Below the pieces are notes generated by a model. The model worked only from the letters and a program-made list of their open reading frames with translations. It did not search any database and was not told the origin of the DNA. This document shows positions 1 through 64,000 of a stretch of 64,000 nt of DNA, piece by piece. The DNA comes from Streptomyces ambofaciens ATCC 23877. GTDB lineage: Bacteria; Actinomycetota; Actinomycetes; Streptomycetales; Streptomycetaceae. A program made the translations under genes and the position numbers. The stretch is taken from contig NZ_CP012382.1 of the NCBI RefSeq assembly GCF_001267885.1, forward strand, positions 558,001-622,000, written 5' to 3'. Numbering within the stretch: position 1 is the first letter of the stretch; the number at the start of each line of letters is the position of its first letter.

Positions 1-26
1 TCATCAGGCACAAGATCCTCCGACAC
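1..26 (-). CDS. N-terminus of an IS5-family transposase, cut by window edge
   Basis: Read leftward from a GTG at 26-24 the frame gives MSEDLVPD, the usual start of the first reading frame of Streptomyces IS5-family transposases. The DNA from here to position 96 also aligns with the upstream end of the transposase at 6839-7679 (shared stretches ACAAGATC, TGCCGCCCA and CTCATTCTGAAA). The rest lies outside the window, so it cannot be judged intact or broken. Confidence 0.6.
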
Positions 27-74
27 CCGGAGAACTCTGCCGCCCACCAGCCCAACTGCCAAGCCAGTGAGCCA

Positions 75-96
75 AACTCATTCTGAAATGATCAGT
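75..96. repeat. Putative IS5-type element end
   Basis: This 22-bp stretch centred on CTCATTCTGAAA recurs at 7727-7748 with two mismatches. In both places it lies about 50 bp upstream of a leftward IS5-family transposase start. It probably marks the outer end of the element that runs off the left edge. Confidence 0.5.
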
Positions 97-140
97 TATG
101 GCGCTCTTGCGGTTATCGTGCCGAGGAGCCATCGCTGGGG

Positions 141-695
141 TTGGGCAAGGGGTGGGGGATCGTGGACGAGGCGTTTAACGCTGCGGGAACGGCGCTGTGT
201 TGCGCCGCAGCCATCCGGCTGGGCGGAGCCGTGCAGGTACTGACCACGCGATCTGCCCTGCTTGACCACTACAACCCGATCATGGCGGGGCTGGAGAACA
301 TCACAGCGTTTCTCGACGGTCGAGGGCTCGATGACAACTTGCTCGGCTCTGCGTTCGCCGAGAGTTGGTCCCTGGATGCCAGGTATCCGGCAGATCTCGC
401 CGGCCACGCCTATGTCAAAGGATGGTCATCTCTGGTCTTCGGCACGGTGGTGCTGACCAGGCCGAAGCAACAGAACATTACGTCAGCGAAGACCCTGGAG
501 TTTACCTCGAAGGCGGCGGCATCCTGGCCGACCGCCGTCCGTATCGGCTCCTTCGACAGCCTGCTCCGCTTCGAGGCAGCGTGCCAGCAAGAGGCGGAAG
601 CCCGGATGCGGGAGGGCGGTCTTCCTGCTCTGTGGAAACTGACGGAAGATCGAACAAAGCAGTATCGCCAGACGACGGAACAGTTCATCGGATAA
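141..695 (+). CDS. Hypothetical protein
   Basis: This 184-residue frame starts at TTG 141, with an in-frame GTG at 162 as an alternative. It has no signal peptide or membrane helix and I do not recognise a family. The sequence is a mixed alpha-type soluble protein with a charged C-terminus (EDRTKQYRQTTEQ). It is squeezed between an IS end (to 96) and the next IS5 transposase (from 704), so the 5' part may have been replaced and the protein may be truncated. Third-position G/C bias is weaker than in the core genes to the right, consistent with accessory DNA. Confidence 0.5.
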   Translation: MGKGWGIVDEAFNAAGTALCCAAAIRLGGAVQVLTTRSALLDHYNPIMAGLENITAFLDGRGLDDNLLGSAFAESWSLDARYPADLAGHAYVKGWSSLVFGTVVLTRPKQQNITSAKTLEFTSKAAASWPTAVRIGSFDSLLRFEAACQQEAEARMREGGLPALWKLTEDRTKQYRQTTEQFIG

Positions 696-703
696 CCGGC
701 GTC

Positions 704-1512
704 TCAGCCTGCCAGTCTTCGGAAGCCGATGAGGGCTGCGGCTATGCCGACGAAGGCGAGGAAGTGTTCGGCCTTGCGTTCGTAGCGGCGGTGGAGCCTT
801 CGGCAGCCGGCCAGCCAGTACACGGTTCGCTCGACCACCCAGCGGTGCCGGCCCAGCCGTTGTGAGGACTCGATGCCCTTGCGGGCGATGCGAGGGCGAA
901 TGCCCCGCTGGCGCAGCCATCGCCGTAGGTGGCCGTAGTCGTAACCCTTGTCGGCGTGCAGTTTCGCCGGCTTCCGGCGCCGGGGTCCGCGGCGGGAGCG
1001 GATGGGCGGGATGCCCCGGACGAGCGGCTCCAGGCCCTGGCTGTCGTGCATGTTCGCGCCGGAGATGCCCAGGGACAGCGGCAGTCCGTTGCGGTCACAG
1101 ATCAGGTGGATTTTCGATCCCGGTTTGCTGCGGTCGGTCGGATTCGGCCCCGTCAATGGCCCCCTTTTGCGGCCCGCAGACTGACCGAGTCGAACGCGCA
1201 CCGGGACCAGTCCAGTTCGCCTCGCGCTCCGAGTTCGTCGAGGATCACGCGGTAGAGCCTGGCCCAGACCCGGTCCCGGCTCCACTGAGCGAACCGGCGG
1301 TAGACCGTGGGCCAGGCCGGGCCGAACACCGGCGGCAGCTGCCGCCAGGTGCAGCCTGAGGTCGCCACGAAGATGATCGCCGCCAAGGCCTCGCGGTCAC
1401 CTGCTCGGCGTCGACCGCCGCCCTGCGGACGTATCACTTCAGTCGGTGGTACCACCTGCCTGAACAGCACCCGCAACTCGTCCGGCACCAGTCACTCCAC
1501 GAGATCCGTCAT
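704..1512 (-). pseudogene. IS5-family (IS427-like) transposase, two frames, nonsense codon 7
   Basis: Frame A (from ATG 1512) reads MTDLVE, then TGA at 1494-1492, then continues LVPDELRVLFRQVVPP to about 1153. Homologues have Arg at this position, so a CGA to TGA change is the likely lesion; a GTG at 1488 could rescue a shorter product. Frame B (to 704) carries the DDE core (ADKGYD and a VVERT box). The two frames are joined by a -1 step at GCA AAA GGG GGC near 1165, the slippery-site arrangement typical of IS427-type elements. Terminal inverted repeats were not found. Confidence 0.8.
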
Positions 1513-1720
1513 GCACGGATCAACGAACTGTCACGCCATAAGAAACGACGTCTTAGCCAGCATCGACAGGCCGATCGCGGACTCCTTCGTGACTGTGCAG
1601 GCGTCCTCGAGCCACCCAGGGCAGCCCAAGAGGCCGTTGGGGTCGGTGTGATGAGGTTGTAGTACGGATTCCTCTCAGTCGTCACCCAATGCTGCAGCAT
1701 TCGCGCTGTGACGTGAAATA

Positions 1721-1751
1721 GGGGCCGTGTCTGCGAAATCGGCACGGCCCC
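1721..1751 (-). terminator. Hairpin downstream of the small membrane gene
   Basis: GGGGCCGTG (1721-1729) pairs perfectly with CACGGCCCC (1743-1751) around a 13-nt loop. It lies 12 bp beyond the stop of the leftward gene ending at 1763, and in that direction an AT-rich run (TATTTCA) follows. Confidence 0.6.
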
Positions 1752-1762
1752 TGCAAGCGGCC

Positions 1763-1951
1763 TCAGCGGTTTCGCATCGACACGACTTTGTGCGCCACGA
1801 GTGCCACGGCAATCACGCCGCCGAGGACCATGGCCACCGTTTGAAGGCCAGTATTTCCGGAATTTCCGGCGAAAATACTAACCCCTACACAGGCCACCAA
1901 CACGATGACAGCTATGGGGATGTAAAGTCCGTTTGCGTCACGCTGAGACAT
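1763..1951 (-). CDS. Small two-helix membrane protein, putative Rhs partner
   Basis: The 62-residue protein starts MSQRDANGLYIP at ATG 1951, 20 bp after the Rhs stop codon and on the same strand, so the two are probably co-transcribed. Two hydrophobic segments are visible, about residues 10-28 and 38-56, separated by a short GNSGNTG turn, with a basic C-terminus (HKVVSMRNR). Its base composition is visibly less GC-rich than the flanking genes. Position and topology fit a membrane immunity protein or accessory factor for the Rhs tip, but that is inference from context only. A terminator follows at 1721-1751. Confidence 0.65.
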   Translation of the reverse strand: MSQRDANGLYIPIAVIVLVACVGVSIFAGNSGNTGLQTVAMVLGGVIAVALVAHKVVSMRNR

Positions 1952-1971
1952 ATCGCTTCCACTTTCCTGTT

Positions 1972-4900
1972 TCAGCAATTCTCCGAGAAGCCGCAGCCGA
2001 CTGCCCAGACCAGTCCGGTCTGGGCTACGGCTAGGCCGACTCCACCGAGCACGGTCAAAGAGGCCCCGCCGGTAGGGATGGCGGCAGCGAGACCGATCAC
2101 TGCGATCGTGGTGTTGATCGTGTCTGCTACGGACCACAACCCCGTGGGGTCAGAGCTATTGATGGGGTCACCGGCGGCGTACAGGTAAGGGTTGGTCTCC
2201 TGTCCGCTGGGGTCGGGCTGGGTGAAGCGGCCGAGGGTGGGGTCGTAGTAGCGGTGGCCCATCTTGTACAGGCCGGTCGGGTCGGCATAGGCGCCCGCGT
2301 AGCGGTAGGGCTGGGGGACGGACTCCGTGGGTGTGGTGCGGGGGAGGCCGGTGGGGCCGTAGGTGTAGGTGTGGGTGCGCTTGCCGGTGCTGTCGGCGAG
2401 GCCGAGGACGTTGCCGGTGGCGTCGGTGAGGTAGTAGTAGGACTTCCCCCCAGTCGTCATGGAGTTCAGCGTGCCCGAAGGCTCGCGGATGAATCCGGTG
2501 TCGACACCGTTCGTGGTCGTGGACGCCAGGCCGAGGGCCGTGTGGTGGAACCACGTGTCGCCGAGCTTGGTGCGCTCCGCGTTGCTGGTGCCGGCGTGGA
2601 CCAGATCGTAGGTCTTGCCGCCGGTGGTGATGCCGGCCAGCTGGCTGTGGTCGGTCCAGGACTCGCCCGTGCGGGGGGTGGTGTCGGCGGCGGCGGTCTC
2701 GTTGCCGAGCTTGTCGTAGGACCAGCCGGTGGTGGAGCCGTTCTTGCCGGTCAGCTCGCTGGCGTCGTTGTAGGTGTAGGTGGTGGCGCCGGGGCAGGTG
2801 TTCTTGCTGCCATCGCGGCTGGTGAGGTTGCCGGCCTTGTCGAAGCAGTACAGCCACGACGCCTTCCGCGCGCCGGCGGAGTCGGCTTCCAGGGCGTAGG
2901 TGAGGCGGTCCTGGGAGTCGTAGGTGTAGGTGGTCTTGTACTGGGTGAGGTTGTCGGTGCGGGTGCGGATCTTGGTGGTGTCCTTGCCCGCGCTGGCGTA
3001 GCTGTAGGTGAGGTCGATGAAGGTCTGGGTGCCCGAGGTGGTCTTGATCTTCTCCGGGCGGCCGTTCTTGTCGATCGTCACCGTCTGGGTGGTGCCGCCG
3101 GGATAGACGGTCTTGGTGCGCTTGTCGTTGTTGTTGTAGTCGAAGTCGGTCTTCTTGCCGTCCGGCGCCGTCAGGTGATCGAGGCGGCCGGCCGCGTCCC
3201 AGGTGTAGTCCGTCTTCCCGGTCGGGTCGGTGTAGAAGTCGACATCCCCGCCCGGGGTGTAGGCCAGGACGGTCTGGGCGCCGTTTTGCAGGGTGCGGCG
3301 CTTCTCGCGGTTGAGCTTGTCGTACTCCCAGGTGGTGGTGCCGGAGGCGTCGGTGCGGGTGGTGACGTTGCCGTCACCGTCGTAGGTGTAGGTGACGGTG
3401 GAGTTGGTCGAGGAGACCTCGCGCACGCGGTCGCGGTTGTCGTACTCGTAGACGGTTTTGATGCCACGACCGTCGGTGACGGTCTCCACCCGGCCCAGCG
3501 CGTCGTAGGTGTAGGTCGTCTCCCCCAGCGGCGCCGGCGGCTTCACCTTCCACAGGTTGCCCCGGTCGTCGTAGGTGAAGGAGGTGACCTTGCCGCCCGC
3601 GTCCTTGGCGGTGCAGCGCTGGCCCTCGAAACCGCCGCACTTGGGGGTGGCTTCGTTGTAGGTGTACTCCCGGGTGCCGCCCGCGGTGCCCGACGTGGTC
3701 ACCGACATCGTGTTGCCGTTGGCGTCGTACTTGAAGGAGTCCTTGCGGCCGTCCGCGGTGGTGAAGTCGTTGGGCAGCTCGGTGCCCGCGATCGTCTGGT
3801 ACGCCGTCACGGAGGCTGTGGCGCCCATGGGCAGTTTCTGGGAGACGGGGTTGTTGCGGTTGTCCCAGCCGTAGGTGGTGGTGTTGCCGCCGGTGCCGTC
3901 CGTGCCGGTGCCCATCGCGTCGATCGCGGTCTGGGTGAGGTGGTTCTTGTACGTGGCGTGGCGTGAGTGGCCGAGGGGGTCGGTGACCTTGGTGACCTCA
4001 CCGTCCGCGTTGTGCGTGTAGATCGTCTCGTCGCCGTCCGGGTCCGTCACGGTCGTCGTGCCCGCGTCGGAGGGGGTGGCCGCGCTGTAGTCGTAGCGCC
4101 ACGTCGGGCCCGTGTGCCCGCCGGAGGCGGATTCCGTAGCGCGCTGCATGGACGTGACGCGGTTGTGACTGTCGTAGGTGAACAGGGTGACGGTGCCCTC
4201 GGGCGTGGTCACCTTCGTCACCCGGCGCGAGGCGTCGTACTCGTAGGCGGTGGCTTTGCCGGCGGTGTCGGTGACCTTGGCGAGGTTGCCCGCGCTGTCG
4301 AGGTCGAGGACGGCGGTGCGGCCGGTGTGGTCCTTGGCCTGCCACTGGTTCGGGTAGGTCTTGACCAGGTCGATCCATCGGCCGGAGCGGGTCTCGGTGA
4401 GCTTGAAGCCCTTGTGCTCACCGCCCTCGTCGTGCTGGTCGACGGTGATCGTGCCCTTGTTCTTGTCCGTGACCTTCGTCAGGGTGCCGTGCTCGCTGTA
4501 GGTGTCCTTGGTGCCGGACTTGCGGTCGGTGAGGGTGTAGGTGCCGTCCGCGTTCTTCTTCAGGTCCTTCGAGTAGCCGACCGGGGTGGTGTAGCCGCCG
4601 TCCGTCCGGGCAGTGAAGCGCAGCAGGTTGCCGGTGGCATCGAAGACCTCGACCTCGCCGTCGTTGATCTGCAGGTAGCGCTCGTATCCCTGCCACCAGT
4701 GCTGCGACACCTTCCCCCACGGGGCTTCGAGGGAGTTGTAGGTGCGGGTGAGCTGGAGTTTCTGGCCGACGCCGGCGATGTCGAAGTCGGTGGCGGCGAG
4801 CATCAGGTTGCCGTTGGAGATGTTCATGCGCGCGACGAGCGCGTCGTTGAGGCGGGTGTCGAGGATCTGGTGCCAGGGCACCTCGCCCTGGCCTTCGGGC

Positions 4901-5256
4901 AGGTAGTCGGACGCCGCGGCAGCGGTGGCCGCCGAGCGGGACGCCGAGTCCTTGGCCGGTGCCTCGCCCGTGGCACGGGCCTTCTGCGCTGCCCTCCAGG
5001 CTGCGACATCGGCCGGCGGTTTGGCTTCGGCCTCCGACTCCGGCGCCGTGATCGAGCCGGCCGGTGTCGCGGGCGCTTCCACCTTCGTCGGCTTCGTCCA
5101 CGGGCTCTCCGGCTGCGGTAGCTCGGGCTTCGGTGTCGCCGCCAGGCCGGGAGCCGCGGCGATCACCACGGCGGCCGTGGTGATCGCCGAGACGAGAGCG
5201 GTTCTGTGTGTTCTCCGGGCACGCCGAAACGGCGTGCTGTCGGCACGCGGGTGCAT
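1972..5256 (-). CDS. Secreted Rhs/YD-repeat protein with short hydrophobic C-terminal tip
   Basis: This protein has 1094 residues. A twin-Arg-rich, Ala-rich N-terminus looks like a Sec signal peptide (cleavage near residue 40), followed by a Pro/Ala linker. A DUF6531-like entry region lies at about 140-220 (DFDIAGVGQKLQLTRTYNS). Many YD/RHS repeats (TYTYD, YEYDxRDR) follow, then the RHS-associated core (RYAGAYADPTGLYKMGHRYYDP) ending in DPTGL. Only 54 residues follow DPTGL; this tip is Gly/Ala-rich and hydrophobic and ends GCGFSENC. Other polymorphic toxins carry larger enzymatic tips, so this one may act on membranes or may be a toxin-less variant. A GGGGGGAAG ribosome site precedes ATG 5256. 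Confidence 0.9.
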   Translation of the reverse strand: MHPRADSTPFRRARRTHRTALVSAITTAAVVIAAAPGLAATPKPELPQPESPWTKPTKVEAPATPAGSITAPESEAEAKPPADVAAWRAAQKARATGEAPAKDSASRSAATAAAASDYLPEGQGEVPWHQILDTRLNDALVARMNISNGNLMLAATDFDIAGVGQKLQLTRTYNSLEAPWGKVSQHWWQGYERYLQINDGEVEVFDATGNLLRFTARTDGGYTTPVGYSKDLKKNADGTYTLTDRKSGTKDTYSEHGTLTKVTDKNKGTITVDQHDEGGEHKGFKLTETRSGRWIDLVKTYPNQWQAKDHTGRTAVLDLDSAGNLAKVTDTAGKATAYEYDASRRVTKVTTPEGTVTLFTYDSHNRVTSMQRATESASGGHTGPTWRYDYSAATPSDAGTTTVTDPDGDETIYTHNADGEVTKVTDPLGHSRHATYKNHLTQTAIDAMGTGTDGTGGNTTTYGWDNRNNPVSQKLPMGATASVTAYQTIAGTELPNDFTTADGRKDSFKYDANGNTMSVTTSGTAGGTREYTYNEATPKCGGFEGQRCTAKDAGGKVTSFTYDDRGNLWKVKPPAPLGETTYTYDALGRVETVTDGRGIKTVYEYDNRDRVREVSSTNSTVTYTYDGDGNVTTRTDASGTTTWEYDKLNREKRRTLQNGAQTVLAYTPGGDVDFYTDPTGKTDYTWDAAGRLDHLTAPDGKKTDFDYNNNDKRTKTVYPGGTTQTVTIDKNGRPEKIKTTSGTQTFIDLTYSYASAGKDTTKIRTRTDNLTQYKTTYTYDSQDRLTYALEADSAGARKASWLYCFDKAGNLTSRDGSKNTCPGATTYTYNDASELTGKNGSTTGWSYDKLGNETAAADTTPRTGESWTDHSQLAGITTGGKTYDLVHAGTSNAERTKLGDTWFHHTALGLASTTTNGVDTGFIREPSGTLNSMTTGGKSYYYLTDATGNVLGLADSTGKRTHTYTYGPTGLPRTTPTESVPQPYRYAGAYADPTGLYKMGHRYYDPTLGRFTQPDPSGQETNPYLYAAGDPINSSDPTGLWSVADTINTTIAVIGLAAAIPTGGASLTVLGGVGLAVAQTGLVWAVGCGFSENC

Positions 5257-5770
5257 GAGCTTCCCCCCACAGGAAGTCAGAACCGGCGACCCCAGCGGTC
5301 ACCAGTGGCACACAAGCTGTCACGAGAAGCACACAATCCGGCGCGACATCCCCCCGAACGCCCCTGACATGCGGGCCGGAACCAGCCCCACCGCTTCAGC
5401 ACAGCAAACCGGAACCTAACCACCCCAACCACCCTGCCCACCGGGCGGAATTGATGGTTCTGTTACCACTCCTGGGCGATACCTTGACCGAAACCTTGTG
5501 ACCTGGCCTTTCTTCATGAAAGGGGAGGTCAGCAGGCATCTTGTTTCGGCCAGGTTCAGGCCCGCCTCCTGCGCTGCCGGACGGCACTCGGTGGCCGTCG
5601 TCGCCGGTCATGGACGGAAAGCGCTGTCCAGGCAAGTTGTCTCAGAGCGTGCGGCGGACGTGAGGCACCCCTGCATGCACGGCTTCACGGAATGCACACT
5701 TTCCCCGTCCTGCATGCGTGGTCCCCCAGCCCGCGGCAACCACCCCTGCTGTGAAGGACGTTCTTCCCCG
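5257..5770. other. Intergenic region upstream of Rhs gene
   Basis: This 514-bp stretch should contain the leftward promoter of the Rhs gene. Apart from the inverted repeat at 5499-5531 I see only short open frames without coding bias or ribosome sites. Confidence 0.5.
5499..5531. repeat. 33-bp imperfect inverted repeat
   Basis: TGACCTGGCCTTTC (5499-5512) pairs with GAAAGGGGAGGTCA (5518-5531) around a TTCAT loop, interrupted only by a GG/GG internal mismatch. It has no T-run. It could be a regulator site or an RNA hairpin. Confidence 0.4.
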
Positions 5771-6085
5771 ATGAACGCACTGGGCAGACGCATGCCCTGC
5801 TCCAGCCCAAGCCGCCACCCCTCCCCCGCCACGCACCGGACCACCCGCGCCGTGCAGCGGACCGGACGCCTGCTGTGCTGGAGCCTCGCCGCCGGCATGA
5901 CCACCGCCGCCGCCGACCTGCTCCTCGAACCCCAGGCACCCTGGTGGGGTGTCGTGTGGCCCCTGCCCTGGTACCTCACCAGCCTGTCCATCCCGGCCTG
6001 GGCCATCCTGCGCGCCCGTCAAAAGACCACTCAGCACCCGCCCGACGAAAACCACCTCCCGAACAGCTGGGACCAGGCGGCTTAA
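5771..6085 (+). CDS. Small hypothetical membrane protein
   Basis: This 104-residue protein starts at ATG 5771 (MNALGRRMPCSS). Its start is uncertain because the same frame is open upstream to 5498. Residues 35-50 (LLCWSLAAGMTTAAADLL) and 58-78 (WWGVVWPLPWYLTSLSIPAWAIL) look membrane-embedded, and the polar C-terminus is TTQHPPDENHLPNSWDQ. I do not recognise a family. It converges with the HEAT-like gene ending at 6094. Confidence 0.5.
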   Translation: MNALGRRMPCSSPSRHPSPATHRTTRAVQRTGRLLCWSLAAGMTTAAADLLLEPQAPWWGVVWPLPWYLTSLSIPAWAILRARQKTTQHPPDENHLPNSWDQAA

Positions 6086-6093
6086 AGGTCGTT

Positions 6094-6810
6094 TCAAAAT
6101 GGCGGGTCGTCCGCGTAGCCCTCTGCATGCACCTGCATGTCCGTGCCTTGCTGGAAGAGAGTGACGTCTTCCCCCCAGCGAGCGAGTGTTTCGATCGCCC
6201 GCCGCCGGTACGGGGAGTCGTCGGCAGCAAGAGCCCGGGCATCCTTGCGTAGAGCTTCGACGTGATGAGCTAGGACGGGTGACGTAAGCAACGGAAGTGC
6301 ACTGGCCAGGGCGGCCCTGCGGATCTCCGGCTCGCGGTCCGCAAGGAAGGGGTGGATGGCATCAAAGAGGGTGGGTCGAAGGACGCGGAACGCTTCGATG
6401 TCGACGGCATATCCGTCAGGTGACTCTTCGTTGGCGTCTTCGGCGGTGCTGCCGAGCCAGTCCAGAAGGCCGACGCGAAGGAAGAATCCAGGCTCCTCAG
6501 TGGCATGTGATGCTTCTCCCCGTCTCTTGTCAGTGACGATGGCAAGAGTCCGCGGGTGCCCGAGGTTCGCCGCGACAAATGACGCTGCAGGGGCCGTGGC
6601 ATTGTAGAAGGTGTTCTGATGGGTGATGGCCTGTTGCAGGTCGCGGAGGGCAGCGCCCTGGTTGCGTGCGTCGTCGTCGAGTAGTTGTCGCAAGATCACG
6701 GGCGTCACTGGAGCAACGTTCGGACAGCAGTGCTCCACCGAACTCCAGTCTGTCCGTAGCAGCAGTTCCTCCGGATCAACGGCACGACCGTGCGCACTCT
6801 CCAAGGTCAT
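6094..6810 (-). CDS. HEAT-repeat-like hypothetical protein
   Basis: The protein has 238 residues from ATG 6810 (MTLESAHGRAVDPEELLL). This start was chosen over an upstream extension that runs into IS DNA. The central and C-terminal parts show amphipathic helical pairs such as LFDAIHPFLADREPEIRRAAL and ALPLLTSPVLAHHVEALRKD, the pattern of HEAT/armadillo repeats used in protein binding. No catalytic motif is seen. The gene abuts the damaged IS5 element at 6839 and may have lost its original promoter region. Confidence 0.65.
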   Translation of the reverse strand: MTLESAHGRAVDPEELLLRTDWSSVEHCCPNVAPVTPVILRQLLDDDARNQGAALRDLQQAITHQNTFYNATAPAASFVAANLGHPRTLAIVTDKRRGEASHATEEPGFFLRVGLLDWLGSTAEDANEESPDGYAVDIEAFRVLRPTLFDAIHPFLADREPEIRRAALASALPLLTSPVLAHHVEALRKDARALAADDSPYRRRAIETLARWGEDVTLFQQGTDMQVHAEGYADDPPF

Positions 6811-6838
6811 CCGGCGAGTGTGACAGTCCGCCAGTGCA

Positions 6839-7679
6839 TCACTGCCGCCAGGGCCCGACAGCCTGGTCACTGGGCCGGCTCTTGGACAATCGGCGCAGGC
6901 AGATGACACAGCACGCAAGTTGCAGAAGCCCTAGATGCAAGTCGGAGCGACGCTCGTAGCGAGTTCGCAGCCGCTTGAACTGATGGAGCCAGCGAAAGTG
7001 CGCTCGACCACCCAGCGCGTCTTGCCCAGCCCTGAACCATGGGCGACGCCGCGTCGCGCTATGAAGGGCTTGATGCCGCGCTTCCACAGCAGACGACGGT
7101 ACTTGTCGAAGTCGTTGCCGCGGTCGGCAAACAACCGCTTGGGCTTGCTCCGAGGCCGGCCTCGCATTCCTCGTATGTGGGGGACAGCGTCGAGTAGAGG
7201 GAGCAACTGGGTGACATCGTGCCGATTCCCGCCGGTCAGCGAGACGACGAGCGGAGTGCCGCGGCGATCAACGAGCACATGGTGCTTGGAGCCCGGCCGA
7301 CCCCGGTCGACCGGCGACGGCCCAACATGGTCCCCCCTTTGAGAGCACGGACGTGTGATCCGTCCACGGAGCAGTCGTCCAGGTCCAACGAGCCCGCGCG
7401 GCGCAGTTCTGTGAGCAGGGCGGCGTGCAGACGTGGCCAGACGCCAGCCTCGGTCCAGTCCCTCAGCCGACGCCAGGCCGTCACTCCGGAACAACCCACC
7501 GTCTCCGCGGGGACATCGCGCCACGCGACACCAGTCCGCAGCACGTACATGACGCCGGCGAGAGCCGCCCGGTCGGAAACACGCAACCGCCCGGGACACC
7601 GTCGGCGCCGTTCGGGAGCGGGCGGCAACAGCGGGGCCACCCGCTCCCACAGGGCGTCAGGAACAAGATCAGCACGCAC
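6839..7679 (-). pseudogene. IS5-family transposase with a C-terminal 1-nt deletion
   Basis: Frame A starts at GTG 7679 (MRADLVPDALWERVAPLLPP) and reaches ALKGGTM near 7330. A -1 step at CTC AAA GGG GGG moves into frame B (VGPSPVDRGRPGSK), which carries the FADRGNDFDKY and WVVERTF motifs. Just after VVERTFA the frame breaks: one base is missing near 7002. The conserved tail WLHQFKRLRTRYERR continues in a third frame to a stop at 6839. The -1 step is normal for this IS group, but the second break should inactivate the enzyme. Confidence 0.8.
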
Positions 7680-7726
7680 GCGGCGACCTTGCCGCCCATG
7701 ATCACCGAGCGCAAGACCTGGGGCTC

Positions 7727-7748
7727 AACTCATTCTGAAACGAGCAGT
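7727..7748. repeat. Putative IS5-type element end
   Basis: This is the second copy of the CTCATTCTGAAA-centred motif found at 75-96, located about 48 bp upstream of the transposase start at 7679. No matching inverted copy was found at the other end of this element (6811-6838). Confidence 0.5.
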
Positions 7749-7755
7749 AAGTACC

Positions 7756-7854
7756 TCAGGCTTCGAAGCGGCGGCGGGAGATCTTGATGTGACCGAGGCG
7801 CCGGGTGGGCGTGTTGTCGGCCTTCGCCCAACCGAAGCCGAGCCTGACGCGGGT
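7756..7854 (-). pseudogene. C-terminal fragment of an unidentified gene
   Basis: A leftward frame ending at 7756 encodes about 32 residues, VRLGFGWAKADNTPTR then LGHIKISRRRFEA, with strong coding character but no start. It is cut at about 7855, where a rightward HAD-like fragment begins, and lies only 7 bp from an IS end. The tail LGHIKISRRR resembles the tail LGHVKIARRR of the short frame at 25551-25667. I do not recognise the family. Confidence 0.5.
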
Positions 7855-8056
7855 ATGCGAACCCGCACCCCAAAGGCCCTGACTGGTCGACGCTGCGGCC
7901 GCTTCACCTCCTGCCCGAGGCTCCGTCCTCGCGGGCCGGCGAGCGGGCCCGTGAGAACGCCGTGGCCGTAGGACTGCAGTGCGAGTTGGTCTGGGCCACT
8001 ACCTGGGAGGAGGAGGCGAACACCGACATAGCACCACGGCTCGGCCTGCCCCCGTT
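7851..8056 (+). pseudogene. HAD-like hypothetical gene, upstream half
   Basis: One frame reads GYANPHPKGPDWSTLRPLHL through to LVWATTWEEEANTDIAP and RLGLPPL, which resembles the LVWATTWExEAN region of actinobacterial HAD-like hypothetical proteins. The N-terminus with the DxDG motif is missing. At about 8056 the IS110 element begins, and the reading resumes at 9541 as PVLTCPE. The gene was therefore already truncated or was truncated later, and it is split by IS110. Confidence 0.65.
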
Positions 8057-8312
8057 ATCTTTTTCGCGGTCCTGCAAGAGGGCCGCTGGCCTCCGGGCCC
8101 GGCATGACTGTTGCCCCCTGTCGATGGGATGACCTGGGGGGTGGTGTCACCGGGTCCGAGGGGTGCCGTCGGAGACGCTGATCAGAGGTCCGACCACCGT
8201 CCGGCCGGGCGCAATGCCAGGCCGCTCGCGGGCGGCAGGTCTGCATAACGTGGATGCGCGAGAACGGCTCCCGACCTTGAGGCCGGCACGCATCGACACA
8301 TGTGGGGGCACG
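8057..8312 (+). ncRNA. IS110 left-end non-coding region, candidate bridge RNA
   Basis: IS110-group elements are known to express a structured guide (bridge) RNA from the non-coding end upstream of the transposase. This 256-bp region has the right place and size and contains GC-rich self-complementary stretches (GGCCGCTGGCCTCC; CCGTCCGGCCGGGCGC). The loops that would pair with donor and target were not resolved by eye. Confidence 0.35.
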
Positions 8313-9515
8313 GTGATCAGCATCGACGGGGTGGGCGTCTTCCTGGGCCTGGACGTCGGCAAGCAGACGCATCACGGCCACGGCCTGACCCCGGCCGGGA
8401 AGAAGGTGTTCGACAAGCAGCTGCCGAACAGCGAACCGAAGCTGCGGGCTGTCTTCGACAAGCTCACGGCCAAGTTCGGCACCGTCCTGGTGATCGTGGA
8501 CCAGCCCGCCTCCATCGGCGCCCTCCCACTGACCGTCGCCCGGGACGCCGGCTGCCAGGTCGCCTACCTGCCCGGACTGGCGATGCGCCGGATCGCCGAC
8601 CTCTACCCGGGCGAGGCCAAGACCGACGCGAAGGACGCCGCGGTCATTGCGGACGCTGCCCGCACCATGCCCCACACCCTGCGCACCCTCGACCTGACCG
8701 ATGAGGTCACCGCGGAGCTGACCATGCTGGTCGGCTTCGACCAGGACCTCGCAGGCGAGGCCAACCGCACCTCCAACCGCATCCGCGGCCTGCTCACCCA
8801 GTTCCACCCCAGCCTGGAGCGCGTCCTCGGCCCGCGCCTGGACCATCCGGCAGTGACCTGGCTCCTCGAGCGTTACGGATCCCCGCAAGCACTCCGCAAA
8901 GCGGGCCGCCGCAAGCTGGTCGAGGTCGTCCGCCCGAGAGCCCCGCGCATGGCCGAGCGGCTGGTCGACGACACCTTCACCGCACTCGACGAGCAGACCG
9001 TCGTCGTCCCGGGCACCGGCACCCTCGACGTGATCGTCCCGTCGCTGGCGAAGTCGCTGGCCGCCGTTCACGAACAACGCCGGGCCCTGGAAACGCGGAT
9101 TGAGGCACTGCTGGAGGCCCACCCTCTTTCCCAGGTCCTGACCTCGATGCCCGGCATCGGCGTCAGGACCGCCGCAGTCCTCCTGGCCACCGTCGGCGAC
9201 GGCAGCAGCTTTCCCACCGCCGCCCACCTGGCCTCCTACGCCGGCCTCGCCCCGGTAACCCGGCAGTCCGGCACGTCGATCCACGGCGAGCACGCCCCCA
9301 GAGGCGGCAACCGGCAGCTGAAACGAGCGATGTTCCTCTCCGCGTTCGCAGCCCTCCACGACCCCGCCTCCCGCACCTACTACGACCGCTGCCGAGCCCG
9401 CGGCAAAACCCACACCCAGGCCCTCCTCCGCCTCGCCCGCCATCGCATCAGCGTCCTGTTCGCCCTGCTCCGCGACGGAACCTTCTACGAGCCGAGGAGC
9501 CCTCGACTCGCTTGA
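8313..9515 (+). CDS. IS110-family transposase (DEDD recombinase)
   Basis: The protein has 400 residues, a typical length for the family. The start is GTG 8313, giving MISIDGVGVFLGLDVGKQ; an upstream in-frame extension to 8163 overlaps the non-coding end and is unlikely. The N-terminal RuvC-like DEDD domain shows LGLDVGK (first Asp), VDQPASIGALP, and DAKDAAVIADAART (last acidic pair). The C-terminal Tnp_20 domain shows SMPGIGVRTAAVLLATVGD and the LASYAGLAPVTRQSG region with the serine expected of this family. The frame is intact, so the element may be active. Confidence 0.92.
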   Translation: MISIDGVGVFLGLDVGKQTHHGHGLTPAGKKVFDKQLPNSEPKLRAVFDKLTAKFGTVLVIVDQPASIGALPLTVARDAGCQVAYLPGLAMRRIADLYPGEAKTDAKDAAVIADAARTMPHTLRTLDLTDEVTAELTMLVGFDQDLAGEANRTSNRIRGLLTQFHPSLERVLGPRLDHPAVTWLLERYGSPQALRKAGRRKLVEVVRPRAPRMAERLVDDTFTALDEQTVVVPGTGTLDVIVPSLAKSLAAVHEQRRALETRIEALLEAHPLSQVLTSMPGIGVRTAAVLLATVGDGSSFPTAAHLASYAGLAPVTRQSGTSIHGEHAPRGGNRQLKRAMFLSAFAALHDPASRTYYDRCRARGKTHTQALLRLARHRISVLFALLRDGTFYEPRSPRLA

Positions 9516-9540
9516 CGAAGGACATAGAGGCACCCCCCTG

Positions 9541-9650
9541 CCGGTCCTGACCTGCCCGGAGACCTCCGACGCGCATAAACGCGAGGACCAGTGGATCAGG
9601 CTCCACTGGAAGACTCGAACTCTGGTGGAATGGGCGGCTTACCGACCGGC
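9541..9650 (+). pseudogene. HAD-like hypothetical gene, downstream half
   Basis: Immediately right of IS110 the frame reads PVLTCPETSDAHKRED then QWIRLHWKTRTLVEWAA. This matches the segment that follows the LVWATTWE region in HAD-like hypothetical proteins. Joined to the half ending at 8056 it restores LPPL-PVLTCPE without a gap. After LVEWAAYRP (near 9645) the similarity stops; the expected WVDDE segment is absent, so the C-terminus was lost in a separate event. Confidence 0.6.
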
Positions 9651-9816
9651 GAGCTCACCGGGATGCGCTCAACCTGGGGCGATGCATCGTGGTCGGGTCA
9701 AGGATGGCCTGTTTCCTGTTCGGATGTCGGGCCGCAGGCAGGCACCCTGAGCCTCGCGGCCACCGGCGTCACGGCATGCCCGCATCGTGATGCCCCCGCT
9801 GCACACCGCGGACGGG

Positions 9817-10842
9817 CTACGTCATCAACTCGATGTGGGGATGCTCGGGCTCCGCCGGGCAGACGAACAGGTGCTGCCGGTAGCCGCTGCCTATCTGGAC
9901 CCCGGTCGCGTTGTAGCCGCGGTGGCCGGGGTACGGTCCAGCACCTGGATGGGGGTGCGGAGACCAGCTGTTGCCGGCGTCGTCCCCTGATCATGCCCAG
10001 GACCCTGCTCTTCTGGCGTTCGGCAGCCGCGGTCGCCGACATCCTCGACACGCCCCCCGAGCCGCCCGCAGTGCAGTTCGACGGCTATCTACCGGAACCG
10101 TGCGTGCTCGAACCGGAGCAGATCACCGAGTACCCCGACCATCTGGAGCTGAGCGAAGGACTGCGGGAGCAGCTCAAGCAGTGGAGTGTGCCGCAGGCGG
10201 CAGAGGAAGACATGGACCCGGACACGTACTACGACTGTGTGCTGTCCAACGCACCCGGCTGGAAGGTCGGCGGCTGGCCCGCTTGGGACTCCAACGACCC
10301 CAGCTCGCAGCCCTGCTCCGAGTGCGGCACCGGCATGGAGCTCCTGATGACCGTTGCCACGTTCGAGGAAGATGATCGAAGGGGCACCACAGAACCTGCA
10401 GCAGGTCCTTGCCCTCCGGCGGGCTCAGATCGGGCACATCCCGTACGTACAGCTGCGCGACGGGCAGCATCGCTATGGGGCCGTCGTACGCCTGGACCGC
10501 CAGCCTCACCGGATACGTCCGAGGGGGCCGGATCCGCTCGAGAGTCTCCCGTTCCTCCGGAGTCAGGTCCCGGCCGTGCGAGGCGGCGAAGATCCGTCGT
10601 TCCAGCCACAGATCCGCCGGGGACTGGGCTGAGTTGATGCCATCCACCACATGCGGCTCCTCGCAGTGCGGCCACGGCTCCTCAGCGGGCCACAGCAGCG
10701 GCCCGCCGATCGAGCTGTCGTGCCATGTCGGCGCCCCAGTGCGGGGGTGCAGGCGGGTCGCCGTGCGGGCCAGCGGAGCCAGTTGAGGAAAGACCGCGGC
10801 AACGTCGATGGGCCGTGGCGGAGTGACAGGAGTGACCTTCAT
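9817..10842 (-). pseudogene. DUF1963/YwqG-like gene disrupted by an internal inversion
   Basis: From ATG 10842 the leftward frame reads MKVTPVTPPRPIDVAA to LLQVLWCPFDH (157 codons, to 10372). The last 55 codons (DDAGNSWSPHPHPGAG to EHPHIELMT) lie at 9984-9820 on the same strand, with a TAG stop at 9819-9817. The missing middle sits between them on the opposite strand (9987-10371). Flipping that block restores one 341-codon frame: CPFDH-LIMPRTLLFW at one join and ATFEE-G-DDAGNSW at the other. LLQVLWCP and WKVGGWPAW are typical of DUF1963-like proteins. As it stands the product would be truncated and frameshifted. Confidence 0.8.
9987..10371 (+). other. Inverted 385-bp segment inside the DUF1963-like gene
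   Basis: Read rightward it encodes LIMPRTLLFWRSAAAVADIL through GWKVGGWPAW and CSECGTGMELLMTVATFEE (128 codons plus one base). It belongs between the two leftward parts of the flanking gene. Both breakpoints, chosen as the only positions that restore the frame, lie next to short inverted repeats: GATCAT at 9989-9994 and ATGATC at 10372-10377. Confidence 0.75.
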
Positions 10843-11097
10843 GGCCGCAATCTTGCCAATCGCCACTGCCAACGGCCCTCGTGGCCGCCCCAGAGTTCCG
10901 GCTCGGGCACCACCCGGGGTAGCGCTACCGCCGATCCGTTGCCATGCGCAATCCTCGATCAAGGGCTGCGGGCCACTCAAGGCCAACGCCTGCGCCGCTA
11001 CAACGCCTACACACACGAGGTGCGCGACCATGTGGCGAGTTCTCTACCAGGCAGGGAGCCGACTCGGCTATGCCGCCTCCCTGCGCTGTGACATATC

Positions 11098-12099
11098 TCA
11101 TGGGGTCTGTCCGGCCTCGTCGACGATGCCCGAGTCGATGAGGGCGACGGAGGTGACGGCGGTTCCGGCTCGGCCCCAGGCGTTGTCTTCCACGAGGACC
11201 GTGCGCTCACCCAGCAGCCGGGCCGTGCTCTTGTCGAAGATCCATTCCGTGCGTTCGCCGTCGTGGGTCCGGGCGACGGCGACCCCGTGCCGGCCCGCCG
11301 CGTCCACGGCGTCGGGGACGATGCCGACTCCGGGAATGAGCGCAGCGGCGCGGTAGAGAGCCGCAGTGGTCTTGGGGGGAGTCACCCCGTTGCGCAGCAG
11401 GTCGCCGATCGTGACGAAGGCTTCCTGGTCCGGTCCTGTCGTGGAGCCGGATCCGGCTCCGTGGTTCTTCTCGGCGTCGTCGCGGATCTGCTCGAGCAGG
11501 GCGTCAGGATCGGCCGGCAGGGCGGCGAGGAAGATGTAGGTCGGCGCGTTCAGGTTCCCTCCACCCGCAGTGCCCGGCAGCAGGCTGTCGCTGCCGCCCT
11601 TGCGCTGCATGGTCGGCTTGCTGCCGTCCACCGAGGTCCACCGCTCCATGCTCTCGTCCTCGCGCAGAAGCTCCATTTCGCCGGCTGTGGTCTCGGACAG
11701 CACCGACGTGTGACCCACCGTCTTGACGTAGGAGTACTGGCCGGCGCGCACCGTCGTCCGCGGTGTCGTCGCGGCGGCCAGGGCCGCTCTTTCCAGCAGC
11801 CGGACCGATGCTGCCGAGGCCGGTGGCACAGTACGCGCGGTGTCAGGAGATCCGGAACCGAGACTGAGGACGACGACGGCAGCTCCGGCAGCCACCGCTG
11901 TGCCCAGGAGCAGGCCCCAGCGAACTCTCGGCCGCGAGGCGAGGCGGGAAGGGCGGGATCGCGCGTGCCGGTCGACCTCGCTCAAGAAGTGTGCGCGGCG
12001 TGCTGCCACGCGTTCGGGTGCCGGGTCCGGGTAGGGCGCGGGAGGCAGCGTCCGGCTCGCCTGCTCACGCTCGACTTGTTCCCGCTGCTCCAGATTCAT
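11098..12099 (-). CDS. CU044_5270 family protein, likely anti-sigma partner
   Basis: The protein has 333 residues. The N-terminus is cytosolic and charged (MNLEQREQVEREQ to about 55). One transmembrane helix (WGLLLGTAVAAGAAVVVLSL, about 62-81) leads into a long extracytoplasmic domain. Layout and sequence resemble the actinobacterial CU044_5270 family, usually encoded beside an ECF sigma factor. Its start ATG overlaps the stop of the sigma gene by 4 nt (ATGA), so the pair is translationally coupled. The inferred role is membrane-bound control or sensing for that sigma factor. Confidence 0.8.
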   Translation of the reverse strand: MNLEQREQVEREQASRTLPPAPYPDPAPERVAARRAHFLSEVDRHARSRPSRLASRPRVRWGLLLGTAVAAGAAVVVLSLGSGSPDTARTVPPASAASVRLLERAALAAATTPRTTVRAGQYSYVKTVGHTSVLSETTAGEMELLREDESMERWTSVDGSKPTMQRKGGSDSLLPGTAGGGNLNAPTYIFLAALPADPDALLEQIRDDAEKNHGAGSGSTTGPDQEAFVTIGDLLRNGVTPPKTTAALYRAAALIPGVGIVPDAVDAAGRHGVAVARTHDGERTEWIFDKSTARLLGERTVLVEDNAWGRAGTAVTSVALIDSGIVDEAGQTP

Positions 12100-12761
12100 C
12101 GTGGTCTCCTTCGGTGGGCGTGCGGGCTGCGGTCACCCCGCTGTGCGATGTGTCCGCTGCCGGTCCGCGGTTCCGCACCGTCCGCATTCGGCACCGCCAG
12201 TTCCTCCTCGACGAGCCTGCGCAGTTTCCCTCTCGCCCGGGAAAGCCGGGAACGTACGGTGCCCACCGGAACACCCAGTGCCTCAGCGGCCGCCGCGTAC
12301 CCCAGGCCGGACCAGACGACCAGCGTGAAGACCTCGCGCTCGCCGCGCTTGAGACATTGCAGCGCTCTGGCAGCGGCGGCCAGCCGCTGAGCGTCGGCCA
12401 TCTGACCGACCACCTCGTCCGAAAAGTCCGGCGAAGCTTCCGGCGGCGGCAGACGGGTCATCGCCTCCCGGTGCCGGCGTGCCGCCCGGGCGGTATTGCG
12501 CATCACGTTCGTCGCGATGCCCAAGAGCCACGCCCGGACGCTTCTGACTTCCTCGCGCAGCTTGTCACGCAGCCGCCACGCCTCCAGGAAAGTGAGCGAC
12601 AGGACGTCCTCGGCCACGGCCCAGTCGCCCGTCGTCCGGATCGCGTGGGCGTAGACGACGCGCGCGTGCTCGTCGAAGATCTCGGCGAACGCCGCCCGAT
12701 CGCCGGACCGGACCCGTTCATGTAAGAGGAAGTCCACAGCAACAAGTGTCCGCACAGCCAC
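12096..12761 (-). CDS. ECF RNA polymerase sigma factor
   Basis: The protein has 221 residues. Region 2 (about 12-80) shows FAEIFDEHARVVYAHAIRTTG and the DVLSLTFLEAWR helix. Region 4 (about 130-185) shows RGEREVFTLVVWSGLGYAAAAEAL and GVPVGTVRSRLSRARGKLR, the -35-binding helix-turn-helix. A short Arg/His-rich tail follows. It lies first in a two-gene operon with the CU044_5270-like membrane protein, with a 4-nt overlap. This is the common arrangement for extracytoplasmic-function sigma factors held by a membrane partner. Confidence 0.92.
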   Translation of the reverse strand: MAVRTLVAVDFLLHERVRSGDRAAFAEIFDEHARVVYAHAIRTTGDWAVAEDVLSLTFLEAWRLRDKLREEVRSVRAWLLGIATNVMRNTARAARRHREAMTRLPPPEASPDFSDEVVGQMADAQRLAAAARALQCLKRGEREVFTLVVWSGLGYAAAAEALGVPVGTVRSRLSRARGKLRRLVEEELAVPNADGAEPRTGSGHIAQRGDRSPHAHRRRPR

Positions 12762-12933
12762 AACGGTTCCTCGCCCGGCAGGAGTCCCTCGACGAGCGGT
12801 GACCGCGGCCCCTCCGTCCGCTCACAGCCCGCGCCGTGCCCCCTCGGGGCTGCCGTCCTGTCCGGCGTGGGCCCGCGGGACCGTCGGTCAGCGCCCCCAC
12901 TGCGTCACGGCGCTGGGTGTGGGCGGCGCCCGG

Positions 12934-13134
12934 TCATTGCGGGCAGCCGCCGGCGCAGAGCAGACCGACGATCCCGCCGTCGCCGGCCGCCGCGGGGACG
13001 ACGTGGTGGGTGGTGGCCGCGGAACGCCCGCCGGTCTCCCAGGGCATGGAGGCCGCCACGGCCTGGGGGACGAGGGCGGAGAAGGCTGCGGTGGTCATGA
13101 AGACGGCTGCCACCACACCCTTGCACTGACGCAT
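12934..13134 (-). CDS. Small secreted peptide
   Basis: The peptide has 66 residues from ATG 13134, chosen because GGAGGAGTCCAG sits directly upstream. A signal peptide is clear (MRQCKGVVAAVFMTTAAFSALVPQAVA, cleavage near residue 27). The mature part is about 39 residues and ends GGIVGLLCAGGCPQ with two cysteines that could pair. I do not recognise a family. Small exported peptides of this kind are common in Streptomyces; their roles are mostly unknown. Confidence 0.65.
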   Translation of the reverse strand: MRQCKGVVAAVFMTTAAFSALVPQAVAASMPWETGGRSAATTHHVVPAAAGDGGIVGLLCAGGCPQ

Positions 13135-13525
13135 CTGGACTCCTCCATCGATATTCGGCCGACGACGTACGGCGGTCGGCCGTCTCCCCGGCCCGGCCGC
13201 CACGGCTGACCGCCAGTCTCACCGTGCGCGGTACGCCGTTCCAGGCCCACCGGACAAGTCACGGCGATTCTTCATACGATCACCGTGAACGGCGGCGTGC
13301 GTTCCGGACAGGTGCGGCCACGCGGGCGGCGGTTGCCGCGCCGGGCCCCGCTCCACCGGATTCAGGACGCGGCGTTCTTCCCGCTCGCTGTCACTCGGGG
13401 GGCGGCCCTTGCAGCGCCCGCGAGAGCACACTGCGCGCCGACCGTGAGGCCGTGGCCGTACACGGGGTTTGTAAACGGCGACGGCGTCGCCCAGGCGGAC
13501 GAATCCGGCGGGACGGCGTCCGGCC
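13135..13525. other. Intergenic region, no convincing gene
   Basis: This 391-bp stretch lies between the small secreted peptide and the MmyB-type regulator stop. It should hold the peptide's promoter. Several short frames cross it but none has a good ribosome site together with codon bias. Confidence 0.45.
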
Positions 13526-14374
13526 TCAGCGCAGCGCCCGCGAGCCGATAACCGCGAGGAGGCGCAGTCTGTCGTGGCTCTCGCCGCCCGGTACCGCGGT
13601 GTAGACGACGAGGCGGTGTGACTGCTCCGGGTCGAGGAGCATCTGACAGTTCAGTTCGAGGGCACCGACCTCCGGGTGGACGAAGCGCTTGACGTGATGG
13701 GGTCGGACGCCGACCTCGTGCTTGTCCCACAGGACACGGAACTCGTCGCTCCGCGCGAGGAGCAGCTCGGCGTACTCGGCGGCTCGGGAGCCCGGCCCTC
13801 GTAGCGTGGCCACTTCACGGAGGCCGGACGCGAACATCCGGGAGAGGAACGCGTGATCCGCCGGCGCGTAGAGCTCGCGGGTCTCCGGATCGGTGAACCA
13901 GCGGTAGCCGATGCTGCGCGCCGGACCGGTGTGGCGGGTCCCGTCCCCGGTGAGAGCGATGCCGAGCGGGGTCTGCCGCAGCGTCTCCCCGAGTTCGGTG
14001 ACGACCTCCGCGGGCGTGTCGCCCAGCCGGTCGAGGACGCGCAGCAGGCCGGGGCTGATGTGCTCGCTGACGGTGCCCGTGCCCCGGACGGGCGGGGCGT
14101 GACCGGCGAGACGGAACAGGTGGTCCCGCTCTTCGAGGGAGAGGTGCAGCCCCTGCGCCATCGAGGCGATCATGGACTCGGACGGCTGCGGGCCGCGCCC
14201 GCGCTCGAGGCGGGCGTAGTAGTCGGTCGACATGTGGCAGAGGTCGGCGACCTCCTCCCGGCGCAGACCGCTCGTTCTGCGCCGCTGTCCGCGCGGGAGA
14301 CCGACGTCCTCGGGTTGCAGCAGCTCCCTGCGGCGCCGCAGGTACGCCGCGAGCCCGGCCCGGTCGATGTCCAT
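13526..14374 (-). CDS. XRE-family regulator with MmyB-like ligand-binding domain
   Basis: The protein has 282 residues. The N-terminal helix-turn-helix (about 8-75) contains LRRRRELLQPEDVG, RTSGLRREEVADLCHMSTDYYARLERGR and a following helix. The rest (about 105-270) is the MmyB-like ligand-binding domain (IGYRWFTDPETRELY, LRGPGSRAAEYAELLLARSDEFRVLWDKHEV, HPEVGALELNCQ). Such proteins commonly repress a neighbouring divergent oxidoreductase gene. An SDR gene starts 272 bp away at 14646, which makes it the likely target. Confidence 0.9.
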   Translation of the reverse strand: MDIDRAGLAAYLRRRRELLQPEDVGLPRGQRRRTSGLRREEVADLCHMSTDYYARLERGRGPQPSESMIASMAQGLHLSLEERDHLFRLAGHAPPVRGTGTVSEHISPGLLRVLDRLGDTPAEVVTELGETLRQTPLGIALTGDGTRHTGPARSIGYRWFTDPETRELYAPADHAFLSRMFASGLREVATLRGPGSRAAEYAELLLARSDEFRVLWDKHEVGVRPHHVKRFVHPEVGALELNCQMLLDPEQSHRLVVYTAVPGGESHDRLRLLAVIGSRALR

Positions 14375-14523
14375 GCGTTTCCCCCTCTCGTACCGGTCCC
14401 TTTCTAGCGCGTGGCCCCGCGCTTATCCACGGATCGTCGATCCCCCTCTCCGGCGCGGCCGGCCGACGGTGCCGGGCGGACGGCAGACGTGTCCCCGGCA
14501 CGGCCCCGCCGGCCTGCCGCGAC

Positions 14524-14552
14524 CCGGTCCGCCGCGGCCCCGGTCCGCCGCG
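14524..14552. promoter_or_regulatory. Direct repeats between regulator and SDR gene
   Basis: CCGGTCCGCCGCG occurs at 14524-14536 and 14540-14552 (16-bp period), followed by a degenerate third copy near 14556. The repeats lie in the divergent intergenic region and are candidate binding sites for the MmyB-like regulator. Low-complexity GC sequence makes chance repetition possible. Confidence 0.35.
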
Positions 14553-14645
14553 ACCCGGCCCGCCCATCAGTGGATCGGGAGGTCCTGGACACGTCCGGTC
14601 GCCGGGGACACCTTGGGGACGACGACATCGTGAGGGAGTGCACAC

Positions 14646-15587
14646 ATGCCACGCCAGGACACCGACATCAGCGTTCCCGACCTGACCGGGAAGCGTGCCG
14701 TCGTCACCGGAGCGAGTGACGGAATCGGACTCGGCATCGCCACGCGTCTGGCCGCCGCCGGCGCGGAGGTCGTCATGCCGGTCCGCAATCCGCGCAAGGG
14801 CGAGGGAGCGGTTGCCAGGATCCGTCAGGGGGCGCCCCACGCGAACGTGTCGCTGCGCGCCCTCGACCTCTCCTCGCTCGCCTCCGTCACCGCACTCGGC
14901 AAGGCCTTGCTGGACGAGGGCCGCCCCATCCACCTCCTCGTCAACAACGCCGGCGTCATGACCCCGCCCGACCGGCAGACGACCGCCGACGGCTTCGAGC
15001 TGCAGTTCGGCACCAACCACCTGGGCCACTTCGCCCTGGTCCACCACCTGTTGCCGCTGCTGCGAGCCGGCCGGGCCCGGGTGACGTCCCAGATCAGCGT
15101 CGCCGCGAACCGCAACGCCATCAACTGGGACGACCTGGGCTGGCAGCGTTCCTACAACGGCATGCGCGCCTACAGCCAGTCGAAGATCGCCCTCGGTCTC
15201 TTCGGACTCGAACTCGACCGGCGCTCCGAAGCGGCGGGCTGGGGCATCACGAGCAACCTCTCCCACCCGGGAATCGCGCCGACGAGCCTGCTCGCCGCCC
15301 GCCCCGAGGTCGGCCGCACCGAGGACACGCTGGGAGTACGCCTGATCCGCGCCCTGTCCACCCGCGGCATCCTTGTCGGCACGGTGCACACGGCGCAGTT
15401 GCCTGCCCTGCTCGCCGCCACGTCCCCCCAGGCCGTCGGCGGGGGCTTCTACGGACCGAAGGGGCCCGGGCACATGGGTGGCCCTCCGGGGGAGCAGAAG
15501 CTGTACAGCCGTTTGCGCGACACCGGGGAGGCGCAGCGCATCTGGCGGATCTCCGAGGAGCTCGCGGGTGTCGGCTCCTGGGGGTAG
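14646..15587 (+). CDS. SDR family oxidoreductase
   Basis: The protein has 313 residues from ATG 14646. The Rossmann NAD(P) motif TGASDGIG lies at about 22-29, with the NNAGVM motif near 100 and a catalytic YSQSK near 175. The sequence aligns with the retinol-dehydrogenase/WW-oxidoreductase-like branch of SDRs ([17 protein letters not shown]). The substrate cannot be predicted. It is divergent from the MmyB-like regulator at 13526-14374, the usual pairing in Streptomyces, and is followed by a 19-bp tandem repeat array. Confidence 0.9.
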
Positions 15588-15591
15588 GGCC

Positions 15592-15705
15592 TCCCGGGCC
15601 CGACGAGGTCTCGCGGCCCTGAGGAGACCTTGCGGCCCTGAGGAGACCTTGCGGCCCTGACAAGGCATTGCGGGACGGACGACGTCTCGCGGGACGGATG
15701 ACGTC
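15592..15705. repeat. Six-unit 19-bp degenerate tandem repeat
   Basis: Units start at 15592, 15611, 15630, 15649, 15668 and 15687 with exact 19-bp spacing. Two central units are nearly identical (TTGCGGCCCTGAGGAGACC type) and the last two share GCGGGACGGAYGACGTC. The first is the most degenerate. The array begins 4 bp after the SDR stop codon and precedes the protease gene by about 190 bp. No reading frame or hairpin explains it. Confidence 0.7.
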
Positions 15706-15898
15706 ACCCTTCGACAGGAGCCCGTCGGCCCGACTCCCGCCGGTCGCGCGGGGGGTGACGGAACCGCCGGCACACGGGTGGGGGCATCCGGTGATCCGGC
15801 TCGGCAGCCGGAATGACGGATTGGCGGCCGTGCGATGCGGGCAGGGAGGCAGGTGGTGTCATGAACGCGACTACCTTCCCCCCACAAGGAGGTCGACC

Positions 15899-16465
15899 AT
15901 GCACGTCCGTACCTTGACCGGCGGCCTGGCCGCGACGCTGCTGATGTCCCTACCCCTGCTCGGTGGCCAGGCCTCGGCCGCCGGCCCGTCCGGAGGCTCC
16001 ACGCTTCCCGCTGCCGCAGCCGCCCGGATCCTCACCTACGACGCGAGCGGCTCCGCGGAGTTCAAATCCGCGGTCGACCGCGGCGCGGCCATCTGGAACG
16101 AGAGCGTCGACAGCGTGGAGCTCCGACCGGCCGCGTCCGGACAGCGCGCCAACATCCGCGTCCTGGCGGACAACGGCTGGCCGCGTGCCCTGCCCGGTTC
16201 CCTCGGCAACGGCACCGTCTACATCGGGCGCCAAGCCGTGAACCAGGGTTACAACACGGTGCGCATCTCGTCCCACGAACTCGGGCACATCCTGGGGCTG
16301 CCGGACCGCAAGCCCGGCCCCTGCTCCAGTCTGATGTCGGGGTCCAGCGCGGGCGTCCCCTGCACCAACCCCTACCCGAACGCGGCCGAGAAGGCCGAGG
16401 TCGAGGGCAACTTCTCCGCGACCTCCCGGGCACCTGCGCCGCGGCCCGTCCTGGTCGGAGACTGA
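15899..16465 (+). CDS. Snapalysin-like secreted zinc metalloprotease
   Basis: The protein has 188 residues from ATG 15899, preceded by AAGGAGGTCGACC. The signal peptide covers about 1-28 (MHVRTLTGGLAATLLM, cleavage after QASA). The mature enzyme carries HELGHILGLPD at 126-136, the HExxHxxGxxD zinc site of snapalysins (M7), and cysteines near 142 and 157 that probably form the disulfide of this family. The product is a small neutral protease acting outside the cell. The LysR activator usually found beside snpA is absent here. A strong terminator follows at 16504-16531. Confidence 0.88.
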   Translation: MHVRTLTGGLAATLLMSLPLLGGQASAAGPSGGSTLPAAAAARILTYDASGSAEFKSAVDRGAAIWNESVDSVELRPAASGQRANIRVLADNGWPRALPGSLGNGTVYIGRQAVNQGYNTVRISSHELGHILGLPDRKPGPCSSLMSGSSAGVPCTNPYPNAAEKAEVEGNFSATSRAPAPRPVLVGD

Positions 16466-16503
16466 CCGAAAGCTCAGGGAAACCGTCCGTGCTCCACCCG
16501 TGC

Positions 16504-16531
16504 ACCCCACCCCGCACACGAGGGGTGGGGT
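16504..16531 (+). terminator. Terminator after the snapalysin-like gene
   Basis: ACCCCACCCC (16504-16513) pairs perfectly with GGGGTGGGGT (16522-16531) around an 8-nt loop, 38 bp after the stop codon at 16465. No long T-run follows, as is common in high-GC actinobacteria. Confidence 0.65.
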
Positions 16532-16657
16532 CACGCGCTCCCAGCGGGTCGCCTACCCCGGCCGCGCCCCGCCGGCCTCTCGGCGCTCCGGACACCACCC
16601 CGTCAGCCCCCGGCGCTCCGGGCACCGCTGATCGGACCCTCCCAGCCCTGTCGGCGG

Positions 16658-17548
16658 TCAGCCGATCGCCGACCGTTCGGTGCCCGGGTCGGCTTCCTGG
16701 GTGGCGGCCCAGGTGGCGAGGAGGCGCAGCCCTTCTTCGGAGGGGGAGCCGGGCTCGGCGGTATAGATGGTGAGGGTGAGTCCGGGGGCGGCGGCCATGT
16801 CCAGGCCCTCGAAGGCGAGGGAGAGGTCGCCGACGGCGTGGTGGTGGAAGTGCTTGGTGCCGGTGCCGTGGTGGCGGATGTTGTGCGCACTCCACCGGGT
16901 ACGGAATTCGTCACTGCGGGTGCACAGCTCGCCGACCAGGTCGTGCAGGCCCTTGTCGTGCGGGTTGCGGCCGGCTTCGGCGCGCACGATGGCGACGGTG
17001 ATGTCGGCGAAGGCGTCCCAGTCGGGGTAGAAGCGGCGGGCGGCGGGGTCGAGGAAGGTGAAGCGGGCCAGGTTCTGCTGGTTGCCGGGCGTGGTGTAGA
17101 CGTCGGCGTAGAAGGCGCGGAAGAGCTGGTTGGCGGCGAGGATGTCCATGCGCCCGTTGCGGACGAACGCCGGTCCGGCGGTGATCGCGTCCAGGGTCCA
17201 TTGCAGGCTGCGGTGCGGCTTCCACTGCCCTTTGGTACGGCGGCGGGGGCGGGTGAGGGCGTCGGAGCCGTCGGCGACCTGGGCCAGGTTCACCAGGTGG
17301 GCGCGCTCGGCGTCATCGAGCTGGAGGGCGCGGGCGAGAGCTTCGAGGACGGACGGGGAGACCCCGGCGAGGTTGCCACGCTCCAGTTTCGAGTAGTACT
17401 CCACGCTCATGTCGGCCAGGGCCGCGACCTCGCCGCGGCGCAGGCCCGGCACACGGCGCCGGGAACCTTCGGGCAGTCCCGCCTGGCCAGGGGTGATCTT
17501 CGCGCGCCGCGAGGTGAGGAACTCGCGGACCTCCTCACGGTTGTCCAT
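16658..17548 (-). CDS. XRE-family regulator with MmyB-like ligand-binding domain
   Basis: The protein has 296 residues from ATG 17548 (MDNREEVREFLTSRRAKITP), chosen because it matches the normal start of this family; the frame is open further upstream without homology. HTH is at about 10-75 (VPGLRRGEVAALADMSVEYYSKLERG). The MmyB-like domain is at about 120-280 (NLARFTFLDPAARRFYPDWD, RTRWSAHNIRHHGTGTKHFHHHAVGDLSLAFEGLD). It is divergent from the SDR-lipoprotein-MFS-SDR cluster beginning at 17873 and probably controls it. Confidence 0.9.
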   Translation of the reverse strand: MDNREEVREFLTSRRAKITPGQAGLPEGSRRRVPGLRRGEVAALADMSVEYYSKLERGNLAGVSPSVLEALARALQLDDAERAHLVNLAQVADGSDALTRPRRRTKGQWKPHRSLQWTLDAITAGPAFVRNGRMDILAANQLFRAFYADVYTTPGNQQNLARFTFLDPAARRFYPDWDAFADITVAIVRAEAGRNPHDKGLHDLVGELCTRSDEFRTRWSAHNIRHHGTGTKHFHHHAVGDLSLAFEGLDMAAAPGLTLTIYTAEPGSPSEEGLRLLATWAATQEADPGTERSAIG

Positions 17549-17872
17549 GTCTTCGACGGTACGTCCCGCACGCGGCCATAGGGATGTACTGCCGGTGCAC
17601 CCCTTGTCAGTGCCTCGCTGCGCGCGTGAAGAGGGGGTTACCTGGAAGGTGTGGTGCTTCTCCTTCGGCCGCCAAGGCGGCTGAGGCGCAGCTCCACACC
17701 CTGCGGTACGCCGGAGCCCCGGCCACCAGCTGAGCCCGGGCCCTTGGTCCAGGGCGCCGCACAGCACCGCGGACGCATGCCCCGCCGTGAAGCCGCTCGG
17801 TGACCACACTGCTCCTTCCTCGGGCGGCCTCTACGGGGCCCGCCCGCACCCACGTTGTTGAGGAGAACTACC

Positions 17873-18556
17873 GTGACCACCTTCGCCCTCGTCGGCGCCG
17901 GCCCCGGCCTGGGGCTCGCAGCCGCCCGTCGCTTCGGCAAAGCGGGCCACAGCGTCGCCCTTCTCTCACGCAGCGCCCAGCATCAGGACCACCTGGTAGC
18001 CGACCTGGCGAGGGAGGACATCCACGCCTGCGGCTTCACCGCCGACGTCCTCGACCCCGCCTCCCTCACCGCGGCCCTGCGTGAAGCCGCGGACACGCTG
18101 GGACCCGTCGAGATCTTGCAGTTCAGCCCGGTGCCCCGCGGCGACTTCATGAAGCCGGTCCTGGACACCACCGCAGCCGACCTGGATGACCCGCTGGGCT
18201 TCTCCGTCAAAGGGCCGCTCACCTGCGTGAACACGGTCCTGCCCGGAATGCGGGAGCTGGGCCGGGGCACGCTGCTGTTCGTCAACGGCGGCAGCGCGGT
18301 ACGCCCGCACCCGGACCGGGCCGGCACCTCGATCGCGTTCGCCGCTGAGAGCGCCTACGCGGCCATGCTCCACACCGCGCTCGCCCCGGAGAACATCCAC
18401 GCCGCGCAGCTCATCGTCCCCGGCGCGATCAGCCCCGACTCCGCGACCTCCAGCCCCACGGCGCTGGCCGAGCGGCTGTACGGCCTGCACACCGACCGCA
18501 AGGGCTTCCGCCACTACGCCGAGCCCATGCCCGACCTGCTGGACGGCCCTCCGTGA
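17873..18556 (+). CDS. SDR family protein, atypical catalytic region
   Basis: The protein has 227 residues from GTG 17873, preceded by AGGAGA at 17861. The nucleotide-binding motif is VGAGPGLGLAAARRFG (TGxxxGxG-like, with G-A-G-P). The canonical YxxxK is not obvious; AESAYAAMLHTAL stands in its place, so the usual proton-relay lysine seems missing. The product could be an unusual reductase or a non-catalytic SDR. It is the first gene of a four-gene rightward cluster; its stop overlaps the next start (GTGA). Confidence 0.8.
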   Translation: MTTFALVGAGPGLGLAAARRFGKAGHSVALLSRSAQHQDHLVADLAREDIHACGFTADVLDPASLTAALREAADTLGPVEILQFSPVPRGDFMKPVLDTTAADLDDPLGFSVKGPLTCVNTVLPGMRELGRGTLLFVNGGSAVRPHPDRAGTSIAFAAESAYAAMLHTALAPENIHAAQLIVPGAISPDSATSSPTALAERLYGLHTDRKGFRHYAEPMPDLLDGPP

Positions 18557-19092
18557 CCTTCATCCTTCGCCGGGCCCTGACCGCCACCGCCATCACCGGC
18601 GTACTGCTGGTGACCGCGACCGCCTGCTCCGACGACTCGCCCGTCGAGCAGGCGCCGGCCACCGGCTCCGCGTCATCGTCCGTGACCGGGCAGCCGCAGA
18701 CTTCGGTGTCAGCAAGCGCGTCCGTCTCAGACAGGAGAACTCCGATGGACATCCGCGTCACCATCGACGGCCGGCCCGTCGACGCGACTTTGAACGACAG
18801 CCCCGCCGCCCGTGACCTCGCCTCCCTGCTCCCACTCACCCTGGACCTGGAGGACTTCCATGGGACCGAGCGGATCGCCGACCCGCCCAGGAAGCTGACC
18901 ACCGAAGACGCCCCCGAACCGGCCGCGGCAAAGGTCGGAGACATCGCCTACTTCGCGCCCTGGGGCAACCTCGCCTTCTTCTACAAGAACGGCCCCTCCG
19001 CCTCCTCCGACCTGCTGATCCTCGGGCACATCGACGCCGACGCCGACCAGCTGTCCGGGGCCGACCGCATCACCCTTGAGGCCACCTCCTGA
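18553..19092 (+). CDS. Cyclophilin-like fold lipoprotein
   Basis: The protein has 179 residues from GTG 18553, overlapping the SDR stop by 4 nt. The N-terminus is a lipoprotein signal peptide with lipobox LVTATAC (Cys about residue 25), followed by a Ser/Ala/Thr linker. The folded part starts near residue 65 (MDIRVTIDGRPVDATL) and contains SPAARDLASLLPLTLDLEDFHGTE and GDIAYFAPWGNLAFFYKN, characteristic of small cyclophilin-like proteins. Its role is unknown. An internal start at 18745 with its own ribosome site could give a cytosolic form lacking the lipoprotein leader. Confidence 0.82.
   Translation: MTFILRRALTATAITGVLLVTATACSDDSPVEQAPATGSASSSVTGQPQTSVSASASVSDRRTPMDIRVTIDGRPVDATLNDSPAARDLASLLPLTLDLEDFHGTERIADPPRKLTTEDAPEPAAAKVGDIAYFAPWGNLAFFYKNGPSASSDLLILGHIDADADQLSGADRITLEATS
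18733..18747 (+). promoter_or_regulatory. Internal ribosome binding site and start codon
   Basis: AGGAGA at 18733-18738 lies 6 nt before ATG 18745, in frame with the lipoprotein gene and exactly at the start of its folded domain (MDIRVTIDG). Translation from here would give a 115-residue cytosolic cyclophilin-like protein. Confidence 0.5.
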
Positions 19093-19133
19093 CCTCGTCC
19101 ACCCCGCCTCCTCGTACGGGAAGAAGTTTTCGC

Positions 19134-20393
19134 ATGTCCTCCGCCACCGGGTCCGCCCGCGGCAAGCTGCCCTTCGTCGTCTGGGTGCTCGCCGCCGGCA
19201 CGTTCCTGATGGGCACCACCGAGTTCGTCATCGCCGGACTGCTGCCCGAGATGGCCGCCGACCTGAACGTGAGCCTGTCGCACGCCGGTCTGCTGATCAC
19301 CGCATTCGCCGTCGGAATGATCGTCGGCGGGCCGACGATGGCCATGGCCACCCTGCGCCTGCCCCAGCGCCACACCCTCGTCGGCGCCCTCGCCGTCTTC
19401 GCACTCGGGCACACCGTGGCCGCCCTGAGTACCTCCTTCACCGTCGTGCTGACCGCCCGGGTCGTGACCGCTCTGGCCACCGGAGCGTTCTGGGCGGTCG
19501 GCTTCGTCATCGCCACCACCGCCGCCGGGCCCGCACATGCCACGCGGGCGGTCGGCGTCATGATGGGCGGCCTCACGCTGGCGAATGTCGTCGGCGTGCC
19601 GATCGGCTCGTTCGTGGGTCAGTACACCGGCTGGCGCGGCCCGTTCTGGGCGCTGGCCGTTCTCGCCGCGCTGGCCGCCGCGTTCGTCGGCCGGTTCATC
19701 CCTCGTACCGGACTGCGGGCCGAGGTGTCGGTGCGGGCCGAGGTCCGGGCCCTGGGACAGGGGCGGCTGTGGCTGGCGCTCGGCGCGGCCGTGCTGATCA
19801 TGGGCGGTGTCCTGGCGACGTACACGTACATCACGCCGCTGCTGACCGACCGGGCGGGCATCCCGGCGGGTGCTGTGCCGCTGGTGCTGATCGCCTTCGG
19901 TGTGGGTGCGCTGGGCGGCACCGCCATCGGGGGCCGTCTCGGGGACCGCCGCCCGATGGTGACGACGATCACCGCGTCGGCGGCCACCGCCCTCATCCTG
20001 CTGGCCCTGATCCCGGCCTCCAGCAGTCCGGTGGCCGCCGTGGTTCTGGTCTTCGGCATGGCCCTGGCCGGGTTCACCGTCAACCCGGTCGTCACCTCCC
20101 TGGCCGTCCGCTTCGCCGGGGATGCTCCCACCCTCACCTCGGCGCTGACCACCTCCGGCTACAACACCGGCATTGCCGCCGGTTCCCTTGTCGCGGGCCG
20201 GGCCCTGGACTCCTCGCTCGGTCTGTCCGGTCCGGCCCTGGTCGGTGCGGTCTTCGCCGCGCTCACCCTGCTGCCCCTGATCGCCCTCGCGCTGCGCGGC
20301 ACCGCCGGCCCCGCGCGGATCGTCGCCCACCACATCACCGACACCGACGAACCTCGGCAGACAGCTGAAGCCGCCACGACGACCGCACGCTGA
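19134..20393 (+). CDS. MFS transporter, DHA1 (Cmx/AraJ-like) drug exporter
   Basis: The protein has 419 residues from ATG 19134. The N-terminal helix contains GTTEFVIAGLLPEMAADL, the signature of DHA1 exporters of the Cmx/CmrA/AraJ type. Twelve membrane segments can be counted, with a central loop around 195-215 (RFIPRTGLRAEVSVRAEV). The cytoplasmic GGRLGDRRP motif marks the second half. It probably exports a hydrophobic drug or metabolite by proton antiport. It is encoded with two SDRs and a cyclophilin-like lipoprotein, under the divergent MmyB-type regulator. Confidence 0.9.
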   Translation: MSSATGSARGKLPFVVWVLAAGTFLMGTTEFVIAGLLPEMAADLNVSLSHAGLLITAFAVGMIVGGPTMAMATLRLPQRHTLVGALAVFALGHTVAALSTSFTVVLTARVVTALATGAFWAVGFVIATTAAGPAHATRAVGVMMGGLTLANVVGVPIGSFVGQYTGWRGPFWALAVLAALAAAFVGRFIPRTGLRAEVSVRAEVRALGQGRLWLALGAAVLIMGGVLATYTYITPLLTDRAGIPAGAVPLVLIAFGVGALGGTAIGGRLGDRRPMVTTITASAATALILLALIPASSSPVAAVVLVFGMALAGFTVNPVVTSLAVRFAGDAPTLTSALTTSGYNTGIAAGSLVAGRALDSSLGLSGPALVGAVFAALTLLPLIALALRGTAGPARIVAHHITDTDEPRQTAEAATTTAR

Positions 20394-20430
20394 ACTCCAC
20401 GCCTGTACGCCTTCGTTGGGAGCAACCGCC

Positions 20431-21198
20431 ATGAACCCCACCTACGACTTCACCGGACAGGTCGCCTTCGTCACCGGCGCCTCCTCTGGCATGGGCCTGG
20501 CCACCGCCCGCGCCTTCGCCGCCTCGGGAGCCGCCGTCGCCCTCGCCGACATTGATGAGGACGCCGTGAACGCCGCCGCCGAGCGGCTCGCGGACGACGG
20601 CCATCAGGTCCTCGCGCTGGTCTGTGACGTCACCGACGAGGACCAGGTCGCCGCCGCCGTTGACCGCACGGTCGAAGCCTTCGGCCGGCTCGACATGGCC
20701 TACAACAACGCCGGGATCATGCCCCCGCCCACCGACGCCGCAGACGAGAGCGCCGAGCAGTTCGACCGCGTCCAGGGCATCAACCTGCGGGGCATCTGGG
20801 CGAGCGTGAAGCACGAACTGCGCCACATGCGGGAGCAGGGCAGCGGCGCGATCGTCAACTGCTCCTCCCTCGGTGGCCTGGTCGGCAACCCCGGCCGCGC
20901 TGCCTACCACGCGACCAAGCACGGCGTGATCGGCCTGACCAAGAGCGCCGCCCTCGAATACGGCTCCCGCGGCGTCCGGATCAACGCCGTATGCCCCGGC
21001 ACGATCAGCACCCCGATGGTCGACGCCATGGTCGACGGCGGAGAACTCGACCTCAGCCGGGCCGAAGCCGGCCAGGCCATCGACCGGCTCGGCACCGCCG
21101 ACGAGATCGCCCAGGCCGTGCTGTGGCTCTGCAGCGACGGCGCCGGCTACGTCACCGGCATCGCCCTGCCCGTCGACGGCGGCTACACCGCCCAGTAA
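20431..21198 (+). CDS. SDR family oxidoreductase
   Basis: The protein has 255 residues from ATG 20431. It has all classical SDR features: TGASSGMG (about 15-22), NNAGIM (near 91), catalytic Ser in NCSSLGG, and YHATKHGVIGL (Tyr/Lys near 158-162), then NAVCPGTISTPMV. The C-terminus ends in the typical GIALPVDGGYTAQ. It is a cytosolic NAD(P)-dependent dehydrogenase/reductase of unknown substrate. It is the last gene of the cluster from 17873; a hairpin follows at 21260. Confidence 0.92.
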   Translation: MNPTYDFTGQVAFVTGASSGMGLATARAFAASGAAVALADIDEDAVNAAAERLADDGHQVLALVCDVTDEDQVAAAVDRTVEAFGRLDMAYNNAGIMPPPTDAADESAEQFDRVQGINLRGIWASVKHELRHMREQGSGAIVNCSSLGGLVGNPGRAAYHATKHGVIGLTKSAALEYGSRGVRINAVCPGTISTPMVDAMVDGGELDLSRAEAGQAIDRLGTADEIAQAVLWLCSDGAGYVTGIALPVDGGYTAQ

Positions 21199-21259
21199 CC
21201 ACTCGGGCCGCGTACGACACGACGCCCGCGCCGCTCTCCGACGAACCCGACCCTCGTAA

Positions 21260-21280
21260 GCCTCCTGGCCACCAGGAGGC
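21260..21280 (+). terminator. Terminator after the SDR/MFS cluster
   Basis: GCCTCCTGG (21260-21268) pairs perfectly with CCAGGAGGC (21272-21280) around a 3-nt loop, 61 bp after the stop of the last SDR gene. Confidence 0.6.
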
Positions 21281-21403
21281 CATCGGGCCATGCCCTCCCC
21301 CGCGGCGCCACCGCTGCGCTGTTGACCCTGTCCACGACGCGAAGGTCTCCCCTATCCTGTTGACACGATTGCTGAAGCTTGGGCACGTGTCATCGAGGTC
21401 CGA

Positions 21404-21444
21404 GTGAGTACCCCACCCCTACTCCTGTGAGTACGTGCACTCAC
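21404..21444. promoter_or_regulatory. Cluster of GTGAGTAC inverted repeats
   Basis: GTGAGTAC occurs at 21404-21411 and 21427-21434. The second copy forms GTGAGT-N6-ACTCAC (21427-21444) and TACTC-N4-GAGTA (21420-21433). The cluster lies 34-74 bp upstream of the lipoprotein start at 21478, where a promoter operator would sit. The binding protein is not known. Confidence 0.45.
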
Positions 21445-21477
21445 GTAGAGGCGGCGGCTTGATCGAAGACTTGGCAC

Positions 21478-22110
21478 ATGAGAACCCTTGTCTCGACGAG
21501 CCCGGTCGCCCGCTCCCCGCGCCGCCTGCGGCTCACGCTCGCGGTAGCAGCTCTCACCACTTTGGCGCTCACCGCCTGCGGCACGGAGAAGACAGACGCC
21601 GACGGACCGCAGAGCAAGCACGTTGACACCGCCGGGGCCCGGCCCAACGCGGCCTTCACGGAGATGCTGAGTCAGGTCGCGCAGTCGTGTCCCCCGAGCG
21701 CTGCGCCAGAGGCGCCGCCGATCGGTCCGGCGGAGACGTTGTCGCCCGGTTCGGTGGAGACACCGCCGAGCGAGGCGATCGAGCCGATCGCCCCCACGGC
21801 GGGGCCGGAAGTGGAGCTGAACGCTCGCGACTGGTGCGCGGGCGTTCGCCATGAACAGCGCATCGCCCAGGAGCTGTGGGATCTGGCGGACCCCACCCCC
21901 GCCAAGGTCAGGGCGATCCTGAACGATCTCGGCTACATCGACGAGCGCATCCACGACCTGGAGCAGTCCGGTACGACCACACGGTTCTTCGTCGACCTGC
22001 GCGACCGCGGCGGACGACTCTGCTTGGACGGCTCGGCGGCCGGCGAACAGACCGTCGTCGAAATGTGCGTAGCCCCCGCGAGCGGCCCGTTCACGCCTGA
22101 AGAACGGTAA
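21478..22110 (+). CDS. Hypothetical lipoprotein
   Basis: The protein has 210 residues from ATG 21478. A long basic N-terminus precedes a hydrophobic segment and lipobox LALTAC (Cys about residue 34). A Pro/Glu-rich linker (about 75-105) leads to a C-terminal domain with three cysteines (DWCAG, GRLCLDG, VVEMCVA), two of which may pair outside the cell. I do not recognise the family. Upstream inverted repeats at 21404-21444 suggest regulation. Confidence 0.7.
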   Translation: MRTLVSTSPVARSPRRLRLTLAVAALTTLALTACGTEKTDADGPQSKHVDTAGARPNAAFTEMLSQVAQSCPPSAAPEAPPIGPAETLSPGSVETPPSEAIEPIAPTAGPEVELNARDWCAGVRHEQRIAQELWDLADPTPAKVRAILNDLGYIDERIHDLEQSGTTTRFFVDLRDRGGRLCLDGSAAGEQTVVEMCVAPASGPFTPEER

Positions 22111-22199
22111 CCACCAGCTCGCGCCCAACAGCCTCGCCACGGGCCGCTCGCGTGCAGGGCGGTGGACACTCCCGGCTGCGCGGGGGCTTCCGGCACTCA

Positions 22200-22283
22200 T
22201 TGTGCAGGCGGCTGCACAACGATGATGGAGGTCCTGCACAGTCGGCGTGCGCGGCGACTGTGCACAGGCGGATGCACAGTCGC
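22200..22283. terminator. Two TGTGCA-based hairpins between convergent genes
   Basis: TTGTGCAG (22200-22207) pairs with CTGCACAA (22212-22219). GCGACTGTGCA (22254-22264) pairs perfectly with TGCACAGTCGC (22273-22283). A further CTGCACAGTCGG half-site lies between them at about 22233. They lie between the stops at 22110 (+) and 22287 (-), so a bidirectional terminator is the simplest role. Confidence 0.55.
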
Positions 22284-22286
22284 CCC

Positions 22287-23216
22287 TCAGGCGACACTCC
22301 AGTCCGGTGCCCACACGTCGTGCGGGGGCCTCGGGCCTGCGGTGCGCAGATGGTCGCGTAGCGCGGTCAGCACGGGGTGTTGGTCTCCGCTGCGAAACAG
22401 CAATGCGTGCGGGTAGACCGGGGTCGGGTCGTGCAACGGGATGCGCCGTAGGTCGTGGGCCTGGGGCCACAGGTACCGGTCTCCGCTGCCGACGAGGGTG
22501 GCCAGCGAGGCCGAGTCGGCCAGCGCGTCCATCAGGGCCTCGTCACCGAAGTTGGGGCCGAGCGCGTCGATGCTCAGGCCGAAGGCCTTGGACAGCGCCT
22601 GGTAGAACGCCGCCCACTCCGTGTCGGACCTGATCCCGGGGATCCAGATGCGGTGGCCGGCCAGGGCCGCGGGACTGACCCAGGGCGCGTCAGCCAGTGG
22701 GTGGCCGGGTCCCACCAGGAGCTCCAGGGGTGCGTCCAGGAGTCGTTCGGCGATGATGCCCGCCGGGACCTGGTCGGCCGGCAGGGCGCGGAAGGACGCG
22801 TCGACGGTCCCTTCGAGCACCGCCTGGGCGGCCTGGGCGGCGTTCTCCGCGCTCAGCGTGACCGCGTCCAGGTCCGTCTCGGGGTGGGAGCGGTAGAACC
22901 GGTAGACAGCCTGGGCCGGGGCGATACGCCGATTGAGGACATCGACGCGCAAGGGACGGCTTCCGGGTCGTACGGCCTGTTCGGCCTGCTCGATGGCCGC
23001 CAGGACTTTCTTGGCGTGCGGCAGGAAAACCTGCCCGTCCAGGCTCAGTCGGGAGCCTCGGGAGGTCCGCACCAAGAGCGTGACCTCGATGTGCCTCTCC
23101 AGGGCCGCGATCCGCTTGGAGACCGCCTGTTGGCTGATCCCCAGCTGGTCGGCAGCAGCCTGGAACTGGCCGGTCTCGGCGACTGCCACGAATGTCCGTA
23201 GCGCTTCAGCATCCAC
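22287..23216 (-). CDS. LysR family transcriptional regulator
   Basis: The protein has 309 residues from ATG 23216. The winged HTH is at about 1-60 (LRTFVAVAETGQFQAAADQLGISQQAVSKRIAALERHI). The effector domain (about 90-290) has two alpha/beta lobes (PLRVDVLNRRIAPAQAVYRF; ASLATLVGSGDRYLWPQ). It is divergent from the acetyltransferase gene at 23306, with about 90 bp between starts, the classical layout in which a LysR protein controls its neighbour and itself. Confidence 0.92.
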   Translation of the reverse strand: MDAEALRTFVAVAETGQFQAAADQLGISQQAVSKRIAALERHIEVTLLVRTSRGSRLSLDGQVFLPHAKKVLAAIEQAEQAVRPGSRPLRVDVLNRRIAPAQAVYRFYRSHPETDLDAVTLSAENAAQAAQAVLEGTVDASFRALPADQVPAGIIAERLLDAPLELLVGPGHPLADAPWVSPAALAGHRIWIPGIRSDTEWAAFYQALSKAFGLSIDALGPNFGDEALMDALADSASLATLVGSGDRYLWPQAHDLRRIPLHDPTPVYPHALLFRSGDQHPVLTALRDHLRTAGPRPPHDVWAPDWSVA

Positions 23217-23305
23217 ACTTCTACCCTACTTCTACAACTGATGGTTGTGTCTGGCGTGGTGCGGGTTGTTTGATCGATTGTTCTGCGCGGTGGTGGGATA
23301 GGCGC

Positions 23306-23857
23306 ATGTCTACTCGCACAGAGCAGGTCATGTACGTCCGGACCCCTGAGTTCACGCGTCATGCGGAGCGGATCGTGGAGGTGACCGATGCGACGTCTCG
23401 GCTGAACGTGTTGCCCTTCAGCGACAGCGAAGGGCGCGCGGAACTACTTTCTGTTGTGTTCGGCGGTCCGCTGCCGGAGTCGGTGGTGATCTACCCGCCG
23501 TTCTTCACCGAGTACGGGCTCAACACGACGTTCGGGGAGAACGTCTTCGTCAACCAGGGATGCACCTTCATGGACAAGGGAGGCATCCGTATCGGCGACG
23601 GCGTCATGATCGCCCCAAGGGTCAGCCTCATCACCGGGGGCCACCCCCTGCGCCTGGCCGAGCGCCGCGAGTACCTCTCGTTCGCCCCGATTGTCATCGA
23701 GGACGACGTCTGGATCGGGACGGCTGCCGTGATCACGCAAGGGGTGACCATCGGCGCCGGTGCGGTGGTCGCTGCCGGTGCGGTGGTCACACGTGATGTT
23801 CCTGCCGGCACCGTGGTCGCGGGAGTGCCAGCCCGGGTGATCAAGACGATCGACTGA
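23306..23857 (+). CDS. Hexapeptide-repeat sugar O-acetyltransferase (Maa/NodL-like)
   Basis: The protein has 183 residues from ATG 23306. The N-terminal helical part (TPEFTRHAERIVEVTDATSRLN) precedes the left-handed beta-helix with hexapeptide repeats (VFVNQGCTFMDKGGIRIGDG, APRVSLITGGHPL, IGAGAVVAAGAVVTRDVP). The GGHPL segment holds the catalytic histidine of maltose/galactoside acetyltransferases. It is expected to transfer acetyl from acetyl-CoA to a sugar hydroxyl in the cytosol. Probably regulated by the divergent LysR gene. Confidence 0.88.
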   Translation: MSTRTEQVMYVRTPEFTRHAERIVEVTDATSRLNVLPFSDSEGRAELLSVVFGGPLPESVVIYPPFFTEYGLNTTFGENVFVNQGCTFMDKGGIRIGDGVMIAPRVSLITGGHPLRLAERREYLSFAPIVIEDDVWIGTAAVITQGVTIGAGAVVAAGAVVTRDVPAGTVVAGVPARVIKTID

Positions 23858-23909
23858 ACCCGACCGGGGCTGCCAACGGGGTGCGCAGCGCCTCTGCGGT
23901 CTGGTCCTG

Positions 23910-23996
23910 ATGCCTCGTCACACCCCGCTGACCGACCGGCAGTGGGACCGCATCCGACTTCTGCTGTCCTCCAGTACCGTCGGACGTCCCTCCGGG
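23910..23996 (+). pseudogene. IS5-family transposase remnant (N-terminus)
   Basis: MPRHTPLTDRQWDRIRLLLSS followed by STVGRPSG matches the first 25-30 residues of IS5-family transposases (LTDxQWxRIxPLLP). The similarity ends near 23996 where the frame runs on as unrelated sequence into the end of the P450 gene. A scar of an old IS between the acetyltransferase and P450 genes. Confidence 0.6.
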
Positions 23997-24050
23997 GCGC
24001 TCTGCTTCTGCACGCGAGAGGGGACGACCTATCCGCTCACGGTTGGTGGA

Positions 24051-25493
24051 TCACGGGGTGCTCGGTTGGGCGGTCGGGCAGTGGGCCTGGCCTTCGTCGT
24101 CTTCATTCCTTGTTGTGGTGGGGCGGCTGTAGGACATGGTCAGACGGTCGGGCTTGACGGTGACGACAGCTTGCGGCCGCGGCGGTCGTGTCGTCAGTTG
24201 AAGGTGCGAGCAGTTCTGGAGGATGGTCGCCAGGATGATCTGCAGCTCGGCCCAGGCGAAGTTCTCGCCGATGCATTTGCGTCGTCCGTCGCCGAAGGCG
24301 AGAAATGATCCACGGGTGGCCGCGGCCTCTCCGCGCGTCCAGCGGTCCGGGTCGAAACGCTCGGGATCCGGGAAGACCTCCGGGTCGTGCTGGTGGAGGT
24401 ACGGGCTCCATACGACGTCTGCGCCTGCCGGAATGGCGTGTCCGCCCAACTTGGTGTCTCGGGTCGCGGTGCGCGTCACCATCCAGGCCGGCCCGTACTT
24501 GCGCACGGCTTCCTGCAGCACGCTGCGGGCGTAGTGGAGCTGGTCGACGTCGGTATAGCGAAGCGGTCGGTCCTGGCAGACAGAGGTGAGCTCGGCGCGC
24601 AGGCGTTGTTCGACGTGCGGGTGCTGGCTGATCTCGTACAGGGACCAGGCGAGGGTGGTACCGGTGGTCTCGATGGCTCCGGTCAGCAGGGTGATGGCTT
24701 CGTCCTGGAGCTGCTGACGGCTGAGGGGCTCTGGTGCGGTGAGGAGCGTTTCGAAGAGACCGGTGGGACGGTCGGCGTGGGGGCACCCGGTGGCCTGCGT
24801 CGTCGTCGCGGACGTGGTGGACAGTCGGCTGGTGTGGTGGTCGATGGCCTGGTCGATGAGCGTGCGCAGGCGGGCCACCCGGGCCGCGTGGGCACGGTTC
24901 GCCGGCAGTGGCAGCCGGTTGGCCCAGGGCGGCAGGATGGTCTGACGGATGGTTCCTTTCATGATGGCCGGCATGAGGGCGGTGAATTCCTCTTGCAGGT
25001 GGGGTGGCAGGTCTGTGCCGAACAGTGCGACGAGGAAGGCTGCCAGGGTCAGGTTGTTCATGTCGGCGAAGACGTCACGGTGTTCGCCGTCCTCCCAGGC
25101 GTCGACCATGGACTGAACCTGGTTGATCATGGCGTCGCCGCGGGTGGCGATGTGGGCTTTGTTGAACATCGGTTGCATCAGGCGCCGGTTGCGCAGGTGG
25201 ACGTCTCCGTCCGCCACGGTGGCGAGTCCGTCACCGAAGAACACGCGGAGCGCGTCGATGATCTTGCCGCCCTTGGTGAAGTCCGCGGCGTCGGTGACCA
25301 GGACCTTGCGCGTGAGGGCAGGGTCGGTGACCACATAGGCGGGCGCGGTGCCGATACGTATGCGCACGACGCTGCCGTGCTCTCGCAGCGAGGCCATGAA
25401 GGGCAGGGGGGTGCGAGCGAGGCGGTGGGCGTGCCCAATCAGAGGAAGGCTGCCCGGCGCAGTCGGTGTGGGCGTGAAGGGGGGCGTGGTCAC
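24051..25493 (-). CDS. Cytochrome P450, terpene-oxygenase-like
   Basis: The protein has 480 residues from GTG 25493. The proline-rich start PPFTPTPTAPGSLPLIGHAHRL precedes the fold. The I-helix is TGAIETTGTTLAWSLYEIS, the K-helix E-x-x-R is EAVRK, and the heme loop is FLAFGDGRRKCIGENFAWAEL with Cys about 407. The sequence most resembles bacterial P450s that oxidise terpenes, such as pentalenene oxygenase. No terpene synthase or ferredoxin gene is visible nearby, so the pathway is unclear. The C-terminal tail after residue 455 is poorly conserved and may be an IS-derived extension. Confidence 0.9.
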   Translation of the reverse strand: MTTPPFTPTPTAPGSLPLIGHAHRLARTPLPFMASLREHGSVVRIRIGTAPAYVVTDPALTRKVLVTDAADFTKGGKIIDALRVFFGDGLATVADGDVHLRNRRLMQPMFNKAHIATRGDAMINQVQSMVDAWEDGEHRDVFADMNNLTLAAFLVALFGTDLPPHLQEEFTALMPAIMKGTIRQTILPPWANRLPLPANRAHAARVARLRTLIDQAIDHHTSRLSTTSATTTQATGCPHADRPTGLFETLLTAPEPLSRQQLQDEAITLLTGAIETTGTTLAWSLYEISQHPHVEQRLRAELTSVCQDRPLRYTDVDQLHYARSVLQEAVRKYGPAWMVTRTATRDTKLGGHAIPAGADVVWSPYLHQHDPEVFPDPERFDPDRWTRGEAAATRGSFLAFGDGRRKCIGENFAWAELQIILATILQNCSHLQLTTRPPRPQAVVTVKPDRLTMSYSRPTTTRNEDDEGQAHCPTAQPSTP

Positions 25494-25550
25494 TGTGCTC
25501 GGCTCTCCTCATGGTGGGGTCATTGAGGTGCGGCCGATGCATGCCCAAGA

Positions 25551-25667
25551 TCAATCCCGCGGAAGCCGTCTGCGCGCGATCTTCACATGCCCGAGCTGGA
25601 ACCAGCCGTCTGGGACGGCCACGTTGTAGTCCGTGGGCGGTGAGGAGAACTGGTCGACCGTCTTCAT
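25551..25667 (-). pseudogene. Truncated gene: genuine N-terminus with foreign tail
   Basis: The frame starts at ATG 25667, overlapping the upstream gene stop by 4 nt (ATGA), and reads MKTVDQFSSPPTDYNVAVPD then GWFQLGHVKIARRRLPRD before a stop. The N-terminal 25 residues look like the start of a longer protein that follows this partner in other Streptomyces. The tail LGHVKIARRR resembles the tail of the fragment at 7756-7854, so the gene probably lost its body by deletion and picked up a tail. Confidence 0.5.
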
Positions 25668-26326
25668 GCCGCCCCTCCATCAGCGGGAGTCGAGACGTCT
25701 CCGGTCAAGAGAGGAGTAATCCGCATGGTCCGAACTGCTTCGTCAGCCAACTCGGTGATCTGTTCTGTGAGAGCGATCTTCTCCCAGGTCACCGTGACAA
25801 CGATGAGACTCTCCATGCCGGGAGGGAAGACGGCGTACTTGATGAACTCGGTCAGCTTGCGACCGAAGCCGAGTATCCGCTTGATCTTGAGCGTTGCCTG
25901 GATACGCACCGCAGGTCCCGCGGCCAACTCGAGGTGAGCGATCTGGGGTGTACCCGTGACCTCCGCGTTACCCCACTGCAGAAGCAGCGGGACGACCTCT
26001 CCCCGGTCGGGCCGAGGCACGCCCTCATCGCCGTACGAGTCGACCATGAGGTTTGCGAGGGCCTCCCCCGCCTCCGAGTAGTACGCCGCCGCGAGTGTGG
26101 GCGTGCCGTCGTTGAGGTCCACGGCCCGCTCGACCATGTCGTCGAAGACCGCGCTCTTCTCGATCTGGAGGCCGAGTGGATTGAGCCGGTTCACGACCTC
26201 CGTTGCCAGTTCCTTGGCCTCGGCCTTGGTCCCGTCGCGCAGCGTGAGATCGATCCACCCCGGCTGGAACTCGAAGGTGCACTCGAAGGTCTCATCCAGC
26301 GGAGCTGGATCGTCCGGTGTGGTCAT
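25664..26326 (-). CDS. Hypothetical protein
   Basis: The protein has 220 residues from ATG 26326 (MTTPDDPAPLDETFECTFEF); AAAGG lies 9 nt upstream, better than the ATG at 26341. No signal peptide or helix is visible; the sequence is alternating beta/alpha (WIDLTLRDGTKAEAKELATEVVN, SLIVVTVTWEKIALTEQI). It resembles paired hypothetical proteins of Streptomyces that precede the gene whose start remains at 25667, to which it is coupled by ATGA overlap. Function unknown; the partner is destroyed, so the pair may be dead. Confidence 0.6.
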   Translation of the reverse strand: MTTPDDPAPLDETFECTFEFQPGWIDLTLRDGTKAEAKELATEVVNRLNPLGLQIEKSAVFDDMVERAVDLNDGTPTLAAAYYSEAGEALANLMVDSYGDEGVPRPDRGEVVPLLLQWGNAEVTGTPQIAHLELAAGPAVRIQATLKIKRILGFGRKLTEFIKYAVFPPGMESLIVVTVTWEKIALTEQITELADEAVRTMRITPLLTGDVSTPADGGAA

Positions 26327-26397
26327 GCTCGGACCTTTCATCAGGGTGCGGACGGCCTTCAGCCGATTCAGACCGTTCTATAGAGTTCCGTCCAGAC

Positions 26398-26985
26398 TCA
26401 GACCGCCCAGCGTAATACCGGCTCCGAACCGGGTCCTTCCTCGGTGACGAGGGGGTCTGCCAGGTTGTCGATCTTTCGGTGTACTTGTCTCCGTGCTTTA
26501 CCTCTGAGCAGAAGATGGCGCGTCGGCCATGGAGGGCGTGCCATGAGAAGCCGAGCGGTGCTGCGTCGGCATAGTCGCCCAGGAGTCTCATCAGGACGTC
26601 CAGCAGAACGGACTTGCCGATTGTGCCGGAGTCGAAGAGGAGCGGCGGGACCTGTCCGCCGACGTCTCCGGTGACGGAGTAGCCGAGCAGCAGTTGGAAG
26701 TCGCTGACCATGTGCTGGGCTTCGGCGTCTTCGCCGAAGGCGTCTGCCAGGAAGCGTTCCCAGCGTGGAGTCGGCATGGTTCGTGGGTCCGATGGTGGTG
26801 GACCGTGAGTGGAAGTCCTTGGCGGGTCCGGTGCTTTCACCAGGCCGGTGCGCAGGTCGACCATGCCGTCGGGGGTGCACAGCGCGTAAGGGTCGGCGTC
26901 CAGGAGGGCGGCGTTGATGACCATGCCGGGGGCAGATGTGGCCTGCGTCAGCATGGCGTTGATGCCGGTGGTGGACAGCGCCAGC
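26398..26985 (-). pseudogene. P4-type phage/plasmid primase-helicase remnant
   Basis: Leftward reading gives TTGINAMLTQATSAPGMVI, ADPYALCTPDGMVDLRTG, then (after a frame change to AKDFHSRSTTIGPTN and back) MPTPRWERFLADAFGEDAEA and the Walker A region GTIGKSVLLDVLMRLLGDYADAA. These match the D5_N and helicase parts of P4-family primases. Homologues have about 15 more residues between the Walker region and LHGRRAIFCSEVK, so an internal deletion is present. The end near 26398 reads as an unrelated tail (IDNLADPLVTEEGPG). Confidence 0.7.
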
Positions 26986-27173
26986 TGACGGTGGTGGGCC
27001 TCGGCACGCCGACCATCGGCCTGATGCCGGCGATGACGGGGTTCCACGTGGTGGACGTCAAGCAGCCGGAATGGGTGAGCGGCGTGATGTCGCGGTACTT
27101 CCTGCCGTGGTCGGCCTCCCCGCGGGACCCGCCCCCGGTCGACAGCTCCCACGGAAGGCTCTCCGAGGAGTAG
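26986..27173 (+). pseudogene. C-terminal fragment of an unidentified gene
   Basis: A rightward frame of about 60 codons (VVGLGTPTIGLMPAMTGFHV, VKQPEWVSGVMSRYFLPWSA, ending RLSEE) has almost exclusively G/C third positions and a proper stop at 27173, but no start. Left of about 26986 the DNA belongs to the primase remnant on the other strand. It is a truncated chromosomal gene at the junction between the remnant patchwork and the stable region. Confidence 0.5.
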
Positions 27174-27221
27174 GGCGGCCTCCGCGGGAGCCGACGGGAC
27201 TTCGCGGCCTGCGAAGGGGGG

Positions 27222-27656
27222 CTACCGGGCAGCGGCGTCCTCCACCGTCCCGTGCACCTTCAGGACGGCGTCGACTCCGGTGAGCTCCAGGACCCGCCGC
27301 AGCTGGGGTGTCGGCGCGGCCACGCGCAGATCAGTGGCCAGGTGGGTGTGGATCAGCAGGTTGAGGAGCGTCGAGTCCGCGAACGCGATCCCGGAAGCGT
27401 CCACGACCACCTTCTCGTGCTTCGCCGCCGCCACCCCCATCGCCTCCGCCAGCGGCGTGATGGAGTGCATGTCGTAGGAGCCGCTCGCGACGACGACCCA
27501 CGCGTCGTGCCACGCGTACTGCACCACCGCTGAACCGTCCGGAACGCGCACGCCGGCCGGGACCGCCGACGCCCCGCTCTCGTCGCCGGCGTCGAGCACG
27601 CTCCCGCTTGCCGCGACCTCTGCTTCGGCCTCTGTCTCGGCCCCGTCGATAGACAC
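27222..27656 (-). CDS. STAS-domain anti-sigma factor antagonist
   Basis: The protein has 144 residues from GTG 27656. An acidic/Ala-rich N-terminal extension (about 1-45) precedes a STAS domain with WVVVASGSYDMHSITPLAEAM and the phosphorylation-site region VVVDASGIAFADSTLLNLL, where the serine of ADSTLLNLL is the expected switch residue. It would bind an RsbW-like kinase. A candidate partner kinase is encoded at 50376, and SpoIIE-type phosphatases at 30274 and 55484, but none is adjacent. Confidence 0.85.
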   Translation of the reverse strand: MSIDGAETEAEAEVAASGSVLDAGDESGASAVPAGVRVPDGSAVVQYAWHDAWVVVASGSYDMHSITPLAEAMGVAAAKHEKVVVDASGIAFADSTLLNLLIHTHLATDLRVAAPTPQLRRVLELTGVDAVLKVHGTVEDAAAR

Positions 27657-27753
27657 CCTCGGGTCCCTCCTGTGACTCTCCCGTGGGGGATCGCGTCATC
27701 TGTTACGCGAAAAGTATGTCACGTATTCTGCATCCGACAAAGGTGGTCCTACA

Positions 27754-28122
27754 ATGCTGTGCATGGTTGGAGTACCTGAGTCGCACAGCGGATGGACGTT
27801 CGTCACCAACCACGCACGTGTACTGGCGGTCATCGCCGACAACCCGAACGTCCGGATCCGCGACATCGCCGCCCACTGCCGGCTCACCGAGCGCGCCGTC
27901 CAGCGGATCATCTCCGATCTGGAGCAGGACGGTTACCTCTCCCACACCCGCGACGGGCGCACCAACACGTACCGCATAGACCCGAACAAGGTCCTGCGCC
28001 ACCCGGCGGAGGCGGGCCTCACCGTGGCCTCCCTGTTGTCCCTGCTCGTCCAGGACGAGACCGACCGCATCGCGACCCAGCCGGGCCCGCAGTCCCTGAT
28101 GGACGCCGGTAGCGCGCGTTAG
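27754..28122 (+). CDS. MarR-like winged-helix regulator
   Basis: The protein has 122 residues from ATG 27754, with ATG 27763 (MVGVPESHSG) as an equally likely start. The wHTH lies at about 18-75: FVTNHARVLAVIADNPNVRIRDIAAHC, LTERAVQRIISDLEQDGYL, then the wing SHTRDGRTNTYRID. The C-terminus (LTVASLLSLLVQDETDRI) is probably the dimer helix. It is divergent from the STAS gene (starts 98 bp apart), suggesting it may control both. Confidence 0.82.
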   Translation: MLCMVGVPESHSGWTFVTNHARVLAVIADNPNVRIRDIAAHCRLTERAVQRIISDLEQDGYLSHTRDGRTNTYRIDPNKVLRHPAEAGLTVASLLSLLVQDETDRIATQPGPQSLMDAGSAR

Positions 28123-28156
28123 CGGGCTGTCCGGCCGGAATCTCGCCGGGCAGGCC

Positions 28157-28624
28157 CTACGCCTCGTCGCCGGGCGGGCCGTCGAGGACCTCCGTGGGCA
28201 TCGGCTGCGCCGAGGAGACGAAGAGACAGAACGGGTGTCCCGAGGGATCCGCGAGGACGTACAGCGGCTCCTCCGGATCGTCGAAGCGGTCGAGCAGGAG
28301 TTCCGCCCCCAGCGACTCGGCCCTCAGACGCTGGCGCGTCAGCGCCGCGGTGTCGGGCACGGTGAGATCGAGGTGCGCCTGCATCGGAAGGTCGTGCGAC
28401 GGCCATGTCGTGCGCGGCAGACGGTCCACGAGCTGGAAGGCGAGGCGGTTCGCTCCGCCGGGCGTGCGCAGTACGAGCCAGTCAGGCTCCTCCGGCGCAC
28501 CGTCGGCCGGGGGCTCGTCCCCCGGCCGGTACGTCAGACCGAGCAGGTTCCTGTAGAACTCGGCCAGTTGCCGGGGGTCGGTGGTGTCCAGCACGGTCTG
28601 CAGCAGTCGGGGGTAGTCGCCCAT
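28157..28624 (-). CDS. VOC family protein (glyoxalase-like)
   Basis: The protein has 155 residues from ATG 28624. Two beta-alpha-beta-beta-beta modules are visible: LLQTVLDTTDPRQLAEFYRNLLGL with LAFQLVDRLP, and HLDLTVPDTAALTRQRLRAESLGA with EPLYVLADPSGHPFCLFV. The metal ligand pattern (His near 83, Glu-like near the end) is only partly visible. Cytosolic enzyme or small-molecule binding protein of unknown substrate. Confidence 0.87.
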   Translation of the reverse strand: MGDYPRLLQTVLDTTDPRQLAEFYRNLLGLTYRPGDEPPADGAPEEPDWLVLRTPGGANRLAFQLVDRLPRTTWPSHDLPMQAHLDLTVPDTAALTRQRLRAESLGAELLLDRFDDPEEPLYVLADPSGHPFCLFVSSAQPMPTEVLDGPPGDEA

Positions 28625-28858
28625 GGATCCTCCGCAAGTAGCCGGTGTCGTCCGCTCCCCTGCCGGTTCCCCTCCCCAGGCGTTGCCCACACGGCCGAAC
28701 CGTCGAGCTTCCGGGGAGGGCGCGCCCGCAGGGCGGAGGCCGACTGCCCGCGACGCCGCCGGACCCCCGCAGAAGCCCTCTCCGGTCCTCGCGGCCGCCT
28801 CACGATGCCCGCGGGTCGGGGGCGGGGCCTCGCCGGGTCCGGGCCTAGGATCGGCGGC

Positions 28859-29095
28859 GTGGACATTCCTCACGACCTGATCGTTCTTGAACGGGCGGCG
28901 GAAGAGCAGCGTGCCCGGCTCGCCGGACTCGAAGGCGAGGAGTTCGACGCGCAGCACCGGGCCTGGCGGGAGGCCGTCCAAGCCGCGCAGGCCGCGTTCG
29001 CCGACCACGCCACGGTCAGCGGCCAGACGACGGAAGGAGTCGAGAGGGCGGTCAAGCGCGCCGTCCGGCAGTCGGAGGAGGACCCGGCCGAATAG
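28859..29095 (+). CDS. Small hypothetical protein
   Basis: The protein has 78 residues from GTG 28859 (MDIPHDLIVLERAAEEQRARL). It is almost entirely helical and charged, with heptad-like spacing (LERAAEEQRARLAGLEGEEFDAQ), so a short coiled coil is likely. No family recognised. It is divergent from the VOC gene; codon bias is strong, so it is likely real. Confidence 0.65.
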   Translation: MDIPHDLIVLERAAEEQRARLAGLEGEEFDAQHRAWREAVQAAQAAFADHATVSGQTTEGVERAVKRAVRQSEEDPAE

Positions 29096-29195
29096 GACGG
29101 CGGGCCGTCGGCACTCGCCTCGATCCGCGCGGTGGCCCGCCGGGGTGCGTCGCCGCACCCGGCGACCCGGCCGGCCCGGCCCACACCCCACACCT

Positions 29196-29231
29196 GCACC
29201 CGCACCCGCACCCGCACCCGCACCCGCACCC
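29196..29231. repeat. GCACCC hexanucleotide repeat, six units
   Basis: Six perfect GCACCC units (29196-29231) lie in the 312-bp gap between the small gene ending at 29095 and the YceI gene at 29408. Slippage-prone microsatellite; apart from it I see only the YceI promoter region in this gap. Confidence 0.75.
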
Positions 29232-29407
29232 GGTGCACTGCCCCACCGCTTTCCGCGTCGCCAGGCAGCCGCCTCATCACTCATGACGAACTTGTGCAGT
29301 TCTGCGGTCGGCATCATGGAAGCCAGACGAGGCCAGACATCTCGACCCGTCCAACCCGTCGGCTCCGTGATAACACCAAGTGATCCAACTTGGAAAGGCC
29401 ACGACTC

Positions 29408-30061
29408 ATGGGTATCTTCAGCCGCCGCCAGACCTCCGTGATCGACCCGCCGTCGGCTGTCGACTCCGACCATCCCCTCGTGCAGACCGCGGCGGCCGAC
29501 GCCACACTCGACCCGGCACTTCGGGCGCTGACCGGGCACTGGACCATCGACCGCCCGCACAGCCGGATCGGGTTCTCCGTGCGGCACGCCATGGTCACGA
29601 CCGTCCGCGGGGCCTTCGCCGACTACGACAGCTCGCTCTACTTCGACGGGGCCCGGCCGTCCCAGTCCCGGGCGGAACTGGTCATCCGAGTCGCCAGCGT
29701 CGACACGGGCGTGGAGCAACGCGACGGTCACCTCGTGGGCCGGGACTTCTTCGACGCGCGCCGCTATCCGGAGATGACGTTCCGCAGCACCGCCACGGTC
29801 CACGAGGCCGGGGAGACCTTCCGCATGACGGGGGACCTCACGATCCGGGACACGACCGGGCCCGTGGAGATCCAGTTGGACTACCTCGGCTCCGTCATGG
29901 ATCCGTTCGGCTACGAGCGCGCGGGCTTCGACGGCACCACGACCATCGACCGCAGGGACTGGGGACTCGTCTACAACCAGCGGCTCAAAGCGGGCGGCAG
30001 CATGGTGAGCGAGAAGGTCCGGCTCCAGTTCGACATCTCCGCGATCCGGGCCACCGCGTAG
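29408..30061 (+). CDS. YceI family protein
   Basis: The protein has 217 residues from ATG 29408. After about 45 N-terminal residues the YceI lipocalin-like fold starts: LTGHWTIDRPHSRIGFSVRHAM, then TTVRGAFADYDSSLYFD, DGHLVGRDFFDARRYPEMTFRS, GDLTIRDTTGPVEIQLDYLG and FDGTTTIDRRDWGL. YceI proteins bind polyisoprenoid-like lipids. No signal peptide is seen, as in many actinobacterial members. Reading in the same frame continues after the TAG stop for another 55 codons with strong coding bias (see 30062-30229). Confidence 0.9.
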   Translation: MGIFSRRQTSVIDPPSAVDSDHPLVQTAAADATLDPALRALTGHWTIDRPHSRIGFSVRHAMVTTVRGAFADYDSSLYFDGARPSQSRAELVIRVASVDTGVEQRDGHLVGRDFFDARRYPEMTFRSTATVHEAGETFRMTGDLTIRDTTGPVEIQLDYLGSVMDPFGYERAGFDGTTTIDRRDWGLVYNQRLKAGGSMVSEKVRLQFDISAIRATA

Positions 30062-30229
30062 GGTCCCCGGGACCCTCGACCGCCGTGTGCCGAGGGCGGG
30101 CCACGCGGGCCCGGCGGCACGGGCGAACCCGGAGACACCGGCCTCTACCGCCGCCTCGAGGCGGTGTACCGGGACGTGCGCGACCGGACCGACGCCCTGT
30201 ACCGCCGCACGCACGACATCTTCGGCTGA
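30062..30229 (+). other. In-frame coding-like extension after the YceI stop
   Basis: After the TAG at 30059-30061 the same frame stays open for 55 codons to TGA 30227-30229. The last 30 codons, LYRRLEAVYRDVRDRTDALY followed by RRTHDIFG, have G or C in every third position and predict an amphipathic helix. No in-frame start with a ribosome site is evident. It could be a small gene with an unusual start, stop readthrough, or a decayed domain. Confidence 0.45.
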
Positions 30230-30273
30230 GAGCGCGGGGGCGGCAGACCATCGGACAGTGTTAGAAATGGTGT

Positions 30274-33039
30274 ATGTCTGGGCGTACTGCTCGATCCGTT
30301 CGCGCAGGTCGACCGCCCGTCGACCTGGCCGGTGGCGGAAGGAGTCCGCGCCACTGGTGGGGGCTGCGCGGACGCAGTGTCGCCGGGCAGGTCCTGTTCC
30401 TCCAGGTCGTGGTCGCCGTGCTGCTGATCGTGGCGGCAGCCGTCGGAGTCACCGTCCAGACGCGCAGCGACACGGAGCACGACGCGCAGGAGCGGTCGCG
30501 GGCCGTCGCGGTGGCCCTCGCCCGGTCACCGGGTTTCGTCACGGCGTTGCGGTCGGACGATCCGACCGCCGCGCTGCAGCCGTACGTGGCCGCGGCCCAC
30601 GAAGGCACCGGGGTGGACTTCATCGCCGTGATGGAGACGGACGGCACCCGTTACGCCGACACCGATCCGCGGCTGATCGGTGAGCGGGCGGAGGACGTCG
30701 GGCGGGCGGCGCGGGGCGAGGCGTACACCGAGATCTACGAGGGCGATCCGTCGGACGCGGCCCGGGCCGTCGTCCCGGTCACGGACGGCCGGGGCGTCGT
30801 CGTGGGGCTCGTCGCCGCGGGGGTGACCCTGGGGACGGTCGGGCAGGCGCTGGCGGGCCAGATTCCGCTGATCCTCGTCTCGGGAGGTGTCGCGCTGGTG
30901 CTCGCCGTCGGCAGCGCCGCCCTGGTCAGCCGACGACTGAGACGGCAGACACGGGGCATCGGGCCGACCGAGATGACCCGGATGTACGAGCACCACGACG
31001 CCGTGCTGCACGCCGTCCGCGAGGGCGTCCTCATCGTGAGCGACGACGGTCACCTGGTGCTGGCCAACGACGAGGCGCGGCGCCTGCTGGAACTGCCGGA
31101 GGACTGCGACGGGCGGCACATCACCGGGCTGGGCCTGGACTCCGCCATCGTGGAGCTGCTCTCCTCCGAGCGCTCCGTGACGGACGAGGTGCACCTGGCC
31201 GGTGACCGGCTGGTGGCCGTCAACACCAGGCGCACCGCCCCGTACGGCGGCCCCTCGGGCAAGGTGGCGACCCTCCGCGACACCACGGAGCTGCGTTCGC
31301 TGGCCGGCACGGCCGAGGTGGCACGCGAGCGGCTGAAGCTGCTCCACGAGGCGGGGATGCGCGTCGGGACGACCCTGAACGTCACCCGCACGGCCGAGGA
31401 GCTGGCGGATGTGGCCGTTCCGCGGTTCGCCGACTTCGCCACCGTGGAGCTCCTGGACGCCGTGATGCGCGGTGACGAGCCCTCCGGCGCGTCCACGGAG
31501 CTGCGGCGGGCGGCCCTGCGCGGCGTCCGGGAGGACCACCCGTTCCACCCGGTCGGCAGCACGGTCGCACCCTTCGCCGCCCCGGGCGCGCCCTCGGCGC
31601 CGGGCCGGGCCGACGGCCACGCGGTGCTGGAGGCCGACCTGACGGCAGCCCACGGCCGGCAGGCCCTCGACCCGGCCGGCGCGGAGCAGGTCCTCGCGTA
31701 CGGCATCCGCTCGCTCATCTCGGTGCCGCTGCAGGCGCGCGGCATTCCGCTGGGCCTGGCACGTTTCTGGCGTGCGGACGGTTCGGGCCCCTTCGACGGG
31801 GACGACGTCACGTTCGCCGAGGAGCTGGCCGCCCGCGCCGCCGTCGCCATCGACAACGCCCGTCGCTTCACGCGCGAGCACACGATGGCGGAGGTTCTCC
31901 AGCGCAGCCTGCTGCCGCACGTGCTGCCCCACCAGAGCGCCGTCGACGTCGCCTACCGCTATCTGTCCGCCCAGGCCCGGGTCGGGGGCGACTGGTTCGA
32001 CGTCATCCCGCTGCCCGGCGCCCGGGTCGCCCTCGTCGTGGGCGACGTGGTCGGGCACGGGATGCACGCCGCGGCCACGATGGGCCGGCTGCGCACCGCC
32101 GTGCACAACTTCTCGACCCTCGACCTGCCTCCGGACGAGCTCCTCACCCATCTCGACGAGCTGGTCAGCGGCCTCGACCAGGAGGACCCCGACGGCCGGG
32201 GCGGAGAGGGGATCACGGGCGCCACCTGCCTGTACGCGGTCTACGACCCGGTCTCGGGCCTGTGCAGCATGGCGCGCGCGGGGCACCTCGCCCCCGCCCT
32301 GGTCCATCCGCACGGCGCCGTGGAGTTCCCCGACGTCCCCGTCGCGCCTCCGCTGGGCCTGGGCGGTCTCCCCTTCGAGACCGCCGAGCTGCACCTGGCC
32401 GAGGGCACCGGCATCGTCCTCTACACCGACGGCCTGGTCGAGCAGCGCGACCGCGACATCGACGCGGGTCTGGAGATGCTGCGCAGTACGCTCGCCGACT
32501 CCTCGGGCGCCTCTCCGGAGGAGACCTGCGAGGCGGTGTTCGACCGCATGCTGCCCGCACACCGACGCGACGACGTCGCACTGCTCGTCGCCCGTACCAG
32601 GCGCCTGGACAGCTCCCGCGTCGCGGACTGGGACGTCCCCCGCGACCCCGCCGCCGTCGGCACCGTCCGCACCGCGTGCAGTCGTCAACTGGCCGCCTGG
32701 GGTCTGGACGAGATGGCGTTCGCCACCGAACTGGTGCTCAGCGAACTGATCACGAACGCCATCCGGTACGGGTCCGAGCCGATCCACGTGCGGTTGCTGT
32801 ACGAGCGCACGCTCATCTGCGAGGTGTCCGACGGGAGCAGCACCTCCCCGCATCTGCGGCAGGCGGCCATCACCGACGAGGGCGGCAGGGGCCTCTTCCT
32901 GGTCGCACAGCTCGCCCGGCGCTGGGGAACGCGCTACACCCCCGCGGGGAAGGTCGTCTGGACGGAGCAGTCCCTCGCCGACGGGCGGGTTCCCGACCTG
33001 GCGCTGCTCGCGGCGCTGGACGAACCGATCGAGCCGTGA
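30274..33039 (+). CDS. Membrane SpoIIE-type PP2C phosphatase with PAS, GAF and HATPase domains
   Basis: The protein has 921 residues. Two membrane helices (about 37-60 and 185-210) enclose an extracytoplasmic sCache-like sensor (DFIAVMETDGTRYADTDP). Then come PAS (HHDAVLHAVREGVLIVSDDGH), GAF (LISVPLQARGIPLGLARFW), the SpoIIE phosphatase (GGDWFDVIPLPG, VGDVVGHGMHAAA, YTDGLVEQRDRD) and a C-terminal HATPase_c like RsbW (FATELVLSELITNAIRYG, GGRGLFLVAQLARRWG). The protein probably dephosphorylates anti-anti-sigma factors and may also phosphorylate them, linking an outside signal to sigma-factor activity. Confidence 0.93.
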   Translation: MSGRTARSVRAGRPPVDLAGGGRSPRHWWGLRGRSVAGQVLFLQVVVAVLLIVAAAVGVTVQTRSDTEHDAQERSRAVAVALARSPGFVTALRSDDPTAALQPYVAAAHEGTGVDFIAVMETDGTRYADTDPRLIGERAEDVGRAARGEAYTEIYEGDPSDAARAVVPVTDGRGVVVGLVAAGVTLGTVGQALAGQIPLILVSGGVALVLAVGSAALVSRRLRRQTRGIGPTEMTRMYEHHDAVLHAVREGVLIVSDDGHLVLANDEARRLLELPEDCDGRHITGLGLDSAIVELLSSERSVTDEVHLAGDRLVAVNTRRTAPYGGPSGKVATLRDTTELRSLAGTAEVARERLKLLHEAGMRVGTTLNVTRTAEELADVAVPRFADFATVELLDAVMRGDEPSGASTELRRAALRGVREDHPFHPVGSTVAPFAAPGAPSAPGRADGHAVLEADLTAAHGRQALDPAGAEQVLAYGIRSLISVPLQARGIPLGLARFWRADGSGPFDGDDVTFAEELAARAAVAIDNARRFTREHTMAEVLQRSLLPHVLPHQSAVDVAYRYLSAQARVGGDWFDVIPLPGARVALVVGDVVGHGMHAAATMGRLRTAVHNFSTLDLPPDELLTHLDELVSGLDQEDPDGRGGEGITGATCLYAVYDPVSGLCSMARAGHLAPALVHPHGAVEFPDVPVAPPLGLGGLPFETAELHLAEGTGIVLYTDGLVEQRDRDIDAGLEMLRSTLADSSGASPEETCEAVFDRMLPAHRRDDVALLVARTRRLDSSRVADWDVPRDPAAVGTVRTACSRQLAAWGLDEMAFATELVLSELITNAIRYGSEPIHVRLLYERTLICEVSDGSSTSPHLRQAAITDEGGRGLFLVAQLARRWGTRYTPAGKVVWTEQSLADGRVPDLALLAALDEPIEP

Positions 33040-33114
33040 CGGCGGCTCCCGGGCGGGTGCGCCGACGGCCCTTTCCGGCCGCGGCCCTCCCCTCGTCCCG
33101 CCGAGGCCGGGGCG

Positions 33115-34179
33115 TCACGCCCCTCCGGTGGTGGGCGCCGGCATGGCCAGGTGGGCGAGGTCCCCGGGAGGTGGGGTGCTCACCGGCCACAACGGAGCGG
33201 GCGTGCCGTCGGCGACCGCGGCCGGGGCATCGGTCAGACGCATGCGTTCCCGTAGCCGGCCGTAGAAGTCCACGGGCCCGAGCCGCACCGCGCGCAGCCG
33301 GCGGGGAGCCGCGTAGACGCCGAGCCAGTCCCCCGGGTCGAGGACGCCCCGCAGCTGCCCGTCGATGCTGACGGCGGCCTGCCCGGACCGTTCCAGGATC
33401 CGCAGGCCGATCGGTTCGTCCGGTGCGGCGACCACCGAGCGGTCGAACGTCATGTGCGGGGCGACGGGCGTGAAGACGAGCGCTTCCGCCCGGGGCGAGA
33501 CGACGGGCCCGCCCGCGGCGAAGCTGTAGGCGGTGGATCCCGTCGGGGTGGCCACCACCAGGGCGTCGGCGGAGTACGAAGCCAGCAGGCGGCCGGAGAC
33601 GTAGACGCCGACGGAGATCTGCCGGTCCCGCGACAGCTTTTCGAGCACCACGTCGTTCAGGGCGGACACGTTGAGCGCGATGCCCCACTCGTCGCCGCTC
33701 TCGCAGTCGGTGCGGACCCGGGGCGGAGGCAGCAACGGGCCTCGCCCGTAGCGCAGCAGCGCCTCCATGGCCTCGGGCACCTCCAGACGGCGGGACGCGC
33801 GCAGGGTGAGCAGCATGCGGCTTTCCGGGTCGACGCCGCCGTCCCGGACGGCATCGAGGGCGGAGCGCACCGCCGGTGCCGGGATCTCGGTCAGGAACCC
33901 GACCCGTCCCAGGTCGACGCCGAGGATCAGGGCGTCGTTCTCGGCCGCCAGCCGGGCGCCGCGCAGGAAGGTGCCGTCACCGCCCAGGGTCACGACGAGG
34001 TCCGGGTTCCCCGCCGCCTCCACCTCCTCGCGCGCGCTGTGCCGGCCGTCGTCGCTCCACACGTCGATGTCGGTGCACCCCACGCCGTTCTCGCCGCACC
34101 AGTCCCGGACGTCCCGCGCGGCCGCCGCGGCGCCCTCGCGACCACCGTGCACCACGAGTCCGACCCGCCCGATCGCCAC
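33115..34179 (-). CDS. NAD kinase
   Basis: The protein has 354 residues from GTG 34179, preceded by GGGAGACGG; further upstream frame has no homology. GGDGT at 66-70 is the ATP/PPi-binding signature. LALNDVVLEK-like SALNDVVLEK and TPTGSTAYSFAAGGPVVSP are the NAD-binding conserved regions. C-terminal FDRSVVAAPDE and VSIDGQ follow. It makes NADP from NAD. The C-terminal extension after about 300 (YGRLRERMRLTDAPAAVADG) is variable. It converges with the SpoIIE gene. Confidence 0.88.
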   Translation of the reverse strand: MAIGRVGLVVHGGREGAAAAARDVRDWCGENGVGCTDIDVWSDDGRHSAREEVEAAGNPDLVVTLGGDGTFLRGARLAAENDALILGVDLGRVGFLTEIPAPAVRSALDAVRDGGVDPESRMLLTLRASRRLEVPEAMEALLRYGRGPLLPPPRVRTDCESGDEWGIALNVSALNDVVLEKLSRDRQISVGVYVSGRLLASYSADALVVATPTGSTAYSFAAGGPVVSPRAEALVFTPVAPHMTFDRSVVAAPDEPIGLRILERSGQAAVSIDGQLRGVLDPGDWLGVYAAPRRLRAVRLGPVDFYGRLRERMRLTDAPAAVADGTPAPLWPVSTPPPGDLAHLAMPAPTTGGA

Positions 34180-34395
34180 ATCCGTCTCCCTGCCCGTTCC
34201 GCAAAAGGTGCCCGGGGGTGCTCTGTTCGCCGAGACCGTCGGTTCCGGATCCCCGGGGCCGCATCCACCGCCCCGGCATCTTCGCCGACTGTCGCGGCGG
34301 AGCGGGCCGCGACATGCCGGGGCCGGCGGAGCCGGGCCGGCGGTCCGCGGACGGTGCGGCACCGCCGGTTGCGGACACGGGTCCCGACACCGTGC

Positions 34396-34423
34396 GAGGG
34401 CCCCGCCGTCCGGCGGAGCCCTC
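34396..34423 (-). terminator. Terminator after the SapA-like gene
   Basis: GAGGGCCCCGCCG (34396-34408) pairs with CGGCGGAGCCCTC (34411-34423) with one mismatch, 24 bp beyond the stop of the leftward gene at 34447. Confidence 0.6.
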
Positions 34424-34446
34424 GGTCCGTCTCGTGGGCCGCCGTC

Positions 34447-34923
34447 TCACCGTTCGCCGGCGAACCAGTCCTTCTGCGGGGCCTTGGCCGCGAGCGCACC
34501 GCAGTTGGAGCCGTAGTTCCAGGCCTGCAGGGTGTCGATGACCCCGCCCCACTCGACGCAGGCACCGCGCGCGAACGCGTACGCCGGTCCCGCGTACGAG
34601 CGGTACTCACCGGCGTCGTACTGGTCCTCGCTGGTGTCGACGTTGCGTACGTAGGCCACCATGTACTTCGGTGCGCCGGCGGTGTTGCGGATCGTCACCG
34701 TGCAGTTCTTGCCCGTGGACGAGTTGTAGGTGAGGTACACCGTGCCGGTGCTGCCGATCGGCATGGAGTTCACCACCTTGTACCCGGAGCCGCAGACCCC
34801 GTTGTACGCCGCGGTCGTACCGCTGGTCGCCGCGCCGGCGACGGGAGCCGTCGCCAGCAGCCCCGCCCCGATGGCCCCGACGGCGATCAGTGTCGCCCCG
34901 ACGGCTTGTGTGGAACGCTTCAT
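34447..34923 (-). CDS. Spore-associated protein A (SapA)-like secreted protein
   Basis: The protein has 158 residues from ATG 34923. The signal peptide covers about 1-31 (MKRSTQAVGATLIAVGAIGAGL, cleavage after VAGA). The mature part contains the SapA pattern: YNGVCGSGYKVVNSMPIGST, GTVYLTYNSSTGKNCTVTIRN, YAGPAYAFARGACVEWGGVID and a final NYGSNCGAL. Four cysteines probably form two disulfides. SapA was described as a protein associated with Streptomyces spore surface. A strong hairpin follows the stop codon. Confidence 0.85.
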   Translation of the reverse strand: MKRSTQAVGATLIAVGAIGAGLLATAPVAGAATSGTTAAYNGVCGSGYKVVNSMPIGSTGTVYLTYNSSTGKNCTVTIRNTAGAPKYMVAYVRNVDTSEDQYDAGEYRSYAGPAYAFARGACVEWGGVIDTLQAWNYGSNCGALAAKAPQKDWFAGER

Positions 34924-35080
34924 GGCACCTCGATCCGTGAATCGACTGGCCTCCCCATGGTGTTGCTGAAGCCACCTGTTGAGACCTTTGCACCCCTTCG
35001 GTGGTTGTACGCTTTTCACCACTGTTTGAGGTTTCCGGGCCGCGAGCCGCCGGGGTGGGGTCGGGGCGCGCGGGCTCCCC

Positions 35081-36049
35081 TCACCCGTGCTGCTCCGTGT
35101 AGTGCGCGCGGAGCAGGTCGGCGCCCCAGTCGTGCCGGACGTGCCGCCACACGGAGTGGGCGTGGTTGCCGTCGTCCTGGGTGTTGTCGTACTCGATGAG
35201 CAGATCCGGGCCCCGAACGCAGTAGTAGTGCCGGTCCCCCGGTTCGCGGCCGCCCGCCCACGCGAACGAGAGGGTGCCCAGCCCGTGCGCCACGACGTCG
35301 GACCAGCACTCCCGCGCGTACACCGCGGGTGCCCGGTCGAGGTAGCGGCGCACCAGCCGCTCCACCAGCCGCTGCTGACCGGGCGACATGTCGCCGTGCG
35401 CCAGGCCGGCCGGCAGCAGGCCGGGATCGGCGAACGGGTCGTCGCGGGTCAGGATGTCGTCCGGGGGCTCGGCGGCGAAGACGGCCCTCGACCGTCGGCC
35501 GAGGTCCAGGTCCGTGACCAGTTCCCGGGCCAGGTCCTCCTCCGGTCCCAGCAGCCGCCGCCCGGCCTGCGGGCCGTGCGCGACGCGGGCGGGCTCCGCA
35601 CCGACGAAGTGCGGCGTCACCCGCAGCCCGGCCGTCGTCACCAGTACGTGGACGGCGAGGTGGTGGCCGTTCATCCGCCAGCCCCAGGGGGCGTCACCCT
35701 CCGGATCCCCGAGCAGTCGCACCCAGTAGCGGTCGGCCCCCGCGGCGCCGACGGTGGCGCGGCGGTGGCGCTCCACCTCGATCGCCCCGCGCGCCAGCTC
35801 CGCGCCGGGCGCGCTGTGCGCGGTGGTCAGCAGCGCGTCGACGGCCTCGCGCTGCCGGGCGTCGAGTCCCTCGGTGGACAGACCGGGGCGCGGGCCGGGC
35901 AGATAGGTCCACTCCCGCAGTTCGGGCGCGTCCAGCCGGGCGGGCCGCTCCCGCAACTCCTTCACCTGCTCCGGCTCCAGTACGCGCAGCAGCACGCGCA
36001 CCGCCTCCCGCATCTCCGCGGCCGTCGCCCGCGATCCGTGCACGTCCAC
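35081..36049 (-). CDS. DUF3500-like hypothetical protein
   Basis: The protein has 322 residues from GTG 36049 (preceded by GGAGGAGAG); GTG 36043 is an alternative. Conserved-looking elements include DARQREAVDALLTTA, GWRMNGHHLAVHVLVT and FVGAEPARV, WAGGREPGDRHYYCVRGPDLLIEYDNTQDDGNHAHSVWRH. The last segment (YYxxxGPxLLIEYDNTQxxxNHxHxVWR) is the DUF3500 signature. Function unknown; histidines in this motif suggest a metal site. No signal peptide. Confidence 0.82.
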   Translation of the reverse strand: MDVHGSRATAAEMREAVRVLLRVLEPEQVKELRERPARLDAPELREWTYLPGPRPGLSTEGLDARQREAVDALLTTAHSAPGAELARGAIEVERHRRATVGAAGADRYWVRLLGDPEGDAPWGWRMNGHHLAVHVLVTTAGLRVTPHFVGAEPARVAHGPQAGRRLLGPEEDLARELVTDLDLGRRSRAVFAAEPPDDILTRDDPFADPGLLPAGLAHGDMSPGQQRLVERLVRRYLDRAPAVYARECWSDVVAHGLGTLSFAWAGGREPGDRHYYCVRGPDLLIEYDNTQDDGNHAHSVWRHVRHDWGADLLRAHYTEQHG

Positions 36050-36314
36050 GTCTCTCCTCCCCGTCGGCGCCCAGTGCGGCGCTCCCGCGGGGCGGTGGCG
36101 CCCCTGGTTGTCCCATGGTGCGTCATCCGGGGGTGGGGGAACGCCGGATCGGGTCCGCCGCCCGAGGACGCTTCCCGGCCGCTCCGGCGTCGGCGCGTGT
36201 CCTGCGCCCCGCGTCCGCTCGTCCTGCTCCGTAGCGGTGAACCACCCCCTCCGTTGCGGTGAGGACTCCGCCGGACCGCGAACCCTTTCCGGCGAGGACG
36301 TCGTTCGTCGGGGC

Positions 36315-36479
36315 ATGCGACAGATCAAGCGCCTGGCCGCGACCATGGCAACCACCGCCGCCGTCCTCGCCACAGCCGCCACCTCGGCCCACGCCTCACC
36401 GCTGCCGGGCGGCGGAGCCGGTCAGACCCTCCCCGCCCTGTACGCCATCCTCGCCTTCGTCCGGCGCACACTCGGCTGA
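36315..36479 (+). CDS. Small exported peptide
   Basis: This 54-residue frame from ATG 36315 starts MRQIKRLAATMATTAAVLAT and continues AATSAHASP, a credible signal peptide (cleavage after HASP region). The mature part is only about 25 residues (LPGGGAGQTLPALYAIL, ending RRTLG). No family recognised. The frame is open upstream to 36108 but without coding similarity. Confidence 0.5.
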   Translation: MRQIKRLAATMATTAAVLATAATSAHASPLPGGGAGQTLPALYAILAFVRRTLG

Positions 36480-36669
36480 CCTCGAAGTCCCTGGCGCACC
36501 CGGCCGCAGTGCTCCGGACGCGCGCGGGTCCCGCCGCGTGCCGTCTCGGTGCCCGGGCAACCTCCGCCACCAGCCACCAGGCGCCAGCCACCAGCCACCG
36601 GACGCCGGTGGCCCCTCGGCCCGGGTCTCGCGGCCCTGCGTGCGTGGCGCGAACGGTCCCGGCGGTCCC

Positions 36670-37245
36670 TCAGTGGAGGGTCGGCCGGTAGACGAGCTCC
36701 TGGATGTGACCGTCCAGCGTCCGGTTCTCGACCAGTTCCAGGTCGAAGTCGGCCGCCCCCTCGAAGACCGGGTCCAGCCCGGTCCGACCGGTGATGACGG
36801 GGAACAGCGTGACCTGTACCCGGTCGACCAGGCCGGCGGCCATCAGGGCCCGGTTCATCGACAGGCTGCCGTGCGAGCGCAACGGCACCTGGGACTCCTC
36901 CTTGAGCCGGGCGACGACATCCACGGCGTCGCCCTTCGCGACGGTCGCGTTCGGCCAGTCGAGGGGGCCCTCCAGCGTCGTCGACACCACGGTGGCCGGC
37001 AGGTTCCTCATCCGGGTGACCCAGGGATCACGCACGTCGGACCCCTCACTGCTCGCGGCCAGCATCTGCGCGAAGACCCGGTACGTACGGGCCCCGAAGA
37101 CCATCCGCTGCTCCGGGCCGTACAAGGCGAGGCGGTGGTCGAGCAGTTCGGGGCCCTGCTTGCCCCAGTAGCCGGACCAGTCGCCCCCGGCGGCTCCGTA
37201 GCCGTCGAGGCTGGAAAACACGTCGAAGGTGTAGGTGGCGGTCAT
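36670..37245 (-). CDS. Dihydrofolate reductase-like (RibD C-terminal) protein
   Basis: The protein has 191 residues from ATG 37245. The fold begins YTFDVFSSLDGYGAAGGDWS and continues MVFGARTYRVFAQM, and LRSHGSLSMNRALMAAGLVDRVQVTLFPVITG, typical of DHFR/RibD-C family reductases in actinobacteria. Probably an NADPH-dependent reductase of unknown substrate; not the housekeeping folA product, which has a different N-terminus. It is divergent from the mutA operon. Confidence 0.88.
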   Translation of the reverse strand: MTATYTFDVFSSLDGYGAAGGDWSGYWGKQGPELLDHRLALYGPEQRMVFGARTYRVFAQMLAASSEGSDVRDPWVTRMRNLPATVVSTTLEGPLDWPNATVAKGDAVDVVARLKEESQVPLRSHGSLSMNRALMAAGLVDRVQVTLFPVITGRTGLDPVFEGAADFDLELVENRTLDGHIQELVYRPTLH

Positions 37246-37531
37246 GTCGTCTCCTCGACAGCGGTTCCGGTGCGGGTGCGGTGCGGCGATCCCCCCGAGT
37301 GCGCTTCGGCGACCGTCACCCCCATGAGACCCGGCACGCCGCCGGAACTCATCGCTCTGGCACCCGGGGGCGGTCCCGACCACTCGAACGGCACATGCCC
37401 GATGCCCGCTGACGGGCCCGGAGGGGACGGGCCCACGGAGGACCCGACGACGCACGTCACACCGCCGGAGAGAACAACCTCACACCGGCCCACTCTGCTG
37501 CTCGTCTGCCGGCCTGACCTAACATCCGAGC

Positions 37532-39343
37532 ATGACGCTCCTGCCTGACGACGGACTCGCCCTGGCGGCCGAGTTCCCCGACGCGACACATGAGCAGTGG
37601 CAGCGCCTGGTGGCGGGTGTGCTGCGCAGGTCGGGCCGGGAGGTGCCGGACGACGAGGCGGAGGACGCCCTGTCCACGGCACTGCAGGACGGGCTGCGGG
37701 CCCGTCCGCTGTACTCCGCGCGCGACGAGGCGCCCGAGCCCGGCCTTCCGGGCTTCCCGCCCTTCGTGCGCGGCGGCCGCCCCCAGGGCGCCGCCGTCGG
37801 CGGCTGGGACGTGCGCCAGCGGCACGCGTCGGCCGACCCGGCCTCGGTCCTGGCCGACCTGGAGAACGGCGTCACGTCCCTGTGGCTGACCGTCGGCGGG
37901 TCCGCCGGCATCCCCGTCACCGCACTCGACGGCGCTCTCGACGGCGTCCTCCTCGACCTGGCTCCCGTAGTCCTGGAAGCGGGCGACGCGTTCGAGCCGG
38001 CGGCGCGGGAGCTGCTGCGGATCCACGAGGAACGGGGCGTCGCCGCGGACGCCGCCCGCGGCAACCTGGGTGCCGACCCGCTGGGGCACGAGGCCCGCTC
38101 CGGAAGGCCGTACGACAGCGGAGCCGTGACCGAGCTGGCCCGGCTGTGCGCCGCGCGCCACCCTGCGCTGCGTGCGCTGACCGTGGACGCGCTGCCGTAC
38201 CACGAGGCCGGCGCCTCGGCGGCGCAGGAGCTGGGCTGCTCACTGGCGACGGGCCTGGCCTACCTGCGGGAACTGACCGCGGCCGGACTGGACACGGCTC
38301 AGGCCCTGGCGCAGTTGGAGTTCCGGTACGCCGCGACCGCCGACCAGTTCCTGACCATCGCCAAGCTGCGCGCGGCGCGCCGCCTGTGGGCTCGGGTGGC
38401 CGAGGTCTGCGGTGCGCCCCGGGCGGGGGCCCAGCTCCAGCACGCGGTGACCTCGCCGGTGATGATGACGCGCCGCGACCCGTGGGTGAACATGCTGCGC
38501 ACCACGGTCGCCGCCCTGGCCGCCGGGGTGGGTGGCGCCGAGGCCGTGACGGTGCTGCCCTTCGACGACGCGCTCGGTCTGCCGGACGCCTTCGCCCGAC
38601 GTGTCGCCCGCAACACCTCCACCATCCTCATCGAGGAGTCGCATCTGTCCCGGGTGATCGATCCGGCGGGCGGCTCCTGGTACGTGGAGCGTCTGACCGA
38701 CGAACTGGCGCACGCCGCCTGGCGGTTCTTCCAGGAGATCGAGCGGGCGGGCGGGCAGGCGGCCGCGCTGCGCTCCGGGGCGGTCGGTGAACGGCTGGCC
38801 GAGACGTGGGCCGTGCGCAGCGCGCAGCTGGCGAAGCGGCGGGAGCCGGTCACCGGGGTCAGCGAGTTCCCGCACCTGGACGAGAAACCCGTCGCACGCG
38901 AGCCCGCACCCCCGCGGCCGTCCGGGGGCCTGCCCCGGGTACGGCGGGACGAGGCCTTCGAGGCGCTGCGCGCCCGCTCCGACGCGCATCTGGCCGCGAC
39001 GGGCTCCCGGCCGCGCGTCCACCTGGCAGCGCTCGGCCCGGCCGCCGCGCACAGCTCCCGGCTCGCCTTCGCCGCCAACCTCTTCCAGGCGGGCGGCATC
39101 GAGGCCGTCACCGAGGGCGGCTTCGAGGAGAGCGGCGCGCGGGAGGTGTGCCTGTGCTCCAGCGACGCGCTCTACGCGGAGCAGGCCGAGGCCACCGCCG
39201 CCGCGTTGCGGGAGGCGGGCGCCGAGCACGTGTTCCTGGCCGGCCGTCCCGGACCGTACGCGGGCGTGGACACGTACGTGTTCGCGGGCTGTGACGCGGT
39301 CGCCGTGCTCCGCGCAACCCTCGACCGCATGGGAGTGTCCTGA
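37532..39343 (+). CDS. mutA: Methylmalonyl-CoA mutase small subunit
   Basis: The protein has 603 residues, usual for the small (beta) subunit. It follows the mutase fold: [24 protein letters not shown], the TIM barrel with [22 protein letters not shown] and [27 protein letters not shown], and a C-terminal degenerate B12-like domain ([20 protein letters not shown]) lacking the DxHxxG cobalamin motif. It supports the large subunit in interconverting (R)-methylmalonyl-CoA and succinyl-CoA. It overlaps mutB by one base (TGATG). Confidence 0.95.
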
Positions 39344-41520
39344 TGTCCATCCCCGACTTCTCGGCGATCGAGCTGGGGACCCCCTCCCCCGCCGCCGGCC
39401 TCGACGAGTGGCATGCCGCGGTGAAGAAGGCCGCCGACGGCGACGACCTGCTCTGGCAGACGCCGGAGGGGATCACGGTCAAGCCGCTGTACACCGGGCA
39501 GGACCTGGAGGGACTGGACTTCCTGGGCACCCGTCCGGGCATCGCCCCGTACCTGCGCGGCCCCTACCCGACGATGTACGTCAACCAGCCCTGGACGATC
39601 CGCCAGTACGCGGGGTTCTCCACGGCCGAGGAGTCCAACGCCTTCTACCGCCGCAACCTCGCGGCAGGACAGAAGGGCCTGTCCGTCGCCTTCGACCTGC
39701 CCACCCACCGCGGGTACGACAGCGACCACCCGCGGGTGACGGGCGACGTCGGCATGGCGGGCGTCGCCATCGACTCGATCTACGACATGCGGCAGCTCTT
39801 CGACGGCATCCCGCTGGACCGGATGAGCGTGTCGATGACGATGAACGGTGCCGTGCTGCCGGTGCTGGCGCTGTACATCGTGGCGGCCGAGGAACAGGGT
39901 GTGCCGCCGGAGAAGCTGGCCGGGACCATCCAGAACGACATCCTCAAGGAGTTCATGGTCCGCAACACCTACATCTACCCGCCGAAGCCGTCGATGCGGA
40001 TCATCTCCGACATCTTCGCGTACACCTCGCAGCGGATGCCCCGCTACAACTCGATCTCCATCTCCGGCTACCACATCCAGGAGGCCGGGGCGACGGCCGA
40101 CCTGGAGCTGGCGTACACCCTCGCCGACGGTGTGGAGTACATCCGGGCCGGGCGGGAGGCGGGGCTGGACGTGGACGCGTTCGCGCCCCGGCTGTCGTTC
40201 TTCTGGGCGATCGGCATGAACTTCTTCATGGAGATCGCCAAACTGCGGGCGGCGCGGCTGCTGTGGGCGAAACTGGTCAGGCAGTTCGACCCGCAGAACG
40301 CCAAGTCGCTCTCCCTGCGCACGCATTCGCAGACCTCCGGCTGGTCGCTGACCGCGCAGGACGTCTTCAACAACGTCACGCGCACGTGCGTGGAGGCGAT
40401 GGCCGCCACCCAGGGGCACACCCAGTCCCTGCACACCAACGCCCTCGACGAGGCGCTGGCCCTGCCCACCGACTTCTCCGCCCGCATCGCCCGCAACACC
40501 CAGCTGCTGCTCCAGCAGGAGTCCGGGACGACCCGTGTCATCGATCCCTGGGGCGGCAGCGCCTACGTCGAGCGGCTGACGTACGACCTGGCCCGCCGGG
40601 CCTGGCAGCACATCCAGGAGGTGGAGCGGGCCGGCGGCATGGCGCAGGCCATCGACGCGGGCATCCCCAAGCTGCGGGTGGAGGAGGCCGCCGCCCGCAC
40701 CCAGGCGCGGATCGACTCCGGTCGGCAGCCCGTGATCGGCGTGAACAAGTACCGGGTGGAGTCCGACGAGCAGATCGAGGTGCTCAAGGTCGACAACTCC
40801 TCGGTACGCGCGCAGCAGCTCGCCAAGTTGCGGCGGCTGCGCGAGGAGCGGGACGAGAGCGCGTGCCGCCACGCCCTGGACGCGCTCACGCGGGCCGCCG
40901 GCGGCGACGGCAACCTGCTGGAGCTGGCGGTGGACGCCGCCCGCGCCAAGGCCACGGTGGGCGAGATCTCGGACGCCCTGGAGAAGGTGTACGGGCGGCA
41001 CGCCGGGCAGATCCGTACCATCGCCGGTGTGTACCGCAACGAGACGGGCGAGTCGCCGGCGGTGGAGCGCACCCGGGCGGTGGTGGACGCCTTCGCCGAG
41101 GGGGAGGGCCGCCGACCGCGCATCCTGGTCGCCAAGATGGGCCAGGACGGTCACGACCGGGGCCAGAAGGTGATCGCCACCGCCTTCGCCGACCTCGGCT
41201 TCGACGTGGACGTCGGCCCCCTGTTCCAGACCCCGGCCGAGGTGGCCCGGCAGGCGGTCGAGGCGGACGTGCACATCGTCGGCGTGTCGTCCCTGGCCGC
41301 CGGGCACCTCACGCTCGTCCCGGCGCTGCGCGAGGCGCTCGCCGAGGAGGGGCGGGAGGACATCATGGTCGTCGTCGGCGGGGTGATTCCGCCGCAGGAC
41401 GTGCCGACTCTGCTGGAGATGGGTGCGGCCGCGGTCTTCCCGCCGGGCACGGTGATCCCGGACGCCGCCCGTGACCTGGTGCGACGGCTGGCGTCCGCAC
41501 TCGGACTCGGCGAGCTGTGA
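39343..41520 (+). CDS. mutB: Methylmalonyl-CoA mutase large subunit
   Basis: The protein has 725 residues from ATG 39343. The substrate barrel contains [22 protein letters not shown] and [25 protein letters not shown]. The C-terminal adenosylcobalamin domain has DGHDRG at about 602-607 (the DxHxxG motif with the cobalt-ligating His), [17 protein letters not shown] and [12 protein letters not shown]. It is the catalytic subunit. In Streptomyces the enzyme links propionate and succinate metabolism and supplies methylmalonyl-CoA for polyketide extension. Flanked by mutA (1-nt overlap) and meaB (12 bp). Confidence 0.97.
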
Positions 41521-41532
41521 GCCGGTGACGTG

Positions 41533-42546
41533 ATGGCTCTCGATCTCGATGCGTATGTCAAGGGCGTCCTCGACGGCAGGCGCGCGGTCGTCGCCCGGGC
41601 GATCACCCTCGTCGAGTCGACCCGTCCCCAGCACCGGGCGCTCGCCCAGCGGTTGCTGACCGAGCTGATGCCGCACGGCGGCCGGGCCCGGCGGATCGGG
41701 ATCAGTGGCGTGCCGGGCGTGGGCAAGTCGACGTTCATCGACGCCTTCGGCACGATGCTGACCGGGCTCGGGCACCGGGTCGCCGTCCTCGCCGTCGATC
41801 CGTCCTCGAGCCGCACCGGTGGCTCGATCCTCGGCGACAAGACGAGGATGGAACGGCTGGCCGTCGACCCGGCGGCGTTCGTCCGCCCCTCCCCCACCGC
41901 CGGGACGCTCGGCGGGGTCGCGAAGGCGACCCGCGAGTCGATCGTGGTGATGGAGGCCGCCGGTTACGACGTGGTGCTGGTGGAGACGGTCGGGGTCGGC
42001 CAGTCCGAGACGGCCGTCGCCGACATGGTCGACTCCTTCCTGCTGCTCACCCTGGCCCGCACCGGGGACCAGTTGCAGGGCATCAAGAAGGGGGTGCTGG
42101 AGCTGGCCGACGTCATCGCCGTCAACAAGGCCGACGGCCCGCACGAACGCGACGCCCGCGCGGCGGCCCGTGAACTGGCGGGCGCCCTGCGGCTCATGCA
42201 CGGCCAGGACGCCTTCTGGACACCGCCGGTGCTCAGCTGCAGCGCGCGCGAGGCGGCGGGTCTCGACGCCGTCTGGGAGCGCTTGGAGCAGCACCGCTCA
42301 CTGCTGGACACCACCGGCCGCCTCGCCGCGAAGCGGCGCACCCAGCAGGTCGACTGGGTCTGGGCCATGGTCCGCGAGGAGCTGCTGGGCCGTCTGCACG
42401 CCGACCCGGCCGTTCGCACTCTCGCCCCGCGGCTCGAACAGCAGGTCAGGGAGGGGGAGCTGACGGCCACGCTGGCCGCGGAACGCATCCTGGACGCCTT
42501 CACGGGCACCGCGACCGCCCCCGCGGCACCCGCCTCCCCCCACTGA
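41533..42546 (+). CDS. meaB: Methylmalonyl-CoA mutase-associated GTPase MeaB
   Basis: The protein has 337 residues from ATG 41533 (a GTG lies 3 nt upstream). Walker A is [13 protein letters not shown] (about 58-70). Further G-protein elements are [21 protein letters not shown] (switch region), [15 protein letters not shown] and NKADGPH for guanine specificity. The dimerisation C-terminus follows. MeaB protects and reloads the mutase with cobalamin cofactor. Third gene of the mutA-mutB-meaB operon. Confidence 0.95.
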
Positions 42547-42774
42547 CGGGCCGCCGCCTCGCGCATCCGCCGGTCCTCACGCTCGCTCGACGACGCCTCC
42601 ACGGCCGACGGGGCGCGCCTGTCCCAGCAGCCGTGTTCCGGGACCTCCGCGCAGACGTTCACGCTCAGCGGCTGAACCTCCCTCCCGCTGAACGGCCCCC
42701 GCCCGGCGGGGTCCGGCGTGTCTGCCGGGCCCCGCTCCCTCCCGCCCGTCGCTCGCGGGGCCGGCGCGGTCTTC

Positions 42775-43278
42775 TCAGTGAGCCGCCCGGCGAGGAGGGG
42801 TGTCGGGCGGTCCCGGGGCTCGGCGGCGGTAGACCTGGCGGGAACCGCCTTCGGGGCCCGGCTCCGCGGCCTCGGCGGGACGGAACCCCAGGCGCTCGTA
42901 GAAGACACGGGCGCCGCTCGCCACGGCTCCGGGGTGATCCGCGCCGAAGGTCACCACCTCGATGGTGCCCGGCCCGCGGACGAACCGCCGTACCGCCTGC
43001 GTCATCAGTTCCCGGCCGGCCCCCAGCCCGCGCGCCCGCTCGTCCACCACCAGCCAGTGCACGTGATGGACCGGTGCCGCCACCCCGAACAGCAGCCCTC
43101 CGAGGAGTTCACCGGACGTCGGGTCGACGGCGACGAGGGCCAGGGAGCGGCGCACATGGTCCTCGACGGCGCGACGGAAGCCCGGCTCGTCCACCATCGG
43201 GCCGAACCAGTGTTCCACCTGGGCCGCGAGGCCGAGGAAGCCGGACACATCGGCGTCCCGCCCGAGTCTCACGATCAT
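42775..43278 (-). CDS. GNAT family N-acetyltransferase
   Basis: The protein has 167 residues from ATG 43278 (MIVRLGRDADVSGFLGLAAQ). The acetyl-CoA-binding region reads HHVHWLVVDERARGLGAGRELMTQAV, with the R/Q-x-x-G-x-G/A pattern as RGLGAG, and ARVFYERLGFRPAE near the end. Acceptor unknown. It is located just beyond the meaB operon on the opposite strand (convergent). Confidence 0.88.
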   Translation of the reverse strand: MIVRLGRDADVSGFLGLAAQVEHWFGPMVDEPGFRRAVEDHVRRSLALVAVDPTSGELLGGLLFGVAAPVHHVHWLVVDERARGLGAGRELMTQAVRRFVRGPGTIEVVTFGADHPGAVASGARVFYERLGFRPAEAAEPGPEGGSRQVYRRRAPGPPDTPPRRAAH

Positions 43279-43482
43279 CGGGTCAGTCTCGCAGACGCTC
43301 ACCCACCGGCTCCGGTCGTGCTCCGGCTCCTCACCGCCTCCGTCTCGGCCGCGGAGGCAGCGGGGACGGGAGCATCGGCGCTCACCTCCCCGTCGCCGGA
43401 CCGCCGGAGGGGGCGAGTGGAACACGCGTGCTAACCTGCTCTCTTCGACGGCGCTGCCGACGGAGTCCCTCGGCAGGTCGCC

Positions 43483-44187
43483 ATGTCTCATGTCCCACGC
43501 CGGCTCACGGCCGCGCTCGACGCGCTGGACCACGCCTTCGCCTCCGAAGAGCCCTTCCCCGTCACGGGGTGTACGTACTGCTACTCCGAGCAGGACCTCG
43601 CCGCGCTGTCCGGTCCGCTGCACCTCGTCCCGGACGACCTGGTGCCCGCCGTCGCCGCGGAGGGGCCCGACCACTGGGACGCCCCCGCACGTCTCTATCG
43701 GCGTCTCGTCCCGCGCATCGTCCGGTCCGTCGTCACGGGTGAACTCCACGTCGACGAGGAACTCATCGCCTCCCGCCTGCTCCAGGTGGGCTGGACCACC
43801 TGGGAGGCGCCCCTGACCGGCGCTCTGCGCGACGTGTGGTCCGCCTGGTGGGAGGCCACCCTGCACACCCACCCCAGTCCCGTCTCCATCAGGAAGACCC
43901 TCAGCCTCGTCAGCGTCGCCACGAACGGCCTGCGCCCCTGGCTGGACACCTGGACCGCCACCCGCCATCCGGCCGCCGACGCGCACCTGGCGGACCTCGT
44001 CGACGACGTGCTGTGCGCCTACGAGATCACCGACCTGCACATGGGCTTCTACGGCGAGTACCCCGCCACCGTGGAACTGCTGGGCTGGCTGCTCACCGAT
44101 GTACGAGACCGCGCCGACGACGCCCGCCTCGACAGCCCGTTCCTGTGGGAACTCCACCGGTCGGCGACGCCGCACGCACGCGACTGA
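43483..44187 (+). CDS. Hypothetical protein
   Basis: The protein has 234 residues from ATG 43483. An early CTYCYSE motif (about 30-36) and several Trp-rich helices follow (WTTWEAPLTGALRDVWSAWW, LRPWLDTWTATRH). It is soluble and helical without signal peptide. The C-x-x-C pair might bind a metal but is isolated. Similar unnamed proteins occur across Streptomyces; function unknown. Confidence 0.75.
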   Translation: MSHVPRRLTAALDALDHAFASEEPFPVTGCTYCYSEQDLAALSGPLHLVPDDLVPAVAAEGPDHWDAPARLYRRLVPRIVRSVVTGELHVDEELIASRLLQVGWTTWEAPLTGALRDVWSAWWEATLHTHPSPVSIRKTLSLVSVATNGLRPWLDTWTATRHPAADAHLADLVDDVLCAYEITDLHMGFYGEYPATVELLGWLLTDVRDRADDARLDSPFLWELHRSATPHARD

Positions 44188-44356
44188 GCCGGCCGGGCCG
44201 CGAGGAGGTCCGTCTCCGGGCGTACGGTCGCTTCCGGGCCGTCGCGACGGAGAAGCGGAGGGCTTCGGACCGGTTGCGCCGCTGATCTTTCGCTGCGTAG
44301 GGTCCGATGCTCTATCGGGCAACCGTTCGCTGCCCCGGCCGGAGAGTGGGTAGACC

Positions 44357-45220
44357 ATGCAGCCGACGTTCGTACTCGTACACGGCGCCTTCGCGAATTC
44401 CTTTTCCTTCGCACCCCTTCAGGCCGAACTCGGCCTGCTGGGGCACCGTTCCGTCGCCGTGGACCTCCCCGGCCACGGCTTCGCGGCGAGCTACTCGCAC
44501 GCGTACCAGGCGCCGCAGGACGCCGAAGGTCTCGCGACCGCGCCCGGCTCCCTGAAGGGGGTCACCCTCGCCGACAACGCCGCGCACGTCATCGGCGTCC
44601 TGGAGCGGGCCAAGGAGCACGGACCGGTGATCCTGGTCGCGCACAGCCGGGGCGGCATCACGGCCACCGCCGTGGCCAACGCGCGCCCGGACCTCATCGA
44701 CCGCATCGTCTACGTCGCCGCCTGGTGCCCGGTCCGGCTGGACGTGAACGACTACTACGCCGAGCCGGAGATGGCCACGGTCGACGCCGCCTCGGTCGGT
44801 CTGGCGATGGCCGGGAATCCGGCGGAACTCGGGCTGCTGCGGGTCAACTTCCGCACCGCGGACCAGGCCGCCCTCGCCGCGCTCAAGGCCGCCTTCCTCG
44901 CCGACGGCACCGAGGAGGAGTTCCTCACCTTCCTGAACACCTTCCAGCCCGACGAGAACCTCGACGTCGGCGGCGCCGCCGACCGGGCGCAGGCGGCGAC
45001 GTGGGGCCGCGTCCCGAAGACCTTCGTGCGTCTGGCGGACGACGCGAGCATGCCTCTGGTCATGCAGGACCGGCTGATCCGCGAGGGCGACGAACTGACA
45101 CCGGACAACCCGTACGACGTCCGGACCCTCGGGGGCAGCCACCTGAAGTGGCTGGTCGACCCGGCACCGGCGGCCCGCGTGCTCGGGGAGCTCTCCGCGC
45201 TCACGGCCGGGGCCTCCTGA
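44357..45220 (+). CDS. Alpha/beta hydrolase
   Basis: The protein has 287 residues from ATG 44357. The oxyanion region is VLVHGAFANSFSF; the nucleophile elbow is VAHSRGG with Ser about 97; the acid is likely Asp near 233-240 and the catalytic His lies in LGGSHLKWLVDP near the end. It resembles salicylate esterase/EstC-like actinobacterial hydrolases. Cytosolic, substrate unknown. Upstream of the LacI regulator, with about 120 bp between. Confidence 0.9.
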   Translation: MQPTFVLVHGAFANSFSFAPLQAELGLLGHRSVAVDLPGHGFAASYSHAYQAPQDAEGLATAPGSLKGVTLADNAAHVIGVLERAKEHGPVILVAHSRGGITATAVANARPDLIDRIVYVAAWCPVRLDVNDYYAEPEMATVDAASVGLAMAGNPAELGLLRVNFRTADQAALAALKAAFLADGTEEEFLTFLNTFQPDENLDVGGAADRAQAATWGRVPKTFVRLADDASMPLVMQDRLIREGDELTPDNPYDVRTLGGSHLKWLVDPAPAARVLGELSALTAGAS

Positions 45221-45341
45221 CCGCGCGAAGAACGAGTGAGCCGGAACCGGAGTCCGGCGGCACCGGTGCGCGCAGGTGTCCGCCGGGTCGGGGAAGATGG
45301 TGGGGCCCACCCCGTACCGCCAGCGAGGAGAGTCCGCGCGG

Positions 45342-46382
45342 ATGCCTGCTTCCGCCCCCGGCCCGAGACAGCCGACCATCGCCGACGTCGCTCGCGTCGC
45401 AGGGGTCTCGCGCACGACCGTGTCCCACGCCCTCAACGGACTCGGCAAGGTCGACCCCCGGACCCGGGAGCGCGTCAGGCGGGCGGCGACGGAGCTGGGC
45501 TACCGCCCCAATCTCCGGGCGCAACGCCTGCGCCGAGGACAGGCGAAGGCGATCGCGCTCGCGTCGTCCATGCCGTTCGCCGTGGCGGGCGGGCCGTCGC
45601 GGCTCGGGTTCTACATGGAGGTCGCCGCGGCCGCCGCGGAGAGTGCCCTGTCGCACGGCTTCGCCCTGGTGCTCGTGCCGCCCGTGCAGTCGGGTTCGGC
45701 GCTGTACTCCGTGGACATCGACGGGGCCATCGTGGTCGAGCCGGACGTCGAGGACGCGGCTGCGGCGCAACTGCGCGAGCGCGGGCTGCCGTACGTGTCG
45801 CTCGGCAGGCCGATGGCGCCGGACGAGGACGCCCCCTACGTCGACCTGCGCGGTGGGCGGGTCGCGGAGCTGCTGCTGCGCCACCTGCACGGACAGGGAG
45901 CGGTCCGGCCGGCGCTGCTCGTCGGATCCGGCTCGCGGCACTCGTCCGTCGACGCGCTCGCCGCCTATGAGCGCCTGGCCGAGGAGTACGACTGGACACC
46001 GCGCGTGGCACGGGTCGCGGAGGCGGGCGGTGAGCAGGCGGGGTACGAGGCGTGCGCCGCGCTGCTCGCCGGGCATCCGGGCATCGACGCGGTGTGCGCG
46101 CTGGTCGACGCGTTCGCGGTGGGCGCGGTCCGGGCCATCCGGGACTCCGGGCGGGCCGTACCGGACGACGTCATGGTCGTCACCCGCTACGACGGTCTGC
46201 GGGCCCGCACCTGCGAACCGCCCCTGACGGCGGTCGATCTGCACCTGGACCGGGTGGCGTCCGACGCGGTGGAACTGCTGCTGGGACGGCTGCGCGGGGA
46301 GACCGCCACGCCGACGGTGGCGGTCTCCCCGGAGCCGCGCCTGATCGCGCGGGCCTCATCGGTGCGCAGGCCGACCGCCTGA
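45342..46382 (+). CDS. LacI family transcriptional regulator
   Basis: The protein has 346 residues from ATG 45342, preceded by GAGGAGAG. The LacI HTH with hinge helix is PTIADVARVAGVSRTTVSHALNG to VRRAATELGYRPN (about 10-60). The periplasmic-binding-like effector domain follows (VDIDGAIVVEPDVEDAAAAQLRERG, PPLTAVDLHLDRVASDAVELLL). It converges with the three-gene transport/amidohydrolase operon whose promoter bears a tandem LacI-type palindrome at 50217-50244, its most likely operator. Confidence 0.92.
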   Translation: MPASAPGPRQPTIADVARVAGVSRTTVSHALNGLGKVDPRTRERVRRAATELGYRPNLRAQRLRRGQAKAIALASSMPFAVAGGPSRLGFYMEVAAAAAESALSHGFALVLVPPVQSGSALYSVDIDGAIVVEPDVEDAAAAQLRERGLPYVSLGRPMAPDEDAPYVDLRGGRVAELLLRHLHGQGAVRPALLVGSGSRHSSVDALAAYERLAEEYDWTPRVARVAEAGGEQAGYEACAALLAGHPGIDAVCALVDAFAVGAVRAIRDSGRAVPDDVMVVTRYDGLRARTCEPPLTAVDLHLDRVASDAVELLLGRLRGETATPTVAVSPEPRLIARASSVRRPTA

Positions 46383-46489
46383 CCACCCACCCCGAGCCCC
46401 GCCGGCCCCGGCACCGCGCCCCGCCCGGCACAGCACGAGCACGGGCACCGCGAACAGGAGCCGGCGCCCGAGGTCCGCCCCGGGCCGGT

Positions 46490-47200
46490 TCAGAGTCCGA
46501 GCATCAGCACGATCCCGGAGACCAGGGCGAAGACCAGCACGAACAGGCGCATCCTGTGTGCGTCGAGCCGGTGGTGCACCAGGCGGCTGAGCCACGCACC
46601 GGCGCCGATCGCGGGCAGCAGGACGACCGCCCGTCCGAGCTCGGCCACCTCTCCCCTGCCCGTCGCGAACAGCAGCGCCAGGGAGGCGACCTCCCCGACG
46701 AGGAAGCAGGCGGCGACGGTGGAACGCAGTTCCGCGGGTGTCCGGTGCTGGTAGACCAGCGCGAGCGGCGGCCCGCCGACGCCGGTCGCCGTCTCCGTCA
46801 GCCCGGTCACCGCGCCGGCGCCGACGTACGCGGCCCTACCCGGCGTGAACACGGGCGCGGCGAGGCTCACCACGGCCGCGAGGACGGTCGCGACGCCCAC
46901 GAAGAGGCCGAGACTGCGCTCCGGGATCAGCCACAGCAGGGCCAGCCCCGCCGGGGTGGCGGCGAGCCGCGCCCCGGTGATCCAGCCCGCGCCACGCAGG
47001 TCGAGCGACGTCCGTTCACGCCAGGCGACGTACAGGTTGAGCGGGATCATCGACGCCAGGACGAAGACCGGTACGAGGCCGGGGTCGATGATTCCGGCCA
47101 CGGGCGCGACGATCAACGCGAATCCGAGGCCGCTGCTGCCCTGGACGAACGCGGCGACGGCGACCGTCAGCGCCAGGACCGCCAGTGTCTGCGTACTCAC
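46490..47200 (-). CDS. TSUP family membrane permease
   Basis: The protein has 236 residues from GTG 47200, overlapping the upstream stop by 4 nt (GTGA). Seven to eight membrane segments are visible. The repeated TSUP signature appears as VQGSSGLGFALIVAPVAG near the start and TGLTETATGVGGPPLALVYQH in the second half. TSUP proteins carry small organosulfur or organic anions. As last gene of the operon with an amidohydrolase and an NCS2 permease it may export a product such as an acid or amine. Confidence 0.88.
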   Translation of the reverse strand: MSTQTLAVLALTVAVAAFVQGSSGLGFALIVAPVAGIIDPGLVPVFVLASMIPLNLYVAWRERTSLDLRGAGWITGARLAATPAGLALLWLIPERSLGLFVGVATVLAAVVSLAAPVFTPGRAAYVGAGAVTGLTETATGVGGPPLALVYQHRTPAELRSTVAACFLVGEVASLALLFATGRGEVAELGRAVVLLPAIGAGAWLSRLVHHRLDAHRMRLFVLVFALVSGIVLMLGL

Positions 47201-48615
47201 CGGCCCGCGCTCCGTTCCTGAGCCCGGGTCAGCGCCCTCGCCGCCGTGGAGGTGGGGTGCGCCCGGGTCACCCCTGCCTCGGCCACGGCGGCACGGGCCA
47301 GCTCGGCCGCGCGTCGCACCAGCGCGGCCCCGTCCCAGTCGGTGGGCCGGCCGCGCCACATGCGCAGGCGGCCGGCGACGAAGACGGCGGTGATCTGGTC
47401 GCGGTTGCCGCGCCGGACCAGTTCCCAGGGCAGGTCCCAGGAGAGCGCGAGCTCCGGTGTGCCGATGTCGACCAGGAGGAAGTCGGCCGCACTGCCCGGT
47501 GCGACGGTGCCGATCCGGGTGCCGAGCCCGACGGCGTCCGCTCCCCCGCGGGTCGCCTGCTCCAGCCAGGTCCAGCCGGCGCCGCACGACGAGTCCCCGG
47601 TGGCCAGTCCGTAGGCCAGCCGCTGGGCGAACTCGGCGGCCTCCGCGAGCCGGAAGCCGTCGCCGCGGGTGCCGTCGGTGCCGAGCCCGACGCGGACTCC
47701 GCGTTCGGTCATGGCGGTAGCGGGTGCGACCGCGTTGCCCTTCCAGGCGCTGGCGACCGGGTTGTAGCTGACGGCGGTCCCGGTGTCGGCGAGGAGGGTC
47801 AGCTCGCGCGGGGTGAGGAGCGTGGCGTGCGCGGCGAGCAGGTGAGGGCCGAGCGCGCCGACGCGGTGCAGGTGTTCCAGGGGCCGCAGCCCATGGCGTA
47901 CGAGGGAACGTTCCACGCCAGCCAGGTGCTCGTTGACGTGGATCTGCATGACCGCCCCGGCCTCGGTGGCCAGGCGCGCGGTGTCGCGCAGGGTGCGCTC
48001 GGTCGCCGCTTCCGGGATGGAGACGGCGAGGGAGGGATGGACGAGCGGATCACCCTCGTAGCGGGCGAGGTGCTTCTCGGCGGCCTCGAGAACGGTCCGG
48101 TGCTCCGCGGCGACACCGGCGTCGACGTCGTTGCAGACCAGGCCGAGGACGCAGCGCACTCCCGCGTCCCGCGCGGCCGACGCGACCACGTCCACGTCGA
48201 CGTCGGCGCGGATGCCGGCGTCCGCGACGGTGGTGAACCCACCGCGCAGGGCCTCGAGAGCGGCGAGTTTGGCCGCCGTGTAGGCCGCTTCCTCGTCCAG
48301 CGCTCCCTCCAGGGGCACCCAGACCCGGCGGAAGATCTCCGAGGGTTCCCCGAAGGCGAGGGCGGCGCCGAAACTCTGGGTGAGGTGGTGGTGGGCGTCG
48401 ACGAATCCGGGCATCAGCAGGTGGCCGGGCAGGCGGACGGCACGCGCCAGCGGATGCCTGCTCCCCAGCTCGTCCGCCGGCCCGACGTCCTCGAAACGGC
48501 CGCCGGCCACCACCACGGCCCACCCGTCGGCGGGGCCCTCGGGCAGCAGTACGGCGTCCGGCGCGAGCAGGAACCTACCGGGGCAGCGGAGAACCTCGCG
48601 GTCGAATGCCTTCAT
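47197..48615 (-). CDS. Amidohydrolase (ATZ/TRZ, guanine/8-oxoguanine deaminase-like)
   Basis: The protein has 472 residues from ATG 48615. Metal-binding HxH lies in GFVDAHHHLTQSFGAALAFGE; later ligands are QIHVNEHLAGVE (His), LLAAHATLLT (His) and VGLGTDGTRGDG (Asp). The C-terminal beta-barrel ends GSAADFLLVDIGTPEL. The family includes guanine deaminase, 8-oxoguanine deaminase and triazine hydrolases. With an NCS2 nucleobase permease next to it, a ring-amine deamination is likely. Overlaps neighbours by 4 nt at both ends. Confidence 0.88.
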   Translation of the reverse strand: MKAFDREVLRCPGRFLLAPDAVLLPEGPADGWAVVVAGGRFEDVGPADELGSRHPLARAVRLPGHLLMPGFVDAHHHLTQSFGAALAFGEPSEIFRRVWVPLEGALDEEAAYTAAKLAALEALRGGFTTVADAGIRADVDVDVVASAARDAGVRCVLGLVCNDVDAGVAAEHRTVLEAAEKHLARYEGDPLVHPSLAVSIPEAATERTLRDTARLATEAGAVMQIHVNEHLAGVERSLVRHGLRPLEHLHRVGALGPHLLAAHATLLTPRELTLLADTGTAVSYNPVASAWKGNAVAPATAMTERGVRVGLGTDGTRGDGFRLAEAAEFAQRLAYGLATGDSSCGAGWTWLEQATRGGADAVGLGTRIGTVAPGSAADFLLVDIGTPELALSWDLPWELVRRGNRDQITAVFVAGRLRMWRGRPTDWDGAALVRRAAELARAAVAEAGVTRAHPTSTAARALTRAQERSAGR

Positions 48616-50150
48616 CGGTCGCTTCCTGTACGGGTGAGGGTCGCACGCGCTGCGAGACCGGGCCTGACATGGTGGAAGAGCACGTTGAGGACGGCGGCGA
48701 CGAACGCGCCCACGGCGACGCCGCTTTCGAGAAGGATGCGGACGTCGGGCGGGAAGCCGCCGTAGACACCGGGAACGAGGATGGGCAGCAGTCCCAGGGC
48801 GAGCGCGACGGCGCAGACGAAGGTGCTGGTGTGGCGGTCGAGGTCGGACCGGCCGAGCATCTGGATGCCGAGCACGGTGATGACGGCGAAGACCACCATG
48901 GCGGTGCCGCCGACGACCGGGGACGGAACGACGCTGATCGCGTGGGTGACGGGTGCCAGCAGCCCGATGACGATGAGGACGACACCGGCCACGGCGGTCA
49001 CGAACCGGCTGCGTACGCCGGTGACGCGGACGATGCCGATGTTCTCGCCGCTGGTGACCATGAGCGGCAGCCCGAAGAAGCCGCCGAAGAGCGAGGTGAG
49101 CGCGTCGCCGCGCACGGTCTTCGGCACGTCGGTGCGCCGGTCGATCCTCTTGCCGACCGCTTCGGCGTTGATGACGGTCTGCCCGGTGGCTTCGGCCATC
49201 GAGGCCAGGCTGTAGAGCATCAGGGGCAGTGCGGCGACGAGATGGAACTCGGGTGTGCCGAAGGGCATCAGCTGTGGCAGGTTCACGAGCTGCCCGCCGA
49301 CGGGGTGGCCGGATTCGAGAGCGCCGGTCGCCGCGGCGAGCACGGTGCCCGCCAGCAGGCCGAGCATCACGGCCAGTTGGCGCAGGACACCGGTGAAGAC
49401 CAGGTAGAAGACGACGGTGAAGCCGATCGTGGCCATGCCCAGACCGAGGTCGCCCGGATCGGCGAAGCCGGGCGAGCCGGGCGTCCCGGTGACGAGGACC
49501 GCGCCGACCTTCACCAGGTTCACACCGACGATGACGATCATCGTGCCGATGACGAGGGCCGGGAAGAAGGCGAGCAACCGGGAGAACACCGGCAGGACGA
49601 CGAAGCAGAAGACGGCCGTGAGGATCACGGCGCCGCCGGCCGTTCGCAGACCGTGCTGTTCGGCGATCGCGAGGAAGAGGATCAGCGGAGCGCCGCCCGG
49701 GAGCATCACGAAGGGCAGCCGCGGGCCGAATTTCCAGGGCCCGAGCGACTGGACGAGGGACCCGGCACCGGAGAGCACGAAGGCCGCGGAGAGCAGGTCG
49801 ACCGTGAGGTCCGCGTCGAGACCGAGTGTGGCGCTCATCAGGAAGATGGCGGATATCGGCGTGGCGGCCATCACCAGGACGTGCTGGACACCGAAGAGCA
49901 GGACGCGGGTGAAGGGCCGGCACTCGTCCACGGGGTGGACCCGGGGCCCGGCCCCGTCCCCGGCCGCGGGCGCGGTGCTCTCGGTGGTCGCTTCCCCGGT
50001 GCTCGAGGCATCGCCGGGGCCGACAGGGGCGGTGTCCTCGGGAGGGGCGCCGGGGCCGGTGGCCGGTGGCCCGGTCTCTCCGCGACCGGGGAGCGGGGGT
50101 CGGTCGGTGCGTCCGGCCTGTGGCGGCCGGCTCTGGGGGGCATGGGACAC
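48612..50150 (-). CDS. NCS2 nucleobase:cation symporter
   Basis: The protein has 512 residues from GTG 50150. A disordered Pro/Gly/Thr-rich N-terminus (about 1-55) precedes a 14-helix NCS2 fold: LLFGVQHVLVMAATPISAIFL, FVLSGAGSLVQS, LPFVMLPGGAPLILFLAI, VINAEAVGKRIDRR and LFGGFFGLPLMVTSGENIG (signature motif Q/E-N-x-G as GENIG). These permeases take up xanthine, uric acid or uracil. First gene of the operon; the tandem palindrome lies 67 bp upstream of the start. Confidence 0.9.
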   Translation of the reverse strand: MSHAPQSRPPQAGRTDRPPLPGRGETGPPATGPGAPPEDTAPVGPGDASSTGEATTESTAPAAGDGAGPRVHPVDECRPFTRVLLFGVQHVLVMAATPISAIFLMSATLGLDADLTVDLLSAAFVLSGAGSLVQSLGPWKFGPRLPFVMLPGGAPLILFLAIAEQHGLRTAGGAVILTAVFCFVVLPVFSRLLAFFPALVIGTMIVIVGVNLVKVGAVLVTGTPGSPGFADPGDLGLGMATIGFTVVFYLVFTGVLRQLAVMLGLLAGTVLAAATGALESGHPVGGQLVNLPQLMPFGTPEFHLVAALPLMLYSLASMAEATGQTVINAEAVGKRIDRRTDVPKTVRGDALTSLFGGFFGLPLMVTSGENIGIVRVTGVRSRFVTAVAGVVLIVIGLLAPVTHAISVVPSPVVGGTAMVVFAVITVLGIQMLGRSDLDRHTSTFVCAVALALGLLPILVPGVYGGFPPDVRILLESGVAVGAFVAAVLNVLFHHVRPGLAARATLTRTGSDR

Positions 50151-50216
50151 GTTCGGTCTCCGTTCGGGCAGGCGACACGCTCGGACTGAAGCCGCGATCC
50201 GGCCCTGGACGGAGAG

Positions 50217-50244
50217 CCAAATCGATTTGGCCAAATCGATTTGG
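50217..50244. promoter_or_regulatory. Tandem LacI-type operator
   Basis: CCAAATCGATTTGG occurs twice without spacer (50217-50230 and 50231-50244). Each copy is a perfect palindrome with the central CG of LacI/GalR-family operators. It sits upstream of the NCS2 operon start (50150) and downstream-facing of the divergent ATPase gene (50376). AT content is much higher than the surroundings, which makes chance occurrence unlikely. Confidence 0.8.
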
Positions 50245-50375
50245 CCGCAAGTATGTGAGGCGCTCGCCCCGGCGTCAAGGGCGGCCGTTCCGGGAGATTT
50301 CCGTCCCGGTCCGTGGACGTCACCGCTTCAATCCGCGCACCGGGGGTAATCGCGACGCAGTGAACTCGAGCCGGG

Positions 50376-50810
50376 ATGGGGACCGCCGTGGATGAATCGT
50401 CGCTACGGGCAGTGGGGTGGGCGCGTTCGCTGCCGATGCAGACCGGCCCGAAGACGGCCCGTGACTGGGCGCGCAGGCACCTGGACACCCTCGACTGGAC
50501 GGCCGGCGCCCCCGAGACGGTGGACGCCGTGCTGCTCACGGTGTCCGAACTGGTCACCAACGCGCATGTGCACGCCCAATCGCACGCTCAGTTGGTAATG
50601 ACCTGGGACGGCCGCTGCCTGCACGTGGCCGTCCACGACGCCTCCAGCACGCTGCCACGAGCACGGCCCCCGAGCGAGGAACGCCTAGGTGGGCGGGGGA
50701 TGTTCCTCGTCGACGCCTTGGCCGACAGCTGGGAGACCCGTCCCTGCCCCGACGGCAAGACGGTCATCGCCTGCTTCCGTCCGCCGTCGGTGGCCGCGGA
50801 CGCCCACTGA
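50376..50810 (+). CDS. RsbW-like ATP-binding anti-sigma kinase
   Basis: The protein has 144 residues from ATG 50376 (GTG 50388 possible). HATPase_c motifs: VDAVLLTVSELVTNAHVHAQS (N-box), VHDASS, and GGRGMFLVDALADSW (G-box). This single-domain layout is typical of the many Streptomyces serine-protein-kinase-like regulators that bind sigma factors or STAS proteins. Divergent from the NCS2 operon. Its 3' end overlaps the convergent DUF2809 gene by 47 bp. Confidence 0.87.
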   Translation: MGTAVDESSLRAVGWARSLPMQTGPKTARDWARRHLDTLDWTAGAPETVDAVLLTVSELVTNAHVHAQSHAQLVMTWDGRCLHVAVHDASSTLPRARPPSEERLGGRGMFLVDALADSWETRPCPDGKTVIACFRPPSVAADAH

Positions 50811-51267
50811 CACCGGTTCCGCGGAGCCGGCGGCGCGAACCCGGCCTGCGCGCACCGGCACCGCGGCGCAGCAGGTGTCCGAGCGACCAGCCGGCCGCCG
50901 CGCCGACCGCGTACCAGAACAGGTCCGGTGCGTTGAAGGTGGAACCCAGGACCAGGCGGGCCGCTGTGCTCCGCAGGGACAGCTCGGCCGGGACGTCACT
51001 CAGCTGGAGGAACTCGACGCCCCAGCTCAGGGCCAGGGCCACGGCGGCGCCTTTCAGCGGCGTGATGCCCGGAGCCACCAGGACGACGAGGGCGAACAGC
51101 AGCAGGGTGTACAGGGCGTCCCCGCCGTACTTGGCCACTCCCCCGTCCGCCACGGCCCTGAGTCCCAGTCCGGCGCCGACGACCGACAAGGCGGCCACCG
51201 CGGCCACCGCACGCGTGCGCGGCGAAGCGCCGTCGGCGCACAAGCGGGTTCGGGAAGGGGAGGCCAT
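50764..51267 (-). CDS. DUF2809 family membrane protein
   Basis: The protein has 167 residues from ATG 51267. After a short basic start, four membrane segments follow: VAAVAALSVVGAGLGLRAV, ALYTLLLFALVVLVAPGI, GAAVALALSWGVEFLQLSD and NAPDLFWYAVGAAAGWSL. The KYGGDALYT and RLVLGSTFNAPDLFWYAVG signatures identify DUF2809. Function unknown. The C-terminal Arg-rich tail is encoded in DNA that overlaps the end of the ATPase gene. Confidence 0.87.
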   Translation of the reverse strand: MASPSRTRLCADGASPRTRAVAAVAALSVVGAGLGLRAVADGGVAKYGGDALYTLLLFALVVLVAPGITPLKGAAVALALSWGVEFLQLSDVPAELSLRSTAARLVLGSTFNAPDLFWYAVGAAAGWSLGHLLRRGAGARRPGSRRRLRGTGVSGRPRPPTADGSRR

Positions 51268-51445
51268 GCGGTCATTCTGCTGTACGCCCTCGTCCGGGCC
51301 GTCCTCGGTGGCCGGCAGGCAGGTGTCCGCATCGGGTGTGCTGCGCCCAAAAGGGTGGCCGGAGGCCGTGTCGAGCGGCGGCCGTGGGACCGGTTGGCCA
51401 TCCTGGGCCGGTACCGGCGCCCATCCCCACCCTAGGAGCACGGCC

Positions 51446-51661
51446 ATGCCCACGGACTCTGTCGGACGCTTCCTGGCGGCTCTGGACCCGGACCACCGGG
51501 AAGCCGTCCGCGCCACGTCACGCGAGGAGCAGGAACGGCTGGCCAAGGAGTGGGAACGGGAGCTCGAGGCGGACACGGACCTCGACACCCTCGACGAGTT
51601 GTCCCCGTCGGCGGCGGAGGGCGAGGCGGCCCGACGGGTCATGGGGACGGAAGGCGACTAG
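51446..51661 (+). CDS. Small acidic hypothetical protein
   Basis: The protein has 71 residues from ATG 51446, preceded by TAGGAG. It is strongly acidic and helical (FLAALDPDHREAVRATSREEQERLAKEWERELEADTDLDTL). No family recognised; codon bias is strong. It is divergent from the DUF2809 gene. Confidence 0.68.
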   Translation: MPTDSVGRFLAALDPDHREAVRATSREEQERLAKEWERELEADTDLDTLDELSPSAAEGEAARRVMGTEGD

Positions 51662-51777
51662 GTTCTGTCGGCAGATGCGCCCCGGATCACGGGGTCGTCA
51701 CCTGCGAGCCGGATCTTGCGGGGTCCGTCTCGGGCACTACGCCACGTCCGCCGCTACGTGACGTCCGCCGGGCGGCT

Positions 51778-52977
51778 TCAGGCAGCGGCCTGTTCCACCG
51801 CGGCCCGCCCACGCACCACGCGCCGTCCGCGCGCCAGCACGGTGGCTCCCGGGTTGCCCACGTTCCAGGCCGCGCCCTTGCAGATGAGCTCCTTGTAGCG
51901 CGCCGCCATCCGGCCTGTCAGGACCCGCTCCACCGAGGTGTCGTCAGCGGTCACGAACTGGATCAGGCCGTCACCGCGCCCCAGCGAGATGCACTGGTTG
52001 AAGTAGCGCAGCGGCACCTTGGGCTGCTTGCGACCGGTCAGCTCCGACACGATCGCGTCCGCGGCCTGCCAGGCCATCGGGGTGCCGGTGGCGCAGGACA
52101 TCCGCAGCGGCTTGTCGTTGGCGCCCATCGCGTAGCCCGCGTCGCCGACCGCGTACACGTCCGGGTGCGAGACCGAGCGCATCATCGCGTCGACCACGAT
52201 CTGGCCGCCCTCGGTGACCTGAAGACCGCTGGCCTCAGCGATCGGGTGGGTGGCGAAGCCGGTGGTCCACACGGTCACGTCGGCCGCGATCGCCTCACCG
52301 TCCGCGGTCTTCACCTGGTCCGCCTCGACGCCGGCGATGACGGTGTGCTCGTACGCGGTGACGCCGAGCCGGCCGAAGACCTTGCGCAGGTGCGCGGCGC
52401 CCTTGCGGCTCAGCCAGTCACCCAGCTCACCGCGGGCGGCGAGGGCGACGTCGAGGTCGGGGCGGGTCTCGGCGATCTCGGTCACGGCCTCGACGCCGGT
52501 GAGCCCGCCGCCGACGACCAGGACCTTCCGGCCGGGCGCGAGCGATGCGAGCCGCGCCCGCAGCCGCAGCGCACCGGTCCGGCTCGCCACCTCGTGGGCG
52601 TGCTCGACGGCGCCCTGCACGCCGTGGTCGTTCCAGCGGCTGCCGAGCGCGTAGACGAGCGTGTCGTACCCGAGCTCCTCCTCGCCCGCCGTACCGGTGA
52701 CGGTCACGGCCTTGCGGTCCACGTCCACCCGGGTCACCCTCGCGATCTTCAGTTCCACGCCGGAGCCGGCGAAGATCGCGTCGAAGGGGCGGTGCTTGAG
52801 GTCCTGGCCGACGGCCAGTTGGTGGTTGCGGACTCGCTCGACGAAGTCCGGCTGGTCGTTGACGAGGGTGAGAGCGACATCCTCGCGGTGCAGCCGCTTG
52901 ACGAGGCGGCCTGCTGCGGCCGCTCCGGCGTAGCCGGCGCCGAGAACGACGATGCGGTGCTTGCGGATACCGGTCAT
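51778..52977 (-). CDS. NAD(P)/FAD-dependent oxidoreductase, NDH-2-like
   Basis: The protein has 399 residues from ATG 52977. The FAD-binding motif is IVVLGAGYAGAAAAGRL (about 9-25), the NAD(P)-binding motif is KVLVVGGGLTGVEAVTEIAE (about 155-175), and the second FAD contact is PDVYAVGDAGYAMG. It resembles type II NADH dehydrogenases but lacks an obvious membrane tail. It lies next to an ECF41-type sigma factor, whose partners are usually oxidoreductases of this sort. A palindromic site lies upstream at 53083-53096. Confidence 0.9.
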   Translation of the reverse strand: MTGIRKHRIVVLGAGYAGAAAAGRLVKRLHREDVALTLVNDQPDFVERVRNHQLAVGQDLKHRPFDAIFAGSGVELKIARVTRVDVDRKAVTVTGTAGEEELGYDTLVYALGSRWNDHGVQGAVEHAHEVASRTGALRLRARLASLAPGRKVLVVGGGLTGVEAVTEIAETRPDLDVALAARGELGDWLSRKGAAHLRKVFGRLGVTAYEHTVIAGVEADQVKTADGEAIAADVTVWTTGFATHPIAEASGLQVTEGGQIVVDAMMRSVSHPDVYAVGDAGYAMGANDKPLRMSCATGTPMAWQAADAIVSELTGRKQPKVPLRYFNQCISLGRGDGLIQFVTADDTSVERVLTGRMAARYKELICKGAAWNVGNPGATVLARGRRVVRGRAAVEQAAA

Positions 52978-53082
52978 TTTCCTGCCCCTGTCTGTCAGTC
53001 CCCGAGCTCTCGGATCGGGGCCCCTCTTCGCGGTTACGCCCCTTGAACCGGGCAGCCCCCGGATTCCTGACAGACAGAGACG

Positions 53083-53096
53083 GTGACCTACGTCAC
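53083..53096. promoter_or_regulatory. CRP-like palindrome upstream of flavoprotein gene
   Basis: GTGAC-CTAC-GTCAC is a perfect inverted repeat about 106 bp upstream of the leftward start at 52977 and just past the sigma gene stop. On the leftward strand it reads TGTGA-N6-TCACC, close to a CRP/FNR-family site. Confidence 0.4.
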
Positions 53097-53112
53097 ACCT
53101 TTTCGGGTACGG

Positions 53113-54069
53113 TCACCAGGCCTCCAGGACCAGCGGTTCCCCGTGCTCCGACGCGGCCCAGGCCTCCGTGACCCGCTCCAGCTTGTCCGGGTTGACCTGG
53201 CTGCGGACGGCGACGATGCCTTCCTCGGTGCGCTCCAGGCACATGACCCCGAAGACCCGCCCCTCGACCACGATGACGAGGGCCGGGGAGCCGTTGGCCG
53301 TGGTGGCGTAGGCCTGTGGTGCGCCGCCGAGCATGCGGCGCTTGCTGTCGGCGGGCCTGAACATCCCGCGCAGGAAGGTGGCCACGGCCAGGGCACCCTC
53401 GAACGGCGTGGCCTTCGCCGGGACCTTCCCGCCGCCGTCACCGATCGCGATGGCGTCGGAGGTCAGAAGCTTCACGAGCGGCTCGGTCCGCCCGCTGGTC
53501 GCGGCCGCGAGGAACTCCTCGACGATCCGCTTCGCCGCCGCCTTGTCGATCTCGGTGCGCACCTTGCCGGCCTTCTCCTCCGCGAGGCGCCTCTTCGCCC
53601 GGCTGAACGTCTGCTGGCTGGCGGCCTCGCTGATCTCGAGGATCTCGGCGATCTCCCGGTGCGCGTACGCGAAGGCCTCCTTGAGCACGTACACCGCGCG
53701 CTCGTTGGGGGAAAGCCGCTCCATGAGCGTGAGGACGGCGTACGAGACCGACTCGCGCTGCTCGGCCGTGTCCGCCGGGCCGAGCATCCGATCGCCTTCG
53801 AGCAGCGGCTCGGGCAGCCACTGGCCGACGTAGGTCTCGCGCCGGGCGCGGGCCGAGGTCAGCTGGTTGAGGCAGAGGTTGGTGAGCACCTTGGTCAGCC
53901 AGGCCTCGGGAACCTCGATCCGCTCGACATCGGCCGCCTGCCAGCGCAGATACGTCTCCTGCACGAGGTCCTCGGCCTCGCCTGCGGAGCCGAGCATGCG
54001 GTAGGCGATGGCTTCGAGGCGCGGGCGCGCGGCCTCGAAGCGGTCCACATCGGTCATCGTCAGCGGCAT
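53113..54069 (-). CDS. ECF41/SigJ-type sigma factor with SnoaL-like C-terminus
   Basis: The protein has 318 residues from ATG 54069 (MTDVDRF at 54057 is an alternative). Region 2: FEAARPRLEAIAYRMLGSAGEAEDLVQETYLRWQ. Region 4: SPNERAVYVLKEAFAYAHREIAEIL and SEAASQQTFSRAKRRL. The last 115 residues form a SnoaL-like domain (EFLAAATSGRTEPLVKLLTSDAIAIGDGGG), the regulatory extension of ECF41 sigma factors. Such factors often control a flavin- or NAD-dependent enzyme next door, here the gene at 51778. Confidence 0.93.
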   Translation of the reverse strand: MPLTMTDVDRFEAARPRLEAIAYRMLGSAGEAEDLVQETYLRWQAADVERIEVPEAWLTKVLTNLCLNQLTSARARRETYVGQWLPEPLLEGDRMLGPADTAEQRESVSYAVLTLMERLSPNERAVYVLKEAFAYAHREIAEILEISEAASQQTFSRAKRRLAEEKAGKVRTEIDKAAAKRIVEEFLAAATSGRTEPLVKLLTSDAIAIGDGGGKVPAKATPFEGALAVATFLRGMFRPADSKRRMLGGAPQAYATTANGSPALVIVVEGRVFGVMCLERTEEGIVAVRSQVNPDKLERVTEAWAASEHGEPLVLEAW

Positions 54070-54169
54070 GGCACCGATCCTAACGACGGGGCTGGACACG
54101 GGCCTGGGCGCAGGTGCTTGCGCGGGCTGGGCGGTTTCGTTTGCTGACAGCTCCCGCGGCTTCCGTCCC

Positions 54170-54314
54170 TGCCTGCGAAAAACGCGGCATCGCGCACACC
54201 ATCCCCGAGAAGACCGACCAGCGACGGCACCGGCTGAGGCGCGGTGGCCACGGCGGCCGACCGCCAAGGTACGAACGGGAGACCTACCGGCGGCGCAACC
54301 TGATCGAGCGCTGA
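54170..54314 (+). pseudogene. IS5-like transposase remnant
   Basis: The frame ending at 54314 reads CEKRGIAHTIPEKTDQRRHR then GGRPPRYERETYRRRNLIER, matching the C-terminal half of IS5-family (DUF4096-type) transposases, where GRPxxxxxxxYxxRxxxERC is conserved. It ends exactly at R of the ERC motif with a stop. It explains most of the 374-bp gap between the sigma factor and MASE1 genes. Confidence 0.65.
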
Positions 54315-54443
54315 CCGGACGCCACCGCCGCGACCGGCAGTGACCCGCCGAGCGGGAACCGGCGTCATCACCGGAGGCCGTACGCCCTGTGGGCGCGGCC
54401 GAGCCGGCCACGCGGGCGGTTCTCCGCGAGCGCGCCGCCGCGC

Positions 54444-55433
54444 TCACCGGGCGTCCCGGCCGGCCGCCCCCGTGGTGCCGGAGCCACCGGCGTTGAGGTG
54501 CTGCAACGCCTCGACCAGCTCGTGACAGGCCCGCTCGACCGACCGTCTGGTGTTGAGCTGTTCGCTGATGACGGAGGAGAGCAGGAGCGCGGTCAGCCCC
54601 AGGGTCCCGTTGAACGCCTGGAGTTTCATCATGGTCTCGACATCGGTGAGTCCACCGAAGGAGCCGGTCTCCTGTCTGGCCGCGACGGTGGCCACCACGG
54701 AGGCGAAGAGGGCGCACGGCATGCCTCCCGCCAGCTGGAACCGCAAGGCGGCCCAGACGAGGAGCGGGTACACGAGGAACAGGGCACTGACCGAGCTGTA
54801 CGTGACCATCGGGACCAGTACGCACACGACGAGGGCGAGCCCCACCGCCTCGGCCCACCGGCCGGACGGGGGCGGCCGGCGGGCCCGGTGCAGCAGGAGC
54901 AGCAGGGGGGTGACGAGGACGACGCCCATGGCGTCTCCCACCCACCACGCCAGCCAGACGAGCCAGAAGTCGTCGGGAGCGAGTTTGTCCGTGAGGAGGA
55001 GGACACCGGCGCCGGTTCCCGAGCTGATCAGCATGGCCGTCAGCGCTCCCAGGAACACGAGTGCGAGGCCGTCGCGCAGGCGGCTCAGACTCACGCGGAA
55101 CCCGACCGCGCGCAGCATGAGGAAGGCACACACGGGGGCGACGGTGTTGCCGAGCACGATCCCGGCGGCCGACAGTCCGGGAGTCGACAGCGACGCGACG
55201 ACCAGCAGGGCGCCGACGGCGATGCCCGGCACGCACCGGAACCCGAAGAGCAGCAGACAGGTCACCGCGACGCCGGTGGGTGGCCAGATGGGGGTGACGA
55301 CCGCTCCGTCCGCGACCAACTGCTGCGAGAGCCCCAGTCGCCCCGCCGCGTAGTAGCAGACGGCGACGAGCAGCGTCTCGCAGGCGAGGACGGCCGGTCG
55401 CGGCCAAGCATGGATACCCACCACAGCAGCCAT
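54444..55433 (-). CDS. MASE1-domain membrane sensor protein
   Basis: The protein has 329 residues. Eight or so membrane helices carry MASE1 features: GRLGLSQQLVADGAVVTPIWPPTGVAVTCLLLFG, VLGNTVAPVCAFLMLRA, WLVWLAWWVGDAMGVVLVTPLLLLL. After about residue 275 a short cytoplasmic coiled segment (SVISEQLNTRRSVERACHELVEALQHL) ends the protein; no output domain follows. MASE1 is normally fused to signalling enzymes. Here a SpoIIE phosphatase gene lies 50 bp upstream in the same operon, probably the split output. Confidence 0.87.
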   Translation of the reverse strand: MAAVVGIHAWPRPAVLACETLLVAVCYYAAGRLGLSQQLVADGAVVTPIWPPTGVAVTCLLLFGFRCVPGIAVGALLVVASLSTPGLSAAGIVLGNTVAPVCAFLMLRAVGFRVSLSRLRDGLALVFLGALTAMLISSGTGAGVLLLTDKLAPDDFWLVWLAWWVGDAMGVVLVTPLLLLLHRARRPPPSGRWAEAVGLALVVCVLVPMVTYSSVSALFLVYPLLVWAALRFQLAGGMPCALFASVVATVAARQETGSFGGLTDVETMMKLQAFNGTLGLTALLLSSVISEQLNTRRSVERACHELVEALQHLNAGGSGTTGAAGRDAR

Positions 55434-55483
55434 CAGACACCGAGGCGCCCGGGTCAGCGATCCGAGACGTGTCCCGTCCCGCC

Positions 55484-56314
55484 CTACGGCGTAACAGCCC
55501 GCCCGTCGTGGCCGACGACGAGCACGGCGGCGTCGTCCTCGTGGCCCACCAGCTCGGCGTTCTTCAGTACGGCCGCCGCGAGCGAGTGCGCCTCCATCCC
55601 CGCGACGGCAGCGATGCCCGCGAGCCGCACCACCCTCGCGAGTCCCTCGTCGACGCTCAGGGAGGGGCCCTCCACCACTCCGTCGGTGAGCAGGACGAAG
55701 ACGCCGCCCGTGTCGAGCTGGTACCGGGTCACGGGGTATTCGGTTCCGCCCAGAACGCCGAGCGGCGGTCCTCCCTCGTCCTCGGACACCTCGGCCTTGC
55801 CGTCCGCCGTGGCCCAGACGCAGGGAATGTGCCCGGCCCGCGCGCTCTCCAGAACGCCGGTGGCCGGGTCGAAGCGCATGAACGTGCAGGTGGCGAAGAG
55901 GTCCTTGTTCAGGGAGAGGAGCAGGTCGTTCGTGCGGGCGAGCAGGTCGCCCGGTTCACCGGTGACGGAGGCGAGCGCCCGCAGTCCGACGCGGACCTGC
56001 CCCATGAAGGCCGCCGCGTCGATGGCGTGGCCCTGGACGTCTCCGACGGAGAGCCCGATCCGGCCGTCGGGGAGCACGAAGGCGTCGTACCAGTCGCCGC
56101 CCACGTTGAGTCCGGCGTACGCGGGTGAGTAGCAGGCGGCGAGGTGGATGCCGGGCACGACGGGCAGGTCCGCGGGAAGCATGTCGCGCTGCAGTGCGAT
56201 CGCCAGTTCCATCTGGGACCGCCGCAGCTCGGCGAGCTCCCGCGTCCGGGTGGTCAGCGACGCCAGCCTGGCCAGCAGCTCTTCACCGTCAGGTGCGGGA
56301 CGTCTTCGGAACAT
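55484..56314 (-). CDS. SpoIIE-type PP2C phosphatase
   Basis: The protein has 276 residues from ATG 56314. A short coiled-coil (LLARLASLTTRTRELAELRRSQMELAIALQRDML) leads into the phosphatase: VGGDWYDAFVLPDGR, LSVGDVQGHAIDAAAFMGQV, ARAGHIPCVW, LLTDGVVEGPS and HEDDAAVLVV provide the metal-binding acidic residues. It lacks a sensor of its own. First gene of a two-gene operon with the MASE1 protein, which probably senses for it. Confidence 0.92.
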   Translation of the reverse strand: MFRRRPAPDGEELLARLASLTTRTRELAELRRSQMELAIALQRDMLPADLPVVPGIHLAACYSPAYAGLNVGGDWYDAFVLPDGRIGLSVGDVQGHAIDAAAFMGQVRVGLRALASVTGEPGDLLARTNDLLLSLNKDLFATCTFMRFDPATGVLESARAGHIPCVWATADGKAEVSEDEGGPPLGVLGGTEYPVTRYQLDTGGVFVLLTDGVVEGPSLSVDEGLARVVRLAGIAAVAGMEAHSLAAAVLKNAELVGHEDDAAVLVVGHDGRAVTP

Positions 56315-56504
56315 CCGCCACTCCCGAGCCGGACCGCCTCCGTAGGGGCAACCACCGCGCGGTCCGACCAGTGCAAGTCTCTCATTCACCCCCGGAAGGG
56401 GCATGCCGAGCCCGGCCGGGTGGCCGCGGCGGACGAGGGCGGCCTCCGGTCGGGCACGGCTCTCGTACCCCCGCCCCGGCGTTCTGGCGTGGAGCCCGCT
56501 CTCC

Positions 56505-57074
56505 TCAGAAGGACCAGCGCGTATGGGTGTACACCCCGTCGTCCCGGCCGAATCCGTACGCCGTGGCCGGGGCGAGCGCGAAGACCATCACGTCTCCCTT
56601 CCGGACGAGGTCCCCCATCCCGTGGAAGGTGCCCTCGGGCGCGGTGATGTGCGGCCCGTACTTGGTCTCGTGCGCCTCGATCACCCGTTCCAGCACCGCC
56701 GGATCGGTCACCTGCGCCGCCGTGCCCTCGATGACGAGGTCGAGCCCTTCGGTGAGCGAGTTCCTTCCGGTGGTCAGCGCACAGTGCCCGTCATGAGCGA
56801 GATTGCGCGCCTTCTGCTCCCCGGGACCGGTCGAGAAGTACAGCACCCCTTGGCACCAGGCGGCGATCACGGGCGTGACGTGCAGCCGACCGTCGGGCCG
56901 CACGGTGGACGCCCAGAAGATCTCGGCCTCGTCCAGTTGCCGCAGGGCCTCGGTCCACTGCGTGACGGTGACGTCCTCGGCCCCTGGCCGCGGGTTCTGC
57001 GCGGAACTGTAGCGGGCGTCGAGTTCGGCCGTGGGTCGCGTCGTGGGTCGCGTCGCGGATGGCTGTGTGGGCAT
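56505..57074 (-). CDS. Pyridoxamine 5'-phosphate oxidase-like FMN protein
   Basis: The protein has 189 residues from ATG 57074. Split-barrel FMN-binding features: EIFWASTVRPDGRLHVTPVIAAW, GVLYFSTGPGEQKARNLAHDGHCALTTG, LDLVIEGTAAQVTDPAVLERVIEAHE. Such proteins include F420- or FMN-dependent reductases and heme-utilisation proteins; substrate unknown. Divergent from the iron-regulated siderophore-interacting gene, so the shared intergenic iron box may affect both. Confidence 0.88.
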   Translation of the reverse strand: MPTQPSATRPTTRPTAELDARYSSAQNPRPGAEDVTVTQWTEALRQLDEAEIFWASTVRPDGRLHVTPVIAAWCQGVLYFSTGPGEQKARNLAHDGHCALTTGRNSLTEGLDLVIEGTAAQVTDPAVLERVIEAHETKYGPHITAPEGTFHGMGDLVRKGDVMVFALAPATAYGFGRDDGVYTHTRWSF

Positions 57075-57198
57075 GACGGACTCCTTCCTCTCCTCTTGTC
57101 GACCCGCCGACGGTCCGGAACTCATCGCTCGGTCCCGGATCCGGCGGAGCGGCGGGAGGAGGGGGGTCCGTCCAGGCGCCCTTCGAGCCGTTCTGAAG

Positions 57199-57216
57199 TT
57201 AGGCTAGCCTTGCCTT
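57199..57216 (+). promoter_or_regulatory. DmdR1/IdeR-type iron box
   Basis: TTAGGCTAGCCTTGCCTT (57199-57216) closely follows the actinobacterial iron-box consensus TTAGGTTAGSCTMACCTAA and ends 1 bp before the ATG at 57218. Repression when iron is plentiful is expected. Confidence 0.8.
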
Positions 57217-57217
57217 C

Positions 57218-58039
57218 ATGGCCAAGGTTCGCCGGCTCACGCCGCAGCACCCCCGGATGTTCCGCGCCCGCGTCGTGCGCGCCGAACGCGTCTCCCCCTC
57301 CATGCAACGCGTGACGGTCACCGGGGACAGCCTCTCCGAGTTCCCGTGGGCGGGCTACGACCACTGGTTCCGGCTGTTCTTCCCGCTCCCCCGCCAACGG
57401 CGGCTCCGCCTGCCGGAGTTCACCGGCTCGCAATGGTGGCAGCCCTACCTGGCGATACCCGAACACGAGCGGCCGCACTGCGCCAACTACTCGGTGGCGG
57501 ACTTCCGGCGGCAGTCGGCCGAGCTCGACATCGACTTCGTCGTCCACCGCGGTCCGGGAGGCGAGATCGAGGGCAGGGCCGCGATCTGGGCCTGCCACGC
57601 CGTTCCGGGAGACGCGCTCGCCCTGCTCGACCAGGGCATCCTGTTCGACTGCCCGCGCGACGCCTCCGAAGTCACCATCGTGGCCGACGAGACCGGCCTG
57701 CCCGCCACAGCGAGCATTCTCCGGTCCCTGCCCGCGGCGACCGTCGGACGGCTCATCCAGGAGGTCCCCACCCCGGGCGACCGGCGCACGCTGGACGCCC
57801 CGGCCGGCGTGGCCGTCTCCTGGGTGGTGCGCCAGGACGGCACGGCGGTCCCCGGCGCGGCCGCACTCCGCGAACTGCGACGGCTCACCTCCGCCGCCGC
57901 GACGGGCTACGCCTTCGTCGTCGGCGAGTCGGCCCTGGCCACCGAGGGCCGCAGGCACCTGCACCGTGCGGGACTGCCGAAGGACCGCATCACCTTCTCG
58001 GGTTTCTGGAAGCACGAGAAAATGCAGGCCGCCGCCTGA
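57218..58039 (+). CDS. Siderophore-interacting protein (ferric-siderophore reductase)
   Basis: The protein has 273 residues from ATG 57218. N-terminal FAD-binding_9 domain: ARVVRAERVSPSMQRVTVTGDSLSEFPWAGYDHWFRLFFP, with YSVADFRRQSAELDIDFVVH as the RxYSxR-like flavin motif (NYSVADFR). C-terminal SIP domain: ASEVTIVADETGLPATASILRSLP and ALATEGRRHLHRAGLPKDRITFSGFWKHEK. It releases iron from siderophores in the cytosol. The iron box next to the start codon supports this role. Confidence 0.93.
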   Translation: MAKVRRLTPQHPRMFRARVVRAERVSPSMQRVTVTGDSLSEFPWAGYDHWFRLFFPLPRQRRLRLPEFTGSQWWQPYLAIPEHERPHCANYSVADFRRQSAELDIDFVVHRGPGGEIEGRAAIWACHAVPGDALALLDQGILFDCPRDASEVTIVADETGLPATASILRSLPAATVGRLIQEVPTPGDRRTLDAPAGVAVSWVVRQDGTAVPGAAALRELRRLTSAAATGYAFVVGESALATEGRRHLHRAGLPKDRITFSGFWKHEKMQAAA

Positions 58040-58223
58040 CCGGCGTCCCACCGGCGGCACCGGCCCGGGTCCGGCGGTCCCGGCGGCCTCGGGACCGTCC
58101 GGTCGCCGGAATCGGGCGCCCACGTCGATCCCGCACGGCGGCACGCCGGGCCGCGCCCGCCGGCACCCTGGCCCGCCCTCCACGCTTCCTTGCTCCGGAG
58201 GGGGCCGGGAACCGCGCGGGGCG

Positions 58224-58616
58224 CTACTGCGCCTGCGTCGCGATCTGGATCAGGTTTCCGCAGGTGTCGTCGAAGACGGCGGTGGTGACGGGGCCCATCT
58301 CCAGCGGCTCCTGGGTGAAGTGGACGCCGTGGCCGCGCAGGCGCTCGAACTCCGCCCGCACGTCGCCGACCGCGAACTGGGCGAGCGGGATGCCGTCCTT
58401 GACGAGCGCGTCGCGATAGGTCCGCGCGGCCGGGTGGCCCGCGGGTTCCAGGAGGAGTTCGGTGCCTCCGGGCTCCTCGGGCGAGACGACGGTGAGCCAC
58501 CGGTCCTTCTCACCCAGCGGGACGTCGTGCTTCTTCACGAAGCCGAGGACCTCCGTGTAGAAGCGCAGGGCCTCGGCCTGGTCGTCGACGAACACGCTGG
58601 TCAGATGGATTCTCAT
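58224..58616 (-). CDS. VOC family protein (glyoxalase-like)
   Basis: The protein has 130 residues from ATG 58616, overlapping the ArsR gene stop by 4 nt. VOC fold: IHLTSVFVDDQAEALRFYTEVLGFVKKHDVPLGEKDRWLTVVSP, then LAQFAVGDVRAEFERLRGHGVHFTQEP and TTAVFDDTCGNLIQIATQ. Pattern H3/E near the ends suggests a metal site (H, E as in glyoxalases). Co-transcribed with an ArsR regulator, a common pair in Streptomyces. Confidence 0.9.
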   Translation of the reverse strand: MRIHLTSVFVDDQAEALRFYTEVLGFVKKHDVPLGEKDRWLTVVSPEEPGGTELLLEPAGHPAARTYRDALVKDGIPLAQFAVGDVRAEFERLRGHGVHFTQEPLEMGPVTTAVFDDTCGNLIQIATQAQ

Positions 58617-58909
58617 GGGGAGCTCTCTTCCGGTCCGTCGGGCAGGGGCCATCGCTCGGTGATCTGCCGCAGCGGGGCCGTGTTCAGGTCGTGGTACTTG
58701 TAGCGGCCCTCGCGCCTGACCTCCACGAGGCCGGCGGCCTCCAGCACCGCGAGGTGCTGGGAGATCGCCTGCCGCGAGATGCCGAGCCGATGCTTCATGC
58801 TCAGTCGCGAGCAGATCTCGAACAGTGTCTGCCCTGACCGCTCCACGAGCTCGTCGATGATGATCCGGCGCGTCGGGTCGGCCAGGGCTTTGAAGAGGTC
58901 ATCGGCCAC
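58613..58909 (-). CDS. ArsR family transcriptional regulator
   Basis: The protein has 98 residues if started at GTG 58909 (VADDLFKALADPTRRII), which matches family starts and clears the operator at 58921-58940; a GTG at 58930 would add seven residues and lie inside that palindrome. wHTH: LFKALADPTRRIIIDELVERSG, KHRLGISRQAISQHLAVLEAAGLVEVRREGRYKYHDL. No metal cysteines are present, so it is not a classical metal sensor. Coupled to the VOC gene. Confidence 0.87.
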   Translation of the reverse strand: MADDLFKALADPTRRIIIDELVERSGQTLFEICSRLSMKHRLGISRQAISQHLAVLEAAGLVEVRREGRYKYHDLNTAPLRQITERWPLPDGPEESSP

Positions 58910-58920
58910 GCGCTCATGAT

Positions 58921-58940
58921 AGGCAAGCACTCACTTGCCT
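58921..58940. promoter_or_regulatory. Operator of the ArsR/VOC operon
   Basis: AGGCAAG (58921-58927) and CTTGCCT (58934-58940) are perfect inverted arms separated by 6 bp, just upstream of the ArsR start. Typical autoregulatory site for ArsR proteins. Confidence 0.7.
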
Positions 58941-59073
58941 ACCAAGTCGGGGCGCGTCGCACCTCGAACCGGAACGCGGATCGCCGAGGAGCGCACCACC
59001 CGCCCCCGGGGGAGCCGGACACCTCACGGACCCCGTCACGCCACACCCTTGACACGGTCATGTCGGCCGCTTG

Positions 59074-59089
59074 TATGGTCTAGTCCAAC
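59074..59089 (+). promoter_or_regulatory. DasR-like (dre) site upstream of LPMO gene
   Basis: TATGGTCTAGTCCAAC closely matches the DasR consensus ACTGGTCTAGACCACT. It lies about 187 bp upstream of the LPMO start and fits N-acetylglucosamine/chitin-responsive control. Confidence 0.65.
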
Positions 59090-59275
59090 AGAACTCGTCG
59101 TTCCGCTTGGAGAGTTGACCCCTGCCGGGATCACGCTCCCCGACGGGAACGACGAGTGTGTCCACCTTCGCGTCTCTCGACCCCCCACTCACGAGAGGCC
59201 GCACCCGACGTGCGCGTCACCCCCCACTCATGACCGCGCGTGCTCCGGGGCCGGCCTGAGCTGAAGGAGTTTCCC

Positions 59276-59794
59276 ATGCACGCAGGCAGGAAGACCGCCG
59301 TACTGATCGGCGCGGCCCTCGCCCCCGTCATCGCCGTCAGCCTCCCCGCCGCTTCGGCGAGCGCCCACGGCTACATCTCGAATCCGCCCAGTCGCCAGGC
59401 CCAGTGCGCGGCGGGCACCGTGTCCTGCGGGGACATCACCTACGAACCCCAGAGCGTCGAAGGCCCCAAGGGCCTGACCAGCTGCAGCGGCGGCAACAGC
59501 CGCTTCGCCGAGCTGGACGACGACAGCAAGGGCTGGGCCGTCACACCGGTGCCCAGGAACGCGACGTTCTCATGGAAGCTCACCGCCCAGCACTCCACCA
59601 GCACCTGGGAGTACTACGTCGGCGGTCAGCGGATCGCCCTGTTCGACGACGGCGGCGCCAAGCCCGGCGCGGTGGTCGACCACCAGGTGGACTTCGGCGG
59701 CCTCGACGGCCGGCAGAAGGTGCTCGCCGTGTGGAACGTGGCCGACACCGACAACGCGTTCTACGCGTGCATCGACGTGAACGTCGGCGGCTGA
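59276..59794 (+). CDS. AA10 lytic polysaccharide monooxygenase (chitin-binding protein)
   Basis: The protein has 172 residues from ATG 59276, preceded by GAAGGAG. The signal peptide ends at ASASA so that the mature protein starts with His31 (HGYISNPPSRQ), the N-terminal copper ligand. The second ligand is His106 (LTAQHSTSTW) and the axial Phe lies in DNAFYAC. Single-domain size fits chitin-active AA10 enzymes that oxidatively cut crystalline chitin. Next to a GH19 chitinase and under a DasR-like box. Confidence 0.93.
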   Translation: MHAGRKTAVLIGAALAPVIAVSLPAASASAHGYISNPPSRQAQCAAGTVSCGDITYEPQSVEGPKGLTSCSGGNSRFAELDDDSKGWAVTPVPRNATFSWKLTAQHSTSTWEYYVGGQRIALFDDGGAKPGAVVDHQVDFGGLDGRQKVLAVWNVADTDNAFYACIDVNVGG

Positions 59795-59943
59795 CGGATC
59801 CGGTGGATCAGGTCCGGGGGCGACAGGCCCGCCCCCGGGTGCCCGAAGCCGTCCCGGCCGGGGGCGGGAGCACGCTGGGAGCCCCGCTCCCGCCCCCTCC
59901 GTCCCTCACCCGCCGTACCCTCACCCGATCAGGAGCCGATACC

Positions 59944-60675
59944 GTGCACCGCCGCACCTTCGCCCTACTGGCCGCCACCGGCGCGGCCGCCGCCCTCTGC
60001 ACCACGACCCTCGCACCGGCCTCCGCCGCCGGGAAGTCCGACGCACGCGCCGCCGCCGAGTTCGTCGTCACCGAGGCGCAGTTCGACGAGATGTTCCCGA
60101 ACAGGAACTCCTTCTACACCTACGACGGTCTCACCGCCGCGCTCGGCGCCTACCCCGGCTTCTCGAACACCGGCGACGAGACGGTGCGCAAGCAGGAGGC
60201 CGCCGCCTTCCTCGCCAACGTCGGTCACGAGACCGGCGGACTCGTGCACGTCGTCGAGCAGAACACCGCCAACTACCCGCACTACTGCGACACGACCCAG
60301 CCGTACGGCTGCCCGGCCGGCCACGACAAGTACTACGGGCGCGGTCCCGTGCAGCTCAGCTGGAACTTCAACTACAAGGCCGCCGGGGACGCCCTGGGCA
60401 TCGATCTGCTGGGCAACCCGGACCTGGTCCAGAACGACGCGGCCGTGGCCTGGAAGACCGGCCTGTGGTACTGGAACACGCAGAGCGGGCCCGGCACCAT
60501 GACACCGCACGACGCCATGGTCGACGGCGCGGGCTTCGGGGAGACCGTCCGGGCCATCAACGGCAGCCTGGAGTGCGACGGCGGGAACCCCGCCCAGGTC
60601 CAGAGCCGGATCGACAACTACCAGCGCTTCACCCAACTGCTCGGCGTGGCCCCCGGGGACAACCTCAGCTGTTAG
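59944..60675 (+). CDS. GH19 chitinase
   Basis: The protein has 243 residues from GTG 59944. The signal peptide covers about 1-29 (MHRRTFALLAATGAAAALCT, ending APASAA). The GH19 domain carries VGHETGGLVHVVEQNTANYP: the two catalytic glutamates are E96 and E105, nine residues apart as in S. griseus ChiC. YYGRGPVQLSWNFNYKAAG and DNYQRFTQLLGV follow. No carbohydrate-binding module is present. Secreted endochitinase, probably co-expressed with the LPMO. Confidence 0.93.
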   Translation: MHRRTFALLAATGAAAALCTTTLAPASAAGKSDARAAAEFVVTEAQFDEMFPNRNSFYTYDGLTAALGAYPGFSNTGDETVRKQEAAAFLANVGHETGGLVHVVEQNTANYPHYCDTTQPYGCPAGHDKYYGRGPVQLSWNFNYKAAGDALGIDLLGNPDLVQNDAAVAWKTGLWYWNTQSGPGTMTPHDAMVDGAGFGETVRAINGSLECDGGNPAQVQSRIDNYQRFTQLLGVAPGDNLSC

Positions 60676-60701
60676 CTGTACCGACCCGCGGACACCGGTG
60701 C

Positions 60702-60732
60702 CGTTCCCGGCGGAGGGCCTCCGCCGGGAACG
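60702..60732. terminator. Bidirectional terminator
   Basis: CGTTCCCGGCGGAGG (60702-60716) pairs perfectly with CCTCCGCCGGGAACG (60718-60732). It lies between the convergent stops of the chitinase (60675) and the GH43-like gene (60753). Confidence 0.7.
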
Positions 60733-60752
60733 ACACCCCTGCCCGTCCGGCC

Positions 60753-61823
60753 CTACTCGAAGTACTTGAGGCTCCAGCCGGTGTCGGTGCGCGGGCCGGG
60801 GACGTCGGCGCGGCTGTAGGTCGTGTCGCCCCACCAGCAGAAGGTGCCGGTGTACCAGTACCGGTTCTCCCACGCGTACGGCGTTCCCTTCGCGACCGCG
60901 TGGAACATCAGGGGGAACCTGGGACCGGCGGGCGGACTGGTGGCGATGTCGCCGTCCAGCAGGACGAAGCTGTGGTGGCCGGGGCCGTCGACGTGGAGCG
61001 TGGGGTCCCAGCCGGGCATCATGGTGGCGCGGTGGGAGCCGAACAGGCAGCCGTTGGACTTGTACCAGTCCCACACGTACGTCGGATCACCGCCGGCCCG
61101 CAGCCTCAGGTCGGCGAGACAGTACTGGTCGCTCCAGCTTCCGTTGGCCGAGTACGCGATGTGCAGTTGCCCGTTCGGGTCCTTGACGGGCTCGGGCCCC
61201 TCGTTGACGAACGGGTTGCCGACCACCCGCTCCCAGCTCTCCCGCGGTTGCGAGATGACGTACCGCGCGCCGGTCGGCGTGGTCGGGCTGCTCATCCGTG
61301 CGATGTAGAGGTTCTGCTCGACGTCGGTGTCCCCCGCCCAGCCCGACCAGACGAACCAGCGCTGCCCGGAGAAGGTGAACAGGGTCCCGTCGATGGCCCA
61401 CTTGTCGTCGGGCAGCGCCAGGCGGGTCTCGGCGGTGTACCCGCTGTCCGCGGTGGCGGAGCTGATCACGTACATCCGGTGGGCCGCTCCGCGGCCGGCC
61501 GAGAAGTAGATGTAGTAGCGGCCGCCGTCCCGCACGATCTCGGGCGCCCACACCTCACCCCGGTCGCGGGTGTCCGACCAGACCTGTCGAGCGGGGGCCG
61601 CCGCCAGGGCGGCCGTCGACGCGGCCTGCCGTACGGCGATGCCGCCACCGGCGGACTGCACCGAGACGTAGGTGCCACCGACCCGGATCACGCTGGGGTC
61701 GGCGGCCCGCAGGCCGGTCCGGTCCGCATGGGCGGGCCCGCCGGACGACAGGAGGAGCAGAACGGCGAGGACGCCGGACGAGACGGCGGCGACGGCGCGG
61801 GAGAGATGACGGAAAGGTTGCAT
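60753..61823 (-). CDS. GH43-like secreted glycosidase
   Basis: The protein has 356 residues from ATG 61823. Signal peptide about 1-33 (AVLLLLSSGGPAHA). The five-blade propeller begins LRAADPSVIRVGGTYVSV, with Asp of ADPSV the likely base, continues GEVWAPEIVRDGGRYYIYFSA, KWAIDGTLFTFSGQRWFVWSG (Asp, pKa modulator) and FVNEGPEPVKDPNG (Glu, likely acid). Substrate probably an arabinose- or galactose-containing polymer. Divergent from the GH89-like gene. Confidence 0.87.
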   Translation of the reverse strand: MQPFRHLSRAVAAVSSGVLAVLLLLSSGGPAHADRTGLRAADPSVIRVGGTYVSVQSAGGGIAVRQAASTAALAAAPARQVWSDTRDRGEVWAPEIVRDGGRYYIYFSAGRGAAHRMYVISSATADSGYTAETRLALPDDKWAIDGTLFTFSGQRWFVWSGWAGDTDVEQNLYIARMSSPTTPTGARYVISQPRESWERVVGNPFVNEGPEPVKDPNGQLHIAYSANGSWSDQYCLADLRLRAGGDPTYVWDWYKSNGCLFGSHRATMMPGWDPTLHVDGPGHHSFVLLDGDIATSPPAGPRFPLMFHAVAKGTPYAWENRYWYTGTFCWWGDTTYSRADVPGPRTDTGWSLKYFE

Positions 61824-62082
61824 GATCCCCTTCCTCGGTGGGCTCCACGGGGTGTGCGGGTCCGCGGCCGGCTCCTCGTTCCAGCGCCTCTTCCCCGGGC
61901 CGCTTTTACATCGATGGAAGCAGACACGCCCAGCATCGCGATCGGTAGGGGACATGTCAATGCAGTGGCCGGAGTCCGGCGCGCGCCGCACGGGGCGAAG
62001 GGGCCGAGAGTCGGTCTTGACTGGTGACCCGCCGCCCTCCATATTCACGAACACACCGTCGACAACTCGGACGAGGTGACCA

Positions 62083-64000
62083 GTGAGAAGCCTCAGACCC
62101 TGGGCCGCCCTGTACGCAGCCGTCGCTCTCGTCCTTCTCACCACGGCCCTGGGGCCCCTCCCCTCCCCCACGGCAGCCGCGCCTCCGGGCGAGCCGGCCT
62201 TCGCCACCCAGCCCGCCAGGGCGGCGCTCGCCCGGCTGTTGCCGCGCCACGCCTCGCAGTTCACCCTCGTCGCCGTCGACCGCCCGGAGTCCGGCGACTA
62301 CTTCGACGTCTCCGGCCGCGCCGGCCGGGTGCGCGTGCGGGGCACCAGCCCCGCCGTGCTCCTCAGCGGCGTCAACTGGTACCTCAAGCACACGGCCGAG
62401 GTGGACCTCGGATGGCCCGGCCGGAGCACGGCCCGACTGCCCCGTACCCTGCCCGCCCCCGCCGGCCCCGTGCACAGGCAGGCCACGGTCCCGCACCGCT
62501 TCGCACTCAACGACACCGACGACGGCTACTCCGGCGCCTACCGCGACTGGGCCTCCTACGAGAAGCAGATCGACCTGCTCGCCCTGCACGGCGTGAACGA
62601 GGTCTTCGTGCAGATGGGGGCCGACGCCGTCTACTACGAGACCCTCCAGGAGTTCGGCTACTCCGAGGACGAGCTCAGGTCCTGGATCCCCGGCCCGGCG
62701 CACCAGCCCTGGTGGCTGATGCAGAACATGTCCGGCTTCGGCGGCCCCGTCTCCGAGCGCCTGCTCGAGGATCGCGCGGATCTGGGCCGCCGGATCGCGG
62801 ACCGGCTCCGCCAACTCGGCATGACTCCCGTACTGCCCGGCTACTACGGCACCGTGCCGCCGGGTTTCACGGAGCGCAATCCCGTCGGCCCGGTCGTGCC
62901 GCAGGGTGACTGGGTCGGATTCGAGCGGCCCGACTGGCTCGACCCGCGCAGCGCGGTGTTCCCGAGGGTGGCCGCCGCGTTCTACCGCCACCAGCGTGAG
63001 CTGTTCGGTACCTCGACGATGTACAAGATGGATCTGCTGCACGAGGGCGGACGGCCCGGGAACGTGCCCGTGAGGGACGCCGCGCAAGCCGTGATGAAGG
63101 CTCTCCAGACCGCCCGCCCCGGCGCCGTATGGACGCTGATCGGCTGGCAGAACAACCCGTCGACGCAGATCATCGACGCCATCGACAAACGCAGGCTGCT
63201 CATCGTCGACGGTCTGTCCGACCGCTACGACGGCCTGGACCGCGAAGCCACCTGGCACGGAGCGCCCTACGCCTTCGGCACGATCCCGAACTTCGGCGGT
63301 CACACCACCATGGGCGCCAACACCGCCGTCTGGGCCGAGCGATTCGACCAGTGGCGCACCAAGGCCGGAAGCGCCCTCGCGGGCATCGCCTACATGCCGG
63401 AGGGCACCGGCGGCAACCCCGTCGCCTACGAGCTCTTCACCGAACTGGCCTGGCGTACGGAGCCCGTGGACCAGCGGAAGTGGTTCGCCGAGTACGCGCA
63501 ACGCCGCTACGGCGGCGCCGACCCGCATGCGGCCTCCGCGTGGGAGCTGCTGCGCAGCGGCCCGTACAGCACACCGTCCGGGACCTGGAGCGAGTCGCAG
63601 GACAGCCTGTTCACCGCCCGGCCCCGGCTCACGGCCACCAACGCGGCGAGCTGGAGTCCCGGCGCGATGAGGTACGACCCGGGCACGGTGCGCCGGGCGC
63701 TGACCGAGCTGGTGCGGGTCGCACCGGCGCTGCGCGCCACCGACGCCTACCGCTTCGACCTGGTCGACGTCGCCCGCCAGGTCCTGGCCAACCGCAGCCG
63801 GACCCTGCTCCCGCAGATCAAGGCCGCCTACGATGCCGAGGACCTGCCCCGCTTCCGGGCACGTGCCGCCGAGTGGAAGAACTGCCTCTCCCTGCTGGAC
63901 CGGCTGCTCGCCACGGACGCCCGCTTCCTCCTCGGCCCGTGGCTGGAGGACGCGAAGTCCTGGGGCCGTACCGAGGCGGAGAGGGCCGCCGCCGAGTTCG
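62083..64000 (+). CDS. Alpha-N-acetylglucosaminidase (GH89/NAGLU-like), cut by window end
   Basis: The frame starts at GTG 62083 (MRSLRPWAALYAAVALVLL; signal peptide to about residue 32) and is open for 639 codons to the edge. NAGLU features: an N-terminal beta domain (QFTLVAVDRPESGDYFDVSG), then VNWYLKHTAEVDLGW, WEKQIDLLALHGVNEVFVQMG-like YEKQIDLLALHGVNEVFVQMG, EDELRSWIPGPAHQPWWLMQNM, GFERPDWLDP, MYKMDLLHEGG and YMPEGTGGNPVAYELFTELAW, where catalytic Glu residues are expected. Likely removes terminal alpha-linked GlcNAc. Confidence 0.93.
   Translation, partial: MRSLRPWAALYAAVALVLLTTALGPLPSPTAAAPPGEPAFATQPARAALARLLPRHASQFTLVAVDRPESGDYFDVSGRAGRVRVRGTSPAVLLSGVNWYLKHTAEVDLGWPGRSTARLPRTLPAPAGPVHRQATVPHRFALNDTDDGYSGAYRDWASYEKQIDLLALHGVNEVFVQMGADAVYYETLQEFGYSEDELRSWIPGPAHQPWWLMQNMSGFGGPVSERLLEDRADLGRRIADRLRQLGMTPVLPGYYGTVPPGFTERNPVGPVVPQGDWVGFERPDWLDPRSAVFPRVAAAFYRHQRELFGTSTMYKMDLLHEGGRPGNVPVRDAAQAVMKALQTARPGAVWTLIGWQNNPSTQIIDAIDKRRLLIVDGLSDRYDGLDREATWHGAPYAFGTIPNFGGHTTMGANTAVWAERFDQWRTKAGSALAGIAYMPEGTGGNPVAYELFTELAWRTEPVDQRKWFAEYAQRRYGGADPHAASAWELLRSGPYSTPSGTWSESQDSLFTARPRLTATNAASWSPGAMRYDPGTVRRALTELVRVAPALRATDAYRFDLVDVARQVLANRSRTLLPQIKAAYDAEDLPRFRARAAEWKNCLSLLDRLLATDARFLLGPWLEDAKSWGRTEAERAAAEF

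Follow-up and report, generated by a model that had tools for sequence, protein, structure and literature searches.

The stretch of DNA analysed here, 64,000 nucleotides long and called the window below, comprises positions 558001-622000 of contig C1 of Streptomyces ambofaciens ATCC 23877 (C1:558001-622000), whose 8.39-Mb genome is assembled in two contigs. On the minus strand of the window, at 10842..9817, lies a YwqG/DUF1963-like gene of 341 codons in which the segment 9987-10371 is inverted. The N-part of the gene (10372..10842, minus strand) comprises codons 1-157, ends in ...LWCPFDH and shares 88-97% protein identity with 12 orthologues (L009-L020), as also located by blastn. The C-part (9817..9986, minus strand), which runs from DDAGNSW to ELMT and the stop codon, lies on the same strand as the N-part and has 93-98% DNA identity to these 12 orthologues by blastn. 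Between them, the middle of about 128 codons (LIMPRT...ATFEE; 9987..10371), which carries the GGWP motif and a CxxC, is on the plus strand, opposite to the N-part. From the native start, the present frame (10174..10842, minus strand) encodes 222 residues, of which 157 are native and 65 come from the inverted middle; in the list of open reading frames, the open frame containing this start runs 10174..11031 and opens upstream at 11031. Intact close orthologues have 341 codons, and translation of the window with 9987-10371 flipped likewise gives 341 codons without a stop. The N-part and C-part are otherwise open and free of further damage.

The first-pass annotation had called the gene DUF1963-like, and that label holds, although two intact orthologues reach only 14.9 and 14.2 bits against Pfam DUF1963, below the gathering cut-off of 23; because of this score we use no stronger label than YwqG-like. 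The TYPP superfamily is described as uniting YwqG/DUF1963, TSR4 and PDCD2 (PMC4275035), and with the family as presented in the consulted part of that work the gene shares a GGxP-type motif (GGWP) and one invariant CxxC. Among 48 aligned relatives G252, G253 and W254 are invariant and the next position is mostly Pro; Q130 and Q149 are invariant as well and are candidates for the conserved pocket-base Q of TYPP proteins. The best match at a second look was B. subtilis YwqG (1PV5), which has 261 residues, unlike the 341 of the window gene product. Foldseek gave no match at E<=0.001, with 1PV5 absent among the 27 matches listed, a sequence-profile search against solved structures yielded two irrelevant matches (E 0.65 and E 3.5), and NCBIfam returned none. 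Judged from its sequence, the gene would be YwqG/DUF1963-like and TYPP-like.

An IS110-family element (8049..9538, plus strand), delimited by Pfam, by own-genome copies and by an empty site in L041, carries an ORF at 8163-9515 with DEDD and Transposase_20 domains. Its ends are ambiguous, lying within C-runs, and it is 450 bp from the inversion. Counting that of the window, the genome contains four near-identical copies (G000:C1, L051-L055), with both ends in C-runs, as well as an additional partial copy, its right end also in a C-run, and a 71% relative. The window's copy seems to interrupt another gene; window positions 7974-8056 and 9539-9640 are contiguous in L041 at about 7530-7720. An IS5-like transposase lies in two overlapping frames at 6931-7679, the first of them with a Pfam match to PF13340, and Pfam also places a large RHS-repeat protein with DUF6531 at 1972-5256 (minus strand). 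An Rfam search of window positions 7000-13000 gave one match, below its gathering score, and a tRNA search of the window gave 0.

Genome comparisons place the gene in a conserved block (9640..10943, minus strand) with flanks that are mostly unrelated across many genomes. When 13 genomes were compared pairwise, every pair had in common a block that encloses the gene, measures about 1.07-1.44 kb and is 82-97% identical; a few pairs, though not most, have some additional flank in common. Relatives above 90% identity include Actinomadura kijaniata. The gene travels within this block of about 1.1-1.4 kb in many Streptomyces and in Actinomadura kijaniata (L038-L050, L063-L105); several copies of the block end near one 3' point (GGTCGGTAAAG), and some adjoin mutually similar flanks. 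Three plasmid records match the window's DNA, all of them from Streptomyces, and the intact protein has no match in phage records. The same genome contains two further homologues with 65-66% identity over the N-part and open frames of 392 and 409 codons, one of which was read as a 347-codon gene. L124 (4767-6260 and 7137-8180, both minus strand) holds an open paralogue of 347 codons and, close to it, a large serine recombinase, the two being separated by a ligase-like frame.

When the three gene pieces were aligned by blastn to the fetched relatives, the N-part and C-part were collinear and 9987-10371 matched the opposite strand. Among the first 13 orthologues fetched, which are the closest, 12 (L009-L015, L017-L021) keep the distance of 385 bp to the base at each junction, and in the remaining one, L016, the middle is one base shorter internally. 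Orientation was scored by tblastn with the N, middle and C parts of an intact orthologue on L008-L050 and L063-L113, and among these 94 loci the N-part and middle lie on the same strand in 91 and on opposite strands in 1, the window's own, with the middle absent in 2. Many loci had been fetched twice, and the 93 non-window loci represent 68 distinct sequences, of which 66 are collinear, 2 are without the middle and 0 are inverted; the loci compared are without same-species strains, and the collection may omit records very near the window's genome. An N-part match was present in 233 of the 392 genus genomes, and the loci fetched on that basis were the best 30. At the right junction, a 21-base pattern allowing up to 2 mismatches was found in 4 of the 392 genus genomes, exactly matched solely in the window's own; the three other genomes have 2 mismatches each, and none of their matches lies at the N-part homologues listed (one of the three matches in G376 falls outside that list). 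The inverted junction is also absent from the six truncated homologues read, out of 120 retrieved proteins. Two distant relatives, L029 (G159) and L112 (Streptomyces sp. CBMA152), likewise break off at CPFD(H) or directly behind it, and no remainder of the gene is recognisable within the fetched stretch; the proximity of this break site to the inversion breakpoint is perhaps a coincidence.

The strand comparison, together with the single open 341-codon frame obtained after the flip, bears out the proposal of the first-pass annotation that the gene is broken by an internal inversion whose reversal restores the frame. Two observations had been named that would speak against it, homologues with the same strand arrangement and a failure of the flipped product to align end to end with the family; no distinct homologous locus has the arrangement, and the alignment likewise left the inversion standing. 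The flip had further been described as joining CPFDH to LIMPRT and ATFEE to DDAGNSW. The frame is indeed restored, but the second junction reads ATFEE-G-DDAGNSW, with a glycine codon spanning it.

The breakpoints were resolved by junction comparison and enumeration. At the right breakpoint (site 1, 10370..10377) GATCAT stands beside the crossover dinucleotide, and the left breakpoint (site 2, 9987..9994) is joined to the other half of a former direct repeat, GATCAT-CC-GATCAT. Site 1 reads GAYCAY-CC-GATCATG in 34 distinct close orthologues, which derive from 40 loci, include three with frameshifts of their own (L048, L092, L105) and exclude longer relatives such as L050. Where both halves are GATCAT, site 1 of the orthologues holds a direct repeat, with copies 2 bp apart, at one breakpoint. 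The 6-bp inverted repeats previously noted at the inversion ends are instead the split halves of this direct repeat, which relatives carry at a single breakpoint. A breakpoint inside a direct repeat automatically turns the two halves into inverted repeats, and by the orthologue sequences the inversion would have cut between the halves and moved one copy to the far end, making the apparent inverted repeats. The end-to-end inverted identity of the ends of 9987-10371 is 2 bp. On translation, a flip across the 6-bp copies (9989-9994 and 10372-10377) puts the middle out of frame and introduces a stop; of the sequences that the two ends share, only the 2-bp CT/AG brings back the frame when exchanged.

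This crossover dinucleotide is CC in 34/34 distinct close orthologues and CT in the window read as flipped. The earlier statement that reversal involves no lost base therefore stands for the total length, but not for these two bases. Codon 158 of the flipped window is Leu instead of Pro; among 120 homologues (retrieved out of 2050 matched), a CPFDHP-type motif is present in 117 and lacking in 3, and position 158 is Pro in 113 and Leu in 0. With the orthologues' state taken as ancestral, enumeration of break models starting from that state left two that fit, in which either 1 base is lost and 1 duplicated, or 2 are lost and 2 duplicated, with the losses at site 1, the duplications at site 2 and the net length unchanged. 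By simple arithmetic, the chance that an accidental private change falls on those two bases is about 2% (11 changes in 1026 sites), which is suggestive, not proof, and the change from CC to CT probably belongs to the inversion event itself; a re-flip would for that reason probably not return the ancestral gene. Alternatively, the T could have arisen earlier by ordinary substitution, and the inversion itself could have been clean, using 2 bp of microhomology.

The 11 private changes of the window gene comprise 4 silent and 7 replacing ones, compared with 134 silent and 135 replacing in 31 orthologues (three frameshifted ones were removed before counting), which gives no signal of relaxed selection (Fisher p 0.54). 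Since these changes are like those of the 31 orthologues and the fragments are otherwise open, decay after the inversion is not demonstrated. The broken gene looks young and is probably a pseudogene that has lost its function. Given the two further homologues in the same genome, loss of this copy would probably be of little consequence.

The inversion is ordinary in kind, real and precisely bounded. We consider it very likely that one illegitimate event, which inverted about 385 bp and most likely proceeded by end joining, made a young pseudogene in a probable chromosome arm. The gene lies at 568 kb of the 8.30-Mb contig, about 0.57 Mb from the contig end, which makes an arm location probable, and the arms of Streptomyces chromosomes are reported as their rearrangement-prone, plastic part (PMC8627663). 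Two double-strand breaks close together would have released the gene's middle, which would then have been rejoined in reverse by end joining, in all likelihood the Ku-dependent non-homologous pathway (NHEJ). One break would have lost one or two bases, and the other would have gained one or two by fill-in. The product would be a pseudogene encoding 157 native and 65 foreign residues. Joints with little homology are what end joining is expected to leave, and here they have 0-1 nt of homology, 1-2 nt lost and 1-2 nt duplicated; the window's genome also has three matches to PF02735 (Ku) above cut-off. The scar of a replicative template switch would look much the same, and on present evidence the two mechanisms are indistinguishable.

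The first-pass annotation had left the choice between a one-time rearrangement and an ON/OFF switch, and the former is now favoured. For a reversible switch, that is, an intragenic inverton in which a recombinase flips 9987-10371 and the uninverted state makes the protein, one can cite that the flip gives an exact 341-codon frame and that neither fragment is damaged further. Such a switch is nevertheless most improbable, given that the ends are identical over 2 bp only, that 0/68 distinct homologous loci are inverted, that a re-flip yields Leu158, which occurs in 0/117 motif-bearing homologues, and that the crossover carries a scar. Switching through the 6-bp repeats, which now appear as a by-product of the inversion, was tried as a candidate and rejected, as recombination between them gives a frameshift and a stop and does not restore the frame; with 2-bp shared ends, there are no inverted repeats that toggle the frame. 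Nor does a dedicated recombinase lie nearby, as judged by the two families searched: Resolvase (PF00239) and Phage_integrase (PF00589) have no match within C1:558001-622000, with 3 and 7 matches, respectively, elsewhere in the genome (one of the 7 under cut-off). The IS110 recombinase is present in the window and falls outside that search, and a recombinase encoded elsewhere might act on the segment. An equally slight chance attaches to the arrangement being an assembly or chimeric-read artefact, with an intact gene in the cells. It is known from the assembly of one genome only, without raw reads, but that assembly consists of two contigs with a completeness of 100, shared ends of 2 bp should be too little to confuse an assembly graph, and the base change in the scar goes beyond what mis-orientation alone would make.

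Recombinases acting at the dinucleotide itself also have to be considered. It is quite unlikely that the inversion was made, and would hence be reversible, by a conservative recombinase exchanging a two-base CT core, for example a multi-copy IS110 element acting off-target; if true, the locus would be a case from nature in which an IS inverted part of a gene without the help of inverted repeats. That the nearby IS110-family recombinase, or a relative acting in trans, inverted the DNA by bridge-RNA-guided exchange at the CT dinucleotide is very unlikely. CT does stand between the exchanged arms at both junctions, the family member IS621 uses CT as its core and is able to invert DNA according to the consulted part of PMC11208160, and four near-identical copies suggest recent activity. 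Against this, site 1 reads CC rather than CT in the relatives, and a CT core cannot be assigned to the element because its full copies sit in C-runs. In a rough comparison of the breakpoints with the donor junction and insertion target, for which the ends of the element were used and the target before insertion was guessed on the assumption of a single C-run length, the best agreement was 8 or 9 of 14 positions, which about 62% of random 30-mers reach. Off-target IS110 exchange is thus unsupported, with no breakpoint resemblance above background. The suggestion that the rearrangement is tied to nearby IS elements is accurate as to proximity, but the breakpoints bear no recognisable IS110 trace and a causal role is not supported.

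The locus provides a clean case from nature in which a small inversion disrupts a gene without changing its length. It also calls for caution, given that neither a frame restored by flipping nor the presence of short inverted repeats at both ends establishes a switch. Were a two-base recombinase exchange to be shown here, it would indicate off-target IS110 rearrangements in nature.

A titles-level search of the literature on intragenic inversions, microinversions and invertons, which may miss some work, found nothing on point for Streptomyces. Intragenic invertons and phase-variable inversions are described by Chanin et al. 2024, as cited in PMC11868660, and, so far as that citation presents them, they resemble the present case in that an inversion within a coding sequence separates an open from a broken frame. 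Unlike them, the window has no inverted repeats longer than 2 bp, no PF00239 or PF00589 recombinase and a scar at the crossover, and no inverted state occurs among the relatives examined. With IS110 bridge-RNA recombination, as set out in the consulted part of PMC11208160, the locus shares the CT dinucleotide at both junctions and an adjacent element, whereas neither breakpoint matches the element ends or insertion target above background. The parallel with NHEJ in S. ambofaciens, as covered by the consulted part of PMC5869714, lies in the scar. Where the break lay in the central chromosome, microhomology of 1-6 nt marked half of the scars there and 40% showed one added nucleotide or a fill-in of 1-4 nt; scar-forming repair was nearly abolished without KuA or LigC/D. 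Small microhomology or fill-in and a genus with several Ku proteins are common to both cases, and we count as a further likeness that nearby DNA pieces (42 and 83 bp) were inserted at some of those joints. After arm breaks, in contrast, the same study describes the chromosome structures of NHEJ mutants as no different from those of the wild type, and its text nowhere uses the term 'inversion'; the parallel is therefore limited to the scar and does not extend to the whole event. Its scars arose at I-SceI cuts engineered into the central chromosome and are exemplified, in the part consulted, by deletions or insertions, whereas in the window a natural 385-bp fragment has been reversed in place.
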